Source: Thermodesulfobacteriota bacterium
GTDB taxonomy: Bacteria > Desulfobacterota > Desulfobacteria > Desulfobacterales > Desulfosudaceae
Assembly (NCBI GenBank): GCA_040753795.1
Contig: JBFMDX010000011.1
Coordinates: forward strand, 62,001-126,000
Direction of reading: 5' to 3'
DNA: 64,000 nt
Positions within the stretch are counted from its first letter, which is position 1. Each line of letters opens with the position of its first letter. A program made the translations under genes and the position numbers. The notes beneath the pieces were generated by a model. It had not been told where the DNA came from. It saw only the letters and a program-made list of their open reading frames with translations, and did no database searches. Below, piece after piece: positions 1-64,000 of the stretch.

Positions 1-153
1 TGTGGTGCAGGCGTATGGCTACAAAAAAATGTAAATAGGGATAAAGGCATTTTTACGCCGGATCACCCGATCAAGTCGGTTGATGGCGAAGGACGCAGCC
101 GGGAGATGACGAATATAAAACCGGCCGACGAAAATCAGGAGAAAAGGCCATGA
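1..153 (+). CDS. possible 3' end of an upstream gene (partial)
   Basis: Frame 1 is open from the window edge to a TGA at 151-153 that overlaps the ATG of the next gene in an ATGA arrangement, which is common within operons. The roughly 50 codons encode a polar, charged tail with no recognisable domain. A shorter alternative is frame 2, which ends at a TAA at 32-34. Fifty open codons can occur by chance in GC-rich DNA, so this is only a possibility. Confidence 0.22.
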   Translation, partial: CGAGVWLQKNVNRDKGIFTPDHPIKSVDGEGRSREMTNIKPADENQEKRP

Positions 154-794
154 AACAAGGGATAATTTTTCTTCTATTTTGTTTGTTCTTGGCGGATCCG
201 GCGACTCACCCCGCCCTGGCGGCGGTGGGCTGCGACCTCAACGATCCGGACCGGGACGTGAAACGGCTCTTTCCCGGCTCCACCGGCTATAAAACCCACT
301 ACATGTCCATCGACAAGCAGGGCGGAGACCCCCAGCTCAGACGGATTGAGCAGCGTCTCGGCGATTCCTTTCAGGGCCTTTATGAAACCGTTGATGTGCC
401 TTACACCATTTACGAAATTTTAAACGGCGCGGAAAAAATCGGGTACATCCACGGTGTCAACCAGAAGGGCCATTACGGCGGCATCCAGGTGTTTCTGGTC
501 CTCGATCTGGATGGCATCATCAAAAGCTTCTATCTCCAGAAACTGACTTCCAGGGCCGCGACGCAATTCCGGTCGGCCGAATTCGGTAAACAGTTTGAAG
601 GCCTGAGCCTGGCGGATTTTGACGCCTATGACGTCGTCACCGGCAAAACAACCGCCACCGGCCGGGTGAACCGGATCAACAACCCCGCGCCCGAAGCGGC
701 GGACGATTTCCGGGCGGTCCTCCGGGCGGCCAAGAAGAACCTGATCCTGATGGATGAGTTTGTTTACGGAAACCGTTTCCTGAACAACATTTAG
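150..794 (+). CDS. exported FMN-binding-domain-like protein
   Basis: A 214-residue protein with an N-terminal signal peptide (hydrophobic residues about 4-15, cleavage likely near ALAA at 22-25). The C-terminal half resembles the FMN_bind domain of NqrC, RnfG and NosR. It contains a GHYGGIQVFLVLD strand region near 107-120 and, at D161-VVTGKTTAT, a motif resembling the D..SGAT-T/S sequence at which ApbE attaches FMN to threonine; T167 would be the acceptor. It sits 40 nt before an FtsX-type permease and an ABC ATPase on the same strand, so it is probably their extracytoplasmic partner. The start is supported by a GGAG about 9 nt upstream. Covalent flavin attachment is inference. Confidence 0.6.
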   Translation: MKQGIIFLLFCLFLADPATHPALAAVGCDLNDPDRDVKRLFPGSTGYKTHYMSIDKQGGDPQLRRIEQRLGDSFQGLYETVDVPYTIYEILNGAEKIGYIHGVNQKGHYGGIQVFLVLDLDGIIKSFYLQKLTSRAATQFRSAEFGKQFEGLSLADFDAYDVVTGKTTATGRVNRINNPAPEAADDFRAVLRAAKKNLILMDEFVYGNRFLNNI

Positions 795-834
795 GGGCAC
801 GGCGCGCCATGCCCCTGCCGGATGGAGGTGCCTC

Positions 835-2025
835 ATGTTAAGCCTGTACAAAATCGCCTTCAAGAATCTCCTGCGCAAGCGCACGCGCACCCTCCTGACA
901 ATCGTGGGCATCGCCCTGTCGTCGTGGGTGCTGGCCAGCCTGCTGGGATTCAACCAGGGGTACGAGGCCTCCCTGAACCGGGACATCGATAATATGGGAT
1001 TCCAGGTAATTCTGACGGCCAAGGGCTGCCCCTACGAAGCCGCCACCCTGATGCTCAAGGGCGGCACCGGCCTGCGTTACATGAGCCAGTCGGTCATCGA
1101 CCAGGTGCGCAACGAACCGGAAGTGTCCCGCATCACCCCCATGCTCATGCAGGCCGTCTTCGATCCCAATAAGGGCGAAAGCGGCGGTATCAGCGCCTAC
1201 CTGGGCGTCGACCCGGTCACCTATCCGCCGATGAAAACCTATCTGGAATTTGCGCAGGGCGGATGGTTCACCGATCCGGAAGCCATGGAGGCGGTCATGG
1301 GTTTTGAAGCCGCCGAACTGGAACAGCGTGAGGTGGGCGACCTGCTCTTGATCCCGGAAAAGGAGGTGGAGATCCGGGTGGTGGGAATCCTGAAGCGCAG
1401 CGGCACCCAGGATGACGGCACCATTTTCCTGCCCTTTCGAACAGTTCAGAAAATTTTTAGCCGGCCCGACGAACTGACCGCTTTGGGCATTCAGACGAAA
1501 AAAGACGCCGACATCATCGGGTTCGAGGAAAAGCTTTATAAGCTGCCGGATGTCCAGGTGGTCTCCATGGCCCAGGTCAAGAACACCATCATGAGCCTGG
1601 TCACCACCGCCAAGATCATGGTCTTTTCCATTGCCGCCATCGCCGTGCTCATCGCCATGGTGGGCGTCATCAACACCATCCTCATGTCGGTCTTCGAACG
1701 TTTCCAGGAAATCGGCATCCTCAAGAGCATGGGCGCCATGCCCGGAGATATTTTCAAGCTGGTCTGGATCGAGACCCTGATCCTCTGCCTGCTGGGGGGA
1801 ATCGTTGGCACCGCCATGGCCCTGGGCCTGTCCAAAATGACGGAAGTTCTGGTACGCAACCTGCTGCCCTACGCCCCGACCGGCTCGCTGATACTGATCG
1901 ACGCGAAACTGGCGGCCACCACCCTGGTGGCGGTGGTGCTGATCGGCTTTGTCAGCGGCGTGTATCCGGCCTGGAGGGCGGCCCGCATCCGGCCCATCGA
2001 ATCCATCCGCAGCGAGGTGAACTGA
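835..2025 (+). CDS. FtsX/MacB-type ABC transporter permease
   Basis: A 396-residue integral membrane protein with the MacB/LolC topology: one N-terminal transmembrane helix (about residues 20-40), a periplasmic core domain of about 200 residues, then three helices near the C-terminus (about 260-285, 310-335 and 355-380). The motif SVFERFQEIGILKSMGA before the third helix is typical of FtsX-like permeases. Its TGA stop overlaps the start of the ATPase gene by one base, so the two are translationally coupled. Such mechanotransmission transporters act on periplasmic or outer-membrane substrates such as lipoproteins, peptides or drugs. The substrate is unknown; the preceding FMN-binding-like protein suggests a redox or flavin role. 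Confidence 0.9.
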   Translation: MLSLYKIAFKNLLRKRTRTLLTIVGIALSSWVLASLLGFNQGYEASLNRDIDNMGFQVILTAKGCPYEAATLMLKGGTGLRYMSQSVIDQVRNEPEVSRITPMLMQAVFDPNKGESGGISAYLGVDPVTYPPMKTYLEFAQGGWFTDPEAMEAVMGFEAAELEQREVGDLLLIPEKEVEIRVVGILKRSGTQDDGTIFLPFRTVQKIFSRPDELTALGIQTKKDADIIGFEEKLYKLPDVQVVSMAQVKNTIMSLVTTAKIMVFSIAAIAVLIAMVGVINTILMSVFERFQEIGILKSMGAMPGDIFKLVWIETLILCLLGGIVGTAMALGLSKMTEVLVRNLLPYAPTGSLILIDAKLAATTLVAVVLIGFVSGVYPAWRAARIRPIESIRSEVN

Positions 2026-2738
2026 TGAGCACGAATCAAATGGCCATTGCCGCCGGAAGCATAAACAAAATCTATGTCCGCGGCAGCGAGCAGATCTATG
2101 CCGTCAACAACGTGTCGCTGTCGATCGGCGCCGGCGAATACGTGGCCTTTGTCGGTCCCTCGGGCTCGGGAAAAACCACCCTGATCAACATCCTGGGATG
2201 CCTGGACAACCCCACCTCCGGAAGGCTGGCCGTGGAGGGCCGGGAGATTTTCGGCGGAAAGCCGCTTTCGGAAAAGGCCCTGACCCGCATCCGGCGGGAG
2301 TCCTTCGGCTATATCTTCCAGAAGTTCCACCTTATCCCCACCCTGACGGTCCGGGAAAACGTCATGCTGCCGCTGACGTTCTTCAGCAAACCGGGGGCGG
2401 GGGAGAACGTGGACCGGCTGCTGTCCATGCTCGATCTGGACCGGCGCAAGGGTCACCTGCCGGGAGAACTTTCCGGCGGCGAGATGCAGCGGGTGGCCAT
2501 CGCCCGAGCCCTGGTGAACAAGCCCCGTATCCTGCTGGCCGACGAGCCCACCGGCAACCTGGACACGGCCCGGAGCAATGAAATCGGCCGGGTGCTCAAC
2601 GAACTGAACCGCAACGAAGGACTGACGGTCATCCTGGTGACCCACAATCTTCAGCTGGCCGGGACCGCCCACCGCATCGTCCGTCTCTGCGACGGCCGTC
2701 TGGTGCCGGAAGAATCGGGCGAGGCCTGTCCCCTGTAA
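2025..2738 (+). CDS. ABC transporter ATP-binding protein, LolD/MacB family
   Basis: A 237-residue ATPase that would power the preceding FtsX-type permease. It has a Walker A motif GPSGSGKTT (residues 44-52), the ABC signature LSGGEMQR near 148, Walker B ILLADEPTGNLD near 168 and an H-loop in the THN sequence near 207. The length and the DEPTGNLD sequence are standard for the LolD/MacB/FtsE group. The start overlaps the permease stop by one base (TGATG). An amidase gene follows after 23 nt on the same strand, so it may be cotranscribed. The substrate cannot be read from the sequence. Confidence 0.92.
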   Translation: MSTNQMAIAAGSINKIYVRGSEQIYAVNNVSLSIGAGEYVAFVGPSGSGKTTLINILGCLDNPTSGRLAVEGREIFGGKPLSEKALTRIRRESFGYIFQKFHLIPTLTVRENVMLPLTFFSKPGAGENVDRLLSMLDLDRRKGHLPGELSGGEMQRVAIARALVNKPRILLADEPTGNLDTARSNEIGRVLNELNRNEGLTVILVTHNLQLAGTAHRIVRLCDGRLVPEESGEACPL

Positions 2739-2761
2739 ATGACGGAATAAGGGAGCGTTTC

Positions 2762-4186
2762 ATGAATGAACTCAAGGTTAACACGGTTTGTAATGATGTC
2801 CTGGAAGATTTGGACGCCACCGCGCTTGCCGAACGCCTGGAAAGCGGGAAAGTAACGTCGATGGAACTGGTCGAGGCCGCGATCAAACGGGCGGAGCAGG
2901 CCAACCCCAAACTGAATGCCATTGTCACCAAGACATTTGATACGGCCCGTGAGCAGGCCAAAGGGCCGAGGAAAGGAAGACTGGGCGGGATCCCCACCTT
3001 TATCAAGGACAACGTGGAAGTGCAGGGTGTTCCCACCCTGTTCGGCACCCGCGCCCTGCCCCGAACGCCTTCGAAAAAAGATCACGCCTTTATCAAACAG
3101 TTTAAATCCCTGGGGATGATCAGCCTGGGCAAGACCGCTTTGCCGGAGTTCGGCATTCCGCCGACCACGGAATCCCTGCTCCACGGCGCCACCGCCAACC
3201 CCTGGAATATCCATTATTCGTCCGGCGGTTCGTCGGGCGGTTCGGCCGCCCTGGTGGCCGCGGGCGTCGTGCCCCTGGCCCACGGCAATGACGGCGGGGG
3301 ATCGATCCGTATTCCGGCGGCGTGCTGCGGCCTGGTGGGATTGAAACCCACCCGCTATCGCCTGGTCAGCCCGATTGAGCTCAAAATGCTGCCCATCAAT
3401 GTCGTGTTCGAAGGGGTTATCACCCGGACGGTCAGGGATACGGCCTTATTCATGGCCGAGGCGGAAAAGTATTATGCCAATCCCCGGCTGCCGTCACTGG
3501 GGCTGGTTACCGGGCCCGGGAAAAAACGGCTGCGAATCGCGCTGATTACCGAGGCCATCGGCGACATCGTTGTCGAAGATGAGGTGCTTGATGTCGTTCG
3601 CTCCACGGCCGGATTGTGCGAGCAGCTCGGGCATTATATCGAAGAACTTCCGATCCCTTTTACCGAACAGATCGGTGACGATTTTACCCTGTATTACGCC
3701 TTTCTTTTTTTCATGCTGCACCGGTTCGGGAAAAAGCTGCTGTCTCCTGATTTTGATCCGGCAAAGGTGGAAAGCCTGACCCTGGGAATGAGCCGGCATT
3801 TTTCAAAACACATGCGCTCATTTCCTTTTGCCACCCGGCGGTTAAGAAGAGCCAGAAAGGTGACGGAGTCTTTTTATGATAAATATGATGCGGTTCTTTG
3901 TCCGGTACTGGCCGCCGGAACCGTAAAAAACGGGGCGCTGCTTAATCCCGACCTGCCCTTTGAAACGGTGTTTAAAGGCATCCGCGACTATGCCCCCTTT
4001 ACCGCGCTGCAGAATATCACCGGGGAACCGGCCATCTCCCTGCCCCTGGGAAGGAGCCGGGACGGTCTGCCCATCGGGGTTCAATTTGCCGCCCCCATGG
4101 GTCATGATAAGGTTTTGCTGGAACTGGCCTTTGAACTGGAGCAGGCCCGGCCATGGCCGCGCTTTCCGGTTATGGATTCCCGCTAG
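2762..4186 (+). CDS. amidase signature family hydrolase
   Basis: A 474-residue amidase signature enzyme, which hydrolyses amide bonds through a Ser-cisSer-Lys triad. All three elements are visible: Lys82 in the [11 protein letters not shown] segment, the cis-Ser at about 157 in [16 protein letters not shown], and the nucleophile Ser181 in [15 protein letters not shown]. The length is typical of AmiC/GatA-like proteins. GatA itself is unlikely because no gatB or gatC is adjacent. The gene follows the ABC ATPase by 23 nt and has GGGAG upstream of the ATG. The natural substrate (acylamide, aryl amide or peptide amide) is not determined. Confidence 0.9.
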
Positions 4187-4219
4187 TGTGACCTGCCTTG
4201 CGCTGCCTTTACCGTTTGG

Positions 4220-6346
4220 TCACGACTTGTCTCTTATTACGGGGATGTGCTTTCGCAGCAGTTCGGCAAGTTTTTCCGGCGAGACCGGCTTGCTGAAATA
4301 AAAACCCTGCATCTCATCGCAAACCTTCTCTCGCAGGAAATCATCCTGCTCCAGCGTTTCCACGCCTTCGGCGACAACGGTCAGCGACAGGGTTTTGCCC
4401 ATGGCGATGATCGCCTCGGTAATGGCCTTGTTCTCGGGATCGTGCGGAAGGTTACGGATAAACGACCGGTCCACCTTGAGCGTGTCGATGGGGAAATGTT
4501 TGAGCTGGGCCAGGGCGGAGTAGCCGGTGCCAAAATCATCAATGGCAATGCGCAGGCCCATTTCCTTCAACTTGGTCATCAAGGCCAGCTGGCGCGCGGG
4601 ATTATGCAGGGCCATGCTTTCGGTGATTTCCAGTTCCAGCAGGTTCGGCGCCATGCCGGACTCCTCCAGCGCGGCGCTGATATCGTTTATCAGGTTGTCG
4701 TCCATGAGTTGACGAAGCGACAAATTGACCCCCATCCTGACCGGCGGCAGGCCCTGGCGCTGCCAGGCGACATTCTGGGCGCAGGCGGTTTTCAGCACCC
4801 AGCGGCCGATGGGCACGATCAGCCCGATTTCTTCGGCTACCGGAATGAATTGCGCCGGGGAGACCGCCCCAAGGTATGGATTCTCCCAGCGCAGCAGCGC
4901 CTCCACGCCCGTGACCTGGTCGGTCTTGAAATCAAGCTTGGCCTGATAGGTCAAATACAGCTCATTGCGCTCCAGGGCGCGACGCAGGTTGGTCTCGATG
5001 GAAAAGCGCTCATAGGCCTGGATCTGAATATTCTCGGCATAGAACTGGTAGTTATTCCGGCCTTCCTCCTTGGCCAGGTACATGGCCATGTCGGCGTTTT
5101 TCATCAGGGTCTGTTCGTCCTCTCCGTCGCGGGGGTACAGGCTGATGCCGATGCTGGTCGTCACGCGGCATTCTTCATCCATCAGAAGAACCGGCTGCAT
5201 GACCGTGCTGTGAATCTTCTGGGCAAGGGCTTCGACCTGATTCAGGCCCTCTATGTCCTCGATCAATATAATGAATTCATCTCCCCCCAGACGGGCGATA
5301 ATATCGCTTGTCCGCAGCGTTTGCTTAAACCTGATGGCCATCTTTTTCAGCAACTGGTCTCCCGCGTCGTGCCCCAGAGAGTCGTTGATGGACTTGAAAC
5401 GGTCAAGATCGATGAAAAAAACGGCCAACTGCAGGTGATGATGCTTTGCCCGGATAATGGCGTGGTTTAAAATTTCGCTGAACATCAGCCGGTTGGGCAG
5501 GCCGGTCAGGGCGTCATGCGTGGCCATATGGTTGAGCTTCTGCTCCATCCGTTTGCGTTCGGTGATGTCGCGCAGAATGCCTTTAAAACCGACCGGCTTG
5601 CCGGATGAATCATTTCGTAACGATATGGACGCCTCGACCTGTCTTTCCTCGCCGGTCTTCCCGATAATCTGCCAGTCGAAACTGTCGATCGGGTTGCCGG
5701 TCCGGTATACTTTGTTAAACGCCCGGAAAACTTTTTTCGCGGTAACCTTATCCGTAAACCGCTGGTGATTTGAACCTGTCAGTTCTTCTTTGGAGCAGCC
5801 GGCGATCCGGCACATGGAGTCGTTGATAAAGGTCAGGTTGCCGTCCAGATCCACCTCGAAATACCCCTCATGGATGCTTTCGAGAATGGTGCGGTATTTT
5901 TCCTCGCTCCGGCGCAATGCTTTTTCCATTATTTTGTATATGGTGATATCCATGAAACTGCCCAGGGTGGCTCTTTCACCTTTATACTGGATGGGCGTGA
6001 TCGTCTCCAGAACCCAGATAATCTCATTGTTCTTCCTGACGTACCGGTATTCATAGGGGTCGAATAATTCCCTTTTCAAACGCTTTATGGCCTGCTGCCT
6101 GACCATTTCCCGGTCTTCAGGATAAATATGGGCGAGAGAATGCGTGCCGATAATCTCCTCTTCCGTGTAGCCGATGAGTTTCTGGTATAACTGGCTGACG
6201 TAGACGAAGTTACCGCGCTGAATGATATATATACCGACGCCGACATTGGATATGATGTCCTGGGCCAGATGGGACAGGTCGTCCGGAGGTGGAGTGCCCC
6301 CCCTTCCAGGTTTGCCGTCTGATTGCGGGTTGTCTGCCATTGTCAT
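4220..6346 (-). CDS. PAS-PAS-GGDEF-EAL cyclic-di-GMP signalling protein
   Basis: A 708-residue cytoplasmic signalling protein without transmembrane segments. Two PAS domains (about residues 28-140 and 148-265, the second followed by a PAC-like FKGILRDITERK) precede a GGDEF domain (about 275-435, intact GGDEF at 354-358) and an EAL domain (about 455-700, intact EALLRW at 482-487 and DDFGTGYSAL). Both catalytic signatures are intact, so it could make and degrade cyclic-di-GMP, with the PAS domains as sensors. The N-terminus is proline- and glycine-rich; translation could start at Met1 or Met3. It is convergent with the amidase and stands alone. Two palindromic repeats lie just upstream. Confidence 0.93.
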   Translation of the reverse strand: MTMADNPQSDGKPGRGGTPPPDDLSHLAQDIISNVGVGIYIIQRGNFVYVSQLYQKLIGYTEEEIIGTHSLAHIYPEDREMVRQQAIKRLKRELFDPYEYRYVRKNNEIIWVLETITPIQYKGERATLGSFMDITIYKIMEKALRRSEEKYRTILESIHEGYFEVDLDGNLTFINDSMCRIAGCSKEELTGSNHQRFTDKVTAKKVFRAFNKVYRTGNPIDSFDWQIIGKTGEERQVEASISLRNDSSGKPVGFKGILRDITERKRMEQKLNHMATHDALTGLPNRLMFSEILNHAIIRAKHHHLQLAVFFIDLDRFKSINDSLGHDAGDQLLKKMAIRFKQTLRTSDIIARLGGDEFIILIEDIEGLNQVEALAQKIHSTVMQPVLLMDEECRVTTSIGISLYPRDGEDEQTLMKNADMAMYLAKEEGRNNYQFYAENIQIQAYERFSIETNLRRALERNELYLTYQAKLDFKTDQVTGVEALLRWENPYLGAVSPAQFIPVAEEIGLIVPIGRWVLKTACAQNVAWQRQGLPPVRMGVNLSLRQLMDDNLINDISAALEESGMAPNLLELEITESMALHNPARQLALMTKLKEMGLRIAIDDFGTGYSALAQLKHFPIDTLKVDRSFIRNLPHDPENKAITEAIIAMGKTLSLTVVAEGVETLEQDDFLREKVCDEMQGFYFSKPVSPEKLAELLRKHIPVIRDKS

Positions 6347-6379
6347 TCAATCTGGAAATAAAATTTTGCCCCGGTGGAT

Positions 6380-6422
6380 TTATGGGCACCCCAAAGAATC
6401 GTCTTTTAAAAGATGCCCTTAT
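6380..6422. repeat. 43-bp palindrome, short relative of the adjacent 150-bp element
   Basis: The segment begins TTATGGGCACCCCAAAG and ends TCTTTTAAAAGATGCCCTTAT. Its ends match the ends of the 150-bp element at 6453-6603 in inverted orientation, as if the interior had been deleted. It lies just upstream of the GGDEF-EAL gene. It may form a hairpin in RNA. Confidence 0.5.
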
Positions 6423-6452
6423 CTTTAGCAGAGCCGGGGTTGCAAGTCAATC

Positions 6453-6603
6453 ATAAGGGTATCTCTAAAAATTAGAATTTTGGCTTGAGGTCAAGGCGTG
6501 CGAAAATTTTAACCGCAGGAATACATAGAAGTATTTCGAGGATTAAAATTTAAGCACAACGCCGACATCGGGCCAAAAGGCAATTTTTGGAGGTGCCCAT
6601 AAG
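6453..6603. repeat. about 150-bp imperfect palindromic element (MITE-like)
   Basis: The left end (ATAAGGGTATCTCTAAAAAT) is an imperfect inverted copy of the right end (read from the other strand, TTATGGGCACCTCCAAAAAT). Complementarity continues inward: TTTTGGCTTGAGGTCAAGG pairs imperfectly with the reverse of CCGACATCGGGCCAAAA, and an inner pair of AAATTTTAACC and GGATTAAAATTT surrounds the centre. No coding region fits. It occupies most of the gap between two divergent-facing minus-strand genes, so it is best read as a small non-autonomous mobile or palindromic repeat. Confidence 0.55.
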
Positions 6604-6637
6604 TAAAACCATGGAGATACCGATTCACCCGTCGTGA

Positions 6638-7195
6638 TTAAAGCCCTTGCAGCTCGCGCTTAATCCTGTCCACGTCCAGATTTTGAATCCGTTCAATCAA
6701 ATTATCGTACCGCTTGTGAAACCCGAATCCGCCGTTGACCATTTCATCGATGGCATCATCTTTCGACCAGCCCTGCATGATCACACGGTAGGCGGCAATC
6801 ACCGCGCCGGTCCGGTCGGCACCGTAGCGGCAGTGGACCAGGATAGGGCCCTTGGCGTTTTTGATAATTTTCAGCGCCTCCAGGATCTGGTCCTCGCTCA
6901 GGTCATCGGCCTCTGTTTCAACTCTGTGCAGGAGAAGAGAGGTGTCTCTGGCATCATCTTTATCCGAATGCCTGTCCCGCAGATTCAACACCTCCTTTAT
7001 ACCGAAGGCCTCCACGGTTTTCATGTCGACAGCCCCCGGCTGGGAGGAGCGATAGACCTTCTGATCGACCTGATACCAGTTCTCCAGTTCGTTGTTGATG
7101 ACCGGCCGGGCCCAGTTCTCCGGCCGGACCTTCGGACCCTGAGCCTGAAAACCGAACAGCACCAGGGCGGTCAGGAATATGGCTGCGTATTTCAT
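6638..7195 (-). CDS. exported dual-specificity/tyrosine phosphatase-like protein
   Basis: A 185-residue protein with a signal peptide (hydrophobic residues 4-16, likely cleavage after the FQAQG region). The catalytic loop HCRYGADRTG is intact: His121, Cys122 and Arg128 form the HCX5R signature of cysteine-based phosphatases, and an upstream aspartate-rich loop could supply the general acid. The sequence resembles small bacterial DSP/Siw14-like phosphatases. The start is supported by AAAGGT seven bases upstream. The location is probably periplasmic. It is separated from the APS kinase gene by 34 nt on the same strand and may be cotranscribed with it. The substrate (phosphoprotein, inositol phosphate or other) is unknown. 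Confidence 0.8.
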   Translation of the reverse strand: MKYAAIFLTALVLFGFQAQGPKVRPENWARPVINNELENWYQVDQKVYRSSQPGAVDMKTVEAFGIKEVLNLRDRHSDKDDARDTSLLLHRVETEADDLSEDQILEALKIIKNAKGPILVHCRYGADRTGAVIAAYRVIMQGWSKDDAIDEMVNGGFGFHKRYDNLIERIQNLDVDRIKRELQGL

Positions 7196-7229
7196 GGCGG
7201 ATACCTTTCTTCAGCGTTCAGAGCTGACG

Positions 7230-7823
7230 TTAAATGACTCCGCGCCGCTCCAGTACGCCGATAACGATTTCGACGCACTCCTCGATGGGATGACGGTCCG
7301 TGCGCAGGTGAATCTCCGGTTTTGGAGGCGGTTCATAAGGCGCGTCAATGCCGGTGAAGTCCCTGATCAGGCCGGCGCGGGCTTTTTTATACATGCCCTT
7401 GGGATCGCGCTGCTCGCAGACGGAAATGTCGGCGTCGCAGAATACCTCCACGAAATGTTCCGGCTGAAGGTCGCGGGCCGTTTTCCTGTCCGCGATGTAA
7501 GGGCTGATGAAGGCGGTCAGGTTGACCACCCCGGCCATGGTGAAAAGCTTGGCCACCTCGCCGATGCGCCGGATATTTTCCTCGCGGTCCCGGGGAGAAA
7601 AGCCCAGGTCCCGGTTCAAACCGTGACGGATGTTATCCCCGTCCAGAACATAGGTGGATACGTTCCGCTGGTGCAGTTCAGCGGCCACGGCATTGGCCAG
7701 GGTGGACTTGCCCGAGGCGGACAGGCCGGTGAACCAGATGGTGACGCCCCTGTGGCCGTGCAACTGCTCCAGATCGGACCGGGATACGATATGCTCATGC
7801 CAGACGACATTGGATTCCTTCAT
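7230..7823 (-). CDS. cysC: adenylylsulfate (APS) kinase
   Basis: A 197-residue APS kinase, which phosphorylates adenylylsulfate to PAPS, the activated sulfate used in sulfation and assimilation. The P-loop GLSASGKST (33-41), the [20 protein letters not shown] segment and the FISPY lid region are all present and of normal length. AAGGA lies about 10 nt upstream of the ATG. No sulfurylase is adjacent; a predicted PAPS-type sulfotransferase occurs far away at 41845. A candidate promoter lies just upstream on the same strand. Confidence 0.95.
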
Positions 7824-7885
7824 CGTTCATAATTCCTTATCGGTCAACGGATAATCAGGATCGGGTTTTCCTGTTAAACCGATCT

Positions 7886-7912
7886 TTTATAATGTGCTCC
7901 CTTTATTGTCAA
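7886..7912 (-). promoter_or_regulatory. candidate sigma70 promoter for cysC
   Basis: On the minus strand, TTGACA (7907-7912) is followed after 15 nt by TATAAA (7886-7891), about 60 nt before the cysC start. The hexamers are near consensus but the spacer is short, so the call is tentative. Confidence 0.4.
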
Positions 7913-8046
7913 TACGGGATTCAGCCGATCAGAAACGGAATAATGATTGAACGCCGGCGGTTCGCCATGGTAATTTCCGGACAGGATCTGACGGATTGAG
8001 AGGAACTGGCAGACCGTAACAGACGACGGATATGGTGAGGAAAAAT

Positions 8047-8835
8047 ATGGCCGGACGAATCATCAAACTGGTATCATGGAATGTCAATGGTCTGCGGGCG
8101 GTGATGGGCAAAGGCTTCCCGGAGACATTGAAAAAACTGGGGGCTGATGTAATCGGAATCCAGGAGACAAAGCTGCAGGCGGCACAGGTGACGCCGGACA
8201 TGGCCGACATTGACGGCTATACCTCGTACTGGGCCCACGCCACGGTAAAAAAAGGATACAGCGGCACGGCTGTTTATTCCCGGATCACTCCCAGGAACGT
8301 CAAGACGGGCATCGGCCGGCCGGAGTATGACGCCGAAGGCCGCATCATCGAAATGGACTTTGAGGATTTCATCTTCTTCAACATCTATTTTCCCAACGGC
8401 CAGATGGGCGAAGACCGACTGGCCTACAAGCTGAATTTTTACCGTGATTTTTTCGCCTATGCCGACGAGTACCGGCGCCAGGGCCGCAGCCTGGTCATCA
8501 CCGGAGATTACAACACCGCCCACAACGAAATCGACCTCAAGAATCCCAAGGCCAACGAGAATACCTCCGGGTTTCTGCGCGTGGAACGGGACTGGCTGGA
8601 CCGGATAGTGGCCGACGGGTACGTGGACACCTTCCGTCACCTCTACCCGGACACGGTCAGGTATTCGTGGTGGACCTACCGGTTCAAGGCCCGGGAACGG
8701 AACGTGGGGTGGCGCATCGATTATTTCTTCGTAACCGAAGACGTGGTTTCCAAAGGGTGGCTCAAGGACGCCTATATCGACAACACGGTCACGGGATCGG
8801 ACCATTGCCCGGTGGGATTGGTCTTAGAGGTATAG
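8047..8835 (+). CDS. xth: exodeoxyribonuclease III (AP endonuclease)
   Basis: A 262-residue Exo III/AP endonuclease that would cleave abasic sites and act as a 3'-5' exonuclease in base excision repair. Family motifs are in order: SWNVNGLRA near the N-terminus, QETKLQ, YSGTAVYSR, ITGDYNTAHNEIDL, and SDHCPVGL at the C-terminus with the catalytic histidine. The ATG at 8047 is preferred over 8032 because GAGG lies six bases upstream of it. The gene is convergent with the small selenoprotein; only seven bases separate the two stop codons. Confidence 0.95.
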   Translation: MAGRIIKLVSWNVNGLRAVMGKGFPETLKKLGADVIGIQETKLQAAQVTPDMADIDGYTSYWAHATVKKGYSGTAVYSRITPRNVKTGIGRPEYDAEGRIIEMDFEDFIFFNIYFPNGQMGEDRLAYKLNFYRDFFAYADEYRRQGRSLVITGDYNTAHNEIDLKNPKANENTSGFLRVERDWLDRIVADGYVDTFRHLYPDTVRYSWWTYRFKARERNVGWRIDYFFVTEDVVSKGWLKDAYIDNTVTGSDHCPVGLVLEV

Positions 8836-8842
8836 TTTCCGG

Positions 8843-9019
8843 CTACAGACGGTCGCAGCGGATATTGCCCACCTGCCGTTCAAACTCTTCGTCCATCTGC
8901 TGATGGTACTGTTCCAGGGTGAATTCGGCGTTGCAGGACCTGCAGCGCAGATAAACGGCTTTTCAGGTCCGGCGCATCTCCACCGGCCCCTGGCACCGGA
9001 TACATCGCATTTTCTCCAT
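8843..9019 (-). CDS. small dual-CXXC selenoprotein (TGA read as Sec)
   Basis: The reading frame starts at an ATG at 9019 with AAGGAG about 11 nt upstream and runs to a TAG at 8843. It is interrupted only by an in-frame TGA at 8963-8965, giving 58 residues with Sec at position 19. The protein has C6-I-R-C9, Sec19, C26-R-S-C29 and C55, so it looks like a zinc-ribbon or redox protein with a selenocysteine between two CXXC pairs. Coding sense clearly continues after the TGA, and a fdhF-like SECIS hairpin follows (8928-8948). I recall dual-CXXC small (seleno)proteins as a family in Desulfobacterota. A nonsense-mutated pseudogene is the alternative. The function is unknown. Confidence 0.8.
8928..8948 (-). 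promoter_or_regulatory. SECIS element of the dual-CXXC selenoprotein
   Basis: Starting 14 nt after the TGA, GCGCUGCA pairs with UGCAACGC (one C-A mismatch) around the loop GGUCC. The loop begins 23 nt after the UGA. The apex CUGCAGGUCCUGC closely resembles the E. coli fdhF SECIS apex (UUGCAGGUCUGCA), which is recognised by SelB. Confidence 0.75.
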
Positions 9020-9078
9020 CGCTGAAACCACTCCTTTGCAAAAAAACAGGCCCATACTGATCGGGACCGAAACACCTG

Positions 9079-10503
9079 TCAAGGGGAAACCGGGGCAGGT
9101 GCGGTCATGCGGTCCGCCTCGGTGACCCATCCGCCGCCCATGGACTTGTAAATGTTCACCAGGGAAGACAGCAGCGAAGCCCGGGACTGGGCGTATTTGA
9201 GCTCGGCGGGGAACTGCTGCTGCTGGGCCTGGAGAACGGTGGAATACGGCGCGTAGCCGCCGTCATACTGGAGCTGGGCCAGGCGGGCGTATTCCCGGCA
9301 GGCCCTGACCAGGCGTTCCTGGGCAAGGATCTGCTCGGAGGTCTTGCGGTGGGCCGCCAGGGCGTTTTCCACGTCGGCAAAAGCGTTTTGAACGGACTGC
9401 TCGTAGTTGTACAAGGCGGCCTGGCGGGCGGCTTCAGCCTGCCTGACCTGCCCGTAAATGGCGCCGCCGGCAAAGAGCGGCCCGGTCAGCGACCCGGAAT
9501 AGCTCCAGAGCCGGCCGGGGCCTTCAAACAGGTCCGACAGGTCCGAGCTGGCATAACCGTAATTGCCGGTCAGCGAGATGGACGGGAAATACAGGGCCCT
9601 GGCGGCGCCGATGCGGGCATTTAACGAAATCAGGTTCTGCTCGGCCTGGCGGATGTCCGGCCGGTTGGCCAGCAGGTCCGAGGGAAGCCCGGCGGGAACG
9701 GCCGGCAGACTGATCTCGTCCATGGTCTTGCCCCGGGGAACCGGGCCGGGATTGCGTCCCAGCAGGAGACAGAGGGCGTGTTCGGTCTGGACGATCTGCA
9801 GCTCGATCTGGGGGATGGTGGCGGCCGCGGTTTCGTATTGGGTGCGGGCCTGTTCCACCGTCATCTGGGAGACCTGGCCGTATTCAAACTGCTTTTCAAA
9901 AAGCGCCACCGACTCGCCGTAAGCGGCCAGTGATCTTCTGGAAATGGCCAGCTGGTCGTCGAGGCCGAGCAGCTGGATATAGGTGTTGGCCGTGGCGGCC
10001 ACCAGGGAGAGCAGGACGCCCCGCCGTCCTTCTTCGGTGGCCAGCAGGTCCGCCCTGGCCGACTCGGTCAGCCGCCGCGAACGGCCCCACAGGTCCAGTT
10101 CCCAGCTGGCGCTGCCCAGGGACTGATAGGTATTATACGGATTGTCCGGCAGCAGAACGGCCTGGGAATCGGTGGCCCGCTGACGGGTGGCGGCGCCGCC
10201 GTACCCGATCTGGGGAAACAGGGGCGAGCGGACCTGCATGAGGACGGCCGCCGCCTGTTCGACACTGGCCGCCGCCATCCGGACGGATTTGTTGTTGACC
10301 AGGGCTTCGGCGATGAAAGATTCCAGGACCGGGTCATTGAACTGTTTCCACCACCGCACGTCGGCGGTCTGCCCGATCCCTTCTCCCCCATAGATGAAAG
10401 CGCCCGGCGCGTCGACGGGCGGTTTGCGGTAATCCGGCCCCATCATGCACCCGGGCATCAGGACGGTAAAAAGCAAGAGTCCATATAAAAGATATCGGCG
10501 CAT
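9079..10503 (-). CDS. outer membrane efflux lipoprotein, NodT/OprM family
   Basis: A 474-residue TolC-like channel and the last gene of the RND operon. The start is placed at the ATG at 10503, one base after the pump gene's TGA, because this gives a lipoprotein signal peptide ending LMPGC; the upstream extension in frame is coding shadow. After the lipobox come MGPDYRKP, typical of NodT-family channels, and two OEP repeats rich in alanine and glutamine, with WELDLWGRSRR and the GGxx(A/G)PYST-like YDGGYAPYSTVLQAQQ in the expected places. It would form the outer membrane exit duct of the efflux complex. Confidence 0.92.
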   Translation of the reverse strand: MRRYLLYGLLLFTVLMPGCMMGPDYRKPPVDAPGAFIYGGEGIGQTADVRWWKQFNDPVLESFIAEALVNNKSVRMAAASVEQAAAVLMQVRSPLFPQIGYGGAATRQRATDSQAVLLPDNPYNTYQSLGSASWELDLWGRSRRLTESARADLLATEEGRRGVLLSLVAATANTYIQLLGLDDQLAISRRSLAAYGESVALFEKQFEYGQVSQMTVEQARTQYETAAATIPQIELQIVQTEHALCLLLGRNPGPVPRGKTMDEISLPAVPAGLPSDLLANRPDIRQAEQNLISLNARIGAARALYFPSISLTGNYGYASSDLSDLFEGPGRLWSYSGSLTGPLFAGGAIYGQVRQAEAARQAALYNYEQSVQNAFADVENALAAHRKTSEQILAQERLVRACREYARLAQLQYDGGYAPYSTVLQAQQQQFPAELKYAQSRASLLSSLVNIYKSMGGGWVTEADRMTAPAPVSP

Positions 10504-10504
10504 G

Positions 10505-13500
10505 TCAGACTGCCTCCTGGTTCCCGGCCGCGTCGCCCCCATGGGCATCATGGCCGGTGTGGCCTGTCCCGCCGGCGGCCGCCTTGTTTTTCCTGGCCTC
10601 GAAATATTCGCGCATGCGGTCAAAGAGATAGAACAGCAGCGGCACGTAGAGCATGGCCAGGGTGGTTTCGCCGATCATGCCGCCGATGATGCCGGTGCCG
10701 ATGGAGTGCCGGGCGTTGGCACCGGCGCCCATGGCGATGGCCAGGGGCAGCACGCCGAAGGCGAAGGCCAGGGACGTCATGATAATGGGGCGGAGCCGCT
10801 GCTCGCCCGCCTCGATGGTGGCCTCGATGATGGACCGGCCCTGCTTGCGGAGTTCCACGGCAAAGGAGACCCGCAGGATGGCGTTCTTGGCGCCCAGACC
10901 GATGAGCACCAGCAAACCGATCTGGAAATAGACGTCGTTTTCGAGCCCGCGCAGCCAGTTGGCCGTCAGGGCCCCGAGAACGCCGAAGGGCACCGCCATC
11001 ATGACCGTCCCGGGCAGGGTCCAGGATTCATACTGGGCCGACAGGACCAGGAAGACGATGATGAGGCCGAAGATAAACGCCACGGCCGAGGTGCCGCCGG
11101 CCTTCTTTTCCTCAAAGGCCAGTCCCGACCAGGCGAAGGTGTACCCGGCGGGAAGGAGTTCGGCGGCCACGGATTCCATGGCGGTGATGGCCTGGCCCGA
11201 GCTGTACCCGGCCGCGGCGTTGCCGTTGACCTTGGCGGCCGGAAACCCATTGAAATGGGTCAGCATGTCCGGACCGGAAACCCAGCGGGTGGTAACCACC
11301 GCCGACAGAGGGACCATGTTCCCCTGGCTGGACCGGGTATACAGGCGGGTCAAGTCGTCCGGGTTCTGACGGAAGCGGGGATCGGATTGGAGCACCACCC
11401 ACCAGACCCGCGAAAACTCGTTGTACTGGCTGACCGTAAGCGATCCGAACTGGGCCTGAATGGCGTTGTACACATCCTGGACGGGCACCCCCAGCAGGTT
11501 GGCCTTGTCCCGATCCACGTCCACGAAGAGCTGGCGGGCGGAGGCGCGAAAGGTGCTGCTCAGTCCCGTCAGTTCCGGCCGCCCGGACGCCCTGGCGATG
11601 AACTCCCGGGTCAGGGATTCCAGCCGGGCCGGATCGCCGGCGGCCGTGTCCTGGATCCAGAACTCGAACCCGCCGGTGGTGCCGATGCCGGGAATGGATG
11701 GCGGCGGGATGGGAATGACCCGGGCTTCCCTGATATCGGCAGCCCGGCTTTTCAGGCCCAGGAGAACGGCCTTGGCATTTTCGGCCTTGGCCTGCTTGAC
11801 GGAGGCGTACCGTTCCTCGAAAGGCTTGAGGGTGACAAAGAAGGCGCCGGCATTGGTTTTAAAGCCGCTGTCCAGAACGCTGTAGCCGGCCAGCTGGGTG
11901 CGGTTGTCGACCCCGGGGATCTCCGCCAGGATCTTGTCGACGCGCCCGGTGACGTCCCTGGTCCGCTCCATGCTGGCCGCGTCCGGCATGATCACGGCCG
12001 ACATGACGTAGCCCTGGTCCTCGTTGGGCACGAAGCTGGTCGGCAGGACCGAAAACAGGTGGATGATCAGCCAGATCAGCACGGCCAGGACCCCGAAGGA
12101 CACGCCCACCCGCTTGATGACGAACATGACGGCATGGCCGAACCCCCGGGTGACGGCATCCACCTGGCGGTTGAACCAGGCGAAGAAGCCCCGGGTGGGC
12201 GGCGCCGTGTGTTTCAGCAGGACGCCGCACATGGCCGGCGTCAGGGTCAGGGCCACGAACCCGGACACCGCCACGGAAATGACGATGGTGATGGCGAACT
12301 GTTTGTAGAGCTGGCCGGTGGTGCCGGGCAGGAACGCCGCCGGCAGAAAGACCGAGGCCATGACCAGCACCACCGCCACCAGGGAACTGGATATCTCGCT
12401 CATGGCCCGGATGGTGGCATCCTTCGGTGAGAGATGGTGCAGCGTCATGTTGCGCTCGACGTTTTCCACCACCACGATGGCGTCGTCCACCACCATGCCG
12501 ATGGCCAGCACCAGGCCGAAGAGGGTCAGCAGGTTGATGGAGAACCCCAGGGCGAGCATGCCGGTGAAGGTGCTGACCAGGGAGACGAGGATGGCGGTGA
12601 TGCAGATAATGGTGGTGCGGAAGCTCTGGAGAAAGAGGAAGACCACCAGCACCACCAGCACGATGGCCTCCACCAGCGTATCCTTGACTTCGGCGATGGA
12701 CAGGCGCACGAAATCATTGGTGTCCAGGGAAATGACGTAATCGATGCCGGCCGGGAAGCGGGCCTTCATGTCCGCCAGCGTCTTTCTTACCGCCGCCGAC
12801 ACCTCCAGCCCGTTGGCGCCGGCCTGCTGGTAAATGGCGATGAAGGTGGCGGGGGTCCCGTTCAGTCTGCCCTCGATGATATACTGCCGCAGCCCCACCT
12901 CGGCCCGGGCCACGTCCTTCAACCGCACGATGGCGCTGCCGTCCTGGCTGGCCCGCAGGATAATGTTCTCGTATTCCGCCGGGGAAGTGAAAGGCCCCTG
13001 GGTGACCACCGGGAAGGTCAGCTGCACCGGTCCGGCATTGGGCTGCTGGCCGATCTGGCCGGCCCCGTAAAGCGCGTTCTGCCTGGCCACGGCCTGCTGG
13101 ATGTCGCTGGTGGTGATCCCCAGGGAGGCCATCCGGTCGGGATCCATCCAGATGCGCATGGCCTGGTCGGGAACGCCCATGATCTGGGCCTGGCCGGCGC
13201 CCGGCACCCGCTTGAGGGCGTCCAGGACATAGACGTTGGCGAAGTTGGCGATATATTCGCTGCTGTAACGGCCGCCCTCGGCGATGACGGCGATCATCAT
13301 CATGATGGACGAGGCCTTCTTCTGGACGGAGACGCCCAGCTGGGTCACGGCCGCGGGCAGCTGCGGCAGGGCCAGGTTGACCCGGTTCTGGACCTGGACC
13401 TGGGCGATGTCGGGGTTGGTGTCCAGGGAAAAGTACACGGTCAGGGTCAGCTGGCCGCTGGACGATGAGGACGACGACATGTAAATCATGTTGTCGACCC

Positions 13501-13714
13501 CGTTGATCTGGGCTTCTATGGGCGCGGCCACGGACTCGGCCAGGGTCCGGGAGTCGGCCCCGGGATAAGTGGCGGAAACCGTCACCTGGACCGGCGTAAT
13601 GGGCGGATACTGCTCCACCGGCAGGGACTTGAGAGCCACCAGTCCCGCCAGGCAGATGATCAGCGATATGACGGTGGCGAAAATCGGCCGTTCAATGAAA
13701 AACCGGGAAAACAT
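10505..13714 (-). CDS. RND multidrug efflux pump, AcrB/MexB (HAE1) family
   Basis: A 1069-residue inner membrane proton antiporter of the HAE1 family, standard in length. It begins FFIERPIFATVISLIICLAG and shows the family's GAD(S/A)RTLAESVAAPIE segment, the paired aspartates in IGMVVDDAIVVVENVER of helix 4, and two porter domains between helices 1-2 and 7-8. The C-terminus is long and contains a His/Gly-rich tail. GAGGAGG lies about 10 nt before the ATG. It forms an operon with the adaptor upstream (40-nt gap) and the channel downstream. Substrates cannot be inferred; no local regulator gene is present. Confidence 0.95.
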   Translation of the reverse strand: MFSRFFIERPIFATVISLIICLAGLVALKSLPVEQYPPITPVQVTVSATYPGADSRTLAESVAAPIEAQINGVDNMIYMSSSSSSSGQLTLTVYFSLDTNPDIAQVQVQNRVNLALPQLPAAVTQLGVSVQKKASSIMMMIAVIAEGGRYSSEYIANFANVYVLDALKRVPGAGQAQIMGVPDQAMRIWMDPDRMASLGITTSDIQQAVARQNALYGAGQIGQQPNAGPVQLTFPVVTQGPFTSPAEYENIILRASQDGSAIVRLKDVARAEVGLRQYIIEGRLNGTPATFIAIYQQAGANGLEVSAAVRKTLADMKARFPAGIDYVISLDTNDFVRLSIAEVKDTLVEAIVLVVLVVFLFLQSFRTTIICITAILVSLVSTFTGMLALGFSINLLTLFGLVLAIGMVVDDAIVVVENVERNMTLHHLSPKDATIRAMSEISSSLVAVVLVMASVFLPAAFLPGTTGQLYKQFAITIVISVAVSGFVALTLTPAMCGVLLKHTAPPTRGFFAWFNRQVDAVTRGFGHAVMFVIKRVGVSFGVLAVLIWLIIHLFSVLPTSFVPNEDQGYVMSAVIMPDAASMERTRDVTGRVDKILAEIPGVDNRTQLAGYSVLDSGFKTNAGAFFVTLKPFEERYASVKQAKAENAKAVLLGLKSRAADIREARVIPIPPPSIPGIGTTGGFEFWIQDTAAGDPARLESLTREFIARASGRPELTGLSSTFRASARQLFVDVDRDKANLLGVPVQDVYNAIQAQFGSLTVSQYNEFSRVWWVVLQSDPRFRQNPDDLTRLYTRSSQGNMVPLSAVVTTRWVSGPDMLTHFNGFPAAKVNGNAAAGYSSGQAITAMESVAAELLPAGYTFAWSGLAFEEKKAGGTSAVAFIFGLIIVFLVLSAQYESWTLPGTVMMAVPFGVLGALTANWLRGLENDVYFQIGLLVLIGLGAKNAILRVSFAVELRKQGRSIIEATIEAGEQRLRPIIMTSLAFAFGVLPLAIAMGAGANARHSIGTGIIGGMIGETTLAMLYVPLLFYLFDRMREYFEARKNKAAAGGTGHTGHDAHGGDAAGNQEAV

Positions 13715-13754
13715 GGGCCCGGGCCTCCTCTTTCTGAACAGGGGGAAAGATGGT

Positions 13755-14903
13755 TCACCCCTGGGATTTAACGGTCACTTGCATGCCGGGCTGAAGCACC
13801 AGACCGCCGTCCACCACCACCTGATCGTCCGGGTTAAGGCCTTCGATGACAAACCACTGGTCTTCATGCCACTCGCCGACCGCCACCGGCCGTTTTTCGG
13901 CCTTGTTGTCCGCGCCGATGGTCCACACGAACTGGCCCCTGGCATCCTGCTGCACCGCGCGCTGGGGCACCAGGATGGCCTTGGGCCGGATGGCCCCTTT
14001 GATGCGGGCGCGGACATACTGGTTCGGCCGCAGCACGCCGTCGGGATTGTCCACGCTGGCCCGGACCAGGAACGTGCCGGTCTGGGGGTTGTACGAGGGC
14101 TCGGCGAAGGTGATCCGGCCCTTGTGCGGAAAAACCGATCCGTCCACCAGGACGACCTCGATCTCATAGCTCTTGTCCGGCGGGGGGACCAGCAGGCCGG
14201 CGGCGATCTGGTCGCGCAGCTTCTGCATCTGGTTTTCCGAAATGCTGAAATTCACCCACATGGGCGAGAGCACCTCCACCGTGGTCAGCAGGCTGTTCTG
14301 CTGGTTGATATAGGTGCCGTCCGCCTGTTTGGCCGAGCTGCTGGCGCCGGTCACCGGCGAGGTGATGGTGGTGTAGGACAGGTTCAACTCCTCGGCGTCC
14401 ACCTGGGCCCGGGCCTGCTCCACGGCCGCGGCCGCCGACTGATACTGTCCGGTGGCGTCGTCCAGATCCTTCTGGGACAACGCCTTCTGTTCGACCAGGG
14501 GCTTGATGCGGTTGAGATTGAGACGGGCCGTTTCCAGGGCCGCCTCCTGCTTGGACAGGGCGGCCCTGGCCTGGGCCACCTGGGCCTTGAAGGGCCTGTC
14601 GTCCATCTTAAAAAGCACCTGGCCCTCCCTGACCACCGCGCCCTCGGTATAGAGGCGCTTGTCAAGAAATCCGCTGACCCGGGCCTGGATATTGACCATG
14701 TGGGAACTCTGGGTCTGGGCCACGTACTCGCCGGCCACCGGCACATCCCGGGGCTCCACTTTCATTACCACGACTTCCGGCGGGGGCTGGGCCGAAGGCG
14801 TTTGGTCTTTTTTGCATCCGGCCAGGAAAACGATTGCGCCGAGAAAAAGGATTAACATCAGCCCGAAGCCTGATGCTTTGATTTTATGCAGGTTTTTTTT
14901 CAT
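13755..14903 (-). CDS. RND efflux periplasmic adaptor (AcrA/MexA family) lipoprotein
   Basis: A 382-residue membrane fusion protein that would link the AcrB-like pump to the outer membrane channel. It has a lipoprotein signal peptide ending FLAGC, a lipoyl half-motif EGAVVREGQVLFKMDDRPF, a coiled-coil hairpin (about 95-165, rich in AQARAAL and AVEQARAQ repeats), and the second lipoyl half with YTTITSPVTGASS. The ATG at 14903 is preferred to an in-frame TTG at 14915. It is the first gene of the three-gene operon; the AT-rich region upstream shares a 13-mer with the LemA operon promoter. Confidence 0.93.
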   Translation of the reverse strand: MKKNLHKIKASGFGLMLILFLGAIVFLAGCKKDQTPSAQPPPEVVVMKVEPRDVPVAGEYVAQTQSSHMVNIQARVSGFLDKRLYTEGAVVREGQVLFKMDDRPFKAQVAQARAALSKQEAALETARLNLNRIKPLVEQKALSQKDLDDATGQYQSAAAAVEQARAQVDAEELNLSYTTITSPVTGASSSAKQADGTYINQQNSLLTTVEVLSPMWVNFSISENQMQKLRDQIAAGLLVPPPDKSYEIEVVLVDGSVFPHKGRITFAEPSYNPQTGTFLVRASVDNPDGVLRPNQYVRARIKGAIRPKAILVPQRAVQQDARGQFVWTIGADNKAEKRPVAVGEWHEDQWFVIEGLNPDDQVVVDGGLVLQPGMQVTVKSQG

Positions 14904-14990
14904 TTGATTCCGCAAGCCTTTTCTGCTGGTTTCATACCGCGTTTATTCAGAATGATGCCAGATGCAAATTATTACACTATGATATTATTC

Positions 14991-15003
14991 ATTATTCTGA
15001 CCA
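14991..15003 (-). promoter_or_regulatory. 13-bp motif upstream of the efflux operon
   Basis: On the minus strand this reads TGGTCAGAATAAT and lies about 90 nt upstream of the adaptor start. The identical 13-mer sits inside the predicted promoter of the LemA operon (17794-17806). A partly inverted copy (TTCAGAATGATG, 14946-14957) is nearby, which suggests an operator. Regulatory function is inferred. Confidence 0.35.
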
Positions 15004-15062
15004 TACGCCGATTTTTCCGCAAAATTACATTTAAAGGAGCAAGTGTCAAGATTAAATACTCC

Positions 15063-15617
15063 TTATCCTGTTCTCTTATCCCCGGGCATGTCCAGGAGCG
15101 GATGGCGTTCAAACCCCAGCAGCCGGGCGAAAATCCGCTGGGGAAACTGTTCCCGCTGGATATTGTAGATCGTGACCGTGTCGTTGAAGAAAATCCGGCG
15201 GTCGGCGATCATCTCCTCCAGGGCGGAGACGCGTTCCTGAACACTCCGGTAAAGAATGTCCGCCTTGATGTCCGGGTATTGCTCGGCCGTTTGCCGCAAC
15301 TGTCGCAACTGCGCCGACAGTTCGTTCTCGATCGTGGTCTTTTCGCCGGTATGCTTTACCTTGGCGTAACTCAGGCGGAGGCGCGTGATCTCTTCCAGCA
15401 GGCCGGCCTCATATTTGCCGTAAGCCCGGGCCAGATCGATCAGTTGGGGGATTTCCTCGTTGCGCTGGAGCAGGAGTACGTCGATATTATGCCAGGCCTT
15501 GCCGATGTTGTTCTTCACCTGGACCAGGCTGTTGAAGAGGCTGACCACATAGCCGACGCCGCCCAGGGCCGCGAACAGAAGCACAACCAACAGGATGATC
15601 ATGAGTCCTGACAGCAT
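15063..15617 (-). CDS. lemA: LemA family protein (second LemA of the operon)
   Basis: A 184-residue LemA-family protein with an N-terminal transmembrane segment (residues 4-22) followed by the family's NSLVQVKNNIGKAWHNIDVLL signature, a long helical bundle and a terminal FPQRIFARLLGF motif. The bulk of the protein would face away from the cytoplasm. It is about 30% similar by eye to the first LemA at 17171 and is separated from it by a GIDE-domain gene. The molecular role of LemA proteins is not settled. The ATG at 15617 has GCGGAAA upstream; a second ATG at 15602 is possible. Confidence 0.9.
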   Translation of the reverse strand: MLSGLMIILLVVLLFAALGGVGYVVSLFNSLVQVKNNIGKAWHNIDVLLLQRNEEIPQLIDLARAYGKYEAGLLEEITRLRLSYAKVKHTGEKTTIENELSAQLRQLRQTAEQYPDIKADILYRSVQERVSALEEMIADRRIFFNDTVTIYNIQREQFPQRIFARLLGFERHPLLDMPGDKRTG

Positions 15618-15657
15618 CTGTTTTCCGCCCCCCGTCTTGAAAAGGAAATCCGATCCG

Positions 15658-17124
15658 TTACCAGTGCCCGGCCGTTATGATCAGAACCGTCGAAATCAGC
15701 GCCAGGGCCAGCGGCATTGCGACACTCAAATGAAAGTTTTTCCGGAACAGCGCCCTGGCTTCCTGCTCGCTGGTGTCGGTAATCACGAAAACATCGTGGG
15801 GCGTCCGGCCCGCCTTCCGTCCGAAGGGAATCAGAAACTGCAGCAGCGACTCCCCGCCATGCCGGGCCTGCAGGCGGGGTCGGATCACCAGGCGTTCCGG
15901 TCCGGTCGCGCCGGGCGGCGCGTCTTCCCGCATCTCGGCATGCCCGATCACATATGCCCGGTCTCCTTCCCGAAGAAAATAGGCGCGTTCGTACCAGGAG
16001 GGTTTCTCCGTATGACCGGTCAGTACGATTTCAAAGGTCCGCCGGCCGAAAAAGGCCGTCAGAACCGAGAGTAAGGGTCGGCGCAGGGCCACGGCCTCAT
16101 GCACCGGATCCACCAGAATCCGGCCGCTGCCGTCGTCCAGATAGAACGCCTGCAAATTCCTCTGGTAGGAGCCGAGCATGCGCGTTCCTTCATAATCGGT
16201 TTCCGTGCCCTGCAGATGCCAGAAGAAGGAAAGAATCGTCCGGCTCGGATCCGGCGGCCCGTCCGGGTTCTCCCGGCCGCGGACCTGGCCGGAAAGTTCC
16301 GTCAGGCCCACGGCCGTCCCGGCCACTGAAGTCGTGGCCAGATCGTTCACCGCCAGGAACTGCCGCCAGCGCCAGAGGCCTTCCTGGGAAAAAGCGGCCA
16401 GCGCGTAGATCAGGCCGCAGGCCCCGAAAAAACAGTCCCAGTGCGGCAGAAAAACAAAGCCCCTATCCGGACCGTATCCCATCCCGAACATCAGGCCCCG
16501 GAAAAGCAGGCGAAAAACCGCGATCACCGCGCCCGTTCCGATTACATAGGTGAAGGCGTAGGCAAAGTACTGACCCCATGGGGTGGGCTGGTTTGCCGCG
16601 TCCGGCTGGGGAAAAATCCGGACAAGGACCTGCAGCAGGGGGCCGAGGACAAAATAGACGCCGCAGAACATCAGGAAGACCACCGGCCCGCCGGCTCCGA
16701 ACAACTGGATCGTAAGCACGGCGACGATCAGAAGGAGAGGGCCGAGCACGAGAAACCGGCCGATAATCTTCAGCGAAACGGGAATGTCTACCTGCCAGGC
16801 GGTAATATAGCCGAAACTCCGCCCGCAGGCCGGGCATTCATAAGCCACTCCGTTTCTGCCGACAAGCCGGCCTCTGCCGCCGCACCGGGGACAGGGGACC
16901 GGAATCATGAAACACAGACGACTCGCCAGCAGGATCAGGCCGGTGACGACGGCCACGCAGGCAAGGGGGACGACCCATGGCGCCGGCTCCGGCCAACCCA
17001 TCCGTCCGTGAATCCATTCCAGGGATTTGAACGTCAGAACGCCTCCGCCGACAATGGCCGCCAGAACCGCAACGATGGTAATGGCGGTATGCAGAAGAGC
17101 GGTCCAGTGGATTCTTATTTTCAT
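15658..17124 (-). CDS. multi-pass membrane protein with zinc ribbon and GIDE-like domain
   Basis: A 488-residue membrane protein between two lemA genes. Several hydrophobic helices occur in the N-terminal half (about residues 12-32, 45-65, 115-155, 185-210). A zinc ribbon, CPRCGGRGRL then YECPACGRSFGY, lies near 74-105. The C-terminal part (about 260-470) has the character of a GIDE/MULAN domain: it follows the pattern LSGQVRG, then LDDGSGRILVDP, ERAYFLREGDRAYVIGHAE, and a final hydrophobic helix. In mitochondrial MULAN this domain precedes a RING; no RING is present here. Gaps to both lemA genes are 40-46 nt, so the three are probably one operon. Confidence 0.7.
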   Translation of the reverse strand: MKIRIHWTALLHTAITIVAVLAAIVGGGVLTFKSLEWIHGRMGWPEPAPWVVPLACVAVVTGLILLASRLCFMIPVPCPRCGGRGRLVGRNGVAYECPACGRSFGYITAWQVDIPVSLKIIGRFLVLGPLLLIVAVLTIQLFGAGGPVVFLMFCGVYFVLGPLLQVLVRIFPQPDAANQPTPWGQYFAYAFTYVIGTGAVIAVFRLLFRGLMFGMGYGPDRGFVFLPHWDCFFGACGLIYALAAFSQEGLWRWRQFLAVNDLATTSVAGTAVGLTELSGQVRGRENPDGPPDPSRTILSFFWHLQGTETDYEGTRMLGSYQRNLQAFYLDDGSGRILVDPVHEAVALRRPLLSVLTAFFGRRTFEIVLTGHTEKPSWYERAYFLREGDRAYVIGHAEMREDAPPGATGPERLVIRPRLQARHGGESLLQFLIPFGRKAGRTPHDVFVITDTSEQEARALFRKNFHLSVAMPLALALISTVLIITAGHW

Positions 17125-17170
17125 CAGGGTTCAGACATGGCGGTGACCGGGCGTCAACCCGTGCCCGGGG

Positions 17171-17737
17171 CTATTTTCCAAAATCCATTCTGGCATCCTG
17201 CCGTTTCTCTTCCGGCACATCGAGGAACGAGTGGCGTTTCAGGGTCATGATTTTCGCCATGATCAGGTCGGGGAAACGCTCGATCTGGATGTTGTAGATA
17301 TTGACGGCGTCGTTGTAGGCTTCACGAAAGTCCGCGATTTTCGATTCGATGCCCGAGACGCGCTCCTGGATCTGGATGAAGTTATGGCTGGCCTTGAGAT
17401 CCGGGTACTGCTCCCAGACCGTGGACAGCTTCCCGAGCAGCTTGCCCATCTCGTTTTCGGCCTTGATTTTATCCTCGATTTCCCTGGCCATGGCGTATCC
17501 GGTCCGCAGTTCGGTCAGTTTGCTGAGCAAATCTCTTTCGTGTTTCATGTAGGCCTTGCAGGTATCGATAAGCTTTGGAATTTCATCGTGGCGCTGCTGC
17601 AGCACCACGTCGATGTTGTTCCAGGCCTTCTGCACGTTGTTGCGGACCGTGATCAGGCCGTTGTAAAGGCCGATGACGACCCCCGTCAGACCCAGCAGCA
17701 GAATGCCGGCGACAACCAGAAGAATGATGAAACTCAT
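17171..17737 (-). CDS. lemA: LemA family protein (first LemA of the operon)
   Basis: A 188-residue LemA protein: N-terminal transmembrane segment (residues 3-22), then LYNGLITVRNNVQKAWNNIDVVLQQR, the best-conserved LemA stretch, a helical bundle with VWEQYPDLKASHNF, and the YNIQIERFPDLIMAKIM ending. Length and order match the family. GAGGG lies seven bases upstream of the ATG. It heads a three-gene operon with the GIDE-domain protein and a second LemA. A near-consensus promoter containing a 13-mer shared with the efflux operon lies 50-80 nt upstream. Confidence 0.93.
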   Translation of the reverse strand: MSFIILLVVAGILLLGLTGVVIGLYNGLITVRNNVQKAWNNIDVVLQQRHDEIPKLIDTCKAYMKHERDLLSKLTELRTGYAMAREIEDKIKAENEMGKLLGKLSTVWEQYPDLKASHNFIQIQERVSGIESKIADFREAYNDAVNIYNIQIERFPDLIMAKIMTLKRHSFLDVPEEKRQDARMDFGK

Positions 17738-17786
17738 GGCAAGCCCTCACTATCCCGGATATGAAGCGGTTCGCTCAATTTATAAA

Positions 17787-17815
17787 ATCATATATTATTC
17801 TGACCAGTTATGCAA
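17787..17815 (-). promoter_or_regulatory. candidate sigma70 promoter of the LemA operon with internal operator-like motif
   Basis: On the minus strand, TTGCAT (17810-17815), a 17-nt spacer and TATGAT (17787-17792) form a good promoter about 50 nt before the lemA ATG. The spacer contains TGGTCAGAATAAT (17794-17806), identical to a motif upstream of the efflux operon. A regulator bound there would block RNA polymerase. Confidence 0.55.
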
Positions 17816-17868
17816 ACCGAATATGTTCCATGACCGGGCAGCCGGCAGGATTCGCCATCACCCCGTTT

Positions 17869-18021
17869 TTATCCCAGAACGTTGAGGATCAACCCCAGCC
17901 CACCGATAATGGCGAACGCCCCAATGGCGATCTGAAATTTCCAGCGGCCGGTCAGGTATGTCAGCGTAAAGCAATAGTTTATGTCCAGAATTTCTACCCG
18001 TAACAAGCACAACTTGGGCAT
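17869..18021 (-). CDS. possible small membrane peptide
   Basis: A short frame of 50 codons (extendable to 75 from a TTG at 18096) ends in a convincing hydrophobic helix, FQIAIGAFAIIGGLGLILN. The codons in the last 30 residues look like normal high-GC coding sequence, but there is no clear ribosome site and no family is recognised. It could be a genuine small membrane protein or the remnant of a longer gene. The rest of the 430-nt gap holds two promoter-like signals and nothing else recognisable. Confidence 0.25.
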   Translation of the reverse strand: MPKLCLLRVEILDINYCFTLTYLTGRWKFQIAIGAFAIIGGLGLILNVLG

Positions 18022-18063
18022 GTCGAGCCTGTTGAGGATGCAAAGGCCCTGCCGTTGTTCAGG

Positions 18064-18092
18064 TTGACGCCCGGCTCCGGTCCTGATAAATA
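18064..18092 (+). promoter_or_regulatory. candidate promoter for the lipoprotein-methyltransferase pair
   Basis: TTGACG (18064-18069), a 17-nt spacer and TAAATA (18087-18092) lie about 75 nt upstream of the lipoprotein start. Both hexamers are one or two mismatches from consensus. Confidence 0.45.
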
Positions 18093-18165
18093 ACAATACC
18101 TGACGCCATTATCTTTTCTTTACGAATCAGTCCCTGATCCTGTCATCTTTATGTCGGGGGAAAAG

Positions 18166-18669
18166 ATGCGAATCCAGCTGTTGTTGATGCTGATAATGAC
18201 AGCCATCGCCTTGGCTTCGGGGTGCGCCACAGCGCCGTCCACGGGCGGATGGCACGGCGACGTGTCGCGTCTCGGTACGCCCGGCGAGGTTCTGGCCGAA
18301 ATCAACGTCGGCGAAGGCATGCTCGTGGAAACGGTGCCCCTGGATGAAGGAAGGCCCATCAACCTGCAGATCAACAAAAAAGAAGTCCCCAAGCATAAAC
18401 CACTTTATCCCCGCGTCCTGACCATCGGACGCTTCAGCACGGTCCTGGGCAGCGGGTTCGCGCGGCCGGAGAACATCTATTACAGCAAGCGCATTGATTA
18501 CCAGGGCAGGGATTATTTTGAAACAGACGGCCGGCGATACCTGGTCACCTGGAGATGCGACCATCGCCACCGGCCGGCCGACCCGGATCCCGACATTTAC
18601 TCGGTCCGGATTCAACGGCTGTATCCCCCGGCTGAATCACCTCCGGCCCCCGGGAAGCGGGAACAATGA
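18166..18669 (+). CDS. uncharacterised lipoprotein
   Basis: A 167-residue protein with a lipoprotein signal peptide: MRIQLLLMLIMTAIALASGC, cysteine at 20. The ATG at 18166 is chosen over 18151 because GGGGGAA lies just before it. The mature part is polar and beta-rich, contains YPRVLTIGRFSTVLGSGF and ends in a proline-rich tail. No known domain is recognised. The next gene starts inside its last codons (ATGA overlap), so it is translationally coupled to a membrane methyltransferase; a link between lipoprotein and lipid or envelope modification is possible but not shown. Confidence 0.7.
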   Translation: MRIQLLLMLIMTAIALASGCATAPSTGGWHGDVSRLGTPGEVLAEINVGEGMLVETVPLDEGRPINLQINKKEVPKHKPLYPRVLTIGRFSTVLGSGFARPENIYYSKRIDYQGRDYFETDGRRYLVTWRCDHRHRPADPDPDIYSVRIQRLYPPAESPPAPGKREQ

Positions 18670-19400
18670 CGGTGAGACGGCTTGGATATACTGCCCTGTG
18701 CCTGTGGGGTGTACTGGCCTTTCACGGGCCGCAGTTGTGGCTCATGGTCTTTCTGTTCTCCCCGCGAACCGGAGATGGCGGGCTGAAGGACGCCCTGTTC
18801 AACGCCCTGGTCCTGTTGCTGTGGGGGACGATCCACAGCCTTCTGGCCCGGGACCCGATAAAAAACCGCATTGCCCGGGTGGTAGGGCCGGACTTTGTCA
18901 AGCTGGTTTATGTGTCCGTGGCCGGGATCACCCAGTGCCTGCTCCTGTTCCTGTGGCGGCCCCTGCCTGGATGGCACTGGCAGGCCCAAGGGTTGCTTTA
19001 CTGGATTCTGACATTTCTATTTCTAGCCAGCATGACGGCCGTGTTTGTCTCATCCCTGCTTCTGGATTACATGGAAGCATTAGGAATCCGGTCCGTCATC
19101 CGCCGCATGCGCCGCCAGCCTTACCGGCCTATGCCGTTGTCCTTACGCGGCCCTTATGCCTACTGCCGGCACCCCGTTTACCTGTTTACGCTTTTCTTCC
19201 TGTGGCTGGGACCGACCATGAACTGGACCAAGCTGGAGTTCTCCCTGCTGGCGACGCTCTATGTCATCGCCGGCATGTTCCTGGAAGACCGGGACACGGC
19301 CCGGCATCTGGGGCCGGCTTACGCGGAATACAGGAATCATGTGCCGATTCTGATCCCCCGGCTCAAACCGTGGAAGCCCCGTACGAACTTCTTCCGGTGA
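18666..19400 (+). CDS. membrane methyltransferase, isoprenylcysteine carboxyl methyltransferase-like
   Basis: A 244-residue integral membrane protein with about five to six helices (near 8-30, 45-60, 77-97, 110-135, 170-185, 190-210). The signature of the ICMT/PEMT/NnrU group is clear: GPYAYCRHPVYLFTLFFLW near 162-180, then the downstream EDRDTARHLGPAYAEYRNHVP, which binds S-adenosylmethionine in family members. The bacterial substrates of these proteins are mostly unknown. It is coupled to the preceding lipoprotein by an ATGA overlap. About 150 nt without a gene follow. Confidence 0.8.
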   Translation: MTVRRLGYTALCLWGVLAFHGPQLWLMVFLFSPRTGDGGLKDALFNALVLLLWGTIHSLLARDPIKNRIARVVGPDFVKLVYVSVAGITQCLLLFLWRPLPGWHWQAQGLLYWILTFLFLASMTAVFVSSLLLDYMEALGIRSVIRRMRRQPYRPMPLSLRGPYAYCRHPVYLFTLFFLWLGPTMNWTKLEFSLLATLYVIAGMFLEDRDTARHLGPAYAEYRNHVPILIPRLKPWKPRTNFFR

Positions 19401-19551
19401 ACGATCATCCTCGGGAATATATTTACAGGTTAGCCTGACTCCGCATTATGTTTCTTGCTTCTTTCAAGCCCGTCATGATATCTCCGGAACGAAAAATGCG
19501 AAAACGATTTTTAGAGATCTCCTTAAACCATATTCAGAAGGGTCACTGGCC

Positions 19552-20622
19552 ATGACGATTCTACTGCTGATCATCGGACTTGTTCTGCTGGTTGCGGGCG
19601 CGGAAGCGCTTGTCCGGGGGGCGTCCGGCATTGCCTTTGCCATGAAGGTCCCGCACCTGATTATCGGTCTTACGGTGGTGGCCTACGGAACCAGCACACC
19701 CGAGCTGGCCGTAAGCGTTTTTTCAGGCTTGAGCGGCCAGCCGGACATCGCGCTTGGCAATGTCGTGGGCAGTAACATTTTCAACGTGCTGCTCATCCTG
19801 GGGTTGTCCTCCATGATCGTGCCGCTGGTCGTTTCCAGTCAACTGGTCCGTTTTGACGTGCCTGTCATGATAGCCGTATCCATTCTTACGTTTGTCATGG
19901 GTATGGACGGAAAACTCGGGCGTCTGGACGGCGGGATTCTCTTTACCGGAGCGGTTGCCTACACGTTGATTCTGATCCGCATGGGCCGGAAGGAAGGCAA
20001 CCTGGATTCGGATGACCCCGGTGACCAGGAAAAGACAAAGGCGGACACCGCTGCTGCCCGATGGATAATAAACATTCTGTTGGTCCTCGGCGGGCTTGGG
20101 CTTCTGGTTGCCGGCTCCCGTTTACTGATCAACAGTTCCATCGTCATTGCCCGGCATCTGGGCGTCAGCGAGCTGGTCATCGGGCTTACGCTTGTCGCCG
20201 CCGGGACATCACTGCCGGAACTGGCGACTTCCGTCGTGGCCGGAATCCGCGGACAGCGGGACATCGCCGTGGGCAATGTGGTCGGCAGCAATATCTTTAA
20301 CATTCTGGCCGTTCTGGGGCTTTCCAGCCTGATTTCCCCGACCGGCGTCACGATTTCGACCACGGCCATGCGGTTCGACATCCCGTTCATGATCGCCGTG
20401 GCCGTGGCCTGCCTGCCTATTTTCTTCACGGGTTATATTATTGCCCGCTGGGAAGGGCTGCTGTTTGTGCTCTATTATGGGGCCTATACATTATATCTTT
20501 TTCTGGCCGAAGCGAACCGTTCCGCATTGAACACTTTTGATCAGGCCATGATCTATTATATTTTTCCGCTGACGGCCGTCACCCTGACTGTTCTGGCCTG
20601 GCGGGAGCTAAAACGCCCCTGA
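19552..20622 (+). CDS. calcium/sodium antiporter, CaCA family (YrbG-like)
   Basis: A 356-residue inner membrane exchanger with about ten transmembrane helices in two inverted halves. Each half carries the alpha-repeat: VVAYGTSTPELAVSVFSG with GNVVGSNIFNVLLILG in the first, and VAAGTSLPELATSVVAG with GNVVGSNIFNILAVLG in the second. These GTS-PE motifs bind the cation. A hydrophilic loop (about 140-165) separates the halves. AAGGG precedes the ATG by eight bases. It appears monocistronic. Confidence 0.93.
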   Translation: MTILLLIIGLVLLVAGAEALVRGASGIAFAMKVPHLIIGLTVVAYGTSTPELAVSVFSGLSGQPDIALGNVVGSNIFNVLLILGLSSMIVPLVVSSQLVRFDVPVMIAVSILTFVMGMDGKLGRLDGGILFTGAVAYTLILIRMGRKEGNLDSDDPGDQEKTKADTAAARWIINILLVLGGLGLLVAGSRLLINSSIVIARHLGVSELVIGLTLVAAGTSLPELATSVVAGIRGQRDIAVGNVVGSNIFNILAVLGLSSLISPTGVTISTTAMRFDIPFMIAVAVACLPIFFTGYIIARWEGLLFVLYYGAYTLYLFLAEANRSALNTFDQAMIYYIFPLTAVTLTVLAWRELKRP

Positions 20623-20680
20623 CTTGCGGTGTTCCGTCGCAAAAAGCGCCTGTGAGCTCCGGCACCCGTCCAGAAAACCA

Positions 20681-20710
20681 TTGACAGGAAAAGCCGGTCC
20701 TGCGTAAATA
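20681..20710 (+). promoter_or_regulatory. candidate promoter for the acyl-CoA dehydrogenase operon
   Basis: Perfect TTGACA (20681-20686), an 18-nt spacer and TAAATA (20705-20710) lie about 145 nt upstream of the first dehydrogenase gene, in a 230-nt gap with no coding sequence. Confidence 0.5.
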
Positions 20711-20855
20711 ATGGCCGGGGGTTTCCTTCCGGTAGACCGGCCCCGTCTGTCAACAGCTTCTTTTCGCATGAAAGCCGTCGCGGGGGTAAACACCCCTAAC
20801 CCAACTGCCTTGGCAACGAAAGCCACTCAACCTGCAATCCACAACGAGGAACGCC

Positions 20856-21947
20856 ATGGATTTTTCAATGTCTCCCCAGCAGAAAATGGTCAAGGACGAA
20901 GTCGCCCGACTGGTCAGGGAAATTGTCCTTCCCCGGGCCCGGGAAAACGACCGGACCGGCGCCATCCCGGATGACGCCCTGCAGAAAGCCTGGGAGTTAG
21001 GTGCTTCAGTCTCCATGGTGCCCGAGGAGTATGGCGGATACGGCGCCCCGGATTCGCCGGTGGAGAGCACCATTATTCTGGAGGAACTGGCCTACGGCGA
21101 AATGGCCTTTGCCATGGCCGCAACGGCCCCGTCCCTCTTTCTTCATCCTCTGGCCGAAATGGGCACGTTGGAACAGAAGAAAAAATATCTTCCCCTCTAC
21201 TGCCGGGACACCTTTGCCGCCTGCGTCATGGCGATCAATGAGCCCCATTACGGGTTTGATCCGGTGGATCTGAAGACCGAGGCGGTTATGAAGAACGGCG
21301 CCTATGTTTTAAACGGGGAAAAATGTTTTGTGCCCCTGGCGAAAAAAGCGGGTCACCTGCTGGTGGCCGCCGTCCTGGACGGAAAGAGCAACCTCTTTAT
21401 CGTCAGCGCCGACAATCCGGGCATGGCGATCGGCGACAGGGAGACCAACCTGGGTAACTATTCCCTGGAAACGTATCCGGTCAGCCTGAACAGCTGCGAA
21501 GTTCCGGCTGAAGACCGCCTGGGCGGAGATAACGGCTGCGATTACGCCCGCGTTCTGCAGAAATGCCGGGTGGCCATGTCGGCCATGGCCACGGGCGTGG
21601 CCCGGGCCGCCTTTGACCATGCCCGGCAGTATGCCGTGGACCGGCACCAGTTCGGCGAACCCATCGCCTTTCGCCAATCCATCGCCTTCATGGTGGCGGA
21701 GATGGCCTACGAGGTGGAGGCCATGCGCTTTCTGACCTGGAAGGCGGCCTCGCGCCTGGAGGCCGGCCGGGACGCCCGCCGGGAAGCTTACCTGGCCAGG
21801 CTCTACGCCGGTGAGAAGGCCATGCTGATCGCGGACTACGGCGTGCAGATTTACGGCGGCCACGGCTACATCCGGGAATACCCCTTGGAACGGTTTTACC
21901 GGGACGCCCGGGGGGTGTCGATCCTGGAAGGCATGGCCACGGTCTAA
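20856..21947 (+). CDS. acyl-CoA dehydrogenase family protein (short)
   Basis: A 363-residue flavin-dependent acyl-CoA dehydrogenase. It has the N-terminal helical domain, a middle beta domain, and a C-terminal domain with YAVDRHQFGEPIAFRQSIAF and QIYGGHGYIREYPLERFYRD. The base-containing segment reads ILEGMATV and the protein stops immediately afterwards, about 15-20 residues shorter than usual, although the glutamate is present. In the middle domain CVMAINEPHYGFDP replaces the common A(M/L)TEP motif. The gene is followed after 33 nt by a second, different dehydrogenase, so the two may form a heteromer or act on successive intermediates. Confidence 0.88.
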   Translation: MDFSMSPQQKMVKDEVARLVREIVLPRARENDRTGAIPDDALQKAWELGASVSMVPEEYGGYGAPDSPVESTIILEELAYGEMAFAMAATAPSLFLHPLAEMGTLEQKKKYLPLYCRDTFAACVMAINEPHYGFDPVDLKTEAVMKNGAYVLNGEKCFVPLAKKAGHLLVAAVLDGKSNLFIVSADNPGMAIGDRETNLGNYSLETYPVSLNSCEVPAEDRLGGDNGCDYARVLQKCRVAMSAMATGVARAAFDHARQYAVDRHQFGEPIAFRQSIAFMVAEMAYEVEAMRFLTWKAASRLEAGRDARREAYLARLYAGEKAMLIADYGVQIYGGHGYIREYPLERFYRDARGVSILEGMATV

Positions 21948-21980
21948 TCAACGATAACAAGGTCCTCAGCGGAGGGAACC

Positions 21981-23171
21981 ATGATCAACCTGGAATTTTC
22001 GGAAAGCATGACCAAAATGGTTAACGGCGTCAAAATGGTGGCGCAGAACATGCTGCGTCCCATCGCCCGCAAATACGATCAGCTGGAGCACGAGTACCCG
22101 AAGGAACTGGATGTGTTCCGGGGGGCGCCGCTTTTTTCCCGGTCCGGGAAGAAAAAAGAAGGAGAGAAGAAACCCGCCGCCAGGGAAGGCAAAACCGGGC
22201 CCAACCTGGGCCAGATCCTCAGCGTGGAAGCCATGTGCTGGGGAGACGCCGGGCTGCTCATGTCCATTCCCAACGCCGGGGTGGGCAACGCCGCCCTGGT
22301 GGCGGTCGGCACGGAAGAACAGATCCGGAAATTCGGCGGCAAGTGGATCGCTTTTGCCAACACCGAGCCCGAGGTGGGATCCGATGCCGGCGCCATCACC
22401 ACCACGGCGGAAGCAGACGGCGACGAGTGGGTCATCAACGGAGAAAAAATTTTCGTCACCTGTGCCGAGCGGTGCGACGCGGTGGTGGTCTGGGCTACAC
22501 TGGATAAAAGCGCCGGCAAGTCCGGTATCAAACCGTTTCTGGTAGAAAAAGGCACGCCGGGCATGAAGCTGGAGCACCTGGAGAGCAAGTGCGGGCTGCG
22601 GGCCTCGGACACGGGCACCTTCGTTTTTTCCGACTGCCGCATCCCCAGAGAAAACATCCTCGGCAGCGCCGAAATCGACCGGACCACCGAAGGGTTCAAA
22701 GGTGTCATGAAAACCTTTGACATGACCCGGCCCATGGTGGCCTCCATGGCCAACGGCCTGGCCGCCGCCTCTCTCGATCTGATCCGGGAAACCATGGAGA
22801 AAAACGGGACGGTTTTCGATTACGATAAAGCCCCCAACCGGGTCAGCGCCGCGGAGAAAGAATACTACCTGATGGAGGCCAATCTGGAAGCCATGAGGCT
22901 GCTGACCTACAAGGCGGCCTGGATGGCGGACAACGACCAGCCCAACAACCTGGAGGCCTCCATGGCCAAGGCCAAATCCGGACGATGCGCCGCCCTGATT
23001 GCCCAGAAGTGTTGCGACCTGCTGGGTCCCCTGGGCTGGACCACCCGGGAACTGGCCGAAAAATGGATGCGGGACGTAAAAATAATGGACATCTTTGAGG
23101 GGACCGGCCAGATCCAACACCTGATCGTGGCCCGGAATATATTGAAGCTGTCGAGCAAAGAACTCAAGTAG
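21981..23171 (+). CDS. acyl-CoA dehydrogenase family protein with charged insertion
   Basis: A 396-residue acyl-CoA dehydrogenase. It has the middle-domain FAN-TEPEVGSDAG motif, the VINGEKIFVTCAERCDAVVV strand, and the catalytic-glutamate segment IMDIFEGTGQIQHLIVARNIL at the C-terminus. A lysine-rich insertion (about residues 48-72, containing SGKKKEGEKKPAAREGK) precedes the ILSVEAMCWGDAG helix and is not usual in medium-chain enzymes. CGGAGGG lies just before the ATG. It forms an operon with the preceding dehydrogenase and the 65-residue protein that follows. Confidence 0.9.
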   Translation: MINLEFSESMTKMVNGVKMVAQNMLRPIARKYDQLEHEYPKELDVFRGAPLFSRSGKKKEGEKKPAAREGKTGPNLGQILSVEAMCWGDAGLLMSIPNAGVGNAALVAVGTEEQIRKFGGKWIAFANTEPEVGSDAGAITTTAEADGDEWVINGEKIFVTCAERCDAVVVWATLDKSAGKSGIKPFLVEKGTPGMKLEHLESKCGLRASDTGTFVFSDCRIPRENILGSAEIDRTTEGFKGVMKTFDMTRPMVASMANGLAAASLDLIRETMEKNGTVFDYDKAPNRVSAAEKEYYLMEANLEAMRLLTYKAAWMADNDQPNNLEASMAKAKSGRCAALIAQKCCDLLGPLGWTTRELAEKWMRDVKIMDIFEGTGQIQHLIVARNILKLSSKELK

Positions 23172-23187
23172 CAGGCAGGGAGGAGGC

Positions 23188-23385
23188 ATGAATCCGCTGA
23201 AGGTAAAAATCTTTACCTATTTTTCCCTGAACATCAATCCGCCCAATGAGGTTCAGATGAATCGCTGGCTGGCCGACCACCCGGACATTGAAATCGTCAA
23301 TATGCTCCAGTCCGAGTCCATGGCCACGAGGAACGAACAGGTGGAACGGAACCTGAGTATCACCATCGTCTACCGGGAGCCCTGA
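23188..23385 (+). CDS. conserved-looking small protein of unknown function
   Basis: A 65-residue acidic to neutral protein with a very strong ribosome site (GGGAGGAGG) before the ATG and only 16 nt from the preceding dehydrogenase. Predicted order is strand, helix, strand: KVKIFTYFSLN, then QMNRWLADHP and IEIVNMLQSESMA, and a final SITIVYREP strand. It resembles small ferredoxin-fold proteins, but no family is recognised. Its position suggests a subunit or accessory factor of the acyl-CoA dehydrogenase pair. Confidence 0.75.
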   Translation: MNPLKVKIFTYFSLNINPPNEVQMNRWLADHPDIEIVNMLQSESMATRNEQVERNLSITIVYREP

Positions 23386-23448
23386 CCCGCTGAAAAAAAA
23401 CGGGGCCGGAATGACACCCGGCCTATTCGGAACAGTAGACTATCGCCC

Positions 23449-24204
23449 ATGAAAATCATCGACCTTTCCGCCACCATCTGCTCCGCGCCCCCGGACAGCG
23501 CGGTCTTTGACGCCATTCACATCTCTTATTCCAGCCACGCGGAAGGAGCGGCCCAGGCTTCGGCCCTGCTCAATGTCCCGGTCACGGCCTTCCGCAACGA
23601 TGAGGGTTGGGCCACCGAGGAAATTACCCGGATGGGCACCCACAGTTCCACCCACGTTGACGCGCCCTGGCACTACAACAGCTCCATCGACGGCTGGCCC
23701 GCCGAGACCATCGACCGGCTGCCCCTGGAATGGTTTTTCGGCAACGGCGTGGTTCTGGACATGACCCACAAGTCCAGGGGGAACCCGGTGACCGGGGACG
23801 ATATCCGATCGGCCCTTGACGCCATCGGATACGCTCTGAAACCCCTGGATATCGTGCTGATTCATACCGGGTGTGACAAATATTACGGAGCGTCCGACTA
23901 TATCTTCCACGGTCCCGGGGTGACCGCCGAAGCGACGATATGGCTGATCGACCAGGGCATCCGGGTCATGGGCATTGATGCCTGGGGATGGGATGAGCCC
24001 CTGGACCTGGAAGCCGCCCGGGCCGCGGAAAAACAGGAAAAAGGCGTGTTCTGGGCGGCCCACCAGGTGGGCCGCTCCTACTCCCACATTGAGCGCCTGG
24101 TCAACCTGTCGGCCCTGCCCGCCCACGGGTTCAAAGTCGCCTGCTTCCCGCTGAAGATCAAGGGTGCCAGCGCCGGACCGGCCCGGGTGGTGGCCATTTT
24201 ATGA
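23449..24204 (+). CDS. cyclase / kynurenine formamidase-like metal hydrolase
   Basis: A 251-residue protein of the cyclase family (PF04199), which includes kynurenine formamidases and polyketide cyclases. The metal-binding signature HSSTHVDAPWHY (HXGTHXDXPXH type, Ser replacing the usual Gly) lies near residue 64-75, and a second family motif, VMGIDAWGWDEP, near 173-184. It follows the dehydrogenase genes on the same strand after 63 nt with a weak ribosome site. Context suggests hydrolysis of a cyclic or acyl intermediate rather than tryptophan breakdown. It is convergent with recC. Confidence 0.82.
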   Translation: MKIIDLSATICSAPPDSAVFDAIHISYSSHAEGAAQASALLNVPVTAFRNDEGWATEEITRMGTHSSTHVDAPWHYNSSIDGWPAETIDRLPLEWFFGNGVVLDMTHKSRGNPVTGDDIRSALDAIGYALKPLDIVLIHTGCDKYYGASDYIFHGPGVTAEATIWLIDQGIRVMGIDAWGWDEPLDLEAARAAEKQEKGVFWAAHQVGRSYSHIERLVNLSALPAHGFKVACFPLKIKGASAGPARVVAIL

Positions 24205-24225
24205 CTAAAGGCCATCTCTAAGCCA

Positions 24226-27200
24226 TCAGGCTCTCAAATGTCGAAAAACCGGCCCGTATACAGCCAGGGCAATGCGCCGAAAGCGCTCATCGTCCAGCAC
24301 GGTCTCGTCAAAACAGCGGCTGACATGGACATCCTCACCCTCACCGGGTCGCCGGTCGTTTGACCGCCATCGGCCGACGGCAGCGGTCCGGGCCGCCTCA
24401 ACTGATTTGCCCTCAATGATTGTCTCCGCCAGGGCCAGGGATGTTGCCGGAAAAAAGGGCAGCGGCGCGGTCAGGCCCTGATAAAACAACCCGACCAGTT
24501 CGACCAGGTACGCGGCCGCCTCCTCTCCGGCCATCTCCGTAAACGTCTTCGGATCATCGGTACCAATGAGATGCGTTGACCGTGCCGGTCCGTTTTTCAC
24601 GACGGCGTTTACGGCCAGATGGTACACCCAGGCCCGAAGGATGTCCGCCGCCTTGATGCCGGCGCAGCGGTAAAAAAGCTGCCCCCGGGGATAGAGACCG
24701 TCCGCCACTCCCTGCAAAATCGTCTGTCGTGAATCATTCAAGCGGCATTCGATGCTTTCCGGCTCAATCGGGCCTCCTTCCAGATACGGGAAAACGACCT
24801 CCGCAAACCGCCTCGCTTCCGTTTCATGGGTTTCCCAGGCGATCTCGCCGAAACTGCCGTGGGGCAGCCTTCCGGAAGCCTTGATGACGGCAAGGGCGGT
24901 CTCTCTGTCCCGGCCGTAGCGGACAAAGGCATCCACCAGGTCCTGCCGGATCAGGTACTGCTGCAGAAAATCCAGTGAAAAGGGCTCCCGGTCTTCGGCG
25001 CGCTCCTTGTCGGCGACCGCGAAATCCAGGTTCAGCCGGGTTTTCAGGAGAAAAGCCGCCGGGTTCCTGAAAAAAGAGACCAACTGATCCAGGCCGAGAG
25101 GCTGCCACGTTTCACCGGGCGGTTCCGGCAGGAGGCGGTCGAACAGCCTCCGGGGCGGTGATTTGCCTTCCCGGTTACGCAGGGCGGCAGCATAATTTTC
25201 CTCCGAGTAGGAAAACAGCCCGACGCTGTCCTGAAAATACTTCGGTGAAAACGGCTGCAGCGGGTGCCGGGTCACCACCTGTTCGAGAAGACGGGTTCCG
25301 TCACCGGTCGTAAAACCCCGCTCGAGATATTCCAAAAGTTCGCGGACCAGTGAGGAGGGAGGCATCAGACTGTTATCCCGGATATCCTGTCCGACATAAC
25401 TGACGATCAGAAATTTCCTGGCCGAAAGCAGGCTTTCCAGAAAAAGGTAGCGGTCTTCAAACGTCTTGGAAAAATCGCAGAGCCGCCGTTGTTTTTCCAG
25501 CAGGTCAAATCCGGGACGGTGGCTTGTCCGGGGAAAATCGCCGTCACTCATGCCCAGCAGGCAGACCACTTTAAAGGGAATGCTCCGCATGGGCAGCAGC
25601 GTACAGAAAGTAACACCGTTGCTGATAAACCCGGATGAGCGGGAAGCGCCGGCCAACCGGCTCTCCAGATAGTCGCGAATAACATCAAGGGACACGGGGT
25701 CCCGGAATCCGGTAAGCTCGGAAACAGCGGTCAGCCCGCCGTCCAGGATCATGCGCCGGATTTCCATGATGTCGTTTTCCGTGGCCTCATCATCCGCCAG
25801 AAAAAAATCCGTCAGAATGCCGTTTAACGTATCGGTCCACTCCGGAAGGGTTTTGGATGTCTTCAGGGAGCGACACCGGTTAACAAGCGTCCGGACAAAA
25901 CTGACGGCTTTACCCAGCGTCCGGGAGCTTTCTTCCTCAAACTCCCCCCAGGGCAGAATACCGGCGAACATCTTTTCCGGGGACGACGGCGGCAGGGCGT
26001 GACCCAGCAGCATCCGGTCCAGCCCGAAAGCCCAGGTATTCTCGTAAAAATCGGGCAGTCCCAGGCCGGCCCGGTAGGCGCCGTCGATCCCCCAGCGAAT
26101 TCCCGCCGCTTCCACCCATCCCCTGACCCGGTTCAGATCATGCCCGCTCAAACCGAAACGATTCCGGACCGCGGAGTGCCCCAGCAGGTCGAGAACGTCC
26201 GGCGCGCGATAGCGGTTTCTGTCCATGGTGAGAATGGCCAGCAGGGCGCCGGTCACGGTATTGGCCTGTCTAACGGTGGCATCGGCGATGGAATAGGGAA
26301 TCATCGCGGCGGGATGTTCCGGGGCGTCAAAAACGGCCTGGATCAGCGGTGCGTACGCGGCCACATCGGGCATCATGACCACGATATCCCTGGGCTGTAC
26401 GCCGGCATCGCTTTCCAGGATGGCCATCAGCCGGTCATGGAGTACCTCCACTTCGCGAATGGGGCTGTGGCAGACGTGAACCTGGATGCTGGCGTCGTCC
26501 GCTGCGACCGTCCGGCGGTTCTGCCCGTCGCCGTCCACCAGATTGAGGACATCCGACTGCACCGCTGTCAACATATCGCCGCCGCCCGGATCGGAGAACA
26601 GATCCTCCCCGGCATCTCCCAGCCGGTTCAGCAGAAAGCTGAAAAACTCCCGGCCGGCGGTTCCCAGGGAAGACAACAGCCGGTTGCCCTCATCCACACA
26701 GGCTGCCTCTTCCGGTACCCCTTCAGCGGCAAACCGCGCCATTTCCTTCTCGCTGAACACATATTCCCAGTACTGGCGGCAGGGGTTCATGTAATAGACG
26801 TCCACATCGATCTGTTCGGCAAGCTTGAGAAAAAAATCCACGTAATACGGGGCCAGGGTGGAGATACCGAAAACGGAAATCCTTTCCGGAAGCCCCGCCA
26901 GAGGCGCCGGCGCGCTCAACAGCCGGTAATGAAGCGAGGCCGGGTCCATCCCGCGGGCCTGCGGCGGCAAATCGTCCAGGATTTTCCGCCACAGGATCGA
27001 CTGCCACCGGGAAGCCGGTTGAACGGCCAGGGGGTTTTTCCCCCGACTCCAGGCGAGAATGACATCCGGCCGCAGGAGGCAGTATCGCCCCAGCATTTCG
27101 GCGATCTGCCGGGCCAGATAAAAGCGGTTCAGGCCGGTGGTGTCTTCCCGGAGGTAATGTTTCAGATCGGCAAATTCCCGGTCATCCAGGAGGCCGGGTA

Positions 27201-27495
27201 GCGTCTTCATGACCGACCAGGTCAAGGTTTCCGGCGAGAAGATGGATGGATCCCCGGCGGCCAGCACCCGCTGATAAAGGTCCTGCGCCAGCGACTTGGG
27301 GAACAGGTAAGCGATATTGGCGCAAACCCCATGGGCATCGGCCAGTTGCAGGCTCAGCCATTTCTGCATGCCTTCGCTCTGGACGACGATGACCTCCGGC
27401 TGCAGGGGCGGCGGAGGCTGCTCACGCATCCGTCCGGCCAGCCGTTCCGTAAGATTTTCCAGCCGGTTGCCGGTAAATAAATGAAATCCCGCCAT
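24226..27495 (-). CDS. recC: exodeoxyribonuclease V subunit gamma (RecC)
   Basis: A 1089-residue RecC homologue, the Chi-scanning subunit of the RecBCD helicase-nuclease. It begins FHLFTGNRLENLTERLAGRM, the RecC N-terminal signature, and contains EVIVVQSEGMQKWLSLQLAD, DVDVYYMNPCRQYWEY, a PIREVEVLHDRLMAILE helicase-like segment, and GMSDGDFPR near 690. The ATG at 27495 is preferred over an upstream extension lacking homology. Neither recB nor recD follows: the convergent cyclase gene ends 21 nt beyond the recC stop. The complex must therefore be completed from elsewhere in the genome. Confidence 0.9.
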   Translation of the reverse strand: MAGFHLFTGNRLENLTERLAGRMREQPPPPLQPEVIVVQSEGMQKWLSLQLADAHGVCANIAYLFPKSLAQDLYQRVLAAGDPSIFSPETLTWSVMKTLPGLLDDREFADLKHYLREDTTGLNRFYLARQIAEMLGRYCLLRPDVILAWSRGKNPLAVQPASRWQSILWRKILDDLPPQARGMDPASLHYRLLSAPAPLAGLPERISVFGISTLAPYYVDFFLKLAEQIDVDVYYMNPCRQYWEYVFSEKEMARFAAEGVPEEAACVDEGNRLLSSLGTAGREFFSFLLNRLGDAGEDLFSDPGGGDMLTAVQSDVLNLVDGDGQNRRTVAADDASIQVHVCHSPIREVEVLHDRLMAILESDAGVQPRDIVVMMPDVAAYAPLIQAVFDAPEHPAAMIPYSIADATVRQANTVTGALLAILTMDRNRYRAPDVLDLLGHSAVRNRFGLSGHDLNRVRGWVEAAGIRWGIDGAYRAGLGLPDFYENTWAFGLDRMLLGHALPPSSPEKMFAGILPWGEFEEESSRTLGKAVSFVRTLVNRCRSLKTSKTLPEWTDTLNGILTDFFLADDEATENDIMEIRRMILDGGLTAVSELTGFRDPVSLDVIRDYLESRLAGASRSSGFISNGVTFCTLLPMRSIPFKVVCLLGMSDGDFPRTSHRPGFDLLEKQRRLCDFSKTFEDRYLFLESLLSARKFLIVSYVGQDIRDNSLMPPSSLVRELLEYLERGFTTGDGTRLLEQVVTRHPLQPFSPKYFQDSVGLFSYSEENYAAALRNREGKSPPRRLFDRLLPEPPGETWQPLGLDQLVSFFRNPAAFLLKTRLNLDFAVADKERAEDREPFSLDFLQQYLIRQDLVDAFVRYGRDRETALAVIKASGRLPHGSFGEIAWETHETEARRFAEVVFPYLEGGPIEPESIECRLNDSRQTILQGVADGLYPRGQLFYRCAGIKAADILRAWVYHLAVNAVVKNGPARSTHLIGTDDPKTFTEMAGEEAAAYLVELVGLFYQGLTAPLPFFPATSLALAETIIEGKSVEAARTAAVGRWRSNDRRPGEGEDVHVSRCFDETVLDDERFRRIALAVYGPVFRHLRA

Positions 27496-27646
27496 GGCAG
27501 TTGCCGCTCCGGTTGTGCTACAGGTCTGAATAAGGTCCCCGCGGCTGATGCGACAGCCGTCTTTCTCTGGTTTTGGAAAAAAACCATACCACGAGGAACG
27601 GCGGCTATTCAATCGTTATCGCCCCGGCAGCCGGTTCATTTTTTTC

Positions 27647-27675
27647 TTGACAAGGGGGCCGTATCGTCATAACCT
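27647..27675 (+). promoter_or_regulatory. candidate promoter upstream of the oxidoreductase operon
   Basis: Perfect TTGACA (27647-27652), a 17-nt spacer and TAACCT (27670-27675), a weak -10. It lies 260 nt upstream of the first gene and before two identical-core palindromes. The 440-nt gap holds no other gene that I can support. Confidence 0.35.
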
Positions 27676-27737
27676 TATACCACTTTGTGGCATACTTGGT
27701 GTCCTGATTAAAGATTTTTATTTTTTTTTGGCCTGAA

Positions 27738-27754
27738 GGTCACCGTCGGTGACC
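27738..27754. promoter_or_regulatory. 17-bp palindrome, candidate operator 1
   Basis: GGTCACCGTCGGTGACC is a perfect palindrome about a central T. A near-identical copy lies 126 bp downstream, and both precede the oxidoreductase operon. A TetR regulator is encoded at the end of the cluster (33076), so this may be its binding site. Confidence 0.5.
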
Positions 27755-27863
27755 CGATCGTCGGCACCAAGCAGCCCGGAGGGTCGCAACTCCGGCAGTC
27801 AATCATTAATTAGTAAATGGAAAAACAATAAAAACAATTTGATGGCAACGATTCGGTCCTTCA

Positions 27864-27880
27864 GGTCACCGCCGGTGACT
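27864..27880. promoter_or_regulatory. 17-bp palindrome, candidate operator 2
   Basis: GGTCACCGCCGGTGACT matches the first palindrome except for the centre and last base. It lies about 55 nt upstream of the first gene, a position from which a bound repressor would block transcription. Confidence 0.5.
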
Positions 27881-27936
27881 GGCGACTGAATCACCGGCAG
27901 CACCAGATATATAATGATCAATCAAGGAGATCGGCT

Positions 27937-28302
27937 ATGAAAATGTGGTCAAAAGGGTTGGGACGGACCGAGCTTTCCATGAACCCGGAAAGATGCCGCA
28001 TCATGAAGGACCCGGGCAGCGACAATCTCATCGTCTACGGCAATGTCGCCGACCCGGTCGACTGGGAGTTCAAAATCACCATCCTTCCCGAAGACTTCCC
28101 CGGTTTTATCCGGATGATCGTCCGGTACACGGTCATCCGGCACTTCTTCAGGTACCTGGTACAGACCGTACTGGCGTTGCTGGGACTGGGGAAGAAAATG
28201 GGGGCTCCCGAAAAGAACCTGATCGAAAAGGTGGACCAGACCTATGACCAGATCATGAATCCCACCATCCATCAACGGCCCAAGATGACCCGGGTGGCAT
28301 AG
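27937..28302 (+). CDS. uncharacterised protein, first gene of the oxidoreductase operon
   Basis: A 121-residue protein with AAGGAG before its ATG. The N-terminal half is polar with two predicted strands (NLIVYGNVADPVDWEFKITI); a hydrophobic stretch, YLVQTVLALLGLG near 72-84, could be a membrane or lipid-contact helix. No domain is recognised. It is 19 nt upstream of a phytoene-desaturase-like gene and is probably expressed with it. Confidence 0.7.
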   Translation: MKMWSKGLGRTELSMNPERCRIMKDPGSDNLIVYGNVADPVDWEFKITILPEDFPGFIRMIVRYTVIRHFFRYLVQTVLALLGLGKKMGAPEKNLIEKVDQTYDQIMNPTIHQRPKMTRVA

Positions 28303-28321
28303 AAAGAAAGGAGACGGCTTT

Positions 28322-29926
28322 ATGGTCGGCAACAGGAAAGAGTATGATGTGGCGGTAATCGGCGGCGGTCCCAATGGCCTGATCTGCAGCGCCTACCTGA
28401 CCCGGGCCGGGCTGAAGGTAATCCTGCTGGAAGCCCGGCACGAAACCGGCGGCGGGCTGGACACCCTGGAGTTCGCCGGGCACAAGTACAACCTGCACGC
28501 GATTTACCACATGATGGCCGACGTCATGCCGGTCTATCAGGATTTCGGCCTCAAGGAGCGCGGCGTCAAGTACATCTTTCCCGACGCCCAGGTGGCCTAT
28601 ATCAACAAAGGCCGGAAGCCCCTGATCCTGTACCGGGACATCGAGAAAACAGCGGCGCACATCGCCGGCGTCTTTTCGGAAAAGGACGGCCGGGCTTACG
28701 CCGCCTTCATGAACGATGCCCGGGAATTCTTCGACAAGATCCTCCTGCCCTACACCTATGTGCCGCCCAAGGGCCTCCTGGACCAGTACACGGCCCTGCA
28801 GAACGGCCGCGACGACGCCGGCCGGCGCTTCAACGAGATCGCCGAGTTCACGCCGGTGGAAATCCTGGAACGCTACGGCTTCACGGACCCCCTCAAGGCC
28901 ATGCTGCTCAACCTCTTCACCATGTGGGGCCTGTCCAACTACGACGGCATCGGCTTTCTCTTCCCGCTATACGCCTACCGCATGACCAACGCCGCCCTCG
29001 TTTCCGGCGGCTCCCACCGCCTCTCCTCGGCCCTGCACAAGGTCATCATCCAGAACGGCGGCGAGATCATGGACGCGGCGGAAGTCGCCAAGGTGAATCT
29101 TCAGAACGGCCGGGTGACCGGCGTGACCCTGAAAGAGGGGGACGTCATCAAAGCCACGGCCGTGGCCTCGACCGTGGACCCCCACCAGAATTTCCTCAAG
29201 TTCTTCAAGGAAAGCGAGCTGCCCGAGGCCATCGTCAAGAGCGCCAAGTCCTGGCAGTGGGAAAAAGCGGTCTTCTTCGGCACCCATATCTCCCTGAAGG
29301 ACCTGCCGGTATACGCCGGCACGGACCAGTGCCCCGACGCCAGCCGCGCCCTGACCACCTTCATGGGCATCGAGGACACGGCAGCGGTCCTGGGCCATAT
29401 CCAGGAGATCGAGAAGGGCAAGCTGCCGCCAACGCCCTTCGGCCACGCCACCATCTCCTCTCAGTACGACCCCATCATGGCGCCGAAAGGATTTCACACC
29501 GGCCGCTGGGAATCCCTGGTGCCCTTTGACTGCGACTGGGACAACATCGCCGGCGATTACGCCAAGGTCTGCCTGGAGACGTGGAAATCCTACGCCCCAA
29601 ACCTGGCGCCCATCCACGTCCGGCCCTACCCGCCGACCTACATCGAGAAAAAATTCAAGAACATGGTCAAAGGGTCCATCAAACAGGGCTCCTACAACGT
29701 GCTCCAGATGGGCATTTCCCGGCCCAACGACCTCTGCTCCCAGATCTTCACGCCCATCGAAGGCTTTTATGTCTGCGGCGCCAGCACCTATCCCGGCGGC
29801 CTGGTCATCGGCGGGCCCGGGTATATCGGCGCCAATGTGATCGCCGACGATTTTGACGTCAAGAAAGACTGGGAGGAGCCGGCGTCCCTCAAGCTGGCCA
29901 GACAGAACGGGTTCATCCCGGATTAA
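28322..29926 (+). CDS. FAD/NAD(P)-dependent oxidoreductase, phytoene desaturase-like (1)
   Basis: A 534-residue flavoprotein with an N-terminal Rossmann motif VIGGGPNGLICSAYLTRAG and the adjoining VILLEARHETGGGLDT, which bind FAD. Near the C-terminus, FYVCGASTYPGGLVIGGPGY is the second FAD-contact motif of the phytoene desaturase/CrtI and PYROXD2 group. No other carotenoid genes are present, so carotenoid synthesis is unlikely. GGAG precedes the ATG. It shares an operon with two unknown proteins and a paralogous oxidoreductase at 31002. The substrate is unknown; dehydrogenation of a lipid-like compound is plausible. Confidence 0.85.
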   Translation: MVGNRKEYDVAVIGGGPNGLICSAYLTRAGLKVILLEARHETGGGLDTLEFAGHKYNLHAIYHMMADVMPVYQDFGLKERGVKYIFPDAQVAYINKGRKPLILYRDIEKTAAHIAGVFSEKDGRAYAAFMNDAREFFDKILLPYTYVPPKGLLDQYTALQNGRDDAGRRFNEIAEFTPVEILERYGFTDPLKAMLLNLFTMWGLSNYDGIGFLFPLYAYRMTNAALVSGGSHRLSSALHKVIIQNGGEIMDAAEVAKVNLQNGRVTGVTLKEGDVIKATAVASTVDPHQNFLKFFKESELPEAIVKSAKSWQWEKAVFFGTHISLKDLPVYAGTDQCPDASRALTTFMGIEDTAAVLGHIQEIEKGKLPPTPFGHATISSQYDPIMAPKGFHTGRWESLVPFDCDWDNIAGDYAKVCLETWKSYAPNLAPIHVRPYPPTYIEKKFKNMVKGSIKQGSYNVLQMGISRPNDLCSQIFTPIEGFYVCGASTYPGGLVIGGPGYIGANVIADDFDVKKDWEEPASLKLARQNGFIPD

Positions 29927-29964
29927 ATCCAAAAAACGCCAAGGCTGCAACCAAGGAGGCCATC

Positions 29965-30936
29965 ATGAACCAACCCCGTCCCGACATGACGGCGGAACAA
30001 TACACAGAAATACTGGTCGCCGAGTTGATGAAGACCGACGACTTCAAACGGGTCACCCGGTCCTTTGTCCATGAGATGCTGACCAACTGGGCCGGGGAAA
30101 GCGGCCTGAAGAAATGGATGGCGCCGTCCCTCGAGAAGCGGATGCAAAAGTCCCTGCTCGGGCCGGAAGCTCAGCCGGCGGCCGAAGAAACCGCGCCCGC
30201 CACCGAAGCAGCGGACCTGACCGCCCCGCTGATCGCCCTGGTCAACGACCTGCTGGACCGGGTCGAGCAGTTGGCAAAAATTCTGGACGGGCTGGACCCG
30301 GACAAGGCGGAGGCCCTGGCCGAAGTCGTTGTCTCCGGCGTCCGCTTCGAGAAAATGGCGGCCCTGGCGGGCCCGCTTGCGCGGGCGCTGACCCGGATCC
30401 GCGAAAAGCGCCCCACCTTCCTGACCGACCTTCTGCGGGAGCGCCTGACCGCCGGGGTGGAGGGCCTGGACTTCAATACCGCCACGGCCTTCCTGGCCGC
30501 CGCCGGCACGGACCTGGCGGCCGTCAGCCGGATCATCAACCAGGCCCTGTGGCAGTCGCCCGACCGGCTGGCGGAAGCCCTGACGGTCCTTCCGGCGGCC
30601 GTCAACCTGCTGACCCGGGTGGCCGCCGAATATCTGCAAAGATTCAGCAAGCTGAAAATACAGGAAATCACCGACATCTTTCTCCAGTTGCTGGACCGGA
30701 TTGACGGTGAATCCCTGGGGGCGCTGATCAATGCCTGGGCTCAAATCAATCGCAAGGTGATAAGAGGCGCGCGGCAGCTGCTGGATCCGGCCATGGACAT
30801 CCCGTCCTCGGAAAATGTCCTGCTGCGCAAGGTCGAAGAGATCGGCAGCCACGTCGACCCCGACCTGATCTTCAACCTGCGTCTGGGCCTGGAGGACATG
30901 AAGGGACCCCTGCGGGAATGGATGAAGGCCGACTGA
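29965..30936 (+). CDS. uncharacterised alpha-helical protein between two oxidoreductases
   Basis: A 323-residue, almost entirely helical, leucine- and alanine-rich protein without signal peptide or clear transmembrane segments. An Ala/Pro/Glu linker (about 55-72) separates an N-terminal part from a large bundle with repeated L-x-x-L-L-x-R patterns such as LVNDLLDRVEQLAKIL and FLTDLLRERLTAG. The strong AAGGAGG and 38-nt spacing place it in the operon. No family is recognised; the composition suggests a scaffold or membrane-associated partner of the flanking oxidoreductases. Confidence 0.75.
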   Translation: MNQPRPDMTAEQYTEILVAELMKTDDFKRVTRSFVHEMLTNWAGESGLKKWMAPSLEKRMQKSLLGPEAQPAAEETAPATEAADLTAPLIALVNDLLDRVEQLAKILDGLDPDKAEALAEVVVSGVRFEKMAALAGPLARALTRIREKRPTFLTDLLRERLTAGVEGLDFNTATAFLAAAGTDLAAVSRIINQALWQSPDRLAEALTVLPAAVNLLTRVAAEYLQRFSKLKIQEITDIFLQLLDRIDGESLGALINAWAQINRKVIRGARQLLDPAMDIPSSENVLLRKVEEIGSHVDPDLIFNLRLGLEDMKGPLREWMKAD

Positions 30937-31001
30937 GAAAGACTCTTTACCGGTTTATAGTGACAGGATTTTAAATTTATATTTTGGGGAGGAAATCAAT
31001 C

Positions 31002-32711
31002 ATGGCAGACTATGATGTCATCATCATCGGCGGCGGTATCAACGGGCTGACCTGCGCGGGTTACCTGGCCCGGGCCGGCCTGAAAACCCTGGTGCTGGAA
31101 GCCCGGGGGGAATGCGGCGCCCACTGCGACACCACCGAACCCGGCGTTCCCGGATTTTACCACAACCTGCACGCCACCTGGCTGATCTCGGCCATGAGCC
31201 CGGCCATGGGCGACCTGGAATTGTCGAAGTTCGGGCTGGAACACCGCACCACCGACTACGTCTACGCCAAGACCTTCCAGGACGGCAAGAACGTCCTGAT
31301 CGGCATCAACCCCATGGACACCAAGAAGAGCTGGTCCAAACATTCCCAGAAGGACGGGGACATCATCATGAAGCTGGGTATGCTGGCCATGAAAAAATTC
31401 CCCCTGTTCATGGACTCCATCCACAACTTTCTCTACCGGGCCCCCTCCGAAGAGATGAAGAAGAACATCGGTGAGCTGTACGACATGATGTTCCGGGAAC
31501 TGGGCAAGGACCTGACCTTCGACCAGGTCTGGAACATGAACGGCTTTGAAACGACCGCCGCCCTGTTTGAATCCGACCAGGTCAAGACCATGCTGGAATC
31601 CCTGGCCTGGATCGGGGCCCTGCCGCCGATCCACCCGACCGTGGGATCCATCGGCGTCTCGGTGGAAGGGCTCCTGCTCGGCCCGATCTTTCCCGTTCAC
31701 CAGGCCAAGGGCGGCTCCCACTCCCTGACCCACTCCCTGATCAAGGCGGCCACGGCCTACGGCGCCAAGGTCCTGACCTGCTGCCCGGTCAAGAAAATCC
31801 TGGTGGAAAACGGCGCCGCCTGCGGCGTGGTCCTGGCCGACGAAGCCATCTGGTCCAACCAGACCATCACCGCCAAAAAAATCGTCAGCAACCTGACCTG
31901 CGTCCCCACCTTCAAATACCTCGTCGGTGAGGACCACCTGGGCGGCATGGCCGCCACCATCGACCGCTTCGACTACAACGAACAGAACCTGTTCGGGGTA
32001 TACTACGCCTTAAACGGCGCGCCCCAGTTCGAGTCGGCCAATTTCGACGACGGCATTCAGCGCTGCTTCATGGGGTATTTCGGCGGCAAGACCTCGGAAG
32101 AACTCCGGCGGTTCAACCAGGACCTGGTCGACGGCGTCATCCACGAGAAAATCTGCGCCAACTGGTTTGTCCCCACCCTGACCGACCCCACCCAGGCCCC
32201 CGACGGCTGCCACACCTCCTTTGTCTGGCTGGACGCGCCGCCGCGGCCGAAAAAATGGCGAAAGGGCCCCTTGAACGGCATCGAATCCTGGAATGACATC
32301 AAAGACGAGCTGGCCGACGACATCACCGACGTTTACGAGCGGTACGCGCCGGGCTTCAAGAAACTGATCAAGGACCGCATCATCTACACCCCCCTGGATA
32401 TGCAGCACAACAACCCTTCCGCCCTGCTGGGCAACTGGGTCGGCGGCAGCGTCATTCCCGGCCAGTTCTACACCAACCGGCCGGTGCCGGGCGTGCTCAG
32501 GGGGGGCGGGTCCCGGACCTTCGTCAACAACCTCTACCTGTCCAACTCCATTCACCCCTTCGGCGCCACCTGGCTGGCCTCGGGATATATCGCCGCCTGC
32601 GAGGTGGCCGAGGACCTGGGCGCCCGGGAGCAGGGCTGGTGGAAGAGCAAGGCCTGCCGCTGGCTGTTCGACAATATGAGCGATATACCCAAGAACCTGG
32701 GGGTAAAGTAA
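31002..32711 (+). CDS. FAD/NAD(P)-dependent oxidoreductase, phytoene desaturase-like (2)
   Basis: A 569-residue paralogue of the oxidoreductase at 28322. The FAD-binding motif IIIGGGINGLTCAGYLARAG follows directly after the start, with TLVLEARGECGAHCDT. The C-terminal region, NNLYLSNSIHPFGATWLASGY, occupies the place of the second FAD motif but differs from the first paralogue, so the substrates may differ. The ATG at 31002 is chosen because GGGGAGGA lies eight bases upstream. The gene ends three bases before a palindromic repeat element that probably terminates transcription. Confidence 0.85.
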   Translation: MADYDVIIIGGGINGLTCAGYLARAGLKTLVLEARGECGAHCDTTEPGVPGFYHNLHATWLISAMSPAMGDLELSKFGLEHRTTDYVYAKTFQDGKNVLIGINPMDTKKSWSKHSQKDGDIIMKLGMLAMKKFPLFMDSIHNFLYRAPSEEMKKNIGELYDMMFRELGKDLTFDQVWNMNGFETTAALFESDQVKTMLESLAWIGALPPIHPTVGSIGVSVEGLLLGPIFPVHQAKGGSHSLTHSLIKAATAYGAKVLTCCPVKKILVENGAACGVVLADEAIWSNQTITAKKIVSNLTCVPTFKYLVGEDHLGGMAATIDRFDYNEQNLFGVYYALNGAPQFESANFDDGIQRCFMGYFGGKTSEELRRFNQDLVDGVIHEKICANWFVPTLTDPTQAPDGCHTSFVWLDAPPRPKKWRKGPLNGIESWNDIKDELADDITDVYERYAPGFKKLIKDRIIYTPLDMQHNNPSALLGNWVGGSVIPGQFYTNRPVPGVLRGGGSRTFVNNLYLSNSIHPFGATWLASGYIAACEVAEDLGAREQGWWKSKACRWLFDNMSDIPKNLGVK

Positions 32712-32714
32712 GAA

Positions 32715-32913
32715 GGTTACTTTTCTTTGGCGCAAAGAAAAGTAACCAAAAGAAACATTGCCCGGCAGCGCCGGTCACGCTACGGGCGTGACTTCCCTCG
32801 CGCGAACGCTTTTTTCGGCGCGGTCAGTAACTCGTTCGCCTGCGGCGAACTCAGACAGTCTGCCCGCTTTTTCCGAAAAAAGCGCCCGAGCTCGGCGGCG
32901 CTGCAACGGGCCG
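32715..32913 (+). repeat. structured intergenic repeat, copy A
   Basis: It begins four bases after the oxidoreductase stop with a perfect hairpin: 15-bp arms (GGTTACTTTTCTTTG) around GCG at 32730-32732. It continues with AAAGAAAC, GCAGCGCCGGTCACG, an inner stem around GCTTTTTTCGG / CCGAAAAAAGC, and closes with CGGCGGCGCTGC. A second copy lies at 42656-42913. The first hairpin is well placed to act as a terminator. From here to 33075 nothing else is recognisable. Confidence 0.7.
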
Positions 32914-33075
32914 AGATGATCGGTATTTGTCCGGCCGGACCAATGAAGTCAATGAAGGCTTTGTCGTCCAGCCGCATCCCATAATAATCATGCCCATATA
33001 TCCTTTGACGCATTTGCCGCCGGGTTGATTCCGGGACGGGAAATAATATATAAGGAAGGCGGAGGGTTTGCCTGA

Positions 33076-33735
33076 ATGATGACGAAAGCCACGGAACCGA
33101 CCAAAAGTCTGCTGCCGCGCAAGGACAGGATCTACAACGCCGCCCGGGACCTGTTTTTCAAGTACGGGTACCGGGGGACCTCCATGGACATGATCGCCCG
33201 CAAGGCCGGGTACAGTAAAAAGTCGATTTATCTGGATTACCGCAACAAAGACGACCTGTTTCTCAACCTGGTGGCCGAAGGCACCGCCATCCTGCTGGAC
33301 AAGCTTCTTCAGATCCCCCATGAACGGCTGGAGGTCGAAGATGCCATCGTGGCCTTTTTCAAGGTCTACTACGACTTCTCGTCCCAGTATTCGGAATATT
33401 TCAAAATGGCGTTTTCCGAAGCGACGCCGGAAGTTGTCGCCAATTCGCCGCCGGCCCTGCAGCGGAAACTGGCGGACCTGTCCCGGGCCTGCATGGAGGA
33501 AGCCGTCAAGGTCGCCCGGCGGGCCATCGAGGCCGGTATCGTCATCCCCATCGACCCCTGGGAGGCAGCCGGCGTTTTTCTGGGCGCCGCCACCGGTAAC
33601 ATCATGCTGGCCAACGGCGCCGGCCAGACCCTTTTCGCCGCGGACAAACTGGACAACATCAGCGCCAAATCCGTAAAAATTATCCTCAGGGGCATTCGCG
33701 TGCGGCCAGGAGACGGCGCTGATCTCTGCCCATAG
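33076..33735 (+). CDS. TetR/AcrR family transcriptional regulator
   Basis: A 219-residue TetR-type regulator. Its N-terminal helix-turn-helix reads ARDLFFKYGYRGTSMDMIARKAGYSKKSIYLDYRNKD in two parts (about residues 21-58), the canonical TetR pattern. The C-terminal domain (about 75-210) is a helical ligand-binding bundle. GGAGGG precedes the ATG by about ten bases. It sits between the oxidoreductase operon and the acylase gene on the same strand; the palindromes at 27738 and 27864 are candidate operators. The ligand may be the hydrophobic substrate or product of the cluster. Confidence 0.9.
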   Translation: MMTKATEPTKSLLPRKDRIYNAARDLFFKYGYRGTSMDMIARKAGYSKKSIYLDYRNKDDLFLNLVAEGTAILLDKLLQIPHERLEVEDAIVAFFKVYYDFSSQYSEYFKMAFSEATPEVVANSPPALQRKLADLSRACMEEAVKVARRAIEAGIVIPIDPWEAAGVFLGAATGNIMLANGAGQTLFAADKLDNISAKSVKIILRGIRVRPGDGADLCP

Positions 33736-33764
33736 GAACTTTACCATCAATTGAGGAGGCTCCC

Positions 33765-36296
33765 ATGAAACCCTGCCCGCCCAAAAAAACAATCGTCATC
33801 CTGTACCTGGCCATCCTGCTGGCCGGGCTTCTGGCCGGCTGCACCTCCGTCCTGGACGTCCTGTTCGACGACTCCCTGCTCCCGGAGGAGGGGACGCTGA
33901 AGGTGAAAGGGCTTTCGGGAAAAGTCACCGTCAGACGGAACGACCTGGGCATCCCGGTGATCACCGCCGACAATATGGACGACCTGGTCTTTGCCCAGGG
34001 TTTTGTCAGCGCCGGCGACCGGTTGACCCAGATGGCCGGCTTCCGGCTGGCGGCCCAGGGCCGGCTCTCTGAAATGGCCGGAGAGGCCATGTTCGAGACC
34101 GATCTGTTCCTCCGCTCCCTGGACATTAACCGGGCCGCCCGGATCATTTACGACGCCGCCTCCGATGACCTGCGCCACCTTCTCCAGGTTTACAGCGACG
34201 GCGTCAACGCTTACCTGGACCTGTACCATGACCGCCTGCCCAGAGCCCTGACCATGGGCGGGTACCGGCCGGAAAAATGGCAGCCCGTGGACTGTGCCTC
34301 GGTTTTTGTGCTGATCACCCTGGGGCTGGCCCAGAACCTTCACGAGGAAATCGACATTCTCAACATGGCCCGGATCGTCGGGCCGGAAAAAACCGCCTGG
34401 CTGACCCCCATCTACCCGGACGAACCCATCCCCCTGGCGGAGTTTAAAAAACTCGAGTCGGTGGACTTTTCCGCATCAGCGGCCGAACTTCAAAAACTGT
34501 TCGCCGTTTCCGACCGGTTAAAAAAGGCGGGGCTTTCTCCCCTGGCGGCTTCCAACAACTGGGTCGTTTCCGGGCAGCGGACGGAATCGGGGAAATCCCT
34601 TTTGGCCAACGATACTCACCTGCCCCTGTCCATGCCGTCGATCTGGTACATCATGCAGTTGAGCTGCCCGCAGATGCAGGGCGCCGGCGTATGCCTGGCC
34701 GGGACCCCGGGCATCGTCGCCGGCTATAACGGTCATGTGGCCTGGGGTATGACCATGGTCATGGCCGACAACCAGGATATTTTCATCGAAAAACTGAAGA
34801 AGGAGAATGACGGGCTGTACTATCTCTACAAGGATCAATGGCAGAAAACCACTACCCGGACGGAGACCTTCAACATCAACGGCGCCGACCCGGTGACCCG
34901 AACCATTCACGAAACACGGCACGGCGCACTGGTGAACGGTATCCTGACCGACCGCCCCCGGAACGATCTGGTCACCCAGCCGGTCACGGATCTGCCCTTC
35001 GGCATCGCCGTTGCCTGGGCCGCTTTCGAGGCGGACCGGAGCATGGACGCCTTTTTCAGCATGATGAAAGCGACAACCGCCGAGGAAGCCATGGACTACG
35101 CCAGGCAGATCCGGGCGATTCCGTTAAACATGGTCATCGCCGACGAAAACAACATCGCCTGGCAGGTGACCGGCCGCTATCCGGTCAGAAAGGAAGGCCG
35201 CGGTCTCTGCCCCTCGCCGGGCTGGACCGGAACATACGACTGGCAGGGGTATATCGACCCGGCCGATCATCCCAGCGTCTTTAACCCGGGCAGCGGCTTT
35301 GTCGGGACCGCCAATCACCGGATCATACCGGCCGACTCTCCGCAGGTGCTGTCTTCGTCCTGGTATTATCCGGACCGGGCCGCCCGCATCCACCAGATGA
35401 TTGAAGAGGCCGGGAAATACACATTTGATACGGCCAAAAAAATGCACCGGGACGTGCAGTCGCCGTTCACTTCTTTTATCCGGGAAATCCTGCTGATGGA
35501 CCAGACCATCCAGAGCGCCCTCAGCGGCTGGAGCCAGGAGAAACGGGACCGGGCCGGCAAGGCCCAGCAGGTCCTGGAAAAATTCGACGGGGAACTGACC
35601 GTTGATTCCCCGGGCGCGGCCGTGTGCGGCGCCTTTCTGCACTGCCTGGCGAAAAACCTGTTCGCCGACGAACTGGGCGGTACCGACACCGTGGCCTGGC
35701 GGTCGCTGCTGGACACCTTTCTGGTGGATTATTCGGCCCTGCAGGATCACTTCTTCCCGCGCGCCCGCCGGAGCCCCTTCTGGGATAACGTCAACACCCC
35801 GGAAAAAGAGACCCGGGCCGCGATTCTGGCTGAAACCCTTTATGACACCGTCGACCTGCTGGAAACCAACTGCGGCACGGACCCGGCCGAATGGCGCTGG
35901 GGCGACCTGCACACCTACAACTGGAAAACCGAGGGGACCAAAATGGCCGACCACATGAAATGGCTGGACCGGACGGCGTTAAAACTGCTGGCGCCCTATT
36001 TTGACCGCGGCCCCTATCCGGCCCCCGGGGATCACAACACCCTCAACGTGGCCGGCTATCACCCCGGCAATGATTTCGATGTCTGGCTCATCCCGGCCAT
36101 GCGCGTCATCGTCGACTTCGGCCAGGAGGAGCCGCTATACGCCGTCAACAGCTCCGGCCAGTCCGACAATCCGGCCAGCCCCCACTACGACGACGGCATT
36201 GCCGCCTGGCGCCAGGGCGAATACATGCACCTGCCGTTTGACAAATCGGCCGTGGAGAAGGCCTGCCCGAAAAAACTGGAGTTGGTGCCGGAATAA
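33765..36296 (+). CDS. penicillin acylase family lipoprotein (Ntn hydrolase)
   Basis: An 843-residue Ntn-hydrolase precursor of the penicillin/cephalosporin/acyl-homoserine-lactone acylase family. A lipoprotein signal peptide ends LLAGC (about residue 26). The alpha-chain segment carries TVRRNDLGIPVITADN; the autoprocessing site is followed by the nucleophile Ser263 in SNNWVVSGQRTESGK, then LLANDTHLPLSMPSIWY and NGHVAWGMT. Cleavage would yield alpha and beta subunits on the periplasmic face of a membrane. GAGGAGG precedes the ATG. Location after the TetR gene suggests that it handles an acylated compound related to the oxidoreductase operon, which is inference. Confidence 0.9.
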   Translation: MKPCPPKKTIVILYLAILLAGLLAGCTSVLDVLFDDSLLPEEGTLKVKGLSGKVTVRRNDLGIPVITADNMDDLVFAQGFVSAGDRLTQMAGFRLAAQGRLSEMAGEAMFETDLFLRSLDINRAARIIYDAASDDLRHLLQVYSDGVNAYLDLYHDRLPRALTMGGYRPEKWQPVDCASVFVLITLGLAQNLHEEIDILNMARIVGPEKTAWLTPIYPDEPIPLAEFKKLESVDFSASAAELQKLFAVSDRLKKAGLSPLAASNNWVVSGQRTESGKSLLANDTHLPLSMPSIWYIMQLSCPQMQGAGVCLAGTPGIVAGYNGHVAWGMTMVMADNQDIFIEKLKKENDGLYYLYKDQWQKTTTRTETFNINGADPVTRTIHETRHGALVNGILTDRPRNDLVTQPVTDLPFGIAVAWAAFEADRSMDAFFSMMKATTAEEAMDYARQIRAIPLNMVIADENNIAWQVTGRYPVRKEGRGLCPSPGWTGTYDWQGYIDPADHPSVFNPGSGFVGTANHRIIPADSPQVLSSSWYYPDRAARIHQMIEEAGKYTFDTAKKMHRDVQSPFTSFIREILLMDQTIQSALSGWSQEKRDRAGKAQQVLEKFDGELTVDSPGAAVCGAFLHCLAKNLFADELGGTDTVAWRSLLDTFLVDYSALQDHFFPRARRSPFWDNVNTPEKETRAAILAETLYDTVDLLETNCGTDPAEWRWGDLHTYNWKTEGTKMADHMKWLDRTALKLLAPYFDRGPYPAPGDHNTLNVAGYHPGNDFDVWLIPAMRVIVDFGQEEPLYAVNSSGQSDNPASPHYDDGIAAWRQGEYMHLPFDKSAVEKACPKKLELVPE

Positions 36297-36324
36297 GCCA
36301 TCAGCGGCTTTTACGCCTTTGCTC

Positions 36325-36353
36325 TTGACTGGCTGTCCAATATGCCCTATATT
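36325..36353 (+). promoter_or_regulatory. candidate sigma70 promoter of the secreted repeat protein
   Basis: TTGACT (36325-36330), a 17-nt spacer and TATATT (36348-36353) give a near-consensus promoter. It leaves an untranslated leader of about 215 nt before the ATG at 36576. No known riboswitch is recognised in that leader. Confidence 0.55.
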
Positions 36354-36575
36354 ATTTCCTACCATGCGCATATGAGTTTTGACGGCTAACCTTACCGTGC
36401 CCCGTAGTGTAAGTGCCTTCGATAGTGAATCATATTTAACCGCTTTTAAGCCGTTCCGGATAGAACGATTAGCAGATCGACAGAAAAAGCGTATACTGTC
36501 AATTCAAACTGTTATTGTCTTCCGAAAGGCTTTGGCACCCAACCGAGAAACAATAAAAACCGAAGGGATAACGCC

Positions 36576-38192
36576 ATGTTTCAGAAAAAATCACTTCAAA
36601 TCAGATTTGGAGTTTTGTTTTACGTGCTGATGCTGGCCTGTGCCGTCTGGATGATTCCCGGCACGGCCACCGCCGGCTGAGGAAAACCTCCGCTGACCGT
36701 GGATGTCAGCCCTGATGGAAGCGGCACCATTTCGTCGTATGACTTTTCCTCACCACCCACCGGGTATCCCACAACCTATACCTGCAGTCTTGCCTATGGA
36801 CTGACGGCGACGGCCAATACGTCCGCCGGATATGTGTTTGACCACTGGTCCATCCTGGATGGAACGGACACGACCATTCTTACCGACAGCGCCATAACGG
36901 TTGAAGCCGGAAACGGCGGTAAAATAGTGACGGCGGTTTTCATCAAACCGGCCGGCTCGACCTACCTCTACTTCCCGCATGTGGACACCACCTCCCCCTG
37001 GCAGACGGAGATCGCCGTCATCAACACCGGCAGCCTGACTGTTACCGGCATGCTGAAAGCCTACAGCGACGCGGGGCAACTGGTCGATATCATTGATGAT
37101 GTCACCCTCGCCCCCAAAGGCCGGCGACAGATCACCGTTGCCAGTGAATTTATCAATCACACCAGCATCGGCTACATCGTCTTTATCGCCAGCGCAGATA
37201 GCGTGCAGGGTTACACAAAGCTATTCAAGTCGGGGATTTACCGGGCGGCCATTCCCGCGGTTGCGGATATCAACACTTCGGACATCTATGTCTCGCACAT
37301 CGCTTCCAACAGCAGTTTCTGGACATTGATCGCCCTGGTGAATACAAATTCCACCGCGAAAAATGTAACCTTTACCTTTAACGACGGGCGAAGCGCCGTG
37401 GTTACGATCAGTGCTTACGGACATAAGGACTTTACCATCGCCAGCCTGTTTGGCGGCCAGGAGCAGCCGGACATCAAATCGGCGGTGATCAGCAACGCCG
37501 CCGGTATCATTGGCCTGGAGTTGTTCGGTACCGTCACTTATCTGGATGGTCTTCTCCTCACGGACCAGACGGTCTCGACCATATACTATCCTCATCTGGC
37601 CGATGTAACCAAGTGGTGGACCGGCGTTGTGGCTTACAACACCTCCGCTGCCAGGGCCAACATCACCATTACGCCCTACAGCGCGGAAGGAACCGCGCTC
37701 ACCCCCTCCGCCCTTACCATAGACGGGCTGGGGAAATATGTCGGCGTGGTTAAGAACCTTAACCTTCCCGCGGAGGCGGCGTGGTTCCGGCTGGACGCCT
37801 CGCAGCCCGTGGTCGGCTTTGAGCTTTTCGGCACCCTGGATGGTAAACAGCTGGCGGCCTACGCCGACGACAGTGGAACCGGCGCCAAGCAGGGGGCTTT
37901 CGCCAAGCTGGAGAAAAGCGGCTGGACCGGCATCGCCTTTGTCAACACGGAAGGCGCCAAAGCAACCGTTACCCTGAAGGCCCATAATGACAGCGGCACC
38001 GTCATCGCCATCAAGACGATCAGCGTCAATGCCTATGCCAAAGTGGTCAAGATGGCGGAGAGCATCTTCTCGCCCCAGAGCATCACCAGCGCCACTTACA
38101 TCACCTTCACTTCAGATAAAAATGTGGTGGGCTTCCAGCTGAACGGTTCTTCGGACAGCAAATTGCTTGACGGCCTGCCGGCGCTGAATTGA
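36576..38192 (+). CDS. secreted beta-repeat protein with in-frame TGA at codon 35
   Basis: The frame from an ATG at 36576 (AAGGGA upstream) encodes a signal peptide ending GTATAG, then TGA at 36678-36680, then continues in the same frame for 503 codons. Without the TGA it would be one 538-residue exported protein. The mature part starts with an InlB/bacterial-repeat-like segment (GSGTISS to AGYVFDHWS), followed by four repeats of about 95-110 residues that share (Y/W)FPHV-x-W-T-x-IAVINT and VVGFELFGT patterns. The TGA may be a nonsense mutation (for example GGA or TGC to TGA), a sequencing error, or a selenocysteine codon, since a stem-loop follows at SECIS distance. Confidence 0.65.
36692..36710 (+). 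promoter_or_regulatory. SECIS-like stem-loop after the TGA of the secreted protein
   Basis: GCTGAC and GTCAGC form a perfect 6-bp stem around the 7-nt loop CGTGGAT. The loop starts 18 nt after the TGA, the same distance as in the formate dehydrogenase of this window. The loop has no GGUC core, so SelB recognition is doubtful. Confidence 0.3.
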
Positions 38193-38221
38193 ACCTTTCC
38201 TTTAACGTTTTTCAAAAACAT

Positions 38222-38276
38222 ACGGGGTAAAACCGGCAAGTCCTCATCGGACTTGCGGCTTTACCCCGTTTTTTTT
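38222..38276 (+). terminator. rho-independent terminator after the secreted repeat protein
   Basis: ACGGGGTAAA-CCG-CAAGTCC pairs with GGACTTG-CGG-TTTACCCCGT around a short loop and is followed by TTTTTTTT. The stem is over 20 bp with two mismatches. It lies 29 nt after the stop codon and may work in both directions, also ending the convergent acyltransferase transcript. Confidence 0.9.
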
Positions 38277-38326
38277 ATGAAAATCCTGTTCAGGGGGACT
38301 GGTCCGACCCGCGCCTTTTCGTCGCA

Positions 38327-38944
38327 TCAGGAAGGAGCGGCATCGCCGTTGTCCGCCTTGACCCAGGTGCTGGAATTTAAGGGATGTCTTCCTTTGATGT
38401 CGCTGTAGAAATCGCGAATGGTCACCATATCCGCCTCGATATCTCCCGTCGGCATGACCGCCGGCCCGATCCCTCCGGCCTTCCGGCCATAGTCCAGGTA
38501 ACCCAGCACGATGGGAACCCCGGCACCGTTGGCGATGTGATAAAAGCCGCTTTTCCAGTACATGACCTTGCGGCGGGTCCCGGAAGGGGGAATGATCATG
38601 ATCAGTTCATTGGCTTCCTGGAACTGACTGATGGATTGGGCCACAACGTTATTTGATTTTGAACGGTCGACTGGAATGGCGCCCAGCCATTTGAAAAAAG
38701 GCCCCATGGGCCACCGGAACCACTCCGCTTTCATCATAATGAGTGGTTTGATGCGGAAAATGAACGCCAGGCAGACCGTATACAGGAAATCCCAGTTCGA
38801 CGTATGGGGTGCGGCGATGATGACATAACGGGGGATGTCGGGTCTGCAGCCTTCGGATTTCCATCCGGCGATCTTGAAAATGCAGATGGCCATCAACCGC
38901 ATCAGCGGTCTGACGACGGGCGTGTCATGAACGGTATACGGCAT
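38327..38944 (-). CDS. lysophospholipid acyltransferase family protein
   Basis: A 205-residue membrane-associated acyltransferase of the PlsC-like superfamily. The catalytic HX4D motif appears as APHTSNWDF near residue 48-56, and a later block reads IPPSGTRRK in place of the usual FPEGTRS motif, as in the divergent glycerol acyltransferase group. A hydrophobic segment (about 55-75) follows the active site. AGGAA precedes the ATG. It stands alone, convergent with the secreted repeat protein. It probably acylates a lysophospholipid or a related lipid. Confidence 0.82.
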   Translation of the reverse strand: MPYTVHDTPVVRPLMRLMAICIFKIAGWKSEGCRPDIPRYVIIAAPHTSNWDFLYTVCLAFIFRIKPLIMMKAEWFRWPMGPFFKWLGAIPVDRSKSNNVVAQSISQFQEANELIMIIPPSGTRRKVMYWKSGFYHIANGAGVPIVLGYLDYGRKAGGIGPAVMPTGDIEADMVTIRDFYSDIKGRHPLNSSTWVKADNGDAAPS

Positions 38945-39062
38945 GGTGTATAATTCCTTTCAGCCTCGTTGTTATGAACCTTGGCTTATACATCATCCTA
39001 AAAGCTTTTGATCTCATTAAAATGACCACGAGGGAGGGATGACAATTCTTTTACAATGTCCG

Positions 39063-39090
39063 TTGCGGCCCCCCCCCGGTTCCGTATAAA
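39063..39090 (+). promoter_or_regulatory. candidate promoter of the Spx/ArsC-like selenoprotein gene
   Basis: TTGCGG (39063-39068), a 16-nt spacer containing a run of nine or more C, and TATAAA (39085-39090) lie about 40 nt before the ATG. The homopolymeric spacer could vary in length and so alter promoter strength. Confidence 0.4.
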
Positions 39091-39129
39091 TTAAGTGAAT
39101 CGACCGCCATGTAAAACAGGAGAGGCAAG

Positions 39130-39483
39130 ATGGTAAAAGTGGATTTTTATTGCTGGAGCAGGTGAACCACCTGCCGGAAAGCGAAGGAGTTTCTTTCGCA
39201 AAAAAAGATGGAAATCAACAGCAGAGATTTTTTCAAGGCCCCCTTCACGGCCGAAGAGATCAAAGCGCTGTTGAATGGGCAACCGGCGGCTGAAATATTC
39301 AATTTCCGCTCACCCAGCTACAAGGCTTTAGGATTGGATGCGGCAAGGCTCAATAGTGACGATCTGATCAAGCTGATGCTCAAGGAGCCGCGGCTGATAC
39401 GCCGGCCCGTTGTAAAGATGGGCGGGAATACTTATTTCGGCGCGGACAGTAAAATGCTGGCGGAATTGACGGGTAAAGAATAA
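39130..39483 (+). CDS. Spx/ArsC-family selenoprotein with UxxC active site
   Basis: The frame starts at an ATG at 39130 with AGGAG seven bases upstream and contains an in-frame TGA at 39163-39165. Read as selenocysteine, the 117-residue protein begins MVKVDFYCWSR-Sec-TTCRKAKEF, so Sec12 replaces the first cysteine of the CxxC of Spx (CTSCRKA) and aligns with the catalytic Cys12 of ArsC; Cys15 would be the resolving residue. The rest fits the family: an INSRDFFKAPFTAEEIKALL helix and the LIRRPVV motif near the C-terminus. A SECIS hairpin follows. It is likely a thiol-disulfide or arsenate-type reductase; a simple ORF scan sees only residues 27-117. I recall ArsC-family (seleno)proteins from anaerobes. 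Confidence 0.87.
39181..39199 (+). promoter_or_regulatory. SECIS element of the Spx/ArsC-like selenoprotein
   Basis: GCGAAGGA pairs with UCUUUCGC (one G-U pair) around the loop GUU; the stem starts 16 nt and the loop 24 nt after the UGA. The apical loop begins with G, as bacterial SECIS elements require. Confidence 0.65.
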
Positions 39484-39494
39484 GAAAGTCGGGC

Positions 39495-40115
39495 TTACAG
39501 CAGGCCGGCGTCGGTAAGGGCGGAGGCGACGCCGGCGACGCCGGCCACCCGGAAGGCCCGCAGGCCGCAGTCCAGGGCAGCCTCCACGTTTGGCTGGCTG
39601 TCGTCCAGGAAGACGATGGATCCGGCCGGTACGCCCAGTTTCTCAACCACGTAGGCAAAAGCCTCGGCATCCGGCTTGACCAGGCCCATCTGAAAAGAGG
39701 CAAAAGTATGATCGAAAAAGTCCAGGACCGCATAGTCACCGGTCAGAATTTCCCAGTGGACCGCGTTGGTGTTGGAAAAACAGGCCAGACCGTAGCGTGA
39801 GGAGAGACGTTCCAGCAGATCTTCAGCTCCGGGAAAGACGCCGGTGATCCAGCCGTTGAACACCGTCGTGAATTCGTCGTCAGTCACCGCCAGCTTCAGT
39901 TCCTCTTTCAATTGAGCCCGGAATTCGGCAAACCCGATACGGCCGCTCTCAAAAGCCCGGACGGCTGGGGAAACCAGCCATTTGTTCATCAGTTCCGGCG
40001 GTGTCAGCCTGTCCCGCGTCCACTGGCAGACAATCGCGGCCCCGGACAACTGGAACAGCACCCCGCCCAGGTCAAACAGGATGGTGGACACATCGGACAC
40101 ACGCTGATCTTTCAT
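39495..40115 (-). CDS. HAD family hydrolase (phosphatase-like)
   Basis: A 206-residue HAD-IA hydrolase. Motif I reads ILFDLGGVLFQL (second acidic residue replaced by Gly, as in YihX-like members), motif II is FSNTNAVHWE, and the motif III-IV region reads KPDAEAFAYVVEKLG with IVFLDDSQPNVEAA. A cap domain lies between motifs I and II (about 30-95). The ATG at 40115 is chosen; the in-frame upstream extension to 40262 overlaps the start of the divergent nadE and lacks homology. The substrate is probably a small phosphorylated metabolite. It is convergent with the selenoprotein gene, 11 nt apart. Confidence 0.87.
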   Translation of the reverse strand: MKDQRVSDVSTILFDLGGVLFQLSGAAIVCQWTRDRLTPPELMNKWLVSPAVRAFESGRIGFAEFRAQLKEELKLAVTDDEFTTVFNGWITGVFPGAEDLLERLSSRYGLACFSNTNAVHWEILTGDYAVLDFFDHTFASFQMGLVKPDAEAFAYVVEKLGVPAGSIVFLDDSQPNVEAALDCGLRAFRVAGVAGVASALTDAGLL

Positions 40116-40235
40116 ATATTTATTGTCTCTTCTTTTTGTTGCTTTTACAACCCGCCTCGTTAATGCTATAAAATTAACCGATTTTATAATCAAACTGACG
40201 GGTTTCACAATGAAAAGTTTCGGGAAATAACAATC

Positions 40236-41018
40236 ATGAAAACGGACAAGGTCATCAACCACATCGTCGGCTGGCTGCTGGACTACTGTGAAAAAGCGGG
40301 GGTCGGGGGATACGTTATCGGTGTTTCCGGGGGCATTGACTCCGCCGTGACATCAACCCTCTGCGCCAGAACGGGCAAAAAGGTCATGGTGTTGAACCTG
40401 CCCATTCTCCAGGACCCCGGCCAGGTTTCCCTGGCCCAGAGTCATATCCGCTGGCTGACGGAACGTTTTTCCAATGTCGCCTCGGAAACCATCGATTTAA
40501 GCGGCGTGTTCCAGGTCTTTGCCCGGGCCATCCCGGATGATACCGGCGACGAACTGACCATGGCCAATACCCGCTCCCGGCTGCGCATGACGGCTCTCTA
40601 CGCCATGGCCACCCATTTCAAGCTCCTGGTGGCCGGAACCGGCAATAAAGTCGAAGATTTCGGCGTCGGGTTCTTCACCAAGTACGGGGATGGCGGCGTG
40701 GACATCTCCCCCATTGCCGACCTGATGAAAACGGAAGTATATGAGTTGGCCAGGCACATGGGGATACTGCAGAAGATTATCGACGTCCCGCCCACGGACG
40801 GCCTGTGGACGGACAGCCGCACCGATGAAAGCCAGATCGGCGCCAGCTATCCGGAACTGGAATGGGCCATGACCGCGGACATCACCACACCGGAAAAAGA
40901 GGCGGCCCTATCCGACCGTCAGCGGGAAGTGCTGTCCATATTCCGGCGGTTTAACCGCGCCAACCGCCATAAGATGGAGCCTATTCCGGTCTGCCGGATT
41001 CCCGACAACCTTCGCTGA
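40236..41018 (+). CDS. nadE: NH3-dependent NAD+ synthetase
   Basis: A 260-residue NAD synthetase that amidates deamido-NAD+ with ammonia and ATP. The pyrophosphatase P-loop SGGIDSAV (about residues 29-36) is intact, and downstream blocks ANTRSRLRMTALYAMAT, GTGNKVEDFGVGFFTKYGDGG in two parts, and ISPIADLMKTEVYELARHMG match NadE. There is no N-terminal nitrilase/glutaminase domain, so ammonia is the donor. It lies upstream of an enoyl-CoA hydratase on the same strand (13-nt gap). Confidence 0.94.
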   Translation: MKTDKVINHIVGWLLDYCEKAGVGGYVIGVSGGIDSAVTSTLCARTGKKVMVLNLPILQDPGQVSLAQSHIRWLTERFSNVASETIDLSGVFQVFARAIPDDTGDELTMANTRSRLRMTALYAMATHFKLLVAGTGNKVEDFGVGFFTKYGDGGVDISPIADLMKTEVYELARHMGILQKIIDVPPTDGLWTDSRTDESQIGASYPELEWAMTADITTPEKEAALSDRQREVLSIFRRFNRANRHKMEPIPVCRIPDNLR

Positions 41019-41031
41019 GAAAGACATTAGC

Positions 41032-41838
41032 ATGGACTTTTCCACCCTTCTATATGAAATCAGGAGCGGCGTCGCCGTTATCACTCTCAACCGGCCGGAC
41101 CGGCTGAACGCCTGGAACGACCGGATGGCCATGGACATCAGCGACGCGCTGGCCGCCTGCGACGGGGATGACGATGTCCGGGCGGTGGTCATCACCGGCA
41201 GCGGCCGCGCCTTCTGCGCCGGCGCGGACTTCTTCTCCGGCGACAAGGCCGAGTTTGAAAAAGGTGAGGATCAGAGCGAGCTGCCGCCCAGCTGGCCCAA
41301 AGTCATGCCGTGGCACGTGCGCAAGCCCGTGCTGGCGGCCATCAACGGCCATGCCATCGGCGTCGGCATCACTTTTCCCATGACCTGCGATATCCGGTTC
41401 GTGGCCGAGGACGCCAAGGTCCAGTTCGCCTTCGTCCGCCGGGGGATCCTGCCGGAGCTGGCCTCCCACGTGATCGTGCCCCGGATCGCCGGGTTTTCCA
41501 ATGCCGCCGACCTGATGCTGACCGGCCGCATGATCAGCGGCCGGGAACTGGCCGCCATGGGGCTGGCCAGCGCGGCCCTGCCCGCCGACCGGGTGCTGGA
41601 GGAGACCATCAGCCGGGCCCGGGAATGCCTCAAGGCCGCGCCGGTATCCGTGGCCATGTCCAAGCGACTGCTCTGGGAGGGGATCACCACGCCCGTGGAG
41701 GACATGCTCCGCCGGGAGATCCCCCTGTTTTTCCACGCCGCCGAACAACCCGACGCCATCGAGGGGTTCACCTCTTTTCTGCAAAAGCGGGATCCGGTGT
41801 GGAGACTTAAAATCACCCGGGATATGCCAAAGATATAA
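41032..41838 (+). CDS. enoyl-CoA hydratase/isomerase family protein
   Basis: A 268-residue crotonase-fold enzyme. It has the N-terminal VAVITLNRPDRLNAWNDRM, the oxyanion-hole segment VVITGSGRAFCAGADF, and the second oxyanion block AAINGHAIGVGITFPMTCDIRF. In place of the classical hydratase glutamate at the second site the helix reads AFVRRGILPELASHVIVPRI, with a glutamate in the ILPE position, so hydratase or isomerase activity remains possible. It is 13 nt after nadE and 6 nt before a sulfotransferase gene, so probably in one operon. Confidence 0.9.
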   Translation: MDFSTLLYEIRSGVAVITLNRPDRLNAWNDRMAMDISDALAACDGDDDVRAVVITGSGRAFCAGADFFSGDKAEFEKGEDQSELPPSWPKVMPWHVRKPVLAAINGHAIGVGITFPMTCDIRFVAEDAKVQFAFVRRGILPELASHVIVPRIAGFSNAADLMLTGRMISGRELAAMGLASAALPADRVLEETISRARECLKAAPVSVAMSKRLLWEGITTPVEDMLRREIPLFFHAAEQPDAIEGFTSFLQKRDPVWRLKITRDMPKI

Positions 41839-41844
41839 ATTCCT

Positions 41845-42648
41845 ATGTGGAAAACAGGTACAAAATTTAAAAAGGCGTTCCGGTACGCTACGGCGGGTTT
41901 TCGCGCTCTGCCGGACTTTATCATCATCGGTGCCATGAAAGCCGGCACCACCAGCCTGTTTTCCGCCCTCACACAGCACCCGAAAATCATCCGCAGTCAC
42001 ACCAAGGAGACCCATTTTTTCAACAGCCATTACCACCGGGGGCTCTACTGGTACCGGTCCAATTTCCCCTTTGCCCGGCGCCTGGCCGGCGGAGGGAAAA
42101 CCGGCGAAGCCACCCCGCAGTACATCTATCACGAACTGGTTCCCGAGCGGATTCATCAAACCCTGCCTGAAGTGAAGCTGATTGCCATGCTGAGAAATCC
42201 CACGGAAAGAACGATTTCCCAGTATTTCCACGAGGTGCGCAAGGGAAGGGAAGACCTGCCCATGATGAAGGCCTTCCGGGCCGAAGAAGAACGGCTGGCG
42301 GGCGTGCTGCGAAAGGATGATTTTGCCAATCCCCTTTATATCCACGCGTCTTATAAGAAGCGGGGCGTCTATCATGAGCAGATCAGGCGCTTTCTGCGAT
42401 ATTTTCCCCGGGAGCAGCTGCTGGTGTTAGACAGCGATGAATTCTTCGCCGATCCCGCGGGATCGATCAAGCCGGTTTTCCAATTTCTGGAAGTGGACGA
42501 GGCCTTTCCGGTGGACGGTATCGAACACAAAAACATCGGCTGGAACCGGACCCGCGTGGAGCCGGAAGTATACGAATACCTGAATGACTACTTCGCCCCC
42601 CACAACCGGGAGCTTTACAGCCTGCTCGGCAGGAGTTTCCCCTGGTAG
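41845..42648 (+). CDS. PAPS-dependent sulfotransferase family protein
   Basis: A 267-residue sulfotransferase. The 5'-phosphosulfate-binding loop is IIGAMKAGTTSLFSAL (about 31-46) and the 3'-phosphate-binding segment is KLIAMLRNPTERTISQYFHEV (about 112-131), both characteristic of PAPS-dependent enzymes. It would transfer sulfate from PAPS to a carbohydrate, lipid or protein. PAPS could come from the CysC encoded at 7230. It closely follows an enoyl-CoA hydratase gene. A structured repeat begins eight bases after its stop codon. Confidence 0.88.
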   Translation: MWKTGTKFKKAFRYATAGFRALPDFIIIGAMKAGTTSLFSALTQHPKIIRSHTKETHFFNSHYHRGLYWYRSNFPFARRLAGGGKTGEATPQYIYHELVPERIHQTLPEVKLIAMLRNPTERTISQYFHEVRKGREDLPMMKAFRAEEERLAGVLRKDDFANPLYIHASYKKRGVYHEQIRRFLRYFPREQLLVLDSDEFFADPAGSIKPVFQFLEVDEAFPVDGIEHKNIGWNRTRVEPEVYEYLNDYFAPHNRELYSLLGRSFPW

Positions 42649-42655
42649 GGGTGAT

Positions 42656-42913
42656 GTACTTTTCTTTGACGCAAAGAAAAGTACCAAAAGAAACATGGCC
42701 CGGCAGCGCCGGTCACGCCTCGGGCGTGACTGCCCTCGCTTGGAGGGTCTTTTCGGCGCGGGCAGAAACTCGCTTGGGAATTTCCTTTGAAGCTGAGCTG
42801 CTATATTTAACTACTCCCTCACTTTACTGTTTTTCACCGGGACACGGCGCTCAAACAGTCTGCCCGCTTTTTCCGAAAAAACCCTCCACGCTCGGCGGCG
42901 CTGCATCGGGCGG
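42656..42913 (+). repeat. structured intergenic repeat, copy B
   Basis: It starts with a perfect hairpin, 13-bp arms (GTACTTTTCTTTG) around ACG, just after the sulfotransferase stop. It shares AAAGAAACAT, GCCCGGCAGCGCCGGTCACG, CAGTCTGCCCGCTTTTTCCG and GCTCGGCGGCGCTGCA with copy A. The inner stem is GGAGGGTCTTTTCGG against CCGAAAAAACCCTCC, different in sequence from copy A but still complementary. A segment of about 75 nt that is AT-rich sits in the central loop. Confidence 0.7.
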
Positions 42914-42976
42914 GGAAGCGAAGTCCGCGTCAAACAAATCGATCGGAACGAGCGACCTGTAAAATGAAAAGGCATA

Positions 42977-43609
42977 TTATATTTTTACGGCCTTCTTTTT
43001 CAAACTTGAAATTAACAACTCCGCAAAAGATACAAACGAATAAAGCACAAATAAGGCTGTCAGCAAATATCCCCAAAGAGTTGGCTTATAGAGTTGAAAC
43101 ACGCCATAGAAACAATAAAACGAAAACCCAATAAGAAAAACTTCGAGAAAATTCATTATTTTCCTCTTCCATCGAGATTTCGCCACTCGCCTGGCTATCG
43201 GGAAAAATAGCAAAGGCCACAGCAGTACACCGAGAGATATCAAACCGCCTATGTCATCTAACGAAACATTCTTGGCAAGAACCAAATAAACTGTCGTTGG
43301 TGTTTTTTGTTTCTTCGATGCATCTGATCCACGTGATAGTTTGTCAAGTGGTTTATCCGGCGACACAAGAAACTCTTTTTGTTCAGAACCTATTTCCTGG
43401 TTGAATTGGTCTGGGAGTGCATCTGATGATGATAGAGAGGGGGTGGCAGGTGTGATGGAATTATTTTCGGATTTCTTCAGCGCAACACAATCATCACTTC
43501 TCAAGGTTATCTTTGTTATCTTTCGTTCGCAGCTCCCGATTGGGAGAAAGAGAAAAATCGGAAGCACAAATGCAAGAAGAAGCTTTATTTTAAGAATCGA
43601 ATTGGTCAT
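42977..43609 (-). CDS. AT-rich membrane lipoprotein-like protein of unknown function
   Basis: A 210-residue protein coded by DNA of clearly lower GC content than its neighbours (many AAA, ATT and TTT codons), which suggests recent acquisition. The N-terminus has a signal peptide ending PIGSC, a possible lipobox (Cys about 27). A serine-rich spacer (about 45-105) follows, then three transmembrane helices (about 120-140, 152-172, 178-200) and a lysine-rich end. No family is recognised. It is flanked by two palindromic repeat elements and has no operon partner. Confidence 0.65.
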   Translation of the reverse strand: MTNSILKIKLLLAFVLPIFLFLPIGSCERKITKITLRSDDCVALKKSENNSITPATPSLSSSDALPDQFNQEIGSEQKEFLVSPDKPLDKLSRGSDASKKQKTPTTVYLVLAKNVSLDDIGGLISLGVLLWPLLFFPIARRVAKSRWKRKIMNFLEVFLIGFSFYCFYGVFQLYKPTLWGYLLTALFVLYSFVSFAELLISSLKKKAVKI

Positions 43610-43661
43610 ACGATTTAATATAATACAAATATATAACCGAATAATAGTTTCCTTTAATAAT

Positions 43662-43871
43662 GGCCTCGTAAAAAGTGTTTTTGTGAGCGACCTGCGGGCA
43701 TTTTGGGCGGCAAGGGGTCAAAGGCCTGAGCGTAAAGAATTTCTCGCTGTTTGAGGGCAAAGTCCGAGCATCTCATGGAATATTGGACAGCCCGAGTTCG
43801 AGAAATTCAGCGAAGGGCTTTGACCCCGCCCAAAGTGGTCGGGGAGCGAACAAAATGCTTTTTACGAGACC
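43662..43871. repeat. about 210-bp long inverted repeat (MITE-like)
   Basis: The left arm begins GGCCTCGTAAAAAGTGTTTT and includes TTTTGGGCGGCAAGGGGTCA and GAATTTCTCGCTGTTTGAGG. The right arm, read from the other strand, begins GGTCTCGTAAAAAGCATTTT and includes CTTTGGGCGGGGTCAAAGCC and GAATTTCTCGAACTCGGGC. The arms of about 95 nt are imperfect copies around a short centre. There is no transposase, so it looks like a non-autonomous element. The remaining sequence to 43966 shows nothing else. Confidence 0.6.
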
Positions 43872-43966
43872 TTTACCTTTTCTCTGACACCACACGGGGG
43901 ACACGGGCAACAAGTTGCCGGGGCCACCCGCGACCGGCGGGTCGCCCCTAAATCCCCAAAAAAACC

Positions 43967-44962
43967 TCACGCCCTCGGCGTGACGTCCTCCTCCCGGCTC
44001 AGCAGAAACACCTGGTAGTCGTGCAGCAGTCGTTTCCCTTCCTCCTGAGTGGAAAGCTGTTTGATGGATTCGCGGAAACGGGAACTGCCCGGCAGCCCTT
44101 TGACGAACCAGCCCAGGTGGCTGCGCATCATGCGGCAGGCCGTGGGCTCGCCGTAATGGGACACGGCCGCCGACAGGTAGCGCCCCATGACCGCGAACCG
44201 GTCGGCAATGGAAACCGGGGGAGCGGCCTGTCCCGCCAGGCCGGCCAGAATCTCCGAAAAGATCCAGGGATTGCCGACGGCGGCCCGGCCGATCATGACG
44301 GCGTCGCAGCCGGTTTCATCCATCATGGCCCGGGCGTCGGCGGCACTTTTGATGTCGCCGTTGCCGATGACCGGAATCGAAGACTGCTTCTTGAGTTCGG
44401 CAATCAGCCGCCAGTCGGCTTTCCCGGTAAACCCCTGGCGGGCCGTGCGCGGATGCAGGGCGATGGCGTCGACGCCGCATCGTTGCGCGATATCGAGCAG
44501 CGTGAAAGCGTCCTTGCCGGACGCATCCCAGCCGCTCCGGATTTTAATGGTCAGGGGGATAGCTACCGCCTCCCGGACCGCCCGGATGATGGCTTCGGCC
44601 TGTGGCGGGGATTTCATCAGGGCCGATCCGGCGCCGCTTTTTAAAATTTTTTTAACGGAACACCCGAAATTGATGTCGATAATGCCGGCGCCGGATGCCG
44701 CCACTTCTTGGGCCGCACGGGCCATGATAGTTGGATCGGCCCCGAAGATCTGAATCGCCAGCGGCTTTTCCGCCGGGTCGCTTAGCAGCATGCGCCGGGT
44801 CTTTCCGGAGTTGTAGACCAGGCCATTGGCGCTGATCATTTCCGAATAAACCAGGGCACAGCCTTGCTCCCTGGCCAGCAGCCGGAACGGCAGGTCGGTG
44901 ATGCCGGCCAGGGGCGCCAGAATCAGGGGATTGGCAAGCACAATGGGACCGATCCGCATCAT
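43967..44962 (-). CDS. dus: tRNA-dihydrouridine synthase, DusB-like
   Basis: A 331-residue FMN enzyme that reduces uridine to dihydrouridine in tRNA. The TIM-barrel start LILAPLAGITDLPFRLLAR and SEMISANGL, the catalytic cysteine in DINFGCSVKKILKSGAG, the FMN phosphate region AIALHPRTARQGFTGKADW and GNGDIKSAADARAMMDETG all match Dus. The start is placed at the ATG that overlaps the upstream stop codon (ATGATG, 44962); the in-frame extension to 45082 is shadow. It is the last gene of a three-gene operon with a DUF1848 protein. Confidence 0.92.
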   Translation of the reverse strand: MMRIGPIVLANPLILAPLAGITDLPFRLLAREQGCALVYSEMISANGLVYNSGKTRRMLLSDPAEKPLAIQIFGADPTIMARAAQEVAASGAGIIDINFGCSVKKILKSGAGSALMKSPPQAEAIIRAVREAVAIPLTIKIRSGWDASGKDAFTLLDIAQRCGVDAIALHPRTARQGFTGKADWRLIAELKKQSSIPVIGNGDIKSAADARAMMDETGCDAVMIGRAAVGNPWIFSEILAGLAGQAAPPVSIADRFAVMGRYLSAAVSHYGEPTACRMMRSHLGWFVKGLPGSSRFRESIKQLSTQEEGKRLLHDYQVFLLSREEDVTPRA

Positions 44963-45861
44963 CCCTCCCCCGGCCCGCCCTGACGCCCCGCCGCCGCGGG
45001 GTTGGCGTAACAGAAAAGGCAGTTGTGAAAACAGGGTTGCTCCCGGTAGCCCCCGATATCCATGGACAGGGTACAGCCGCATCCGGCCGCCCGCCGCTGG
45101 CCCGGGTCCCTGCCCAGGGGCACCGCCCCGCCGTCAAGTTCCATGAACAGATTGCCCGGAACGCAGGAACTCGGCCTCACGGTCGACTCCGGCGGCAGGG
45201 CAGCCATGAGCTCCTTCTCACAGCAGGTGGACAGCGCGATTCGTCTGGATGCGAGGATGGATTCCATCCGGCAGATCACCTCCAGCCGCTTTGCCAGGCC
45301 GGGATCGATAAAGGCAAACCCGGGAACGGCGGCGGCGCGCCGTTCGATCTTCCGGTAAAAATCCATGAAACTGGTTATGCAGGCGGTAACGCCGGCGCCG
45401 GCTGCGGCATCGGCGATTCTTTCCAGATCGCCCAGGTTGTCTCTCGCTTTCGATCCGCCGAGCGAATAAAAACAGACCGGATCAAACCGCCAGACAATCC
45501 GCCTTGGCCCGAACCGCTTGGCCAAAGCCGACAGCTGAGCTGTCCGGCGGTCAAGGGGCGGCAGCCCCGGCTCCAGCAACCGGTCTTCGGAATTGACCGT
45601 GAAATTGAAAAACAGATGATATCCCGCGGCGGTCAGTTGTTCGCCGTACCCGTTGTCGAGAAACGGCTGGAAATTTTTGGACCAGAAGACAATGGTGTGG
45701 ACCCGATCGACCCCGGCCGGCACCCGCCGCATATTTCCGTTATAGGGGTTGACGACCTCAAAATGTCCGGCGGCCAGGCGGGCCATGAACCAGTCCATGT
45801 AAAAAGCGGGGATGTCTGTTCGTCGGGAGGCGGAAATAACGATCTTTTCCGATGGCGTCAT
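44959..45861 (-). CDS. DUF1848 family protein, probable Fe-S / radical-SAM-like
   Basis: A 300-residue DUF1848 protein. The family start VISASRRTDIPAFYMDWFM is followed by GHFEVVNPYNGNMRRV and VHTIVFWSKNFQPFL. The C-terminal half carries clustered cysteines: CGCTLSMDIGGY and CFHNCLFCYANP, the last resembling a CxxxCxxC iron-sulfur site located unusually at the C-terminus. The biochemical role of the family is not established. The TGA overlaps the dus start (ATGA), and an unknown small gene ends eight bases upstream of the ATG, so the three are cotranscribed. Confidence 0.88.
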   Translation of the reverse strand: MTPSEKIVISASRRTDIPAFYMDWFMARLAAGHFEVVNPYNGNMRRVPAGVDRVHTIVFWSKNFQPFLDNGYGEQLTAAGYHLFFNFTVNSEDRLLEPGLPPLDRRTAQLSALAKRFGPRRIVWRFDPVCFYSLGGSKARDNLGDLERIADAAAGAGVTACITSFMDFYRKIERRAAAVPGFAFIDPGLAKRLEVICRMESILASRRIALSTCCEKELMAALPPESTVRPSSCVPGNLFMELDGGAVPLGRDPGQRRAAGCGCTLSMDIGGYREQPCFHNCLFCYANPAAAGRQGGPGEG

Positions 45862-45869
45862 GACGGGAA

Positions 45870-46214
45870 TCAGCTCTCGGGCAAACCCGGAAAGGGGATG
45901 ACGCGGGCCTCTCCGCCGGTCTCTTTTCCGGAGGCACCGGAGCGGGAATCGGCTCCGGCCCTGTCATCCGCGTCGGCGTCCGGCGGGCAGACCACTTTCT
46001 CCAGCCGCATGGTTTTTCCGTCCATGGTGAACTCCGCGCCGTCGATATAGGCTTCTTTTAGCAGCCAGTACACCGTATGCAGAGGGATCCCCAGGATCAG
46101 CAATTTGACCAGGTACCAGCCTTTCTTGTGATCAGGGGTAATGGACTCGACCCGGGCAAACACCATGGGTTTGTTTTCAAAGTAAATCAGGACAACGTCA
46201 TTTTCCACTGTCAT
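45870..46214 (-). CDS. uncharacterised protein upstream of DUF1848
   Basis: A 114-residue protein. The ATG at 46214 is chosen because AAGGGG lies nine bases upstream; the longer frame to 46505 runs over the promoter and start of the divergent gene. The first 75 residues form a compact predicted beta domain (VVLIYFENKPMVFARVESI, then GWYLVKLLILGIPLHTVYW), and the last 30 are acidic, Asp/Gly-rich and probably disordered. No family is assigned. It is the first gene of the DUF1848-dus operon. Confidence 0.65.
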   Translation of the reverse strand: MTVENDVVLIYFENKPMVFARVESITPDHKKGWYLVKLLILGIPLHTVYWLLKEAYIDGAEFTMDGKTMRLEKVVCPPDADADDRAGADSRSGASGKETGGEARVIPFPGLPES

Positions 46215-46322
46215 CGGCATTAACCCCTTAATGGTCTGTTTTATCGGATCATTGCTGGCGACCGTTATATGACGACCGGAGCCGGGTGTCAACACGCGGG
46301 CCCAGGGCTCTTTTTTAAACCA

Positions 46323-46352
46323 TTGACAGCCCAGGCACGCCCTGTTTACATA
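46323..46352 (+). promoter_or_regulatory. candidate promoter of the 3D-domain lipoprotein
   Basis: Perfect TTGACA (46323-46328), an 18-nt spacer and TACATA (46347-46352) lie about 30 nt before the ATG at 46381, in a divergent intergenic region. Confidence 0.5.
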
Positions 46353-46380
46353 TGAATAAAGCGCCGAAGAGGACAAAGCC

Positions 46381-46950
46381 ATGACCCGCGATTCCGTTTC
46401 CAGATTTTTAGCCGCGCCGTCACGATTCGGATGGCTGTGCCTGTTCTGCTTCATCACCAGCGCCATCCTCCAGGGGTGCGGCCCCTCGGTGGTCGTGCGC
46501 CGCATGGAGACAACCGGTTACTGCGGCTGCGGCCAGTGCTGCGGGTGGGAACGGGGAAGCTGGAAGTTTCTCAAGCTCAATTTCTGGAACAGATACATCA
46601 GCACCGGCAAGTACAAGGGGGAGCCCTACAGCGGACGGACCGCCAGCGGGACCAAACCCCACCAGCCCCGGCACGGCCTTTTCACGGTCAACACCATCAC
46701 CCATCCCTGGATGCTCCCCTTCCGGCTGGTTTTCCCCTGGCTGTGGTTCTCCCGCGACGGTACCCTGGCCGCGGACACCCGCTATTATCCTTTTGGCACC
46801 CGCATGTACATAAACCAGTACGGATACGGGGTGGTGGAAGATCGCGGCAGCGCCATCAACGGGCCCGACCGCCTTGATCTGTTTTTCAATTCCCATTCCA
46901 AGGCGCTGGACTGGGGAAGGCAGCGGACGGACGTGCGTATATACAGGTAG
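46381..46950 (+). CDS. 3D-domain lipoprotein (MltA/YuiC-like)
   Basis: A 189-residue lipoprotein: signal peptide with ITSAILQGC (Cys about 35). The mature part starts METTGYCGCGQCCGWERG, the typical entry of bacterial 3D domains, and ends YGVVEDRGSAINGPDRLDLFF, which includes the conserved aspartates of the double-psi barrel active site shared with MltA and YuiC lytic transglycosylases. Peptidoglycan or glycan cleavage at the outer membrane is the usual role; a cysteine-rich N-terminal patch may form disulfides. It lies just upstream of ahbB on the same strand. Confidence 0.85.
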   Translation: MTRDSVSRFLAAPSRFGWLCLFCFITSAILQGCGPSVVVRRMETTGYCGCGQCCGWERGSWKFLKLNFWNRYISTGKYKGEPYSGRTASGTKPHQPRHGLFTVNTITHPWMLPFRLVFPWLWFSRDGTLAADTRYYPFGTRMYINQYGYGVVEDRGSAINGPDRLDLFFNSHSKALDWGRQRTDVRIYR

Positions 46951-46961
46951 CCTGAAAACCC

Positions 46962-46991
46962 TTGACAATGAATATGGCGCGAATTTATATC
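46962..46991 (+). promoter_or_regulatory. promoter placing the ahbB transcript start at its ATG
   Basis: Perfect TTGACA (46962-46967), an 18-nt spacer and TATATC (46986-46991). The -10 box ends only four bases before the ATG at 46996, so a transcript from here would be leaderless. No ribosome site is visible. Confidence 0.5.
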
Positions 46992-46995
46992 GGGT

Positions 46996-47475
46996 ATGCT
47001 TTCCGAATTTGAAAAAAAAGTCATCGCCGCCATCCAGGGAGACATCCCGGTCACGGCACGTCCCTACCGTGACATCGCCGGCCTCATCGGTGTTCCCGAA
47101 GACAAACTGATAGCAGCGCTCCGGGATCTCTGCCGCCGTGGCATTATCCGCCGTTTCGGCGCCACCCTCCGTCACCAGAAATCCGGCCTCACCGCCAACG
47201 CCATGGTGGCCTGGCAGGTGGACGAAGCCGTCGTCGATCGTGCCGGCGAAACGCTGGCCGGGTTTGCCGCTGTTTCCCACTGTTACCGGCGCAATCCCGC
47301 CCCCGGCTGGCCATACAATCTGTATACCATGGTTCACGCCCGCAACGAACAGGAATGCCTGGGCATCACCCGTCAGATGGCCGCTCTCGCGGGCATCGAG
47401 ACCTACAAGGTACTGTTCAGTCAAAAAGAGCTCAAGAAGACGTCCATGCAGTATTTTGACGATGAAAACGATTGA
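46996..47475 (+). CDS. ahbB: siroheme decarboxylase subunit (AhbB type, Lrp/AsnC-like)
   Basis: A 159-residue AhbA/AhbB/NirDL-family protein. An N-terminal winged helix (ARPYRDIAGLIGVPEDKLIAAL and GIIRRFGATLRHQKSG in pieces) precedes an AsnC-type domain with ANAMVAWQV, VSHCYRRN and WPYNLYTMVHA, the last being the characteristic active-site and haem-binding region. Family members decarboxylate siroheme to 12,18-didecarboxysiroheme in the alternative haem pathway of sulfate reducers and archaea. The usual partner ahbA is not adjacent. The start overlaps a promoter, implying a leaderless mRNA. It is coupled to a radical SAM gene. Confidence 0.85.
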   Translation: MLSEFEKKVIAAIQGDIPVTARPYRDIAGLIGVPEDKLIAALRDLCRRGIIRRFGATLRHQKSGLTANAMVAWQVDEAVVDRAGETLAGFAAVSHCYRRNPAPGWPYNLYTMVHARNEQECLGITRQMAALAGIETYKVLFSQKELKKTSMQYFDDEND

Positions 47476-48830
47476 AACAACCGCCCACCATTCTCTGCGT
47501 CAACCCCTGGATTCATGATTTTGCGGCCTATGATTTCTGGGCCCGGCCCCTGGGCCTGCTGTCCCTGGCCGCCATCCTGAAGGCCCACGGATGCCGGGTG
47601 TTTTACATCGACTGCACCGACCGTTTCCACCCCCGGGCCGACCCGCCGGCGGATCCGCCGGAACGCTTCGGACGGGGGCCTTATCGCAAAACCCGGATCC
47701 AAAAACCGTCCGCCCTGCGCCATATTCCCCGCCACTTCTCGCGTTACGGCATCGACCCGGAGTGGTTTCTGGATGATCTGCGCGGCCTGCCCCGGCCCGA
47801 CCTGGTCCTGGTGACATCCATCATGACCTACTGGTACACGGGTGCGCACGAAACCATCGGCCTGATCAAACAGGTCTTCCCCGGGGTCCCGGTCGTCCTG
47901 GGCGGCCTTTACGCCCAACTGTGCGAGGCGCATGCCCGCGCCACCAGTCCGGCCGACGCCGTCGCCCCTGATGTTTCCGATCTCGGTGTCCTTAAGCTGG
48001 TCGAAGAGCACACCGGCACCGCCCTGCCCCCGCGTTTTGACCCGGCCGATCCGGATGACCGTCCTTTCCCCGCCCTTGAGCTCCAAAGCGCCGTCCCTTT
48101 CGTTCCGCTGCAAACGACCGTCGGCTGCCCTTTTAGCTGTCCCTACTGTGCCTCGCGTTTTCTCCATCCGACCATGAGCCGCCGGAGCCCGTCCGCCGTC
48201 GTCCGGGAAATTGAGCTCCGATACCGGACATCCGGCATGCGCGATTTTGTGTTTTATGATGACGCCTTCCTGGTCAATGCCGAGGCCCATGCCGTCCCCA
48301 TGCTGGAAGAACTGATCGGCAGAGGGCTGCCCCTGCGGTTTCACACCCCCAACGCCCTGCATGTGAGGGAAATAAACACCAGGACAGCCTCGCTCATGCG
48401 CCGGGCCGGATTTGAAACCATCCGCCTGGGGCTTGAAACCGCCGACTTTGAAAACCGGAAAACGTTCGACGCCAAAGTGACCGGGGAGGAATTTGCGCGG
48501 GCCGTGGTCTGCCTGAAGGAAGCCGGTTTCTCCGAACGGCAGATCGGCGCCTACCTGCTGGTCGGCCTGCCCGGTCAATCTTTAGAATCCATGCTGAACT
48601 CGATAGCGATCGTGACCGCCGCCGGCATCACCCCCATTCCGACTTATTACACCCCCATTCCGCACACGGCCCTGTGGACGGCGGCGGCGGCCGATTCTCC
48701 GTTCGACCTGGAGGCCGAGCCCCTGCTGACCAACAACGCCGTCATGCCCTGCCTCCCCGGCGGTTTTTCCTGGGATGTGATTACCCGCCTGCGGTCCGCC
48801 GGCCGGAAAAACGTTGACACCCGGGGATGA
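47472..48830 (+). CDS. B12-binding-like radical SAM protein
   Basis: A 452-residue protein starting at a TTG that overlaps the ahbB stop (TTGA). The N-terminal 150 residues resemble a B12-binding Rossmann domain without the DXHXXG histidine motif (VNPWIHDFAAYDFWARPLG). The radical SAM cluster site is TVGCPFSCPYCASRF (CxxxCxxC, about 217-231), followed by the GGE-like FYDDAFLVN and an LGLETADFENR strand. It is not AhbC or AhbD by length or sequence. Coupling to ahbB suggests a tetrapyrrole or haem-related role, but many such radical SAM proteins act elsewhere. Confidence 0.83.
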   Translation: MKQPPTILCVNPWIHDFAAYDFWARPLGLLSLAAILKAHGCRVFYIDCTDRFHPRADPPADPPERFGRGPYRKTRIQKPSALRHIPRHFSRYGIDPEWFLDDLRGLPRPDLVLVTSIMTYWYTGAHETIGLIKQVFPGVPVVLGGLYAQLCEAHARATSPADAVAPDVSDLGVLKLVEEHTGTALPPRFDPADPDDRPFPALELQSAVPFVPLQTTVGCPFSCPYCASRFLHPTMSRRSPSAVVREIELRYRTSGMRDFVFYDDAFLVNAEAHAVPMLEELIGRGLPLRFHTPNALHVREINTRTASLMRRAGFETIRLGLETADFENRKTFDAKVTGEEFARAVVCLKEAGFSERQIGAYLLVGLPGQSLESMLNSIAIVTAAGITPIPTYYTPIPHTALWTAAAADSPFDLEAEPLLTNNAVMPCLPGGFSWDVITRLRSAGRKNVDTRG

Positions 48831-48984
48831 TCCTGTTATACACAAACACCATAAAAAACAGGTTTTTATCATTATTCCAGGCAGCGCTAAAAGCCGCCTC
48901 TGAAAGTCAGGATTGTCGGCGATGTTGATCTTAACAGCTCCCAGGTTTTTTGCCGGGGAGCTGTCTTGTTAATGGCGTGAACGC

Positions 48985-50418
48985 ATGGTCCGGAAACCCA
49001 GAAAAAGAATATGTCTCCCGTCACGATTCCATGGTCCGTGGGGAGTGCCGCTGCTGCCCCTTTTGTTTCTGTCATGCCTCCTGTTGTGGCCGGCCGTTGG
49101 CCGGAGCGCCGCGCCCTGGGACCTGGAAAAACTCATCAACCGGGCTCTGGAAGCCAACTGGGACATGATCAGTGCCCAGGAAAACGTTCAGAAAGCCGGG
49201 CTCAACCTGCAGTCCGCGGAGGCCGCCTTCGAGCTTAAAATATATCCCGGCGCCAGCTTCGGGCTTTCCGGAGGGGACGGGACATCCACGGACACGAATC
49301 TCGGAATGGCCGTCAGCCTGGAAAAAAAGATGTCCTTCGGCACCACCATCGGTGTTGAGCCTTCCGTTATCAGAGAAGAAGGCGACTACCGGAACCGGAC
49401 CAACATCCGCATTGTTCAGCCCCTCCTGCGCGGTGTCGGCAGCGATTACACCATGTCCGGGGTTTACAGCGCCCGGTTCAGTGAACGGGCGGCCATCCGC
49501 AGCCGATATCAGCGGGAAGTTCTGACCGTCATCGGCGCCGTGACCAACGGGTACAATGTCATCCGCCAGCGGGAGACCCTGCGCCTGCGGGAGGAGTCGT
49601 TTCAGCGACTTAAAAAGATGGAGGAGGCCACGGCCATCAAGGAGCGCATGGGCCTGGTGACCCCCATGGATCTGTACCGCGTAAGAATTCAGCTCAACCA
49701 GGCCGAGGAAGAGTTGATCTCGAGCCAGGAGAGTTATGTGGATGCCCTGGATTCCATAAAAATATTTCTGGCCATGCCCCTGAACGAGGAGGTGGATGTT
49801 TCCCTGCCGCTGACCTTCGACCGGATCTATCCGAAAGAACAGGAGATGATCCAGACCGCCCTGGCCAACCGGGTGGAACTGGATCAGGTTCATGACGAAC
49901 TGGCCGAGGCCAGGCGCTTGTCGGACAGATCGAAAAAAGACATCCTGCCCGATCTGGATATCGGCCTTTCGGTCAATTTCGACGGCGACCCTTCGGCCCG
50001 TTTTCCGGGGTCGTCGCCGGACCAGACCACCTGGGGCCTCAGTCTGGGGTCGACCACGGACCTGATGAGAACCTCCGAAAAAGCCATATATGAAGGAAGC
50101 CTGATCGATGTCCAGCAGTCCTCCCGGAGACAGATCATCGTCAGGGATAATGTTGTCGCCGAGGTCAAGCGCGAACTGCGGAACCTGGAACGTCAGGACA
50201 AGGCCATCACCAACCAGGAGGACCAGATCAACCAGGCCCGGGGGCAGCTGGAACTGGCCCGGATCAAGTTCCAGCACGGCATGACCGACAACTTTGATCT
50301 CATTGACGCCGAAATATCGCTGCGGCGTTCCGAAACCCGGCTGGTATCGGCGGTGATCGATTATATTGTCGGCCAGTACCGTTTGCGCCAGGCCATCGGT
50401 ACGCTGATACAGCGGTAA
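48985..50418 (+). CDS. TolC family outer membrane protein
   Basis: A 477-residue TolC-like protein with a signal peptide (basic n-region MVRKPRKR, hydrophobic 22-38, cleavage near GRSA). Two OEP repeats are present, with long coiled helices such as KKMEEATAIKERMGLVTPMDLY and ELARIKFQHGMTDNFDLIDAE; YxVGQYRLRQAIGTL ends the protein. It is the first gene of an operon with a MacA-like adaptor and a split MacB-like ABC transporter, and would form the outer membrane duct of that exporter. The 154 nt upstream of it hold no gene. Confidence 0.88.
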   Translation: MVRKPRKRICLPSRFHGPWGVPLLPLLFLSCLLLWPAVGRSAAPWDLEKLINRALEANWDMISAQENVQKAGLNLQSAEAAFELKIYPGASFGLSGGDGTSTDTNLGMAVSLEKKMSFGTTIGVEPSVIREEGDYRNRTNIRIVQPLLRGVGSDYTMSGVYSARFSERAAIRSRYQREVLTVIGAVTNGYNVIRQRETLRLREESFQRLKKMEEATAIKERMGLVTPMDLYRVRIQLNQAEEELISSQESYVDALDSIKIFLAMPLNEEVDVSLPLTFDRIYPKEQEMIQTALANRVELDQVHDELAEARRLSDRSKKDILPDLDIGLSVNFDGDPSARFPGSSPDQTTWGLSLGSTTDLMRTSEKAIYEGSLIDVQQSSRRQIIVRDNVVAEVKRELRNLERQDKAITNQEDQINQARGQLELARIKFQHGMTDNFDLIDAEISLRRSETRLVSAVIDYIVGQYRLRQAIGTLIQR

Positions 50419-50444
50419 ATATAACAAAAACCGGAAAACCAACC

Positions 50445-51908
50445 ATGACCATGAAAAAAACCGGCTTGGGCACCCTCATTCTGATCACCGCGGCGGTGCT
50501 CTTTCTGCTGCTTGTACGGCAGATCTTTTTCTCCGGAAGCGAATATACGGGCGATATCCTCACCGCCAGAGTCATCAAAACCGGCCTGACGGTGGAAGTC
50601 CTCTGCGTGGGCGAACTGGACGCGGCCGAATCGGTCGTCCTGAGTTCATCGGTCCGCGGCGACCGCGGCAAAATCATCGAGCTGGTGGAGGACGGCAAAC
50701 AGGTGGAGGCCGGCGAAGCGCTGGTCCGCCTGGATCCCACCGCTTTTCAGGAGGAGGTTCTGAAGCTCGAGTCCAAAACAACCGAATTAAAATCCCTGGT
50801 CGAAGCCCAGCGGCAGATGCTGGAATGGGAAAAAAACCAGGCCGAGCGGGAAGTCAACCGGGCCGAAAGCGATCTGCATGTCGCCCGTCTGGAGCTGCGC
50901 CGGCTGGAACAGGGCGAAGGGCCGAAAGAACTGGCGCGACTTGAGATCGAAGCCCGCAAAGCCAGGGAAGAACTCGACAAGAAACAGGGCTATCTGACGT
51001 CACTGGAGGAACTGGTACGGAAGGGATATTCCAGCGCTACCGAAGAGGCCCAGATCAAAAGTCAGGTTGAGGAAACGAAACAAGCTTATGAGATGGTCAA
51101 CATGCAGTTGACCAGTTACCGGGACCATCTGCTGCCGGTTCAGGTCGAAAAAGCCAAAGCCGCCATCACGGCGGCGGAAGTCGCCCTGGAGCAGACCAGA
51201 AAAGGGGGCGGATACAAAGTCGGACAGGCGGCGGCCGCTTTAACCAAGGCCGAGCAGGAACTGGTCTCGGCCCAGCAGAACCTGGCCAGAGCCGGAGAAG
51301 AGCTCAACGCCACCGTCATCCGGGCGCCGGGACCCGGCATGGTCGTCCTGGCCGAACAGAACCGGGGCAACACCTTTCGCAAGCCCCGGGTCGGCGATCA
51401 GGTATGGCAGAGCCAGCCCATTGTCTACCTCCCGGACATTTCCAGAATGATCATCGAAACCCGGGTCCGCGAGGTCGACCTGCATAAAATTGATATCGGC
51501 AAGCCGGTAACGGCCAGAGTGGATGCCTACCCCGGACTTTTGCTCAAGGGCCGGGTGGAGTCCATCGGCATCCTGGCGGACCGGGGCCGTGAAGACCAGA
51601 AGCGGGGACGGCACTTCCGCGTGACCATCCGCCTTACCGAATCCAACCCCCGCCTCCGGCCGGGAATGACGGCCCGGGTCAACATCCTCTGCGACCAGGT
51701 ATCCGACGCGCTGGCGATACCCGTCTTTACCGTGTTCCGGGAGGGAGGAGAGACATTCGTGTATGTCGCCCGGGGATCAGTTTTTGAAAAACGGGCTGTA
51801 ACCACAGGCGCCCAGAATGAAGACCTGGTTGAAATCACCGCCGGCTTGAAAAAGGGGGAACGGGTGGCGTTGAGCCGGCCGGAAGCCTTTCAGGTTCGCA
51901 ACCCCTGA
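50445..51908 (+). CDS. HlyD/MacA-family periplasmic adaptor
   Basis: A 487-residue membrane fusion protein anchored by an N-terminal helix (about residues 7-26). It has a first lipoyl half (IIELVEDGKQVEAGEALVRLD), a long coiled-coil hairpin (about 100-280, rich in Glu, Lys and Gln), the second lipoyl half (NATVIRAPGPGMVVLA), and beta-barrel segments with RPGMTARVNI. The coiled coil is longer than in RND adaptors, suited to a TolC partner. It follows the TolC gene by 26 nt and precedes the ABC genes. Confidence 0.9.
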   Translation: MTMKKTGLGTLILITAAVLFLLLVRQIFFSGSEYTGDILTARVIKTGLTVEVLCVGELDAAESVVLSSSVRGDRGKIIELVEDGKQVEAGEALVRLDPTAFQEEVLKLESKTTELKSLVEAQRQMLEWEKNQAEREVNRAESDLHVARLELRRLEQGEGPKELARLEIEARKAREELDKKQGYLTSLEELVRKGYSSATEEAQIKSQVEETKQAYEMVNMQLTSYRDHLLPVQVEKAKAAITAAEVALEQTRKGGGYKVGQAAAALTKAEQELVSAQQNLARAGEELNATVIRAPGPGMVVLAEQNRGNTFRKPRVGDQVWQSQPIVYLPDISRMIIETRVREVDLHKIDIGKPVTARVDAYPGLLLKGRVESIGILADRGREDQKRGRHFRVTIRLTESNPRLRPGMTARVNILCDQVSDALAIPVFTVFREGGETFVYVARGSVFEKRAVTTGAQNEDLVEITAGLKKGERVALSRPEAFQVRNP

Positions 51909-51946
51909 TCCGTTCCGGGACCGACCAGACACCTGCCGGCAACAAT

Positions 51947-52660
51947 ATGTCCGGGAAAACTGCGGGTAACCTTATGATCAATACCAGTGTCCCGCCGATC
52001 ATCGTGGGCCGGGAATTATGCAAAAGCTACCCTTCCGGCGATGACCGGGTCCATCCCCTGCGGGGAGTGGATATCACGCTGTATCCGGGCCAGTTTATCG
52101 CCATCATGGGCCCGTCCGGATCGGGCAAGTCGACCCTGCTGCATATCCTCGGGCTTCTGGAAAGGCCGGACGCCGGGTCATACTATCTCCAGGGCAACGA
52201 CGTTTCCTGCCTGGATGACAGGGAACTGTCCCGCCTGCGGGCCTCCGGGATCGGCTTTGTCTTTCAGGCTTACAACCTGATTGCCCAGTGTACCCTGGTG
52301 GAAAACGTCATCATGCCTTTCCTCTATTCCCCGAACCCGCCGGCCGATGCCCGTGATCTGGCCTTAAACGCCCTGGAAGAGGTGGGGCTGTCGGGCAGGA
52401 AAACGCACCGGCCGAACCAGCTTTCCGGCGGAGAAATGCAGCGGGCAGCTATTGCCAGAGCGCTGGTGATCAATCCGCTGGTGGTGCTGGCCGATGAACC
52501 TACCGGGAACCTGGACACGGAAAACGCCCGGGGAATATTAAAACTTTTCCGCAGGATGAATGAAAAGGGGACCGCCCTGATGGTGGTCACCCATGATGCC
52601 GACGTTGCCCGGGAGGCGGATCTCGTCCTGCACATCAAGGATGGTCGTTTCCATGAATAA
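51947..52660 (+). CDS. ABC transporter ATP-binding protein, MacB/LolD type
   Basis: A 237-residue ATPase: Walker A GPSGSGKST (about residues 56-64), signature LSGGEMQR and Walker B VVLADEPTGNLD, with a D-loop TENARG. Met10 (51974) is an alternative start; neither has a strong ribosome site. In MacB the ATPase and permease are fused; here they are separate genes overlapping by eight bases. With the upstream TolC and MacA-like genes it forms a tripartite exporter, possibly for a peptide, siderophore-like compound or lipoprotein. Confidence 0.92.
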   Translation: MSGKTAGNLMINTSVPPIIVGRELCKSYPSGDDRVHPLRGVDITLYPGQFIAIMGPSGSGKSTLLHILGLLERPDAGSYYLQGNDVSCLDDRELSRLRASGIGFVFQAYNLIAQCTLVENVIMPFLYSPNPPADARDLALNALEEVGLSGRKTHRPNQLSGGEMQRAAIARALVINPLVVLADEPTGNLDTENARGILKLFRRMNEKGTALMVVTHDADVAREADLVLHIKDGRFHE

Positions 52661-53906
52661 TATCCATGTCACGGCCGGAAAAATCCGGGATGTTTTGCAG
52701 CAGGCCTGGAAGGCTTTGGCCCTGCACCGGCTCAGGAGCCTGCTAAGCGTCCTGGGTATCGTATTCGCGGTGGCCGCCGTCGTGACCATGATGGCCATCG
52801 CCGAAGGCGCCAAGCGGGAAGCGCTGGAGCAGATCGGACGACTGGGTGTCGACAGTATCATTATCCGCAACGCCGAGGCAAAAATCGAAGAGGAGAGCAG
52901 CCGCTTCGCCCCCGCGCCGGACGGGCTGGGAGACAAGGATATCCGGATACTGCGGCGGATTCCGGAAGTGGTCCGCGTCACCGTGGTAAGGGAGATCAAC
53001 GCCGTTCTGGCCGAACGCGGAGAAGCGGACGTGACCAGGACCCTGGCGGTCAGCCAGGATTACCTGGCGGCCCGGGGGCTGCAACTGGCCAGAGGACGGT
53101 TCATATCGGATTCGGATGTAAAAACCAGCCAGCAGGTCTGCGTGCTGGGAGCGGAACTGGCCGGGCGGATAACACCAGCAGCCGCCCCGGGCGACACGGT
53201 TCACCTGGATGGTGATCCGTTCCGGGTGGTGGGCATCCTCCGGCCGCGGGGCCGGGCGGATAACCAGACCCTGCCGCTGGCCCTGGTGGATTTCGACAAT
53301 GCCGCGTTTATCCCCCTGGCAGAAACAACGGAAACCGCCGGACCGGCCGGAGAAAGCGCCGCTTATTCCGAAATCATCCTGAAGATATCCGCTGCCCGGT
53401 TCATCGCTCCCGTGTCCCGGGCCGTCCGCCATGCCCTTTTATGGAGCCGGGACGGAATCGAAAATTTCGAGTTGATTGTCCCCAGGGAACTGCTCGCCCA
53501 GGCCCGACGGACCCAGCGCCTGTTCAACATCGTGCTCGGCAGCATCGCCGGCATTTCGCTTCTGGTCGGCGGCATCGGCATCATGAACATCATGCTGGCC
53601 AATGTTTCCGAAAGAACCCGGGAAATCGGCATCCGCCGGGCCATCGGCGCCAGCCGGCGGCACATCGTCATCCATTTTCTGGGAGAATCGATCCTGCTGA
53701 CGGTCATCGGCGGGGTCTTCGGCATCCTGCTCGGATCGTTCGCCGCCCTGGGGGTCAATTTCTTTATTCAGTGGCGGGCGGCCATTACCCTCTGGCCGGT
53801 GCTGTCGGCCCTGTTCATGTCCGCCGCGGTGGGCATCGTTTCCGGCATCTACCCGGCCGTCAAGGCCGCCAGGATGGAGCCGGTGGCGGCCCTGCGGCAT
53901 GTCTGA
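52653..53906 (+). CDS. MacB-like ABC transporter permease
   Basis: A 417-residue permease with MacB topology: N-terminal helix (about 28-50, LSVLGIVFAVAAVVTMMAI), a periplasmic core domain, and three C-terminal helices around GGIGIMNIMLANVSERTREIG, the strongest MacB/FtsX motif, then LGESILLTVIGGVFGILLG and a last helix ending VSGIYPAVKAARMEPVAAL. The ATG at 52653 is used because it gives an eight-base overlap with the ATPase and the family N-terminus; the earlier frame is shadow. It is the last gene of the tolC-macA-macB-like operon. Confidence 0.92.
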   Translation: MNNIHVTAGKIRDVLQQAWKALALHRLRSLLSVLGIVFAVAAVVTMMAIAEGAKREALEQIGRLGVDSIIIRNAEAKIEEESSRFAPAPDGLGDKDIRILRRIPEVVRVTVVREINAVLAERGEADVTRTLAVSQDYLAARGLQLARGRFISDSDVKTSQQVCVLGAELAGRITPAAAPGDTVHLDGDPFRVVGILRPRGRADNQTLPLALVDFDNAAFIPLAETTETAGPAGESAAYSEIILKISAARFIAPVSRAVRHALLWSRDGIENFELIVPRELLAQARRTQRLFNIVLGSIAGISLLVGGIGIMNIMLANVSERTREIGIRRAIGASRRHIVIHFLGESILLTVIGGVFGILLGSFAALGVNFFIQWRAAITLWPVLSALFMSAAVGIVSGIYPAVKAARMEPVAALRHV

Positions 53907-54002
53907 TCAGGACATCACAAGAGGTCTTTCTGCCCCGGACGATAATAATATAAGAAAAACCGACCTGACACCTTTTTCCCAAACCAATGGAGGTAAAAAA
54001 CC

Positions 54003-54350
54003 ATGCGCCGACAGATAATCGCCATCGCCGTGGCTCTCGTTCTGGTTCCGATTGTTGCCTTTTCCGACTGTTATGAAAATTGCTACGATTCGGACTGCGA
54101 CGTGCCGGGGGCATGCGAAACCGAGTGCGACAACGACATCTGCTATTATTATGATGATGACGGCAACTGCTGGGAATACGACGCGGACTTCGGGTTTTAT
54201 CCCTGCGGTTACGATTGTTATCACTGCGATGACGGCTGCTGTGATGATGATGATTGCGATGATGATTGCGACTGCGACTGCGATCACGATCACGATCACG
54301 ACGACTACTGGGACGATCACTCCTGTTTTATCAGGGCCATCGCCCCGTGA
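54003..54350 (+). CDS. secreted Cys/Asp/His-rich small protein, possible metal binder
   Basis: A 115-residue protein with a signal peptide (MRRQIIAIAVALVLVPIVAFS) and a strong GGAGGT ribosome site. The mature part has about 18 cysteines and over 35 aspartate or glutamate residues, many in CxxxC, CC and DCD patterns, and a run of alternating Asp and His (DHDHDHDD) near 92-99. Low complexity and codon repetition (GATGATGATGAT, CACGATCACGATC) indicate growth by slippage. No known family. Metal or calcium binding and disulfide cross-linking are plausible. It follows the MacB-like exporter by 96 nt. Confidence 0.75.
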   Translation: MRRQIIAIAVALVLVPIVAFSDCYENCYDSDCDVPGACETECDNDICYYYDDDGNCWEYDADFGFYPCGYDCYHCDDGCCDDDDCDDDCDCDCDHDHDHDDYWDDHSCFIRAIAP

Positions 54351-54354
54351 GTGG

Positions 54355-56376
54355 TTATACCTCCCTGCCCAGCACCGCCATCGCCTTGGCGGCCACGTTG
54401 TCGGCCGTGAATCCCAGCAGTTTCAGCACCGTTGAACCCGGCGCCGAGGTGCCGAAGCGATTGATGCCGACAATGGCCTTGCTGCTGCCGGTGTAACGTT
54501 CCCAGCCGAAGGGCGAACCGGCCTCCACCGACAGGCGGGGCACGCCGGGAACCAGGACCGTTTCCTTGTAGTCGTCGCCGGCCGCCTCAAACAACTCCCA
54601 GCTCGGCATGCTGACCACCCGGACGGCAATGCCTTTGGCTGCCAGAACGTTCTTCGCTTCCAGGGCGACATGGACTTCGGCCCCGGTGCCGATGAGGATG
54701 ATATCCGGACGGCCGTCGCAGTCATCCAGCACATAAGCCCCGTTAAAAAGTTTGCCTCGGGTCCGGGCCGGATCGAGGACGGGCAGGTTCTGACGGCTTA
54801 AAATCAGCGCCACCGGGCCGGAGGTGGACCGGATGGCCTGCCGCCAGGCATCCGCCGTTTCATTGGCGTCGGCCGGGCGGATGACCGTCAGCCCCGGCAT
54901 GCAGCGCAGGGCCGCCAGGTGCTCGATGGGCTGATGGGTCGGGCCGTCTTCGCCCACGGCCACGCTGTCATGAGTAAAAACATAAATCAGGGAAAGTTTC
55001 ATCAGGCTGGCCACGCGAATGGCCGGGCGCATGTAGTCGGAAAAGACCAGGAAGGTCCCGCCGTAAGGCCGCAGTCCCCCGTGGAGATACATACCCGACA
55101 TAATGGCGGCCATGGCATGTTCCCGGACACCGAAACGGATATTGCGCTCGCCGCAGCAGTCCTTCTGAAATTCGCCGCAGCACTTCATGAAGGTATTGTT
55201 GGACGGCGCCAGGTCGGCGGAACCGCCGATCAGGGTCGGCAGGATCTGGGCCGCCTTATTGAGTACCTTGCCGGAGGCGGACCGGGTGGCGACGGGGCCG
55301 TCGGCCGGGGAGAACGACGGCAGGTCATTGTCCCATTCGGCGGACAGATAATGGGTAACGGCGCTGACCCACTGATCGGCCAGTTCCGGATAAGCATCGG
55401 CATAGGCCCGATATTTCTGCAACCAGGCCTGTTCATCCTCCGCCCCTTTTTCCAGGCATTTGCGGAAAACCGGCAGGACATCTTCCGGAATAAAAAAATG
55501 CCGGTCCGGCGAGAAACCGAGATTCTTTTTCGTCAGGGCCACCTCGTCTACTCCCAGGGGCGCGCCGTGGGCATCGGCCTTGTCCTGCTTGTTGGGGCTG
55601 CCGTGGGCGATATGGGTCTTTAAAATGATCAGCGAGGGCTTCCGGGTTTCATTCTGCGCCGTCCGCAGGGCCCGGTAAATCTCTTCGGTGTTGCTGCCGT
55701 CGTCCACCGGCAGGACCTGCCAGTCACAGGCGCGGAAACGGGCGGCCACGTCTTCGGTAAAGGTGATGTCGGTACTGCCTTCAATGGAGATCTCGTTGTC
55801 GTCGTACAGACAGATCAGCTTGCCCAGCCCCAGGTGACCGGCCAGAGAAGCGGCCTCATGGCTCAACCCTTCCATCAGGTCGCCGTCGCCGCAGAAAGCA
55901 TAGGTAAAATGGTTGATGATGTCGAAGCCGTCGCGATTGAACCGCCGGGCCAGGTGCTGCTCGGCAATGGCCATGCCGACGGCGTTGGCGAATCCCTGGC
56001 CCAGGGGGCCGGTGGTGGTTTCCACGCCGGGGGTGACGCCGTATTCCGGGTGACCGGGGGTTTTGCTCTCCAGCTGGCGGAACTGTTTGATGTCGTCCAG
56101 GGAGAGCGGGTAACCGGTCAGATGCAGCAGGCTGTAAAGAAGCATGGAAGCGTGTCCGCCGGAAAGCACGAACCGGTCCCGGTCGGCCCAGTCCGGGCTG
56201 CCGGGATGATGCTTGAGCACCTTCGTCCACAGGACATAACCGGCCGGAGCCAGACCCATGGGAGCGCCGGGATGACCGGAGTTGGCTTTCTGAATGGCGT
56301 CAATGGACAGACAGCGAATGGTGTTGATGCAGCGATCTTCCAGTGCCGAACGGCTTTCAGGGACAGCGGTACCCAT
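54355..56376 (-). CDS. tkt: transketolase
   Basis: A 673-residue thiamine-diphosphate transketolase of the pentose phosphate pathway. It has [21 protein letters not shown] in its N-terminal part, the TPP-binding GDGDLMEG motif, [18 protein letters not shown], and [19 protein letters not shown] with [13 protein letters not shown] in the pyrimidine domain; [15 protein letters not shown] is also standard. The ATG at 56376 is preferred because GAGGAG lies nine bases upstream; the in-frame TTG at 56397 is unlikely. It is convergent with the Cys-rich protein gene (four bases apart) and lies 30 nt after a radical SAM gene. Confidence 0.96.
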
Positions 56377-56406
56377 TTCTTCTTTCTCCTCTATCAATAA
56401 GTGTGG

Positions 56407-57276
56407 TTACAGGGCTCTCAAATGTTCCGGTTTGAGCCGGATCTGCCCGGCCAGGGCCCGGTTGATCAGCCGCAAGGTGGCCGTTTTGTCCTCCGGCAGC
56501 CGGGCCTTTATGGGCAGATAGTTCGAAGCATGATTGGCGTGGAACAGGCCGCCGCTCAAATCGGTGTGGGCGATCATGGTTCTCAATTCCCGCAGGGTTT
56601 CCTCCGGCGTCAGAATCGGAAACCGGCCGGCCTCATATTCGTCATAAAGGGGCGTGCCCGGGATCAGCATCAGGCTCAAGGCGCCGACATATTCGGGATC
56701 AATGGCGGTCAGCACCCGACCCGTCTTCTCGGCATGGATCTCCGACCGTTCCCGGCCGGCCAGCCCCAGGAGAACCGTGATAGACAGGGCGATGCCGGCC
56801 CGCCGGGCTTTTTTCCCCATGGCGATCATGGTGTCGGCCGTGGCCCCCTTGTTCACCTTCAGCAGCGTTTCGTCATCTCCGCTTTCCAGCCCCATGTAAG
56901 CGATTTTCAGTCCGTGCCGGCGCAGTTCGCGCAACTCTTCGTCGGACTTCATTTTCAGCCCCTTGGTGTTGGCGTATACGCCTACCCGTTCCACCCAGGG
57001 CAAGCGGCGTTCGATTTCCTTCAATATCGCCAACAGGCGTTCCTGAGGGATGATCAGGGCGTCACCGTCGCAGATGAACAGCCGGTTCTGATGGCGGCAG
57101 TACCGGGCGGCAAAGGCGATATCCTCCATGATCACGTCGTCGGGCTTGATCTTGAAACGCACGCCCTTATAAGCGCCGCAGAAGGTGCACTTGTTGTGGG
57201 AACAGCCCACCGTGGCCTGCAGCAGAATGCTGTAAGCCTCACTGGGCGGGCGAATCATGTTTCCTTCATAATGCAT
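56407..57276 (-). CDS. radical SAM protein (HemN/Elp3-like fold, unknown substrate)
   Basis: A 289-residue radical SAM protein. The cluster motif QATVGCSHNKCTFCGAYKG carries CxxxxCxxC spacing (C25, C30, C33), slightly different from the classic CxxxCxxC. Later blocks KIAYMGLESGDDETLLKVNKG and ALSLMLIPGTPLYDEYEAG are typical of the HemN/oxygen-independent group of generic radical SAM proteins. There is no C-terminal HemN extension, so coproporphyrinogen oxidase activity is unlikely. GGGAGG precedes the ATG. It lies between csrA and transketolase on the same strand. Confidence 0.85.
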   Translation of the reverse strand: MHYEGNMIRPPSEAYSILLQATVGCSHNKCTFCGAYKGVRFKIKPDDVIMEDIAFAARYCRHQNRLFICDGDALIIPQERLLAILKEIERRLPWVERVGVYANTKGLKMKSDEELRELRRHGLKIAYMGLESGDDETLLKVNKGATADTMIAMGKKARRAGIALSITVLLGLAGRERSEIHAEKTGRVLTAIDPEYVGALSLMLIPGTPLYDEYEAGRFPILTPEETLRELRTMIAHTDLSGGLFHANHASNYLPIKARLPEDKTATLRLINRALAGQIRLKPEHLRAL

Positions 57277-57308
57277 GGCGGCCTCCCTGCCGGATGTCAG
57301 AAAAAAGG

Positions 57309-57500
57309 TTAGGTCGTGTCGCCCGGGGCTTCACGGCCTTCATTCTTAATCTTCTCATAAACTTCATCCCTGTAAATCGCGACATTCTCGGGCGCCTCAA
57401 ACCCGATCTTGACGCTGCCCTTATCGATCTGAATGATGGTGACGACGATGTCATCGCCGACCCGTATTTTTTCGTTCAGCTTACGTGTCAATACAAGCAT
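57309..57500 (-). CDS. csrA: carbon storage regulator CsrA
   Basis: A 63-residue RNA-binding regulator with the classic MLVLTRKLNEKIRVGDDI start and the VAIYRDEVYEKI end that forms the RNA-binding surface. It binds GGA motifs in leaders to block or alter translation. Its own ribosome site, GAGGAGGT, is a near-perfect anti-Shine-Dalgarno match and contains GGA, so autoregulation is plausible. A radical SAM gene follows after 32 nt. Confidence 0.96.
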   Translation of the reverse strand: MLVLTRKLNEKIRVGDDIVVTIIQIDKGSVKIGFEAPENVAIYRDEVYEKIKNEGREAPGDTT

Positions 57501-57548
57501 ACGGTTACCTCCTCGGAACTCCTGTTTACAACCAAACTCTTCTGGAAA

Positions 57549-57577
57549 AACCGTCCGTCACAGACGGACAAAAAAAA
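57549..57577 (-). terminator. terminator of the formate dehydrogenase gene
   Basis: GTCCGTC and GACGGAC form a 7-bp stem with a 3-nt loop, followed on the minus strand by GGTTTTTCC and on the plus strand by eight A. It lies about 75 nt beyond the fdhA stop and separates that gene from csrA. Confidence 0.7.
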
Positions 57578-57648
57578 TAATGCCCGGCCCCAGGCAGCCT
57601 GCCGGCAATCGACCGCCCGTCCCGGTTCGTGCGTTTTATCAAAACGGA

Positions 57649-60414
57649 TCAGACCTTCTCGATCTTAACCGCGCAGACCTTGTATTCGGGAATTCTGGCA
57701 ACCGGATCCAGGGCCGCGTTGGTCAATTCGTTGACGGCCGACTCGGCGAAATGGAAGGGAATAAAAACCGTCCCGGCCACCCCCTTCCCGGAAACATTCG
57801 CTTTGGCGATAATGCGCCCCCGGCGGGAAACGATGCGGACCGGGGCTCCTTCTTCGATGCCAAAACGCCGGGCGTCTTCGGCGGCCAGTTCCACAAAATT
57901 CTCCGGCGCCCGCTCGTTCAGGCCTTCGCTTTTCCGCGTCATGGTGCCGGTATGATAATGATAAATTATCCGGCCCGTCGTCAGGTAAACCGGATATTCG
58001 TCGTCGACCTGTTCAGCCGGCGGCAGGTAATCGATGGCGTGGAAAACACCCCGTCCGATGGGAAACTGACCGGTATGCAGCACCGGCGTTCCAGGATGGT
58101 CGGCCGTGGGGCAGGGCCAGTGTAATCCCTCCTGTTCGATCCGGTCGTAATCAATGCCGCCGTAGGAAGGGGTAACCCGGGCGATTTCCTCCATGATCTG
58201 CCGGGCGCTTTGATAGGCCATGGAAACTCCCATGGCCGTCGCGATGCCGGCAATGATCTCCCAGTCCGATCGGGCCTGGCCCGGCGGTTCAACCGCCTTG
58301 CGGACCCGCTGCACCCGGCGCTCGGTATTGGAAAACGTTCCTTCCTTTTCGGCAAAGCAGGTGGAGGGCAGCACCACATCCGCCATCCGTGCCGTTTCCG
58401 TCATGAAAATGTCCTGAACCACCATAAAATCCAATTTGGACAGGCAGTCCCGGGCATGATTCAGATCCGGATCCGACAGCATCGGATTTTCGCCGATGAT
58501 GTAAAGGGCCTTGATCTTTCCTTCATGGGCCGCGGGAATCATCTGGGTCACGGTGAGGCCGGGCTGGGAGGGGATACCCGTCACCCCCCAGGCTTCTTCC
58601 AGTTTTTTCCTGGCCGCCTCGTCGGTGACCTTCTGGTAGCCGGTGAAGACATTGGGCAGCCCGCCCATATCGCAGGCCCCCTGGACGTTGTTCTGTCCCC
58701 GCAGGGGGTTGACGCCGCCGCCGATCACCCCCAGCTGGCCGCAAAGCATGGCCAGGTTGGCCAGCGATTTGACGTTATCGGTACCGGTGGTGTGCTGAGT
58801 AATGCCCATGCAGTATAGAATACTGGCCGGTTTGGCCCCGGCGTAAATCCGGGCGACTTCGACAATATCCTCCGCGGCAATGCCGGTGATGCTTTCCACG
58901 AATTCCGGGGTGAACTTTTCCACCATGCTTTTCATTTCCTGGAATCCGGTCGTCCGCGCCTCCACAAACGTTTTATCGTACAGGTCTTCTCTGATAATGA
59001 CGTGCATCAAGCCGTTAATCCAGGCCACATCGGTTCCGGTGTGGGGCCGCAGCCATTTCTCGGCAAAATCCGCCAGCCGGATGCGGCGAGGATCGATCAC
59101 CAGCAGCCGCGCTTTTTTTTTCTCGACGGCCCGCTTTACGTATGCGGCAATGACCGGATGGTTCTCGGTGGTGTTGGTGCCTGTCGCCAGAATCACTTCC
59201 GCCCGCTCGATGTCGGCAATGGGATTGGTCATGGCGCCACTGCCGAATGCCGCGGCCAGACCGGCCACAGTCGAGGAATGTCAGAGACGGGCGCAATGAT
59301 CGATATTGTTGGTTTTCAAAACCGCCCGGGCGAATTTGTGGGCCAGGTAGTTTTCCTCATTGGTAATTCTGGCGGAAGTCAGTACGCCGATGCTGTCCGG
59401 GCCGGACTGCTGCCTGATCCCGGACAACCGCCGGGCCACGACCTGCATGGCTTCCTCCCACCCGGCCGGCCGGAAGGTCCCGTTTTCCCTGATCAGCGGC
59501 GTGGTCAGCCGCTCCCCGGAAGAGATAAAGTCGTATCCGAAACGGCCCTTGACACAGAGACTGCCGTAGTTGGGGGCGGCATCCTCAACGCCCGTCACCC
59601 GCCGGACGGTATTGCCCCGGACATGGAGAACCATCTGGCAGCCCACGCCGCAGTAGCTGCAGGTGGTTCTGACCCGCCGGGTCTCCCAGGGCCGGGCATC
59701 GAAACGTGAATTCTTGTAAACCAGGGCGCCCACCGGACAGGCCTGGACGCATTCGCCGCAGAAGACGCAATCCGAATCGGCCAGGGGTTTATCCCCCGGC
59801 GTAATGATCTTATCAATGGAGCCGTCGTCGCCCACCCGGGCCTCGATGGCATGGTTGACCTGAACTTCCCGGCAGGCCTTGACGCAACGTCCGCAGCCGA
59901 TGCAGCGGGAAAAATCCCGTACAATGAACGGATTAACCGTTTCCATGGGATACCGGACGCTGTCATGGCCGGGCAACCCACCGGTCACCTGATAGCGATA
60001 GGCCAGGTCCTGAAGACGGCAGTCCCCCCAGGCCGGGCACAAATCAGCGGCGCCGTCGGCCTGCTGCACACCGAGCTGAAACTGTGTCCAGTCTTTTCCG
60101 GAAGAACCGCTGACAGCGCAATTATGATTGCCCGCCGATAACATTTGCGCGATGGTTGTCCGGCGGGAAGCGATTACCAGAGGAGATTCGGTTTTAACGA
60201 CCATGTTTTCCCCCGCAGGGGTGTTGCAGGCAGTTGCCAGCGTATTACTTCCCTCCACTTCCACCACGCAGACCCGGCATGTCCCTGTAGGCGCGGTGCC
60301 TTTGAGATGACAAAGCGTCGGGATATCGATTCCGTTTCTTCGGGCCACATCCAGAATCGTTTCCCCCCCGGTAAAGGGGAAAGTTGTCCCATTGATACTG
60401 ATTTCACCGCTCAT
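57649..60414 (-). CDS. fdhA: selenocysteine formate dehydrogenase alpha subunit
   Basis: A 921-residue molybdopterin (or tungstopterin) formate dehydrogenase, split by an in-frame TGA at 59281-59283 that encodes Sec378 in the conserved NNIDHCARL-Sec-HSSTVAGLA site; the equivalent E. coli FdhF residue is Sec140. Domains in order: N-terminal 2Fe-2S domain (C35, C46, C49, C63), a His-Cys3 region (about 97-132), two 4Fe-4S sites (CIGCGRC at 171 and CVFCGEC at 216), a 4Fe-4S molybdopterin domain (CSYCGVGC), and a molydopterin-binding C-terminal domain. The N-terminus resembles NuoG/HoxU-type soluble enzymes. The ATG at 60414 gives the family start. No electron-transfer subunit gene is adjacent. 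It would couple formate oxidation or CO2 reduction to an unknown cytoplasmic carrier. Confidence 0.94.
59252..59268 (-). promoter_or_regulatory. SECIS element of the formate dehydrogenase
   Basis: GUGGCC pairs with GGCCGC (one U-G pair) around the loop GGUCU, identical to the E. coli fdhF loop core. The loop starts 19 nt after the UGA, the same as in fdhF. This supports SelB-dependent reading of the TGA. Confidence 0.88.
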
Positions 60415-60507
60415 GACGCGTCTTGCCTCTGCCTTTTCACACCGTTCATGGTCAACACCGGCGCCACGAACGGCCGGTGGATGACAGGTCAGCTTCCTGT
60501 TCTCTCT

Positions 60508-60534
60508 TCTATAAGATACTGTCTTCCCTGTCAA
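60508..60534 (-). promoter_or_regulatory. candidate promoter of the formate dehydrogenase gene
   Basis: On the minus strand, perfect TTGACA (60529-60534), a 15-nt spacer and TATAGA (60508-60513), about 95 nt before the fdhA start. The spacer is short. The other 180 nt of this divergent 305-nt gap show nothing else I can name. Confidence 0.4.
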
Positions 60535-60719
60535 CCATTGCCGCGGATATACGCGATTGTTTCCGTGACCGCGCCGGCCAATGCCCTGTGACGCAGGAAA
60601 AATATCCGAACCCGGCCATGGCGTCAATTTTATTTTGAATTCGGTGCCTACAAATGTTAAGCTGATCAGCTAAAAATCAGGGAAATCGCCTTTTCTTAAA
60701 AAAGCGCAGGTGAAAGCAG

Positions 60720-62384
60720 ATGGCACGATATAACAGGCCCCAGGTCGAGGAAATCCTTCCCGAAAGCGCTATTACCGAAGAACCGCCCAAACTGGTCGCC
60801 GACTGGGACGCGCTGATGCGGGTGTTCATCCGTCCGGAAGATGAAGCCTGCCGGGCGACGCTGCTCAAATACATGGAACAGATCCTTTTCGGGCTGAATG
60901 ACTTCCTCAGAAGTCATGTCGGTATCACCGAAGCCATCAGCCTCAAGGATCTGGCCGATTGCTTCACGGAAACCCTCATCAACGATAACCCGGAAAAGAA
61001 GCTCTCCGACGTCATCCGTGAACTGATCAGCGACATCTCGCCTCACGGCGTCAACGTCGCCTCGCCCTATTTCGTGGGCCATATGACCTCCGCCATCCCG
61101 TTTTTCATGGTTCATTTGAAAACCATCTCCGCGGCGCTGAACCAGAATGTCGTCAAGCTGGAAACTTCCAAAGTATTTTCCGTGCTGGAAAAACAGGTCC
61201 TGGCCAAAATCCACCGGCTGATTTTCAACCGGCCGGAAGCATTTTACCGCGAACACGTCCAGAATATTCACAGCACCCTGGGGAGTTTTGTCGAGGGCGG
61301 CACCACCGCCAACCTGACGGCGCTCTGGGTCGCCCGGAACAGGGCTTTCCCCCGGGACCGCGATTTCAGCGGCATTGAAGGAGAAGGACTGACGGCCGCC
61401 TACCGGCACTATGGCGTGCAGAAGGGCGTCATCCTCGTTTCCCGGCGGGGACATTACTCTCTGAAAAAGGCCGGCGGCATCCTCGGCATCGGCAATCGGA
61501 ATATTGTTCCCATCGATGTGGACGGCGATCACCGCATGGATATCAACTGCCTGGTCAATACCATCGCCGATATCAGGAAAGAACAGGGTGTCAAAATCAT
61601 AGCGGTGGTGGGTATAGCCGGCGCCACGGAAACAGGCGCCGTCGACCCCCTGCGACAGATCGGGGAAATCTGCGCCCGGGGGAATATTTTCTTTCACGTG
61701 GATGCCGCCTGGGGCGGGCCGGCCCTCATGTCGGAAAGGCACAAGCATCTTTTAGACGGCATCGAACTGGCCGATTCGGTCACCATCGACGGCCACAAGC
61801 AGTTCTACATGCCCATGAGCTGCGGCATGGTGTATTTTAAAGACCCGTATATCATGAATGTCGTGGCCTATCACGCCAACTATGTCAACCGGCCGGGCTC
61901 GGTCGACCTGGGCATCAAATCCCTGAGCGGATCGCGGGAGGCCAACTCCCTGGTGCTGGACAGCGCCCTGAAAATCATGGGGAAAAACGGGTATGCCCTG
62001 CTGATCGATCACGGCATCATTACCGCCCGGGAATTCGCGGCTGAAATAGAAAAAAGAGAGCTGTTCGATCTGGTGACCCGGCCGCAGTTGAACATCCTGA
62101 CCTACCGCGTCTGTCCGCCCGACATTAAACATATCCTTGCCCACGGTGGGGATGCGGAGCGGACCGACGCCGTTGCCCGACTAAATGAAATCAACCAGGC
62201 GGTGCAGCGGATTCAGCGGGAAGCCGGCCGAAGCTTTGTCTCCCGGACTACTCTGATGAAAAGAAAGTACGAAGAAGGCATAGTGGTGCTGCGCTGCGTC
62301 ATCATGAATCCGATGACCAACATCGCCATCTTAAAAGAAATCCTGGACGAACAGGAAGAGATTTACCGCACCTATTTCCAGTAA
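60720..62384 (+). CDS. PLP-dependent decarboxylase, probable aspartate 1-decarboxylase (PanP-like)
   Basis: A 554-residue fold-type I PLP enzyme of the glutamate/aspartate decarboxylase group. The PLP lysine is Lys360 in TIDGHKQFYMPMSCG, preceded by the FHVDAAWGGPALMS segment and by VVGIAGATETGAVDPL. The protein is longer than GadB and the sequence is close to the putative pyridoxal-dependent aspartate 1-decarboxylase family (PanP), which makes beta-alanine for CoA in bacteria lacking PanD. Glutamate decarboxylase is the alternative. AGGTG precedes the ATG. It is divergent from fdhA. Confidence 0.8.
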   Translation: MARYNRPQVEEILPESAITEEPPKLVADWDALMRVFIRPEDEACRATLLKYMEQILFGLNDFLRSHVGITEAISLKDLADCFTETLINDNPEKKLSDVIRELISDISPHGVNVASPYFVGHMTSAIPFFMVHLKTISAALNQNVVKLETSKVFSVLEKQVLAKIHRLIFNRPEAFYREHVQNIHSTLGSFVEGGTTANLTALWVARNRAFPRDRDFSGIEGEGLTAAYRHYGVQKGVILVSRRGHYSLKKAGGILGIGNRNIVPIDVDGDHRMDINCLVNTIADIRKEQGVKIIAVVGIAGATETGAVDPLRQIGEICARGNIFFHVDAAWGGPALMSERHKHLLDGIELADSVTIDGHKQFYMPMSCGMVYFKDPYIMNVVAYHANYVNRPGSVDLGIKSLSGSREANSLVLDSALKIMGKNGYALLIDHGIITAREFAAEIEKRELFDLVTRPQLNILTYRVCPPDIKHILAHGGDAERTDAVARLNEINQAVQRIQREAGRSFVSRTTLMKRKYEEGIVVLRCVIMNPMTNIAILKEILDEQEEIYRTYFQ

Positions 62385-62420
62385 CCGGGTATTCAGCTAC
62401 AAAGAAGGACAGTTAGGGTC

Positions 62421-62609
62421 ATGACCATTAACGAACGTTCGGAAATCCGCCGGAAAAAGATAACCGGACAGGTGTCGCATAGTTATGCTGAAGCTGACGA
62501 CTGGGATCTCGAGTTCTGGCTGAAGCAGACCCCCCAGGACCGGCTGTCCGCTCTGGTGGCCATCCGGAATGACATAAAAAAAGTGAACTCCGATCGCCTG
62601 AAAGAATAG
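62421..62609 (+). CDS. small protein paired with a nucleotidyltransferase, possible antitoxin
   Basis: A 62-residue charged protein, start two bases short of coupling with the next gene (gap of two nt). It contains WDLEFWLKQTPQDRLSALVAIRN, a pattern seen in short proteins upstream of AbiEii/DUF6036-type nucleotidyltransferases. A partner or antitoxin role is inferred from this arrangement. No promoter is recognised separately from the upstream decarboxylase gene, which ends 36 nt earlier. Confidence 0.65.
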   Translation: MTINERSEIRRKKITGQVSHSYAEADDWDLEFWLKQTPQDRLSALVAIRNDIKKVNSDRLKE

Positions 62610-62611
62610 TC

Positions 62612-63082
62612 ATGGATACCATCCGGGATTTTGAGGACATTCTCCAGCTTCTGGAAAAACATGATGTCCGGTATCTGATTGTCGGTGGTTTGGCGGTCAT
62701 ATTTCACGCCAAACCGCGATATACCAAAGATATGGATATATGGGTGGATCCGCAGGCGGACAACGTAGAAAAAGCCAACCGCACCCTGGCTGAATTCGGA
62801 TCCCCCTTTTTTCTGTCCCTTCCTGTTAAAGCGAATGAAATCCTTCAACTCGGCGTGCCCCCGGACCGAATTGACATTCTGCTGTCGCTTTCAGGGCTTT
62901 CCTTTGGCGAGGTCTGGGGAAAAAGAATCATCAGCAAATACGGCGATGTTGACGCCAACTGGATAGACATTGACAGTCTGATCGCAGCAAAGAGACGAAT
63001 CGATTCCCCCCGGCATCAGGAAGACGTCAATGTCCTTATGAGGGCAAAGGAAAAGAAACAAGCAGATAGCGGCTCCGGATAA
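62612..63082 (+). CDS. nucleotidyltransferase-fold protein (DUF6036/AbiEii-like)
   Basis: A 156-residue minimal nucleotidyltransferase. The fold signature is YLIVGGLAVIFHAKPRYTKDMDIWVD (in two parts): Gly25-Gly26 and the metal-binding Asp40 and Asp42. A third acidic residue occurs in PDRIDILLSL. It resembles toxins of the AbiEii/MNT groups and lies directly after a 62-residue partner. Whether it acts as a toxin, a tRNA modifier or an inactive protein cannot be told from sequence. No other defence gene is nearby. Confidence 0.8.
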   Translation: MDTIRDFEDILQLLEKHDVRYLIVGGLAVIFHAKPRYTKDMDIWVDPQADNVEKANRTLAEFGSPFFLSLPVKANEILQLGVPPDRIDILLSLSGLSFGEVWGKRIISKYGDVDANWIDIDSLIAAKRRIDSPRHQEDVNVLMRAKEKKQADSGSG

Positions 63083-63108
63083 AACTCAAAAAACAAGGAG
63101 CACATCCC

Positions 63109-64000
63109 ATGAAAAAACACCGCGATCAGCACGATCCCGGCGTTCTGAAAACAGTTCTTGCCGTGATCGCCGTCCTTCTTCTCGCCGCCGGCCTTTACTA
63201 TGGATACCGGGAGATGACCGGCCGGCACAACCGTGAGGTCAGCGACCTTGAACGGGACCGGGAACAGCTGCAAGAGCGGTTGGCCCTGATGGAACAGAAA
63301 ATAAGCGAATCACCGCAGGCGCTTCCCGGGCAAGAGTCACCGGCCATACCTGAAGACCGGGCAGCTGAAGTGTTCGGCCGCTCACCGGAAGAATCCGCGG
63401 CCGATCGATGTGAGACACTGAAAAATCAGATCCGCGCCTTTTTCGTTTACCTAGACGGCAAAGACTATGTCCGCGCCTTCACCAGGGAAGAAACGGCCTA
63501 TCAGTTTTATATCCGCGTGTTCCAGGACCTGTCCGCGCACCTGCCCATCGTGACGGGCGAAACCCGGGACATCGTCACCCTGGTCCGCAACAGCGCCCAC
63601 TTCTTCAAGGTGCTGGGAAAGGAACGGGTCCTGCTGGTCAAAAGCGTTCTTTCCCATGAAGGCGACATCCTGGAATCCGCCCTGGCCAATTTCCATGAAT
63701 TATACATGAACGACGACTGCTGCCGCCAGGAACCCGGGGGCTGCCCCTCCCGGGAGACATTGTACGAGTACGCCGGTTTTTTTCTCAACACCCTTTCCGG
63801 CAAGAGCTACCTGATGCGCCGGGAGTCGGTCGTCCGCGCCCTGGTTACCTATTACAGCGTTCTGATTCTTGACCGGGCCAGCGACGAAAAGAAGAATACT
63901 TACGGCATCGACATCCGCCCGCATATCGACATTTCCATGGACGACATCGGCAGCCAGAGCAAGCTTGTCTTTCAGGAAAAGTACCTCGATACCCTGCGGG
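63109..64000 (+). CDS. membrane-anchored protein of unknown function (partial, cut by the window end)
   Basis: An open frame starts at an ATG at 63109 (AAGGAG ten bases upstream) and continues without a stop to the end of the window, at least 297 codons. It has one N-terminal transmembrane helix (about 14-33, LKTVLAVIAVLLLAAGLYYG), then a charged coiled-coil stretch (about 40-65, VSDLERDREQLQERLALMEQK), a Pro/Glu/Ser linker, and a large helical periplasmic or extracytoplasmic domain with a DDCCRQEPGGC cysteine patch. No family is recognised. It is 26 nt after the nucleotidyltransferase, so it may be in the same transcript. Confidence 0.8.
   Translation, partial: MKKHRDQHDPGVLKTVLAVIAVLLLAAGLYYGYREMTGRHNREVSDLERDREQLQERLALMEQKISESPQALPGQESPAIPEDRAAEVFGRSPEESAADRCETLKNQIRAFFVYLDGKDYVRAFTREETAYQFYIRVFQDLSAHLPIVTGETRDIVTLVRNSAHFFKVLGKERVLLVKSVLSHEGDILESALANFHELYMNDDCCRQEPGGCPSRETLYEYAGFFLNTLSGKSYLMRRESVVRALVTYYSVLILDRASDEKKNTYGIDIRPHIDISMDDIGSQSKLVFQEKYLDTLR

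Follow-up and report, generated by a model that had tools for sequence, protein, structure and literature searches.

A putative selenocysteine-dependent thiol-disulfide oxidoreductase of the ArsC/Spx family encoded by a Thermodesulfobacteriota bacterium

In a 64,000-nucleotide stretch of contig JBFMDX010000011.1 from a Thermodesulfobacteriota bacterium, referred to here as the window, a frame related to Spx and ArsC proteins contains a TGA triplet at the position of the reactive cysteine. This raises the questions of whether the triplet is decoded as selenocysteine (Sec, U), and of what such a protein would do. The 117-residue frame has a single in-frame TGA, at codon 12, and ends with TAA; its translation begins MVKVDFYCWSR-U-TTCRKAKEFLSQKK... 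The locus comprises the following features, with coordinates relating to the window.

39118..39122, plus strand: ribosome-binding site AGGAG, 7 nt 5' of the ATG (from the sequence)
39130..39483, plus strand: Sec-containing ArsC/Spx-family protein, 117 residues and TAA stop (family, homologue and fold evidence)
39163..39165, plus strand: TGA codon 12, almost certainly Sec, opening the redox motif U12-T-T-C15 (TGA or Cys in 55 of 56 loci)
39181..39199, plus strand: SECIS-like hairpin of 8 pairs, apical loop GUU with the G first (covariation, synonymous-codon null)
39208..39483, plus strand: truncated ORF of a standard caller, residues 27–117, 91 aa (ORF list)
38327..38944, minus strand: divergent neighbour, acyltransferase (PF01553; ORF list and domain match, context only)
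39495..40109, minus strand: convergent neighbour, HAD-family hydrolase (PF00702; ORF list and domain match, context only)

The good ribosome site claimed in the original prediction is present, and a plain ORF caller does see residues 27–117 only; since the ORF list has just this segment here, the redox motif is missing from the plain gene call. For the HAD gene, the ATG at 40109 was taken as the start; its longest ORF extends to 40262. Just 11 nt (39484–39494) separate the stop codons of the two convergent genes.

The first cysteine of the Spx motif CTSCRKA aligns with U12, so that the TGA does lie at the Spx reactive cysteine, and family sequence is kept on either side of it in all nine rows of alignment A1. 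Searching genome_contigs, in which each species is represented by one genome, with this 9-row alignment retrieved 56 related loci in named genomes, 40 with TGA and 15 with Cys at the codon-12 position and one (L103) ending short of the site; the expectation that homologues would carry Cys or Sec there was thus borne out. The Sec loci derive from Smithella, Syntrophaceae, other “Deltaproteobacteria”, Dehalococcoidia, SAR202 and other Chloroflexi, the Cys loci from Nitrosopumilus-type genomes (9), Clostridia (3), Dehalococcoidia (2) and an Acidobacteria record (1). In a sample of the phylum, 32 of 395 genomes had a match, and the eight strongest, the window's own among them (E at most 1.2e-39), each showed one TGA, at the same codon. 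Within family f103, 28 of 51 genomes matched, all 28 matches containing one TGA, the place of which was inspected in the fetched loci. Four of 194 genomes of the order matched, but the window's own genome and G027 alone belong to the family of the Sec protein; the matches of G049 and G061 were weak (E 2.1e-4 and 5.4e-4), appeared glutaredoxin-like by eye, and were rejected as relatives. The window protein as a single-sequence query found no relatives in genome_contigs or viral_contigs. Six duplicates were dropped; L103 and L107 were left out of the protein alignments and the tree, and L070, L072 and L091 out of alignment A3.

The genome (4.75 Mb in 41 contigs, 99.76% complete) encodes the machinery that the original prediction had proposed to look for, each component scoring above its cut-off: SelA (602.6 bits, cut-off 267.9), SelB (372.1 bits, cut-off 242.25), SelD (360.3 bits, cut-off 125) and a tRNA-Sec (75.1 bits, gathering score 47) with the anticodon TCA according to ARAGORN. 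An in-frame TGA also occurs once in selD itself (L018, C2:321613-322539), close to the start of the gene. Elsewhere in the order, a glutaredoxin-like frame (L024:1501-1713) shows a TGA where the first Cys would stand (TTPTUPYC). From the comparison with its relatives, codon 12 of the window protein is almost certainly decoded as selenocysteine.

The 8-pair hairpin claimed to follow soon after the TGA was found 15 nt downstream of it, with stem 39181–39188 paired to 39192–39199 and loop GUU at 39189–39191. In the available text of PMC1088965, a bacterial SECIS element is described as a hairpin just after the UGA with a small apical loop containing G; position, small loop and G all recur at 39181–39199. 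Conservation was assessed in a gapless alignment (A2) of 43 Sec rows, namely the window, 40 loci, L026 and L029, while L034, L036, L051 and L052, which belong to other branches, were kept out. Paired cells made up 92.2% of 344, compared with 83.1% in shuffles, and cells with a double change numbered 40 compared with 13.4, neither value being reached in any of 500 shuffles. The covariation was 0.399 (0.228 in shuffles), and five of the eight pairs had changed on both sides, which 25 of 500 shuffles equalled; slid registers were only 34–71% paired.

As the hairpin stretch is also protein-coding, a second null was built by swapping codons for synonyms in 1000 versions. Only two of these reached 8 pairs for the window sequence. 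The 43 Sec rows averaged 7.37 pairs, compared with 4.14 expected and a highest null mean of 4.65 among the 1000 versions, and a mean energy of -9.18 kcal/mol compared with -3.34 for the null, the lowest null mean being -4.29. The hairpin is poor in four of the 43 rows (L091 with 4 pairs, L106 with 5, L072 and L079 with 6). The 21 Cys rows, by comparison, had 0–5 pairs in the hairpin register, near their own null, although some fold well in other registers (L107 at -14.9, L037 at -9.4 and L035 at -8.5 kcal/mol). Compensatory pairs in the Sec rows, with none of note in the Cys rows, indicate that the hairpin tracks the TGA and not the protein sequence. Support for the element comes from this comparison and not from single-sequence folding, which gave an unremarkable z of -1.17, with 26 of 200 dinucleotide shuffles folding equally well; an Rfam search of 39100–39500 with E up to 10 returned no match. 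Comparison of the sequences thus shows that the hairpin is maintained as a structure, to a degree that the encoded protein does not account for, as is a bacterial SECIS.

The “Spx/ArsC-like” label of the original prediction is correct with regard to fold and family. The protein matches PF03960 (ArsC) with 63.3 bits (cut-off 24), its gene being the only PF03960 match of the genome. All 52 rows of alignment A3 match TIGR01617 (Spx/MgsR), TIGR00014 (arsenate reductase) and three Spx models at E 0.001. The predicted structure (mean pLDDT 91.9, pTM 0.81) resembles Spx in Foldseek with an E value of 2.6e-9, and its 21 best solved fold matches are Spx, YffB and ArsC-type chains at Z 12.2–16.4, with 1rw1 (YffB), 3rdw, 3f0i and the Spx entries 3gfk, 1z3e and 3ihq tied at Z 15.5–16.4. 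YffB (1rw1) is thus close in predicted fold (Z 16.4, on a par with Spx and others), but shares 24% identity with the protein. Assignment to the ArsC/Spx fold and family is hardly in doubt; the label should not, however, be taken to mean an Spx regulator or an arsenate reductase, as the tested features of each are absent.

Invariant in the 52 rows are Sec/Cys12, C15, R32, E43, R92 and P93. R92 and P93 form an Arg-Pro motif, the third residue of which is Val in the window protein (RPI in Spx). Of the 66 Sec rows of the tree set, 31 have Cys8, and these 31 all fall into the window's sub-branch of 33 rows (support 86); among the 26 Cys rows, two have it, both from Clostridia. The tree (92 rows, 115 columns) was calculated by a quick method, and 44 of its 89 inner branches have support below 80. 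At least six changes of the Sec/Cys label are needed on it, three of them forced by well supported branches; L086, a Cys row, had no label in this tally. The window's row is unplaced inside a 16-row set with Smithella-type rows, and a transfer from Smithella-type bacteria is only a guess.

A sister ArsC/Spx-like protein (loci L032–L038 and L114–L142) was matched in all 41 genomes of family f129. Of its 40 orthologue rows, all with an E value of 1.8e-37 or lower, 28 contain TGA and 12 do not, and at the site itself 32 distinct rows of 36 loci (four duplicates dropped) comprise 23 Sec and 9 Cys rows. Since the Cys rows nest among the Sec rows in the tree, the sequences suggest that Sec/Cys exchanges have occurred within f129. 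Against the synonymous null, the hairpin gave a mean z of -1.41 in the 23 Sec rows and -0.78 in the 9 Cys rows, a modest contrast.

Bacteria insert Sec when SelB and Sec-tRNA(Sec) bind the SECIS hairpin. The window protein is probably a thioredoxin-fold ArsC/Spx-family protein with a catalytic Sec, acting as a Sec-dependent thiol-disulfide oxidoreductase. By analogy with established Sec insertion, SelB carrying Sec-tRNA(Sec) would bind the hairpin at 39181–39199 and insert Sec at codon 12. The U12 selenolate, located at the start of helix 1 near the invariant R92-P93, would then attack an oxidised substrate, most probably a disulfide or sulfur in a comparable oxidised form; C15 would resolve the adduct, giving a U12–C15 selenenylsulfide that a thioredoxin- or thiol-type reductant could reopen. 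We infer the disulfide reductase step from the fold and from the role generally ascribed to UxxC selenoproteins. In the window's sub-branch, where Cys8 is nearly fixed, this third residue may serve as a second group for resolution or binding. The Sec protein may also have a sensor role.

We lean towards such a redox enzyme over a polymerase-bound regulator, i.e., a Sec redox switch within an Spx-type transcription regulator, in which formation of the U12–C15 bond would alter a surface for RNA polymerase and DNA. The latter reading, which we consider improbable, draws on the resemblance to Spx in fold, in the position of the CxxC motif and in the Arg-Pro motif, and on the presence of counterparts to R92 and R60 of Spx, the latter being Lys in some relatives. 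Spx chains are moreover the best solved matches of the profile, followed by ArsC-related proteins and YffB, and TIGR01617 is the best NCBIfam model, with 73.9 bits (Cys written for Sec); yet its cut-off of 75.05 is narrowly missed, though the relative L053 reaches 80.0 bits. CXXC, Gly52 and RPI are named as Spx hallmarks in the accessible part of PMC12822559; in the window protein, CXXC has become UXXC, RPI is kept in its Arg-Pro part, and Gly52 is missing, the stretch being two residues shorter with no aligned Gly in the profile alignment. Gly50 lies near the missing place, and a shifted equivalent is possible. Spx K62 is replaced by Pro. According to the sections of PMC2801614 at hand, Gly52 and Y263 both contribute to the contact of Spx with the alpha-CTD, and Y263 is not found in Gram-negatives; the RpoA of the host reads VRSSNCLK, with Ser at the Tyr263 place as set by C265 and K267 of that work. 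The shorter Gly52 segment, the Pro for K62 and the Ser for Tyr263 in the host alpha subunit render a classical Spx role unlikely. An Spx-like regulator of a Gram-negative anaerobe, using the U–C bond and contacting the polymerase other than through Gly52–Tyr263, is a doubtful proposition; if it were true, Sec, having a lower redox potential and exchanging faster, would allow such a transcriptional switch to report traces of oxygen or polysulfide.

A Sec-dependent arsenate reductase of the ArsC type seems very unlikely. Glutaredoxin-type ArsC proteins share the superfamily, the fold, the position of the reactive residue and the Arg-Pro motif with the window protein, and the genome contains acr3; but the score for TIGR00014 is 46.4 bits, against a cut-off of 106.05, and UxxC stands in place of CxxS. 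Canonical ArsC relatives (L041, L044 and L046) have a C-terminal RPP/RPS Arg, which we take to be the catalytic R107; it is lacking in the six other bacterial rows compared, with Ala at its place in the window protein, L066 and L088, Thr in L053, and Phe in L032 and L036. R60 of the window protein stands two columns from the middle Arg of L044 in the alignment, presumably the equivalent of R60 of E. coli ArsC. The gene, flanked by the acyltransferase and HAD hydrolase genes, lies apart from ars genes, and on another contig (C7) a phosphatase-fold arsenate reductase is encoded directly before acr3 (L144:5768-7397; PF01451 69.9 bits, cut-off 23.2; TIGR02691 150.7 bits, below the cut-off of 174.3). 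Absence of the C-terminal Arg and the phosphatase-fold reductase next to acr3 argue against arsenate reduction by the Sec protein, even though the consulted portions of PMC1088965 and PMC2398784 include Sec forms under the name “arsenate reductase”.

A reading of the TGA as a genuine stop codon or as a sequencing error, which would leave a pseudogene or a short ORF from the ATG at 39208, can practically be dismissed, because the active site lies upstream of this ATG, the sequence is conserved on both sides of the TGA in 9/9 A1 rows, and compensatory hairpin changes accompany the TGA and not a Cys codon. Dozens of other assemblies, moreover, have the TGA too, which makes a wrong base in place of TGC or TGT very unlikely.

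Selenoproteins of this kind have been reported before. The 2008 GOS selenoproteome lists, in the text available to us, a UxxC selenoprotein “Arsenate reductase 2” of cd03032, for which 42 selenoproteins from 21 samples are given alongside 238 Cys homologues (PMC2398784), and cd03032 is given as ArsC_Spx in the corresponding section of PMC8755942. By domain and motif, i.e., an ArsC_Spx domain with Sec in UxxC, the window protein is like “Arsenate reductase 2”; the latter, however, came from metagenome reads, whereas the present loci are mainly from Syntrophales-type and Chloroflexi genomes, and the Cys8 of the window's sub-branch is a further difference. No discussion of the function of “Arsenate reductase 2” was found in the parts of PMC2398784 seen. 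Fourteen Sec “arsenate reductases” of the UxxS type are described in the excerpted text of PMC1088965, and the sections at hand of reviews from 2022 and 2026 list a UxxS and a UxxC form (PMC9312934, PMC13188914), the latter identified with NF041106 in the 2026 review. An ArsC frame with TGA at the reactive position (NPSUGKS), of the UxxS type known from the literature, was noticed just before the match of L050. Like the NF041106 ArsC family (seleno)protein (ArsC_rel_Se_1), as outlined in PMC13188914, the window protein is ArsC-related and has UxxC, but it scores 34 bits against a cut-off of 85, while the true members L051 and L052 reach 112.1 and 117.3 bits; both of these contain TGA. No NCBIfam selenoprotein model matched the window protein above its cut-off. 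The word Spx is absent from the main text, as far as available, of PMC1088965, PMC2398784, PMC9312934 and PMC13188914; our searches found no report on a Sec form of Spx, judged by titles and the beginnings of abstracts, nor any treating the present branch or its function. UxxC selenoproteins of cd03032 have thus been known since 2008, judging from the text consulted, and the window protein adds a member from a little-studied branch.

Among 43 sequences (42 loci and the window, the flanks often being cut by contig ends), gene neighbours provided no clue to a substrate. Only the Sec/Cys protein itself and ORFs overlapping it form neighbour clusters of more than seven loci; genes around mutS and mutL are common to five to seven Chloroflexi, and among the 40 clusters listed no gene is shared by more than five Syntrophales-type loci. 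In the Chloroflexi loci L080, L084, L085, L087, L088, L090 and L092, the Sec protein follows a mutS-cluster gene (MutS confirmed in L088); six of these seven have a mutL-cluster gene after the Sec protein (MutL confirmed in L092), and a conserved ORF of roughly 145 aa adjoins it in six loci. At L082:5212-6342, a Cys form and a HAD-family hydrolase share one frame of 376 aa, a candidate fusion with an internal ATG ahead of the ArsC part.

Because ordinary gene calls lose the active site, proteins of this branch probably appear in annotations as Spx/ArsC fragments without their N-terminal part. Family f129, as one bacterial family with both Sec and Cys forms, provides a natural test of the benefit of Sec within one fold.
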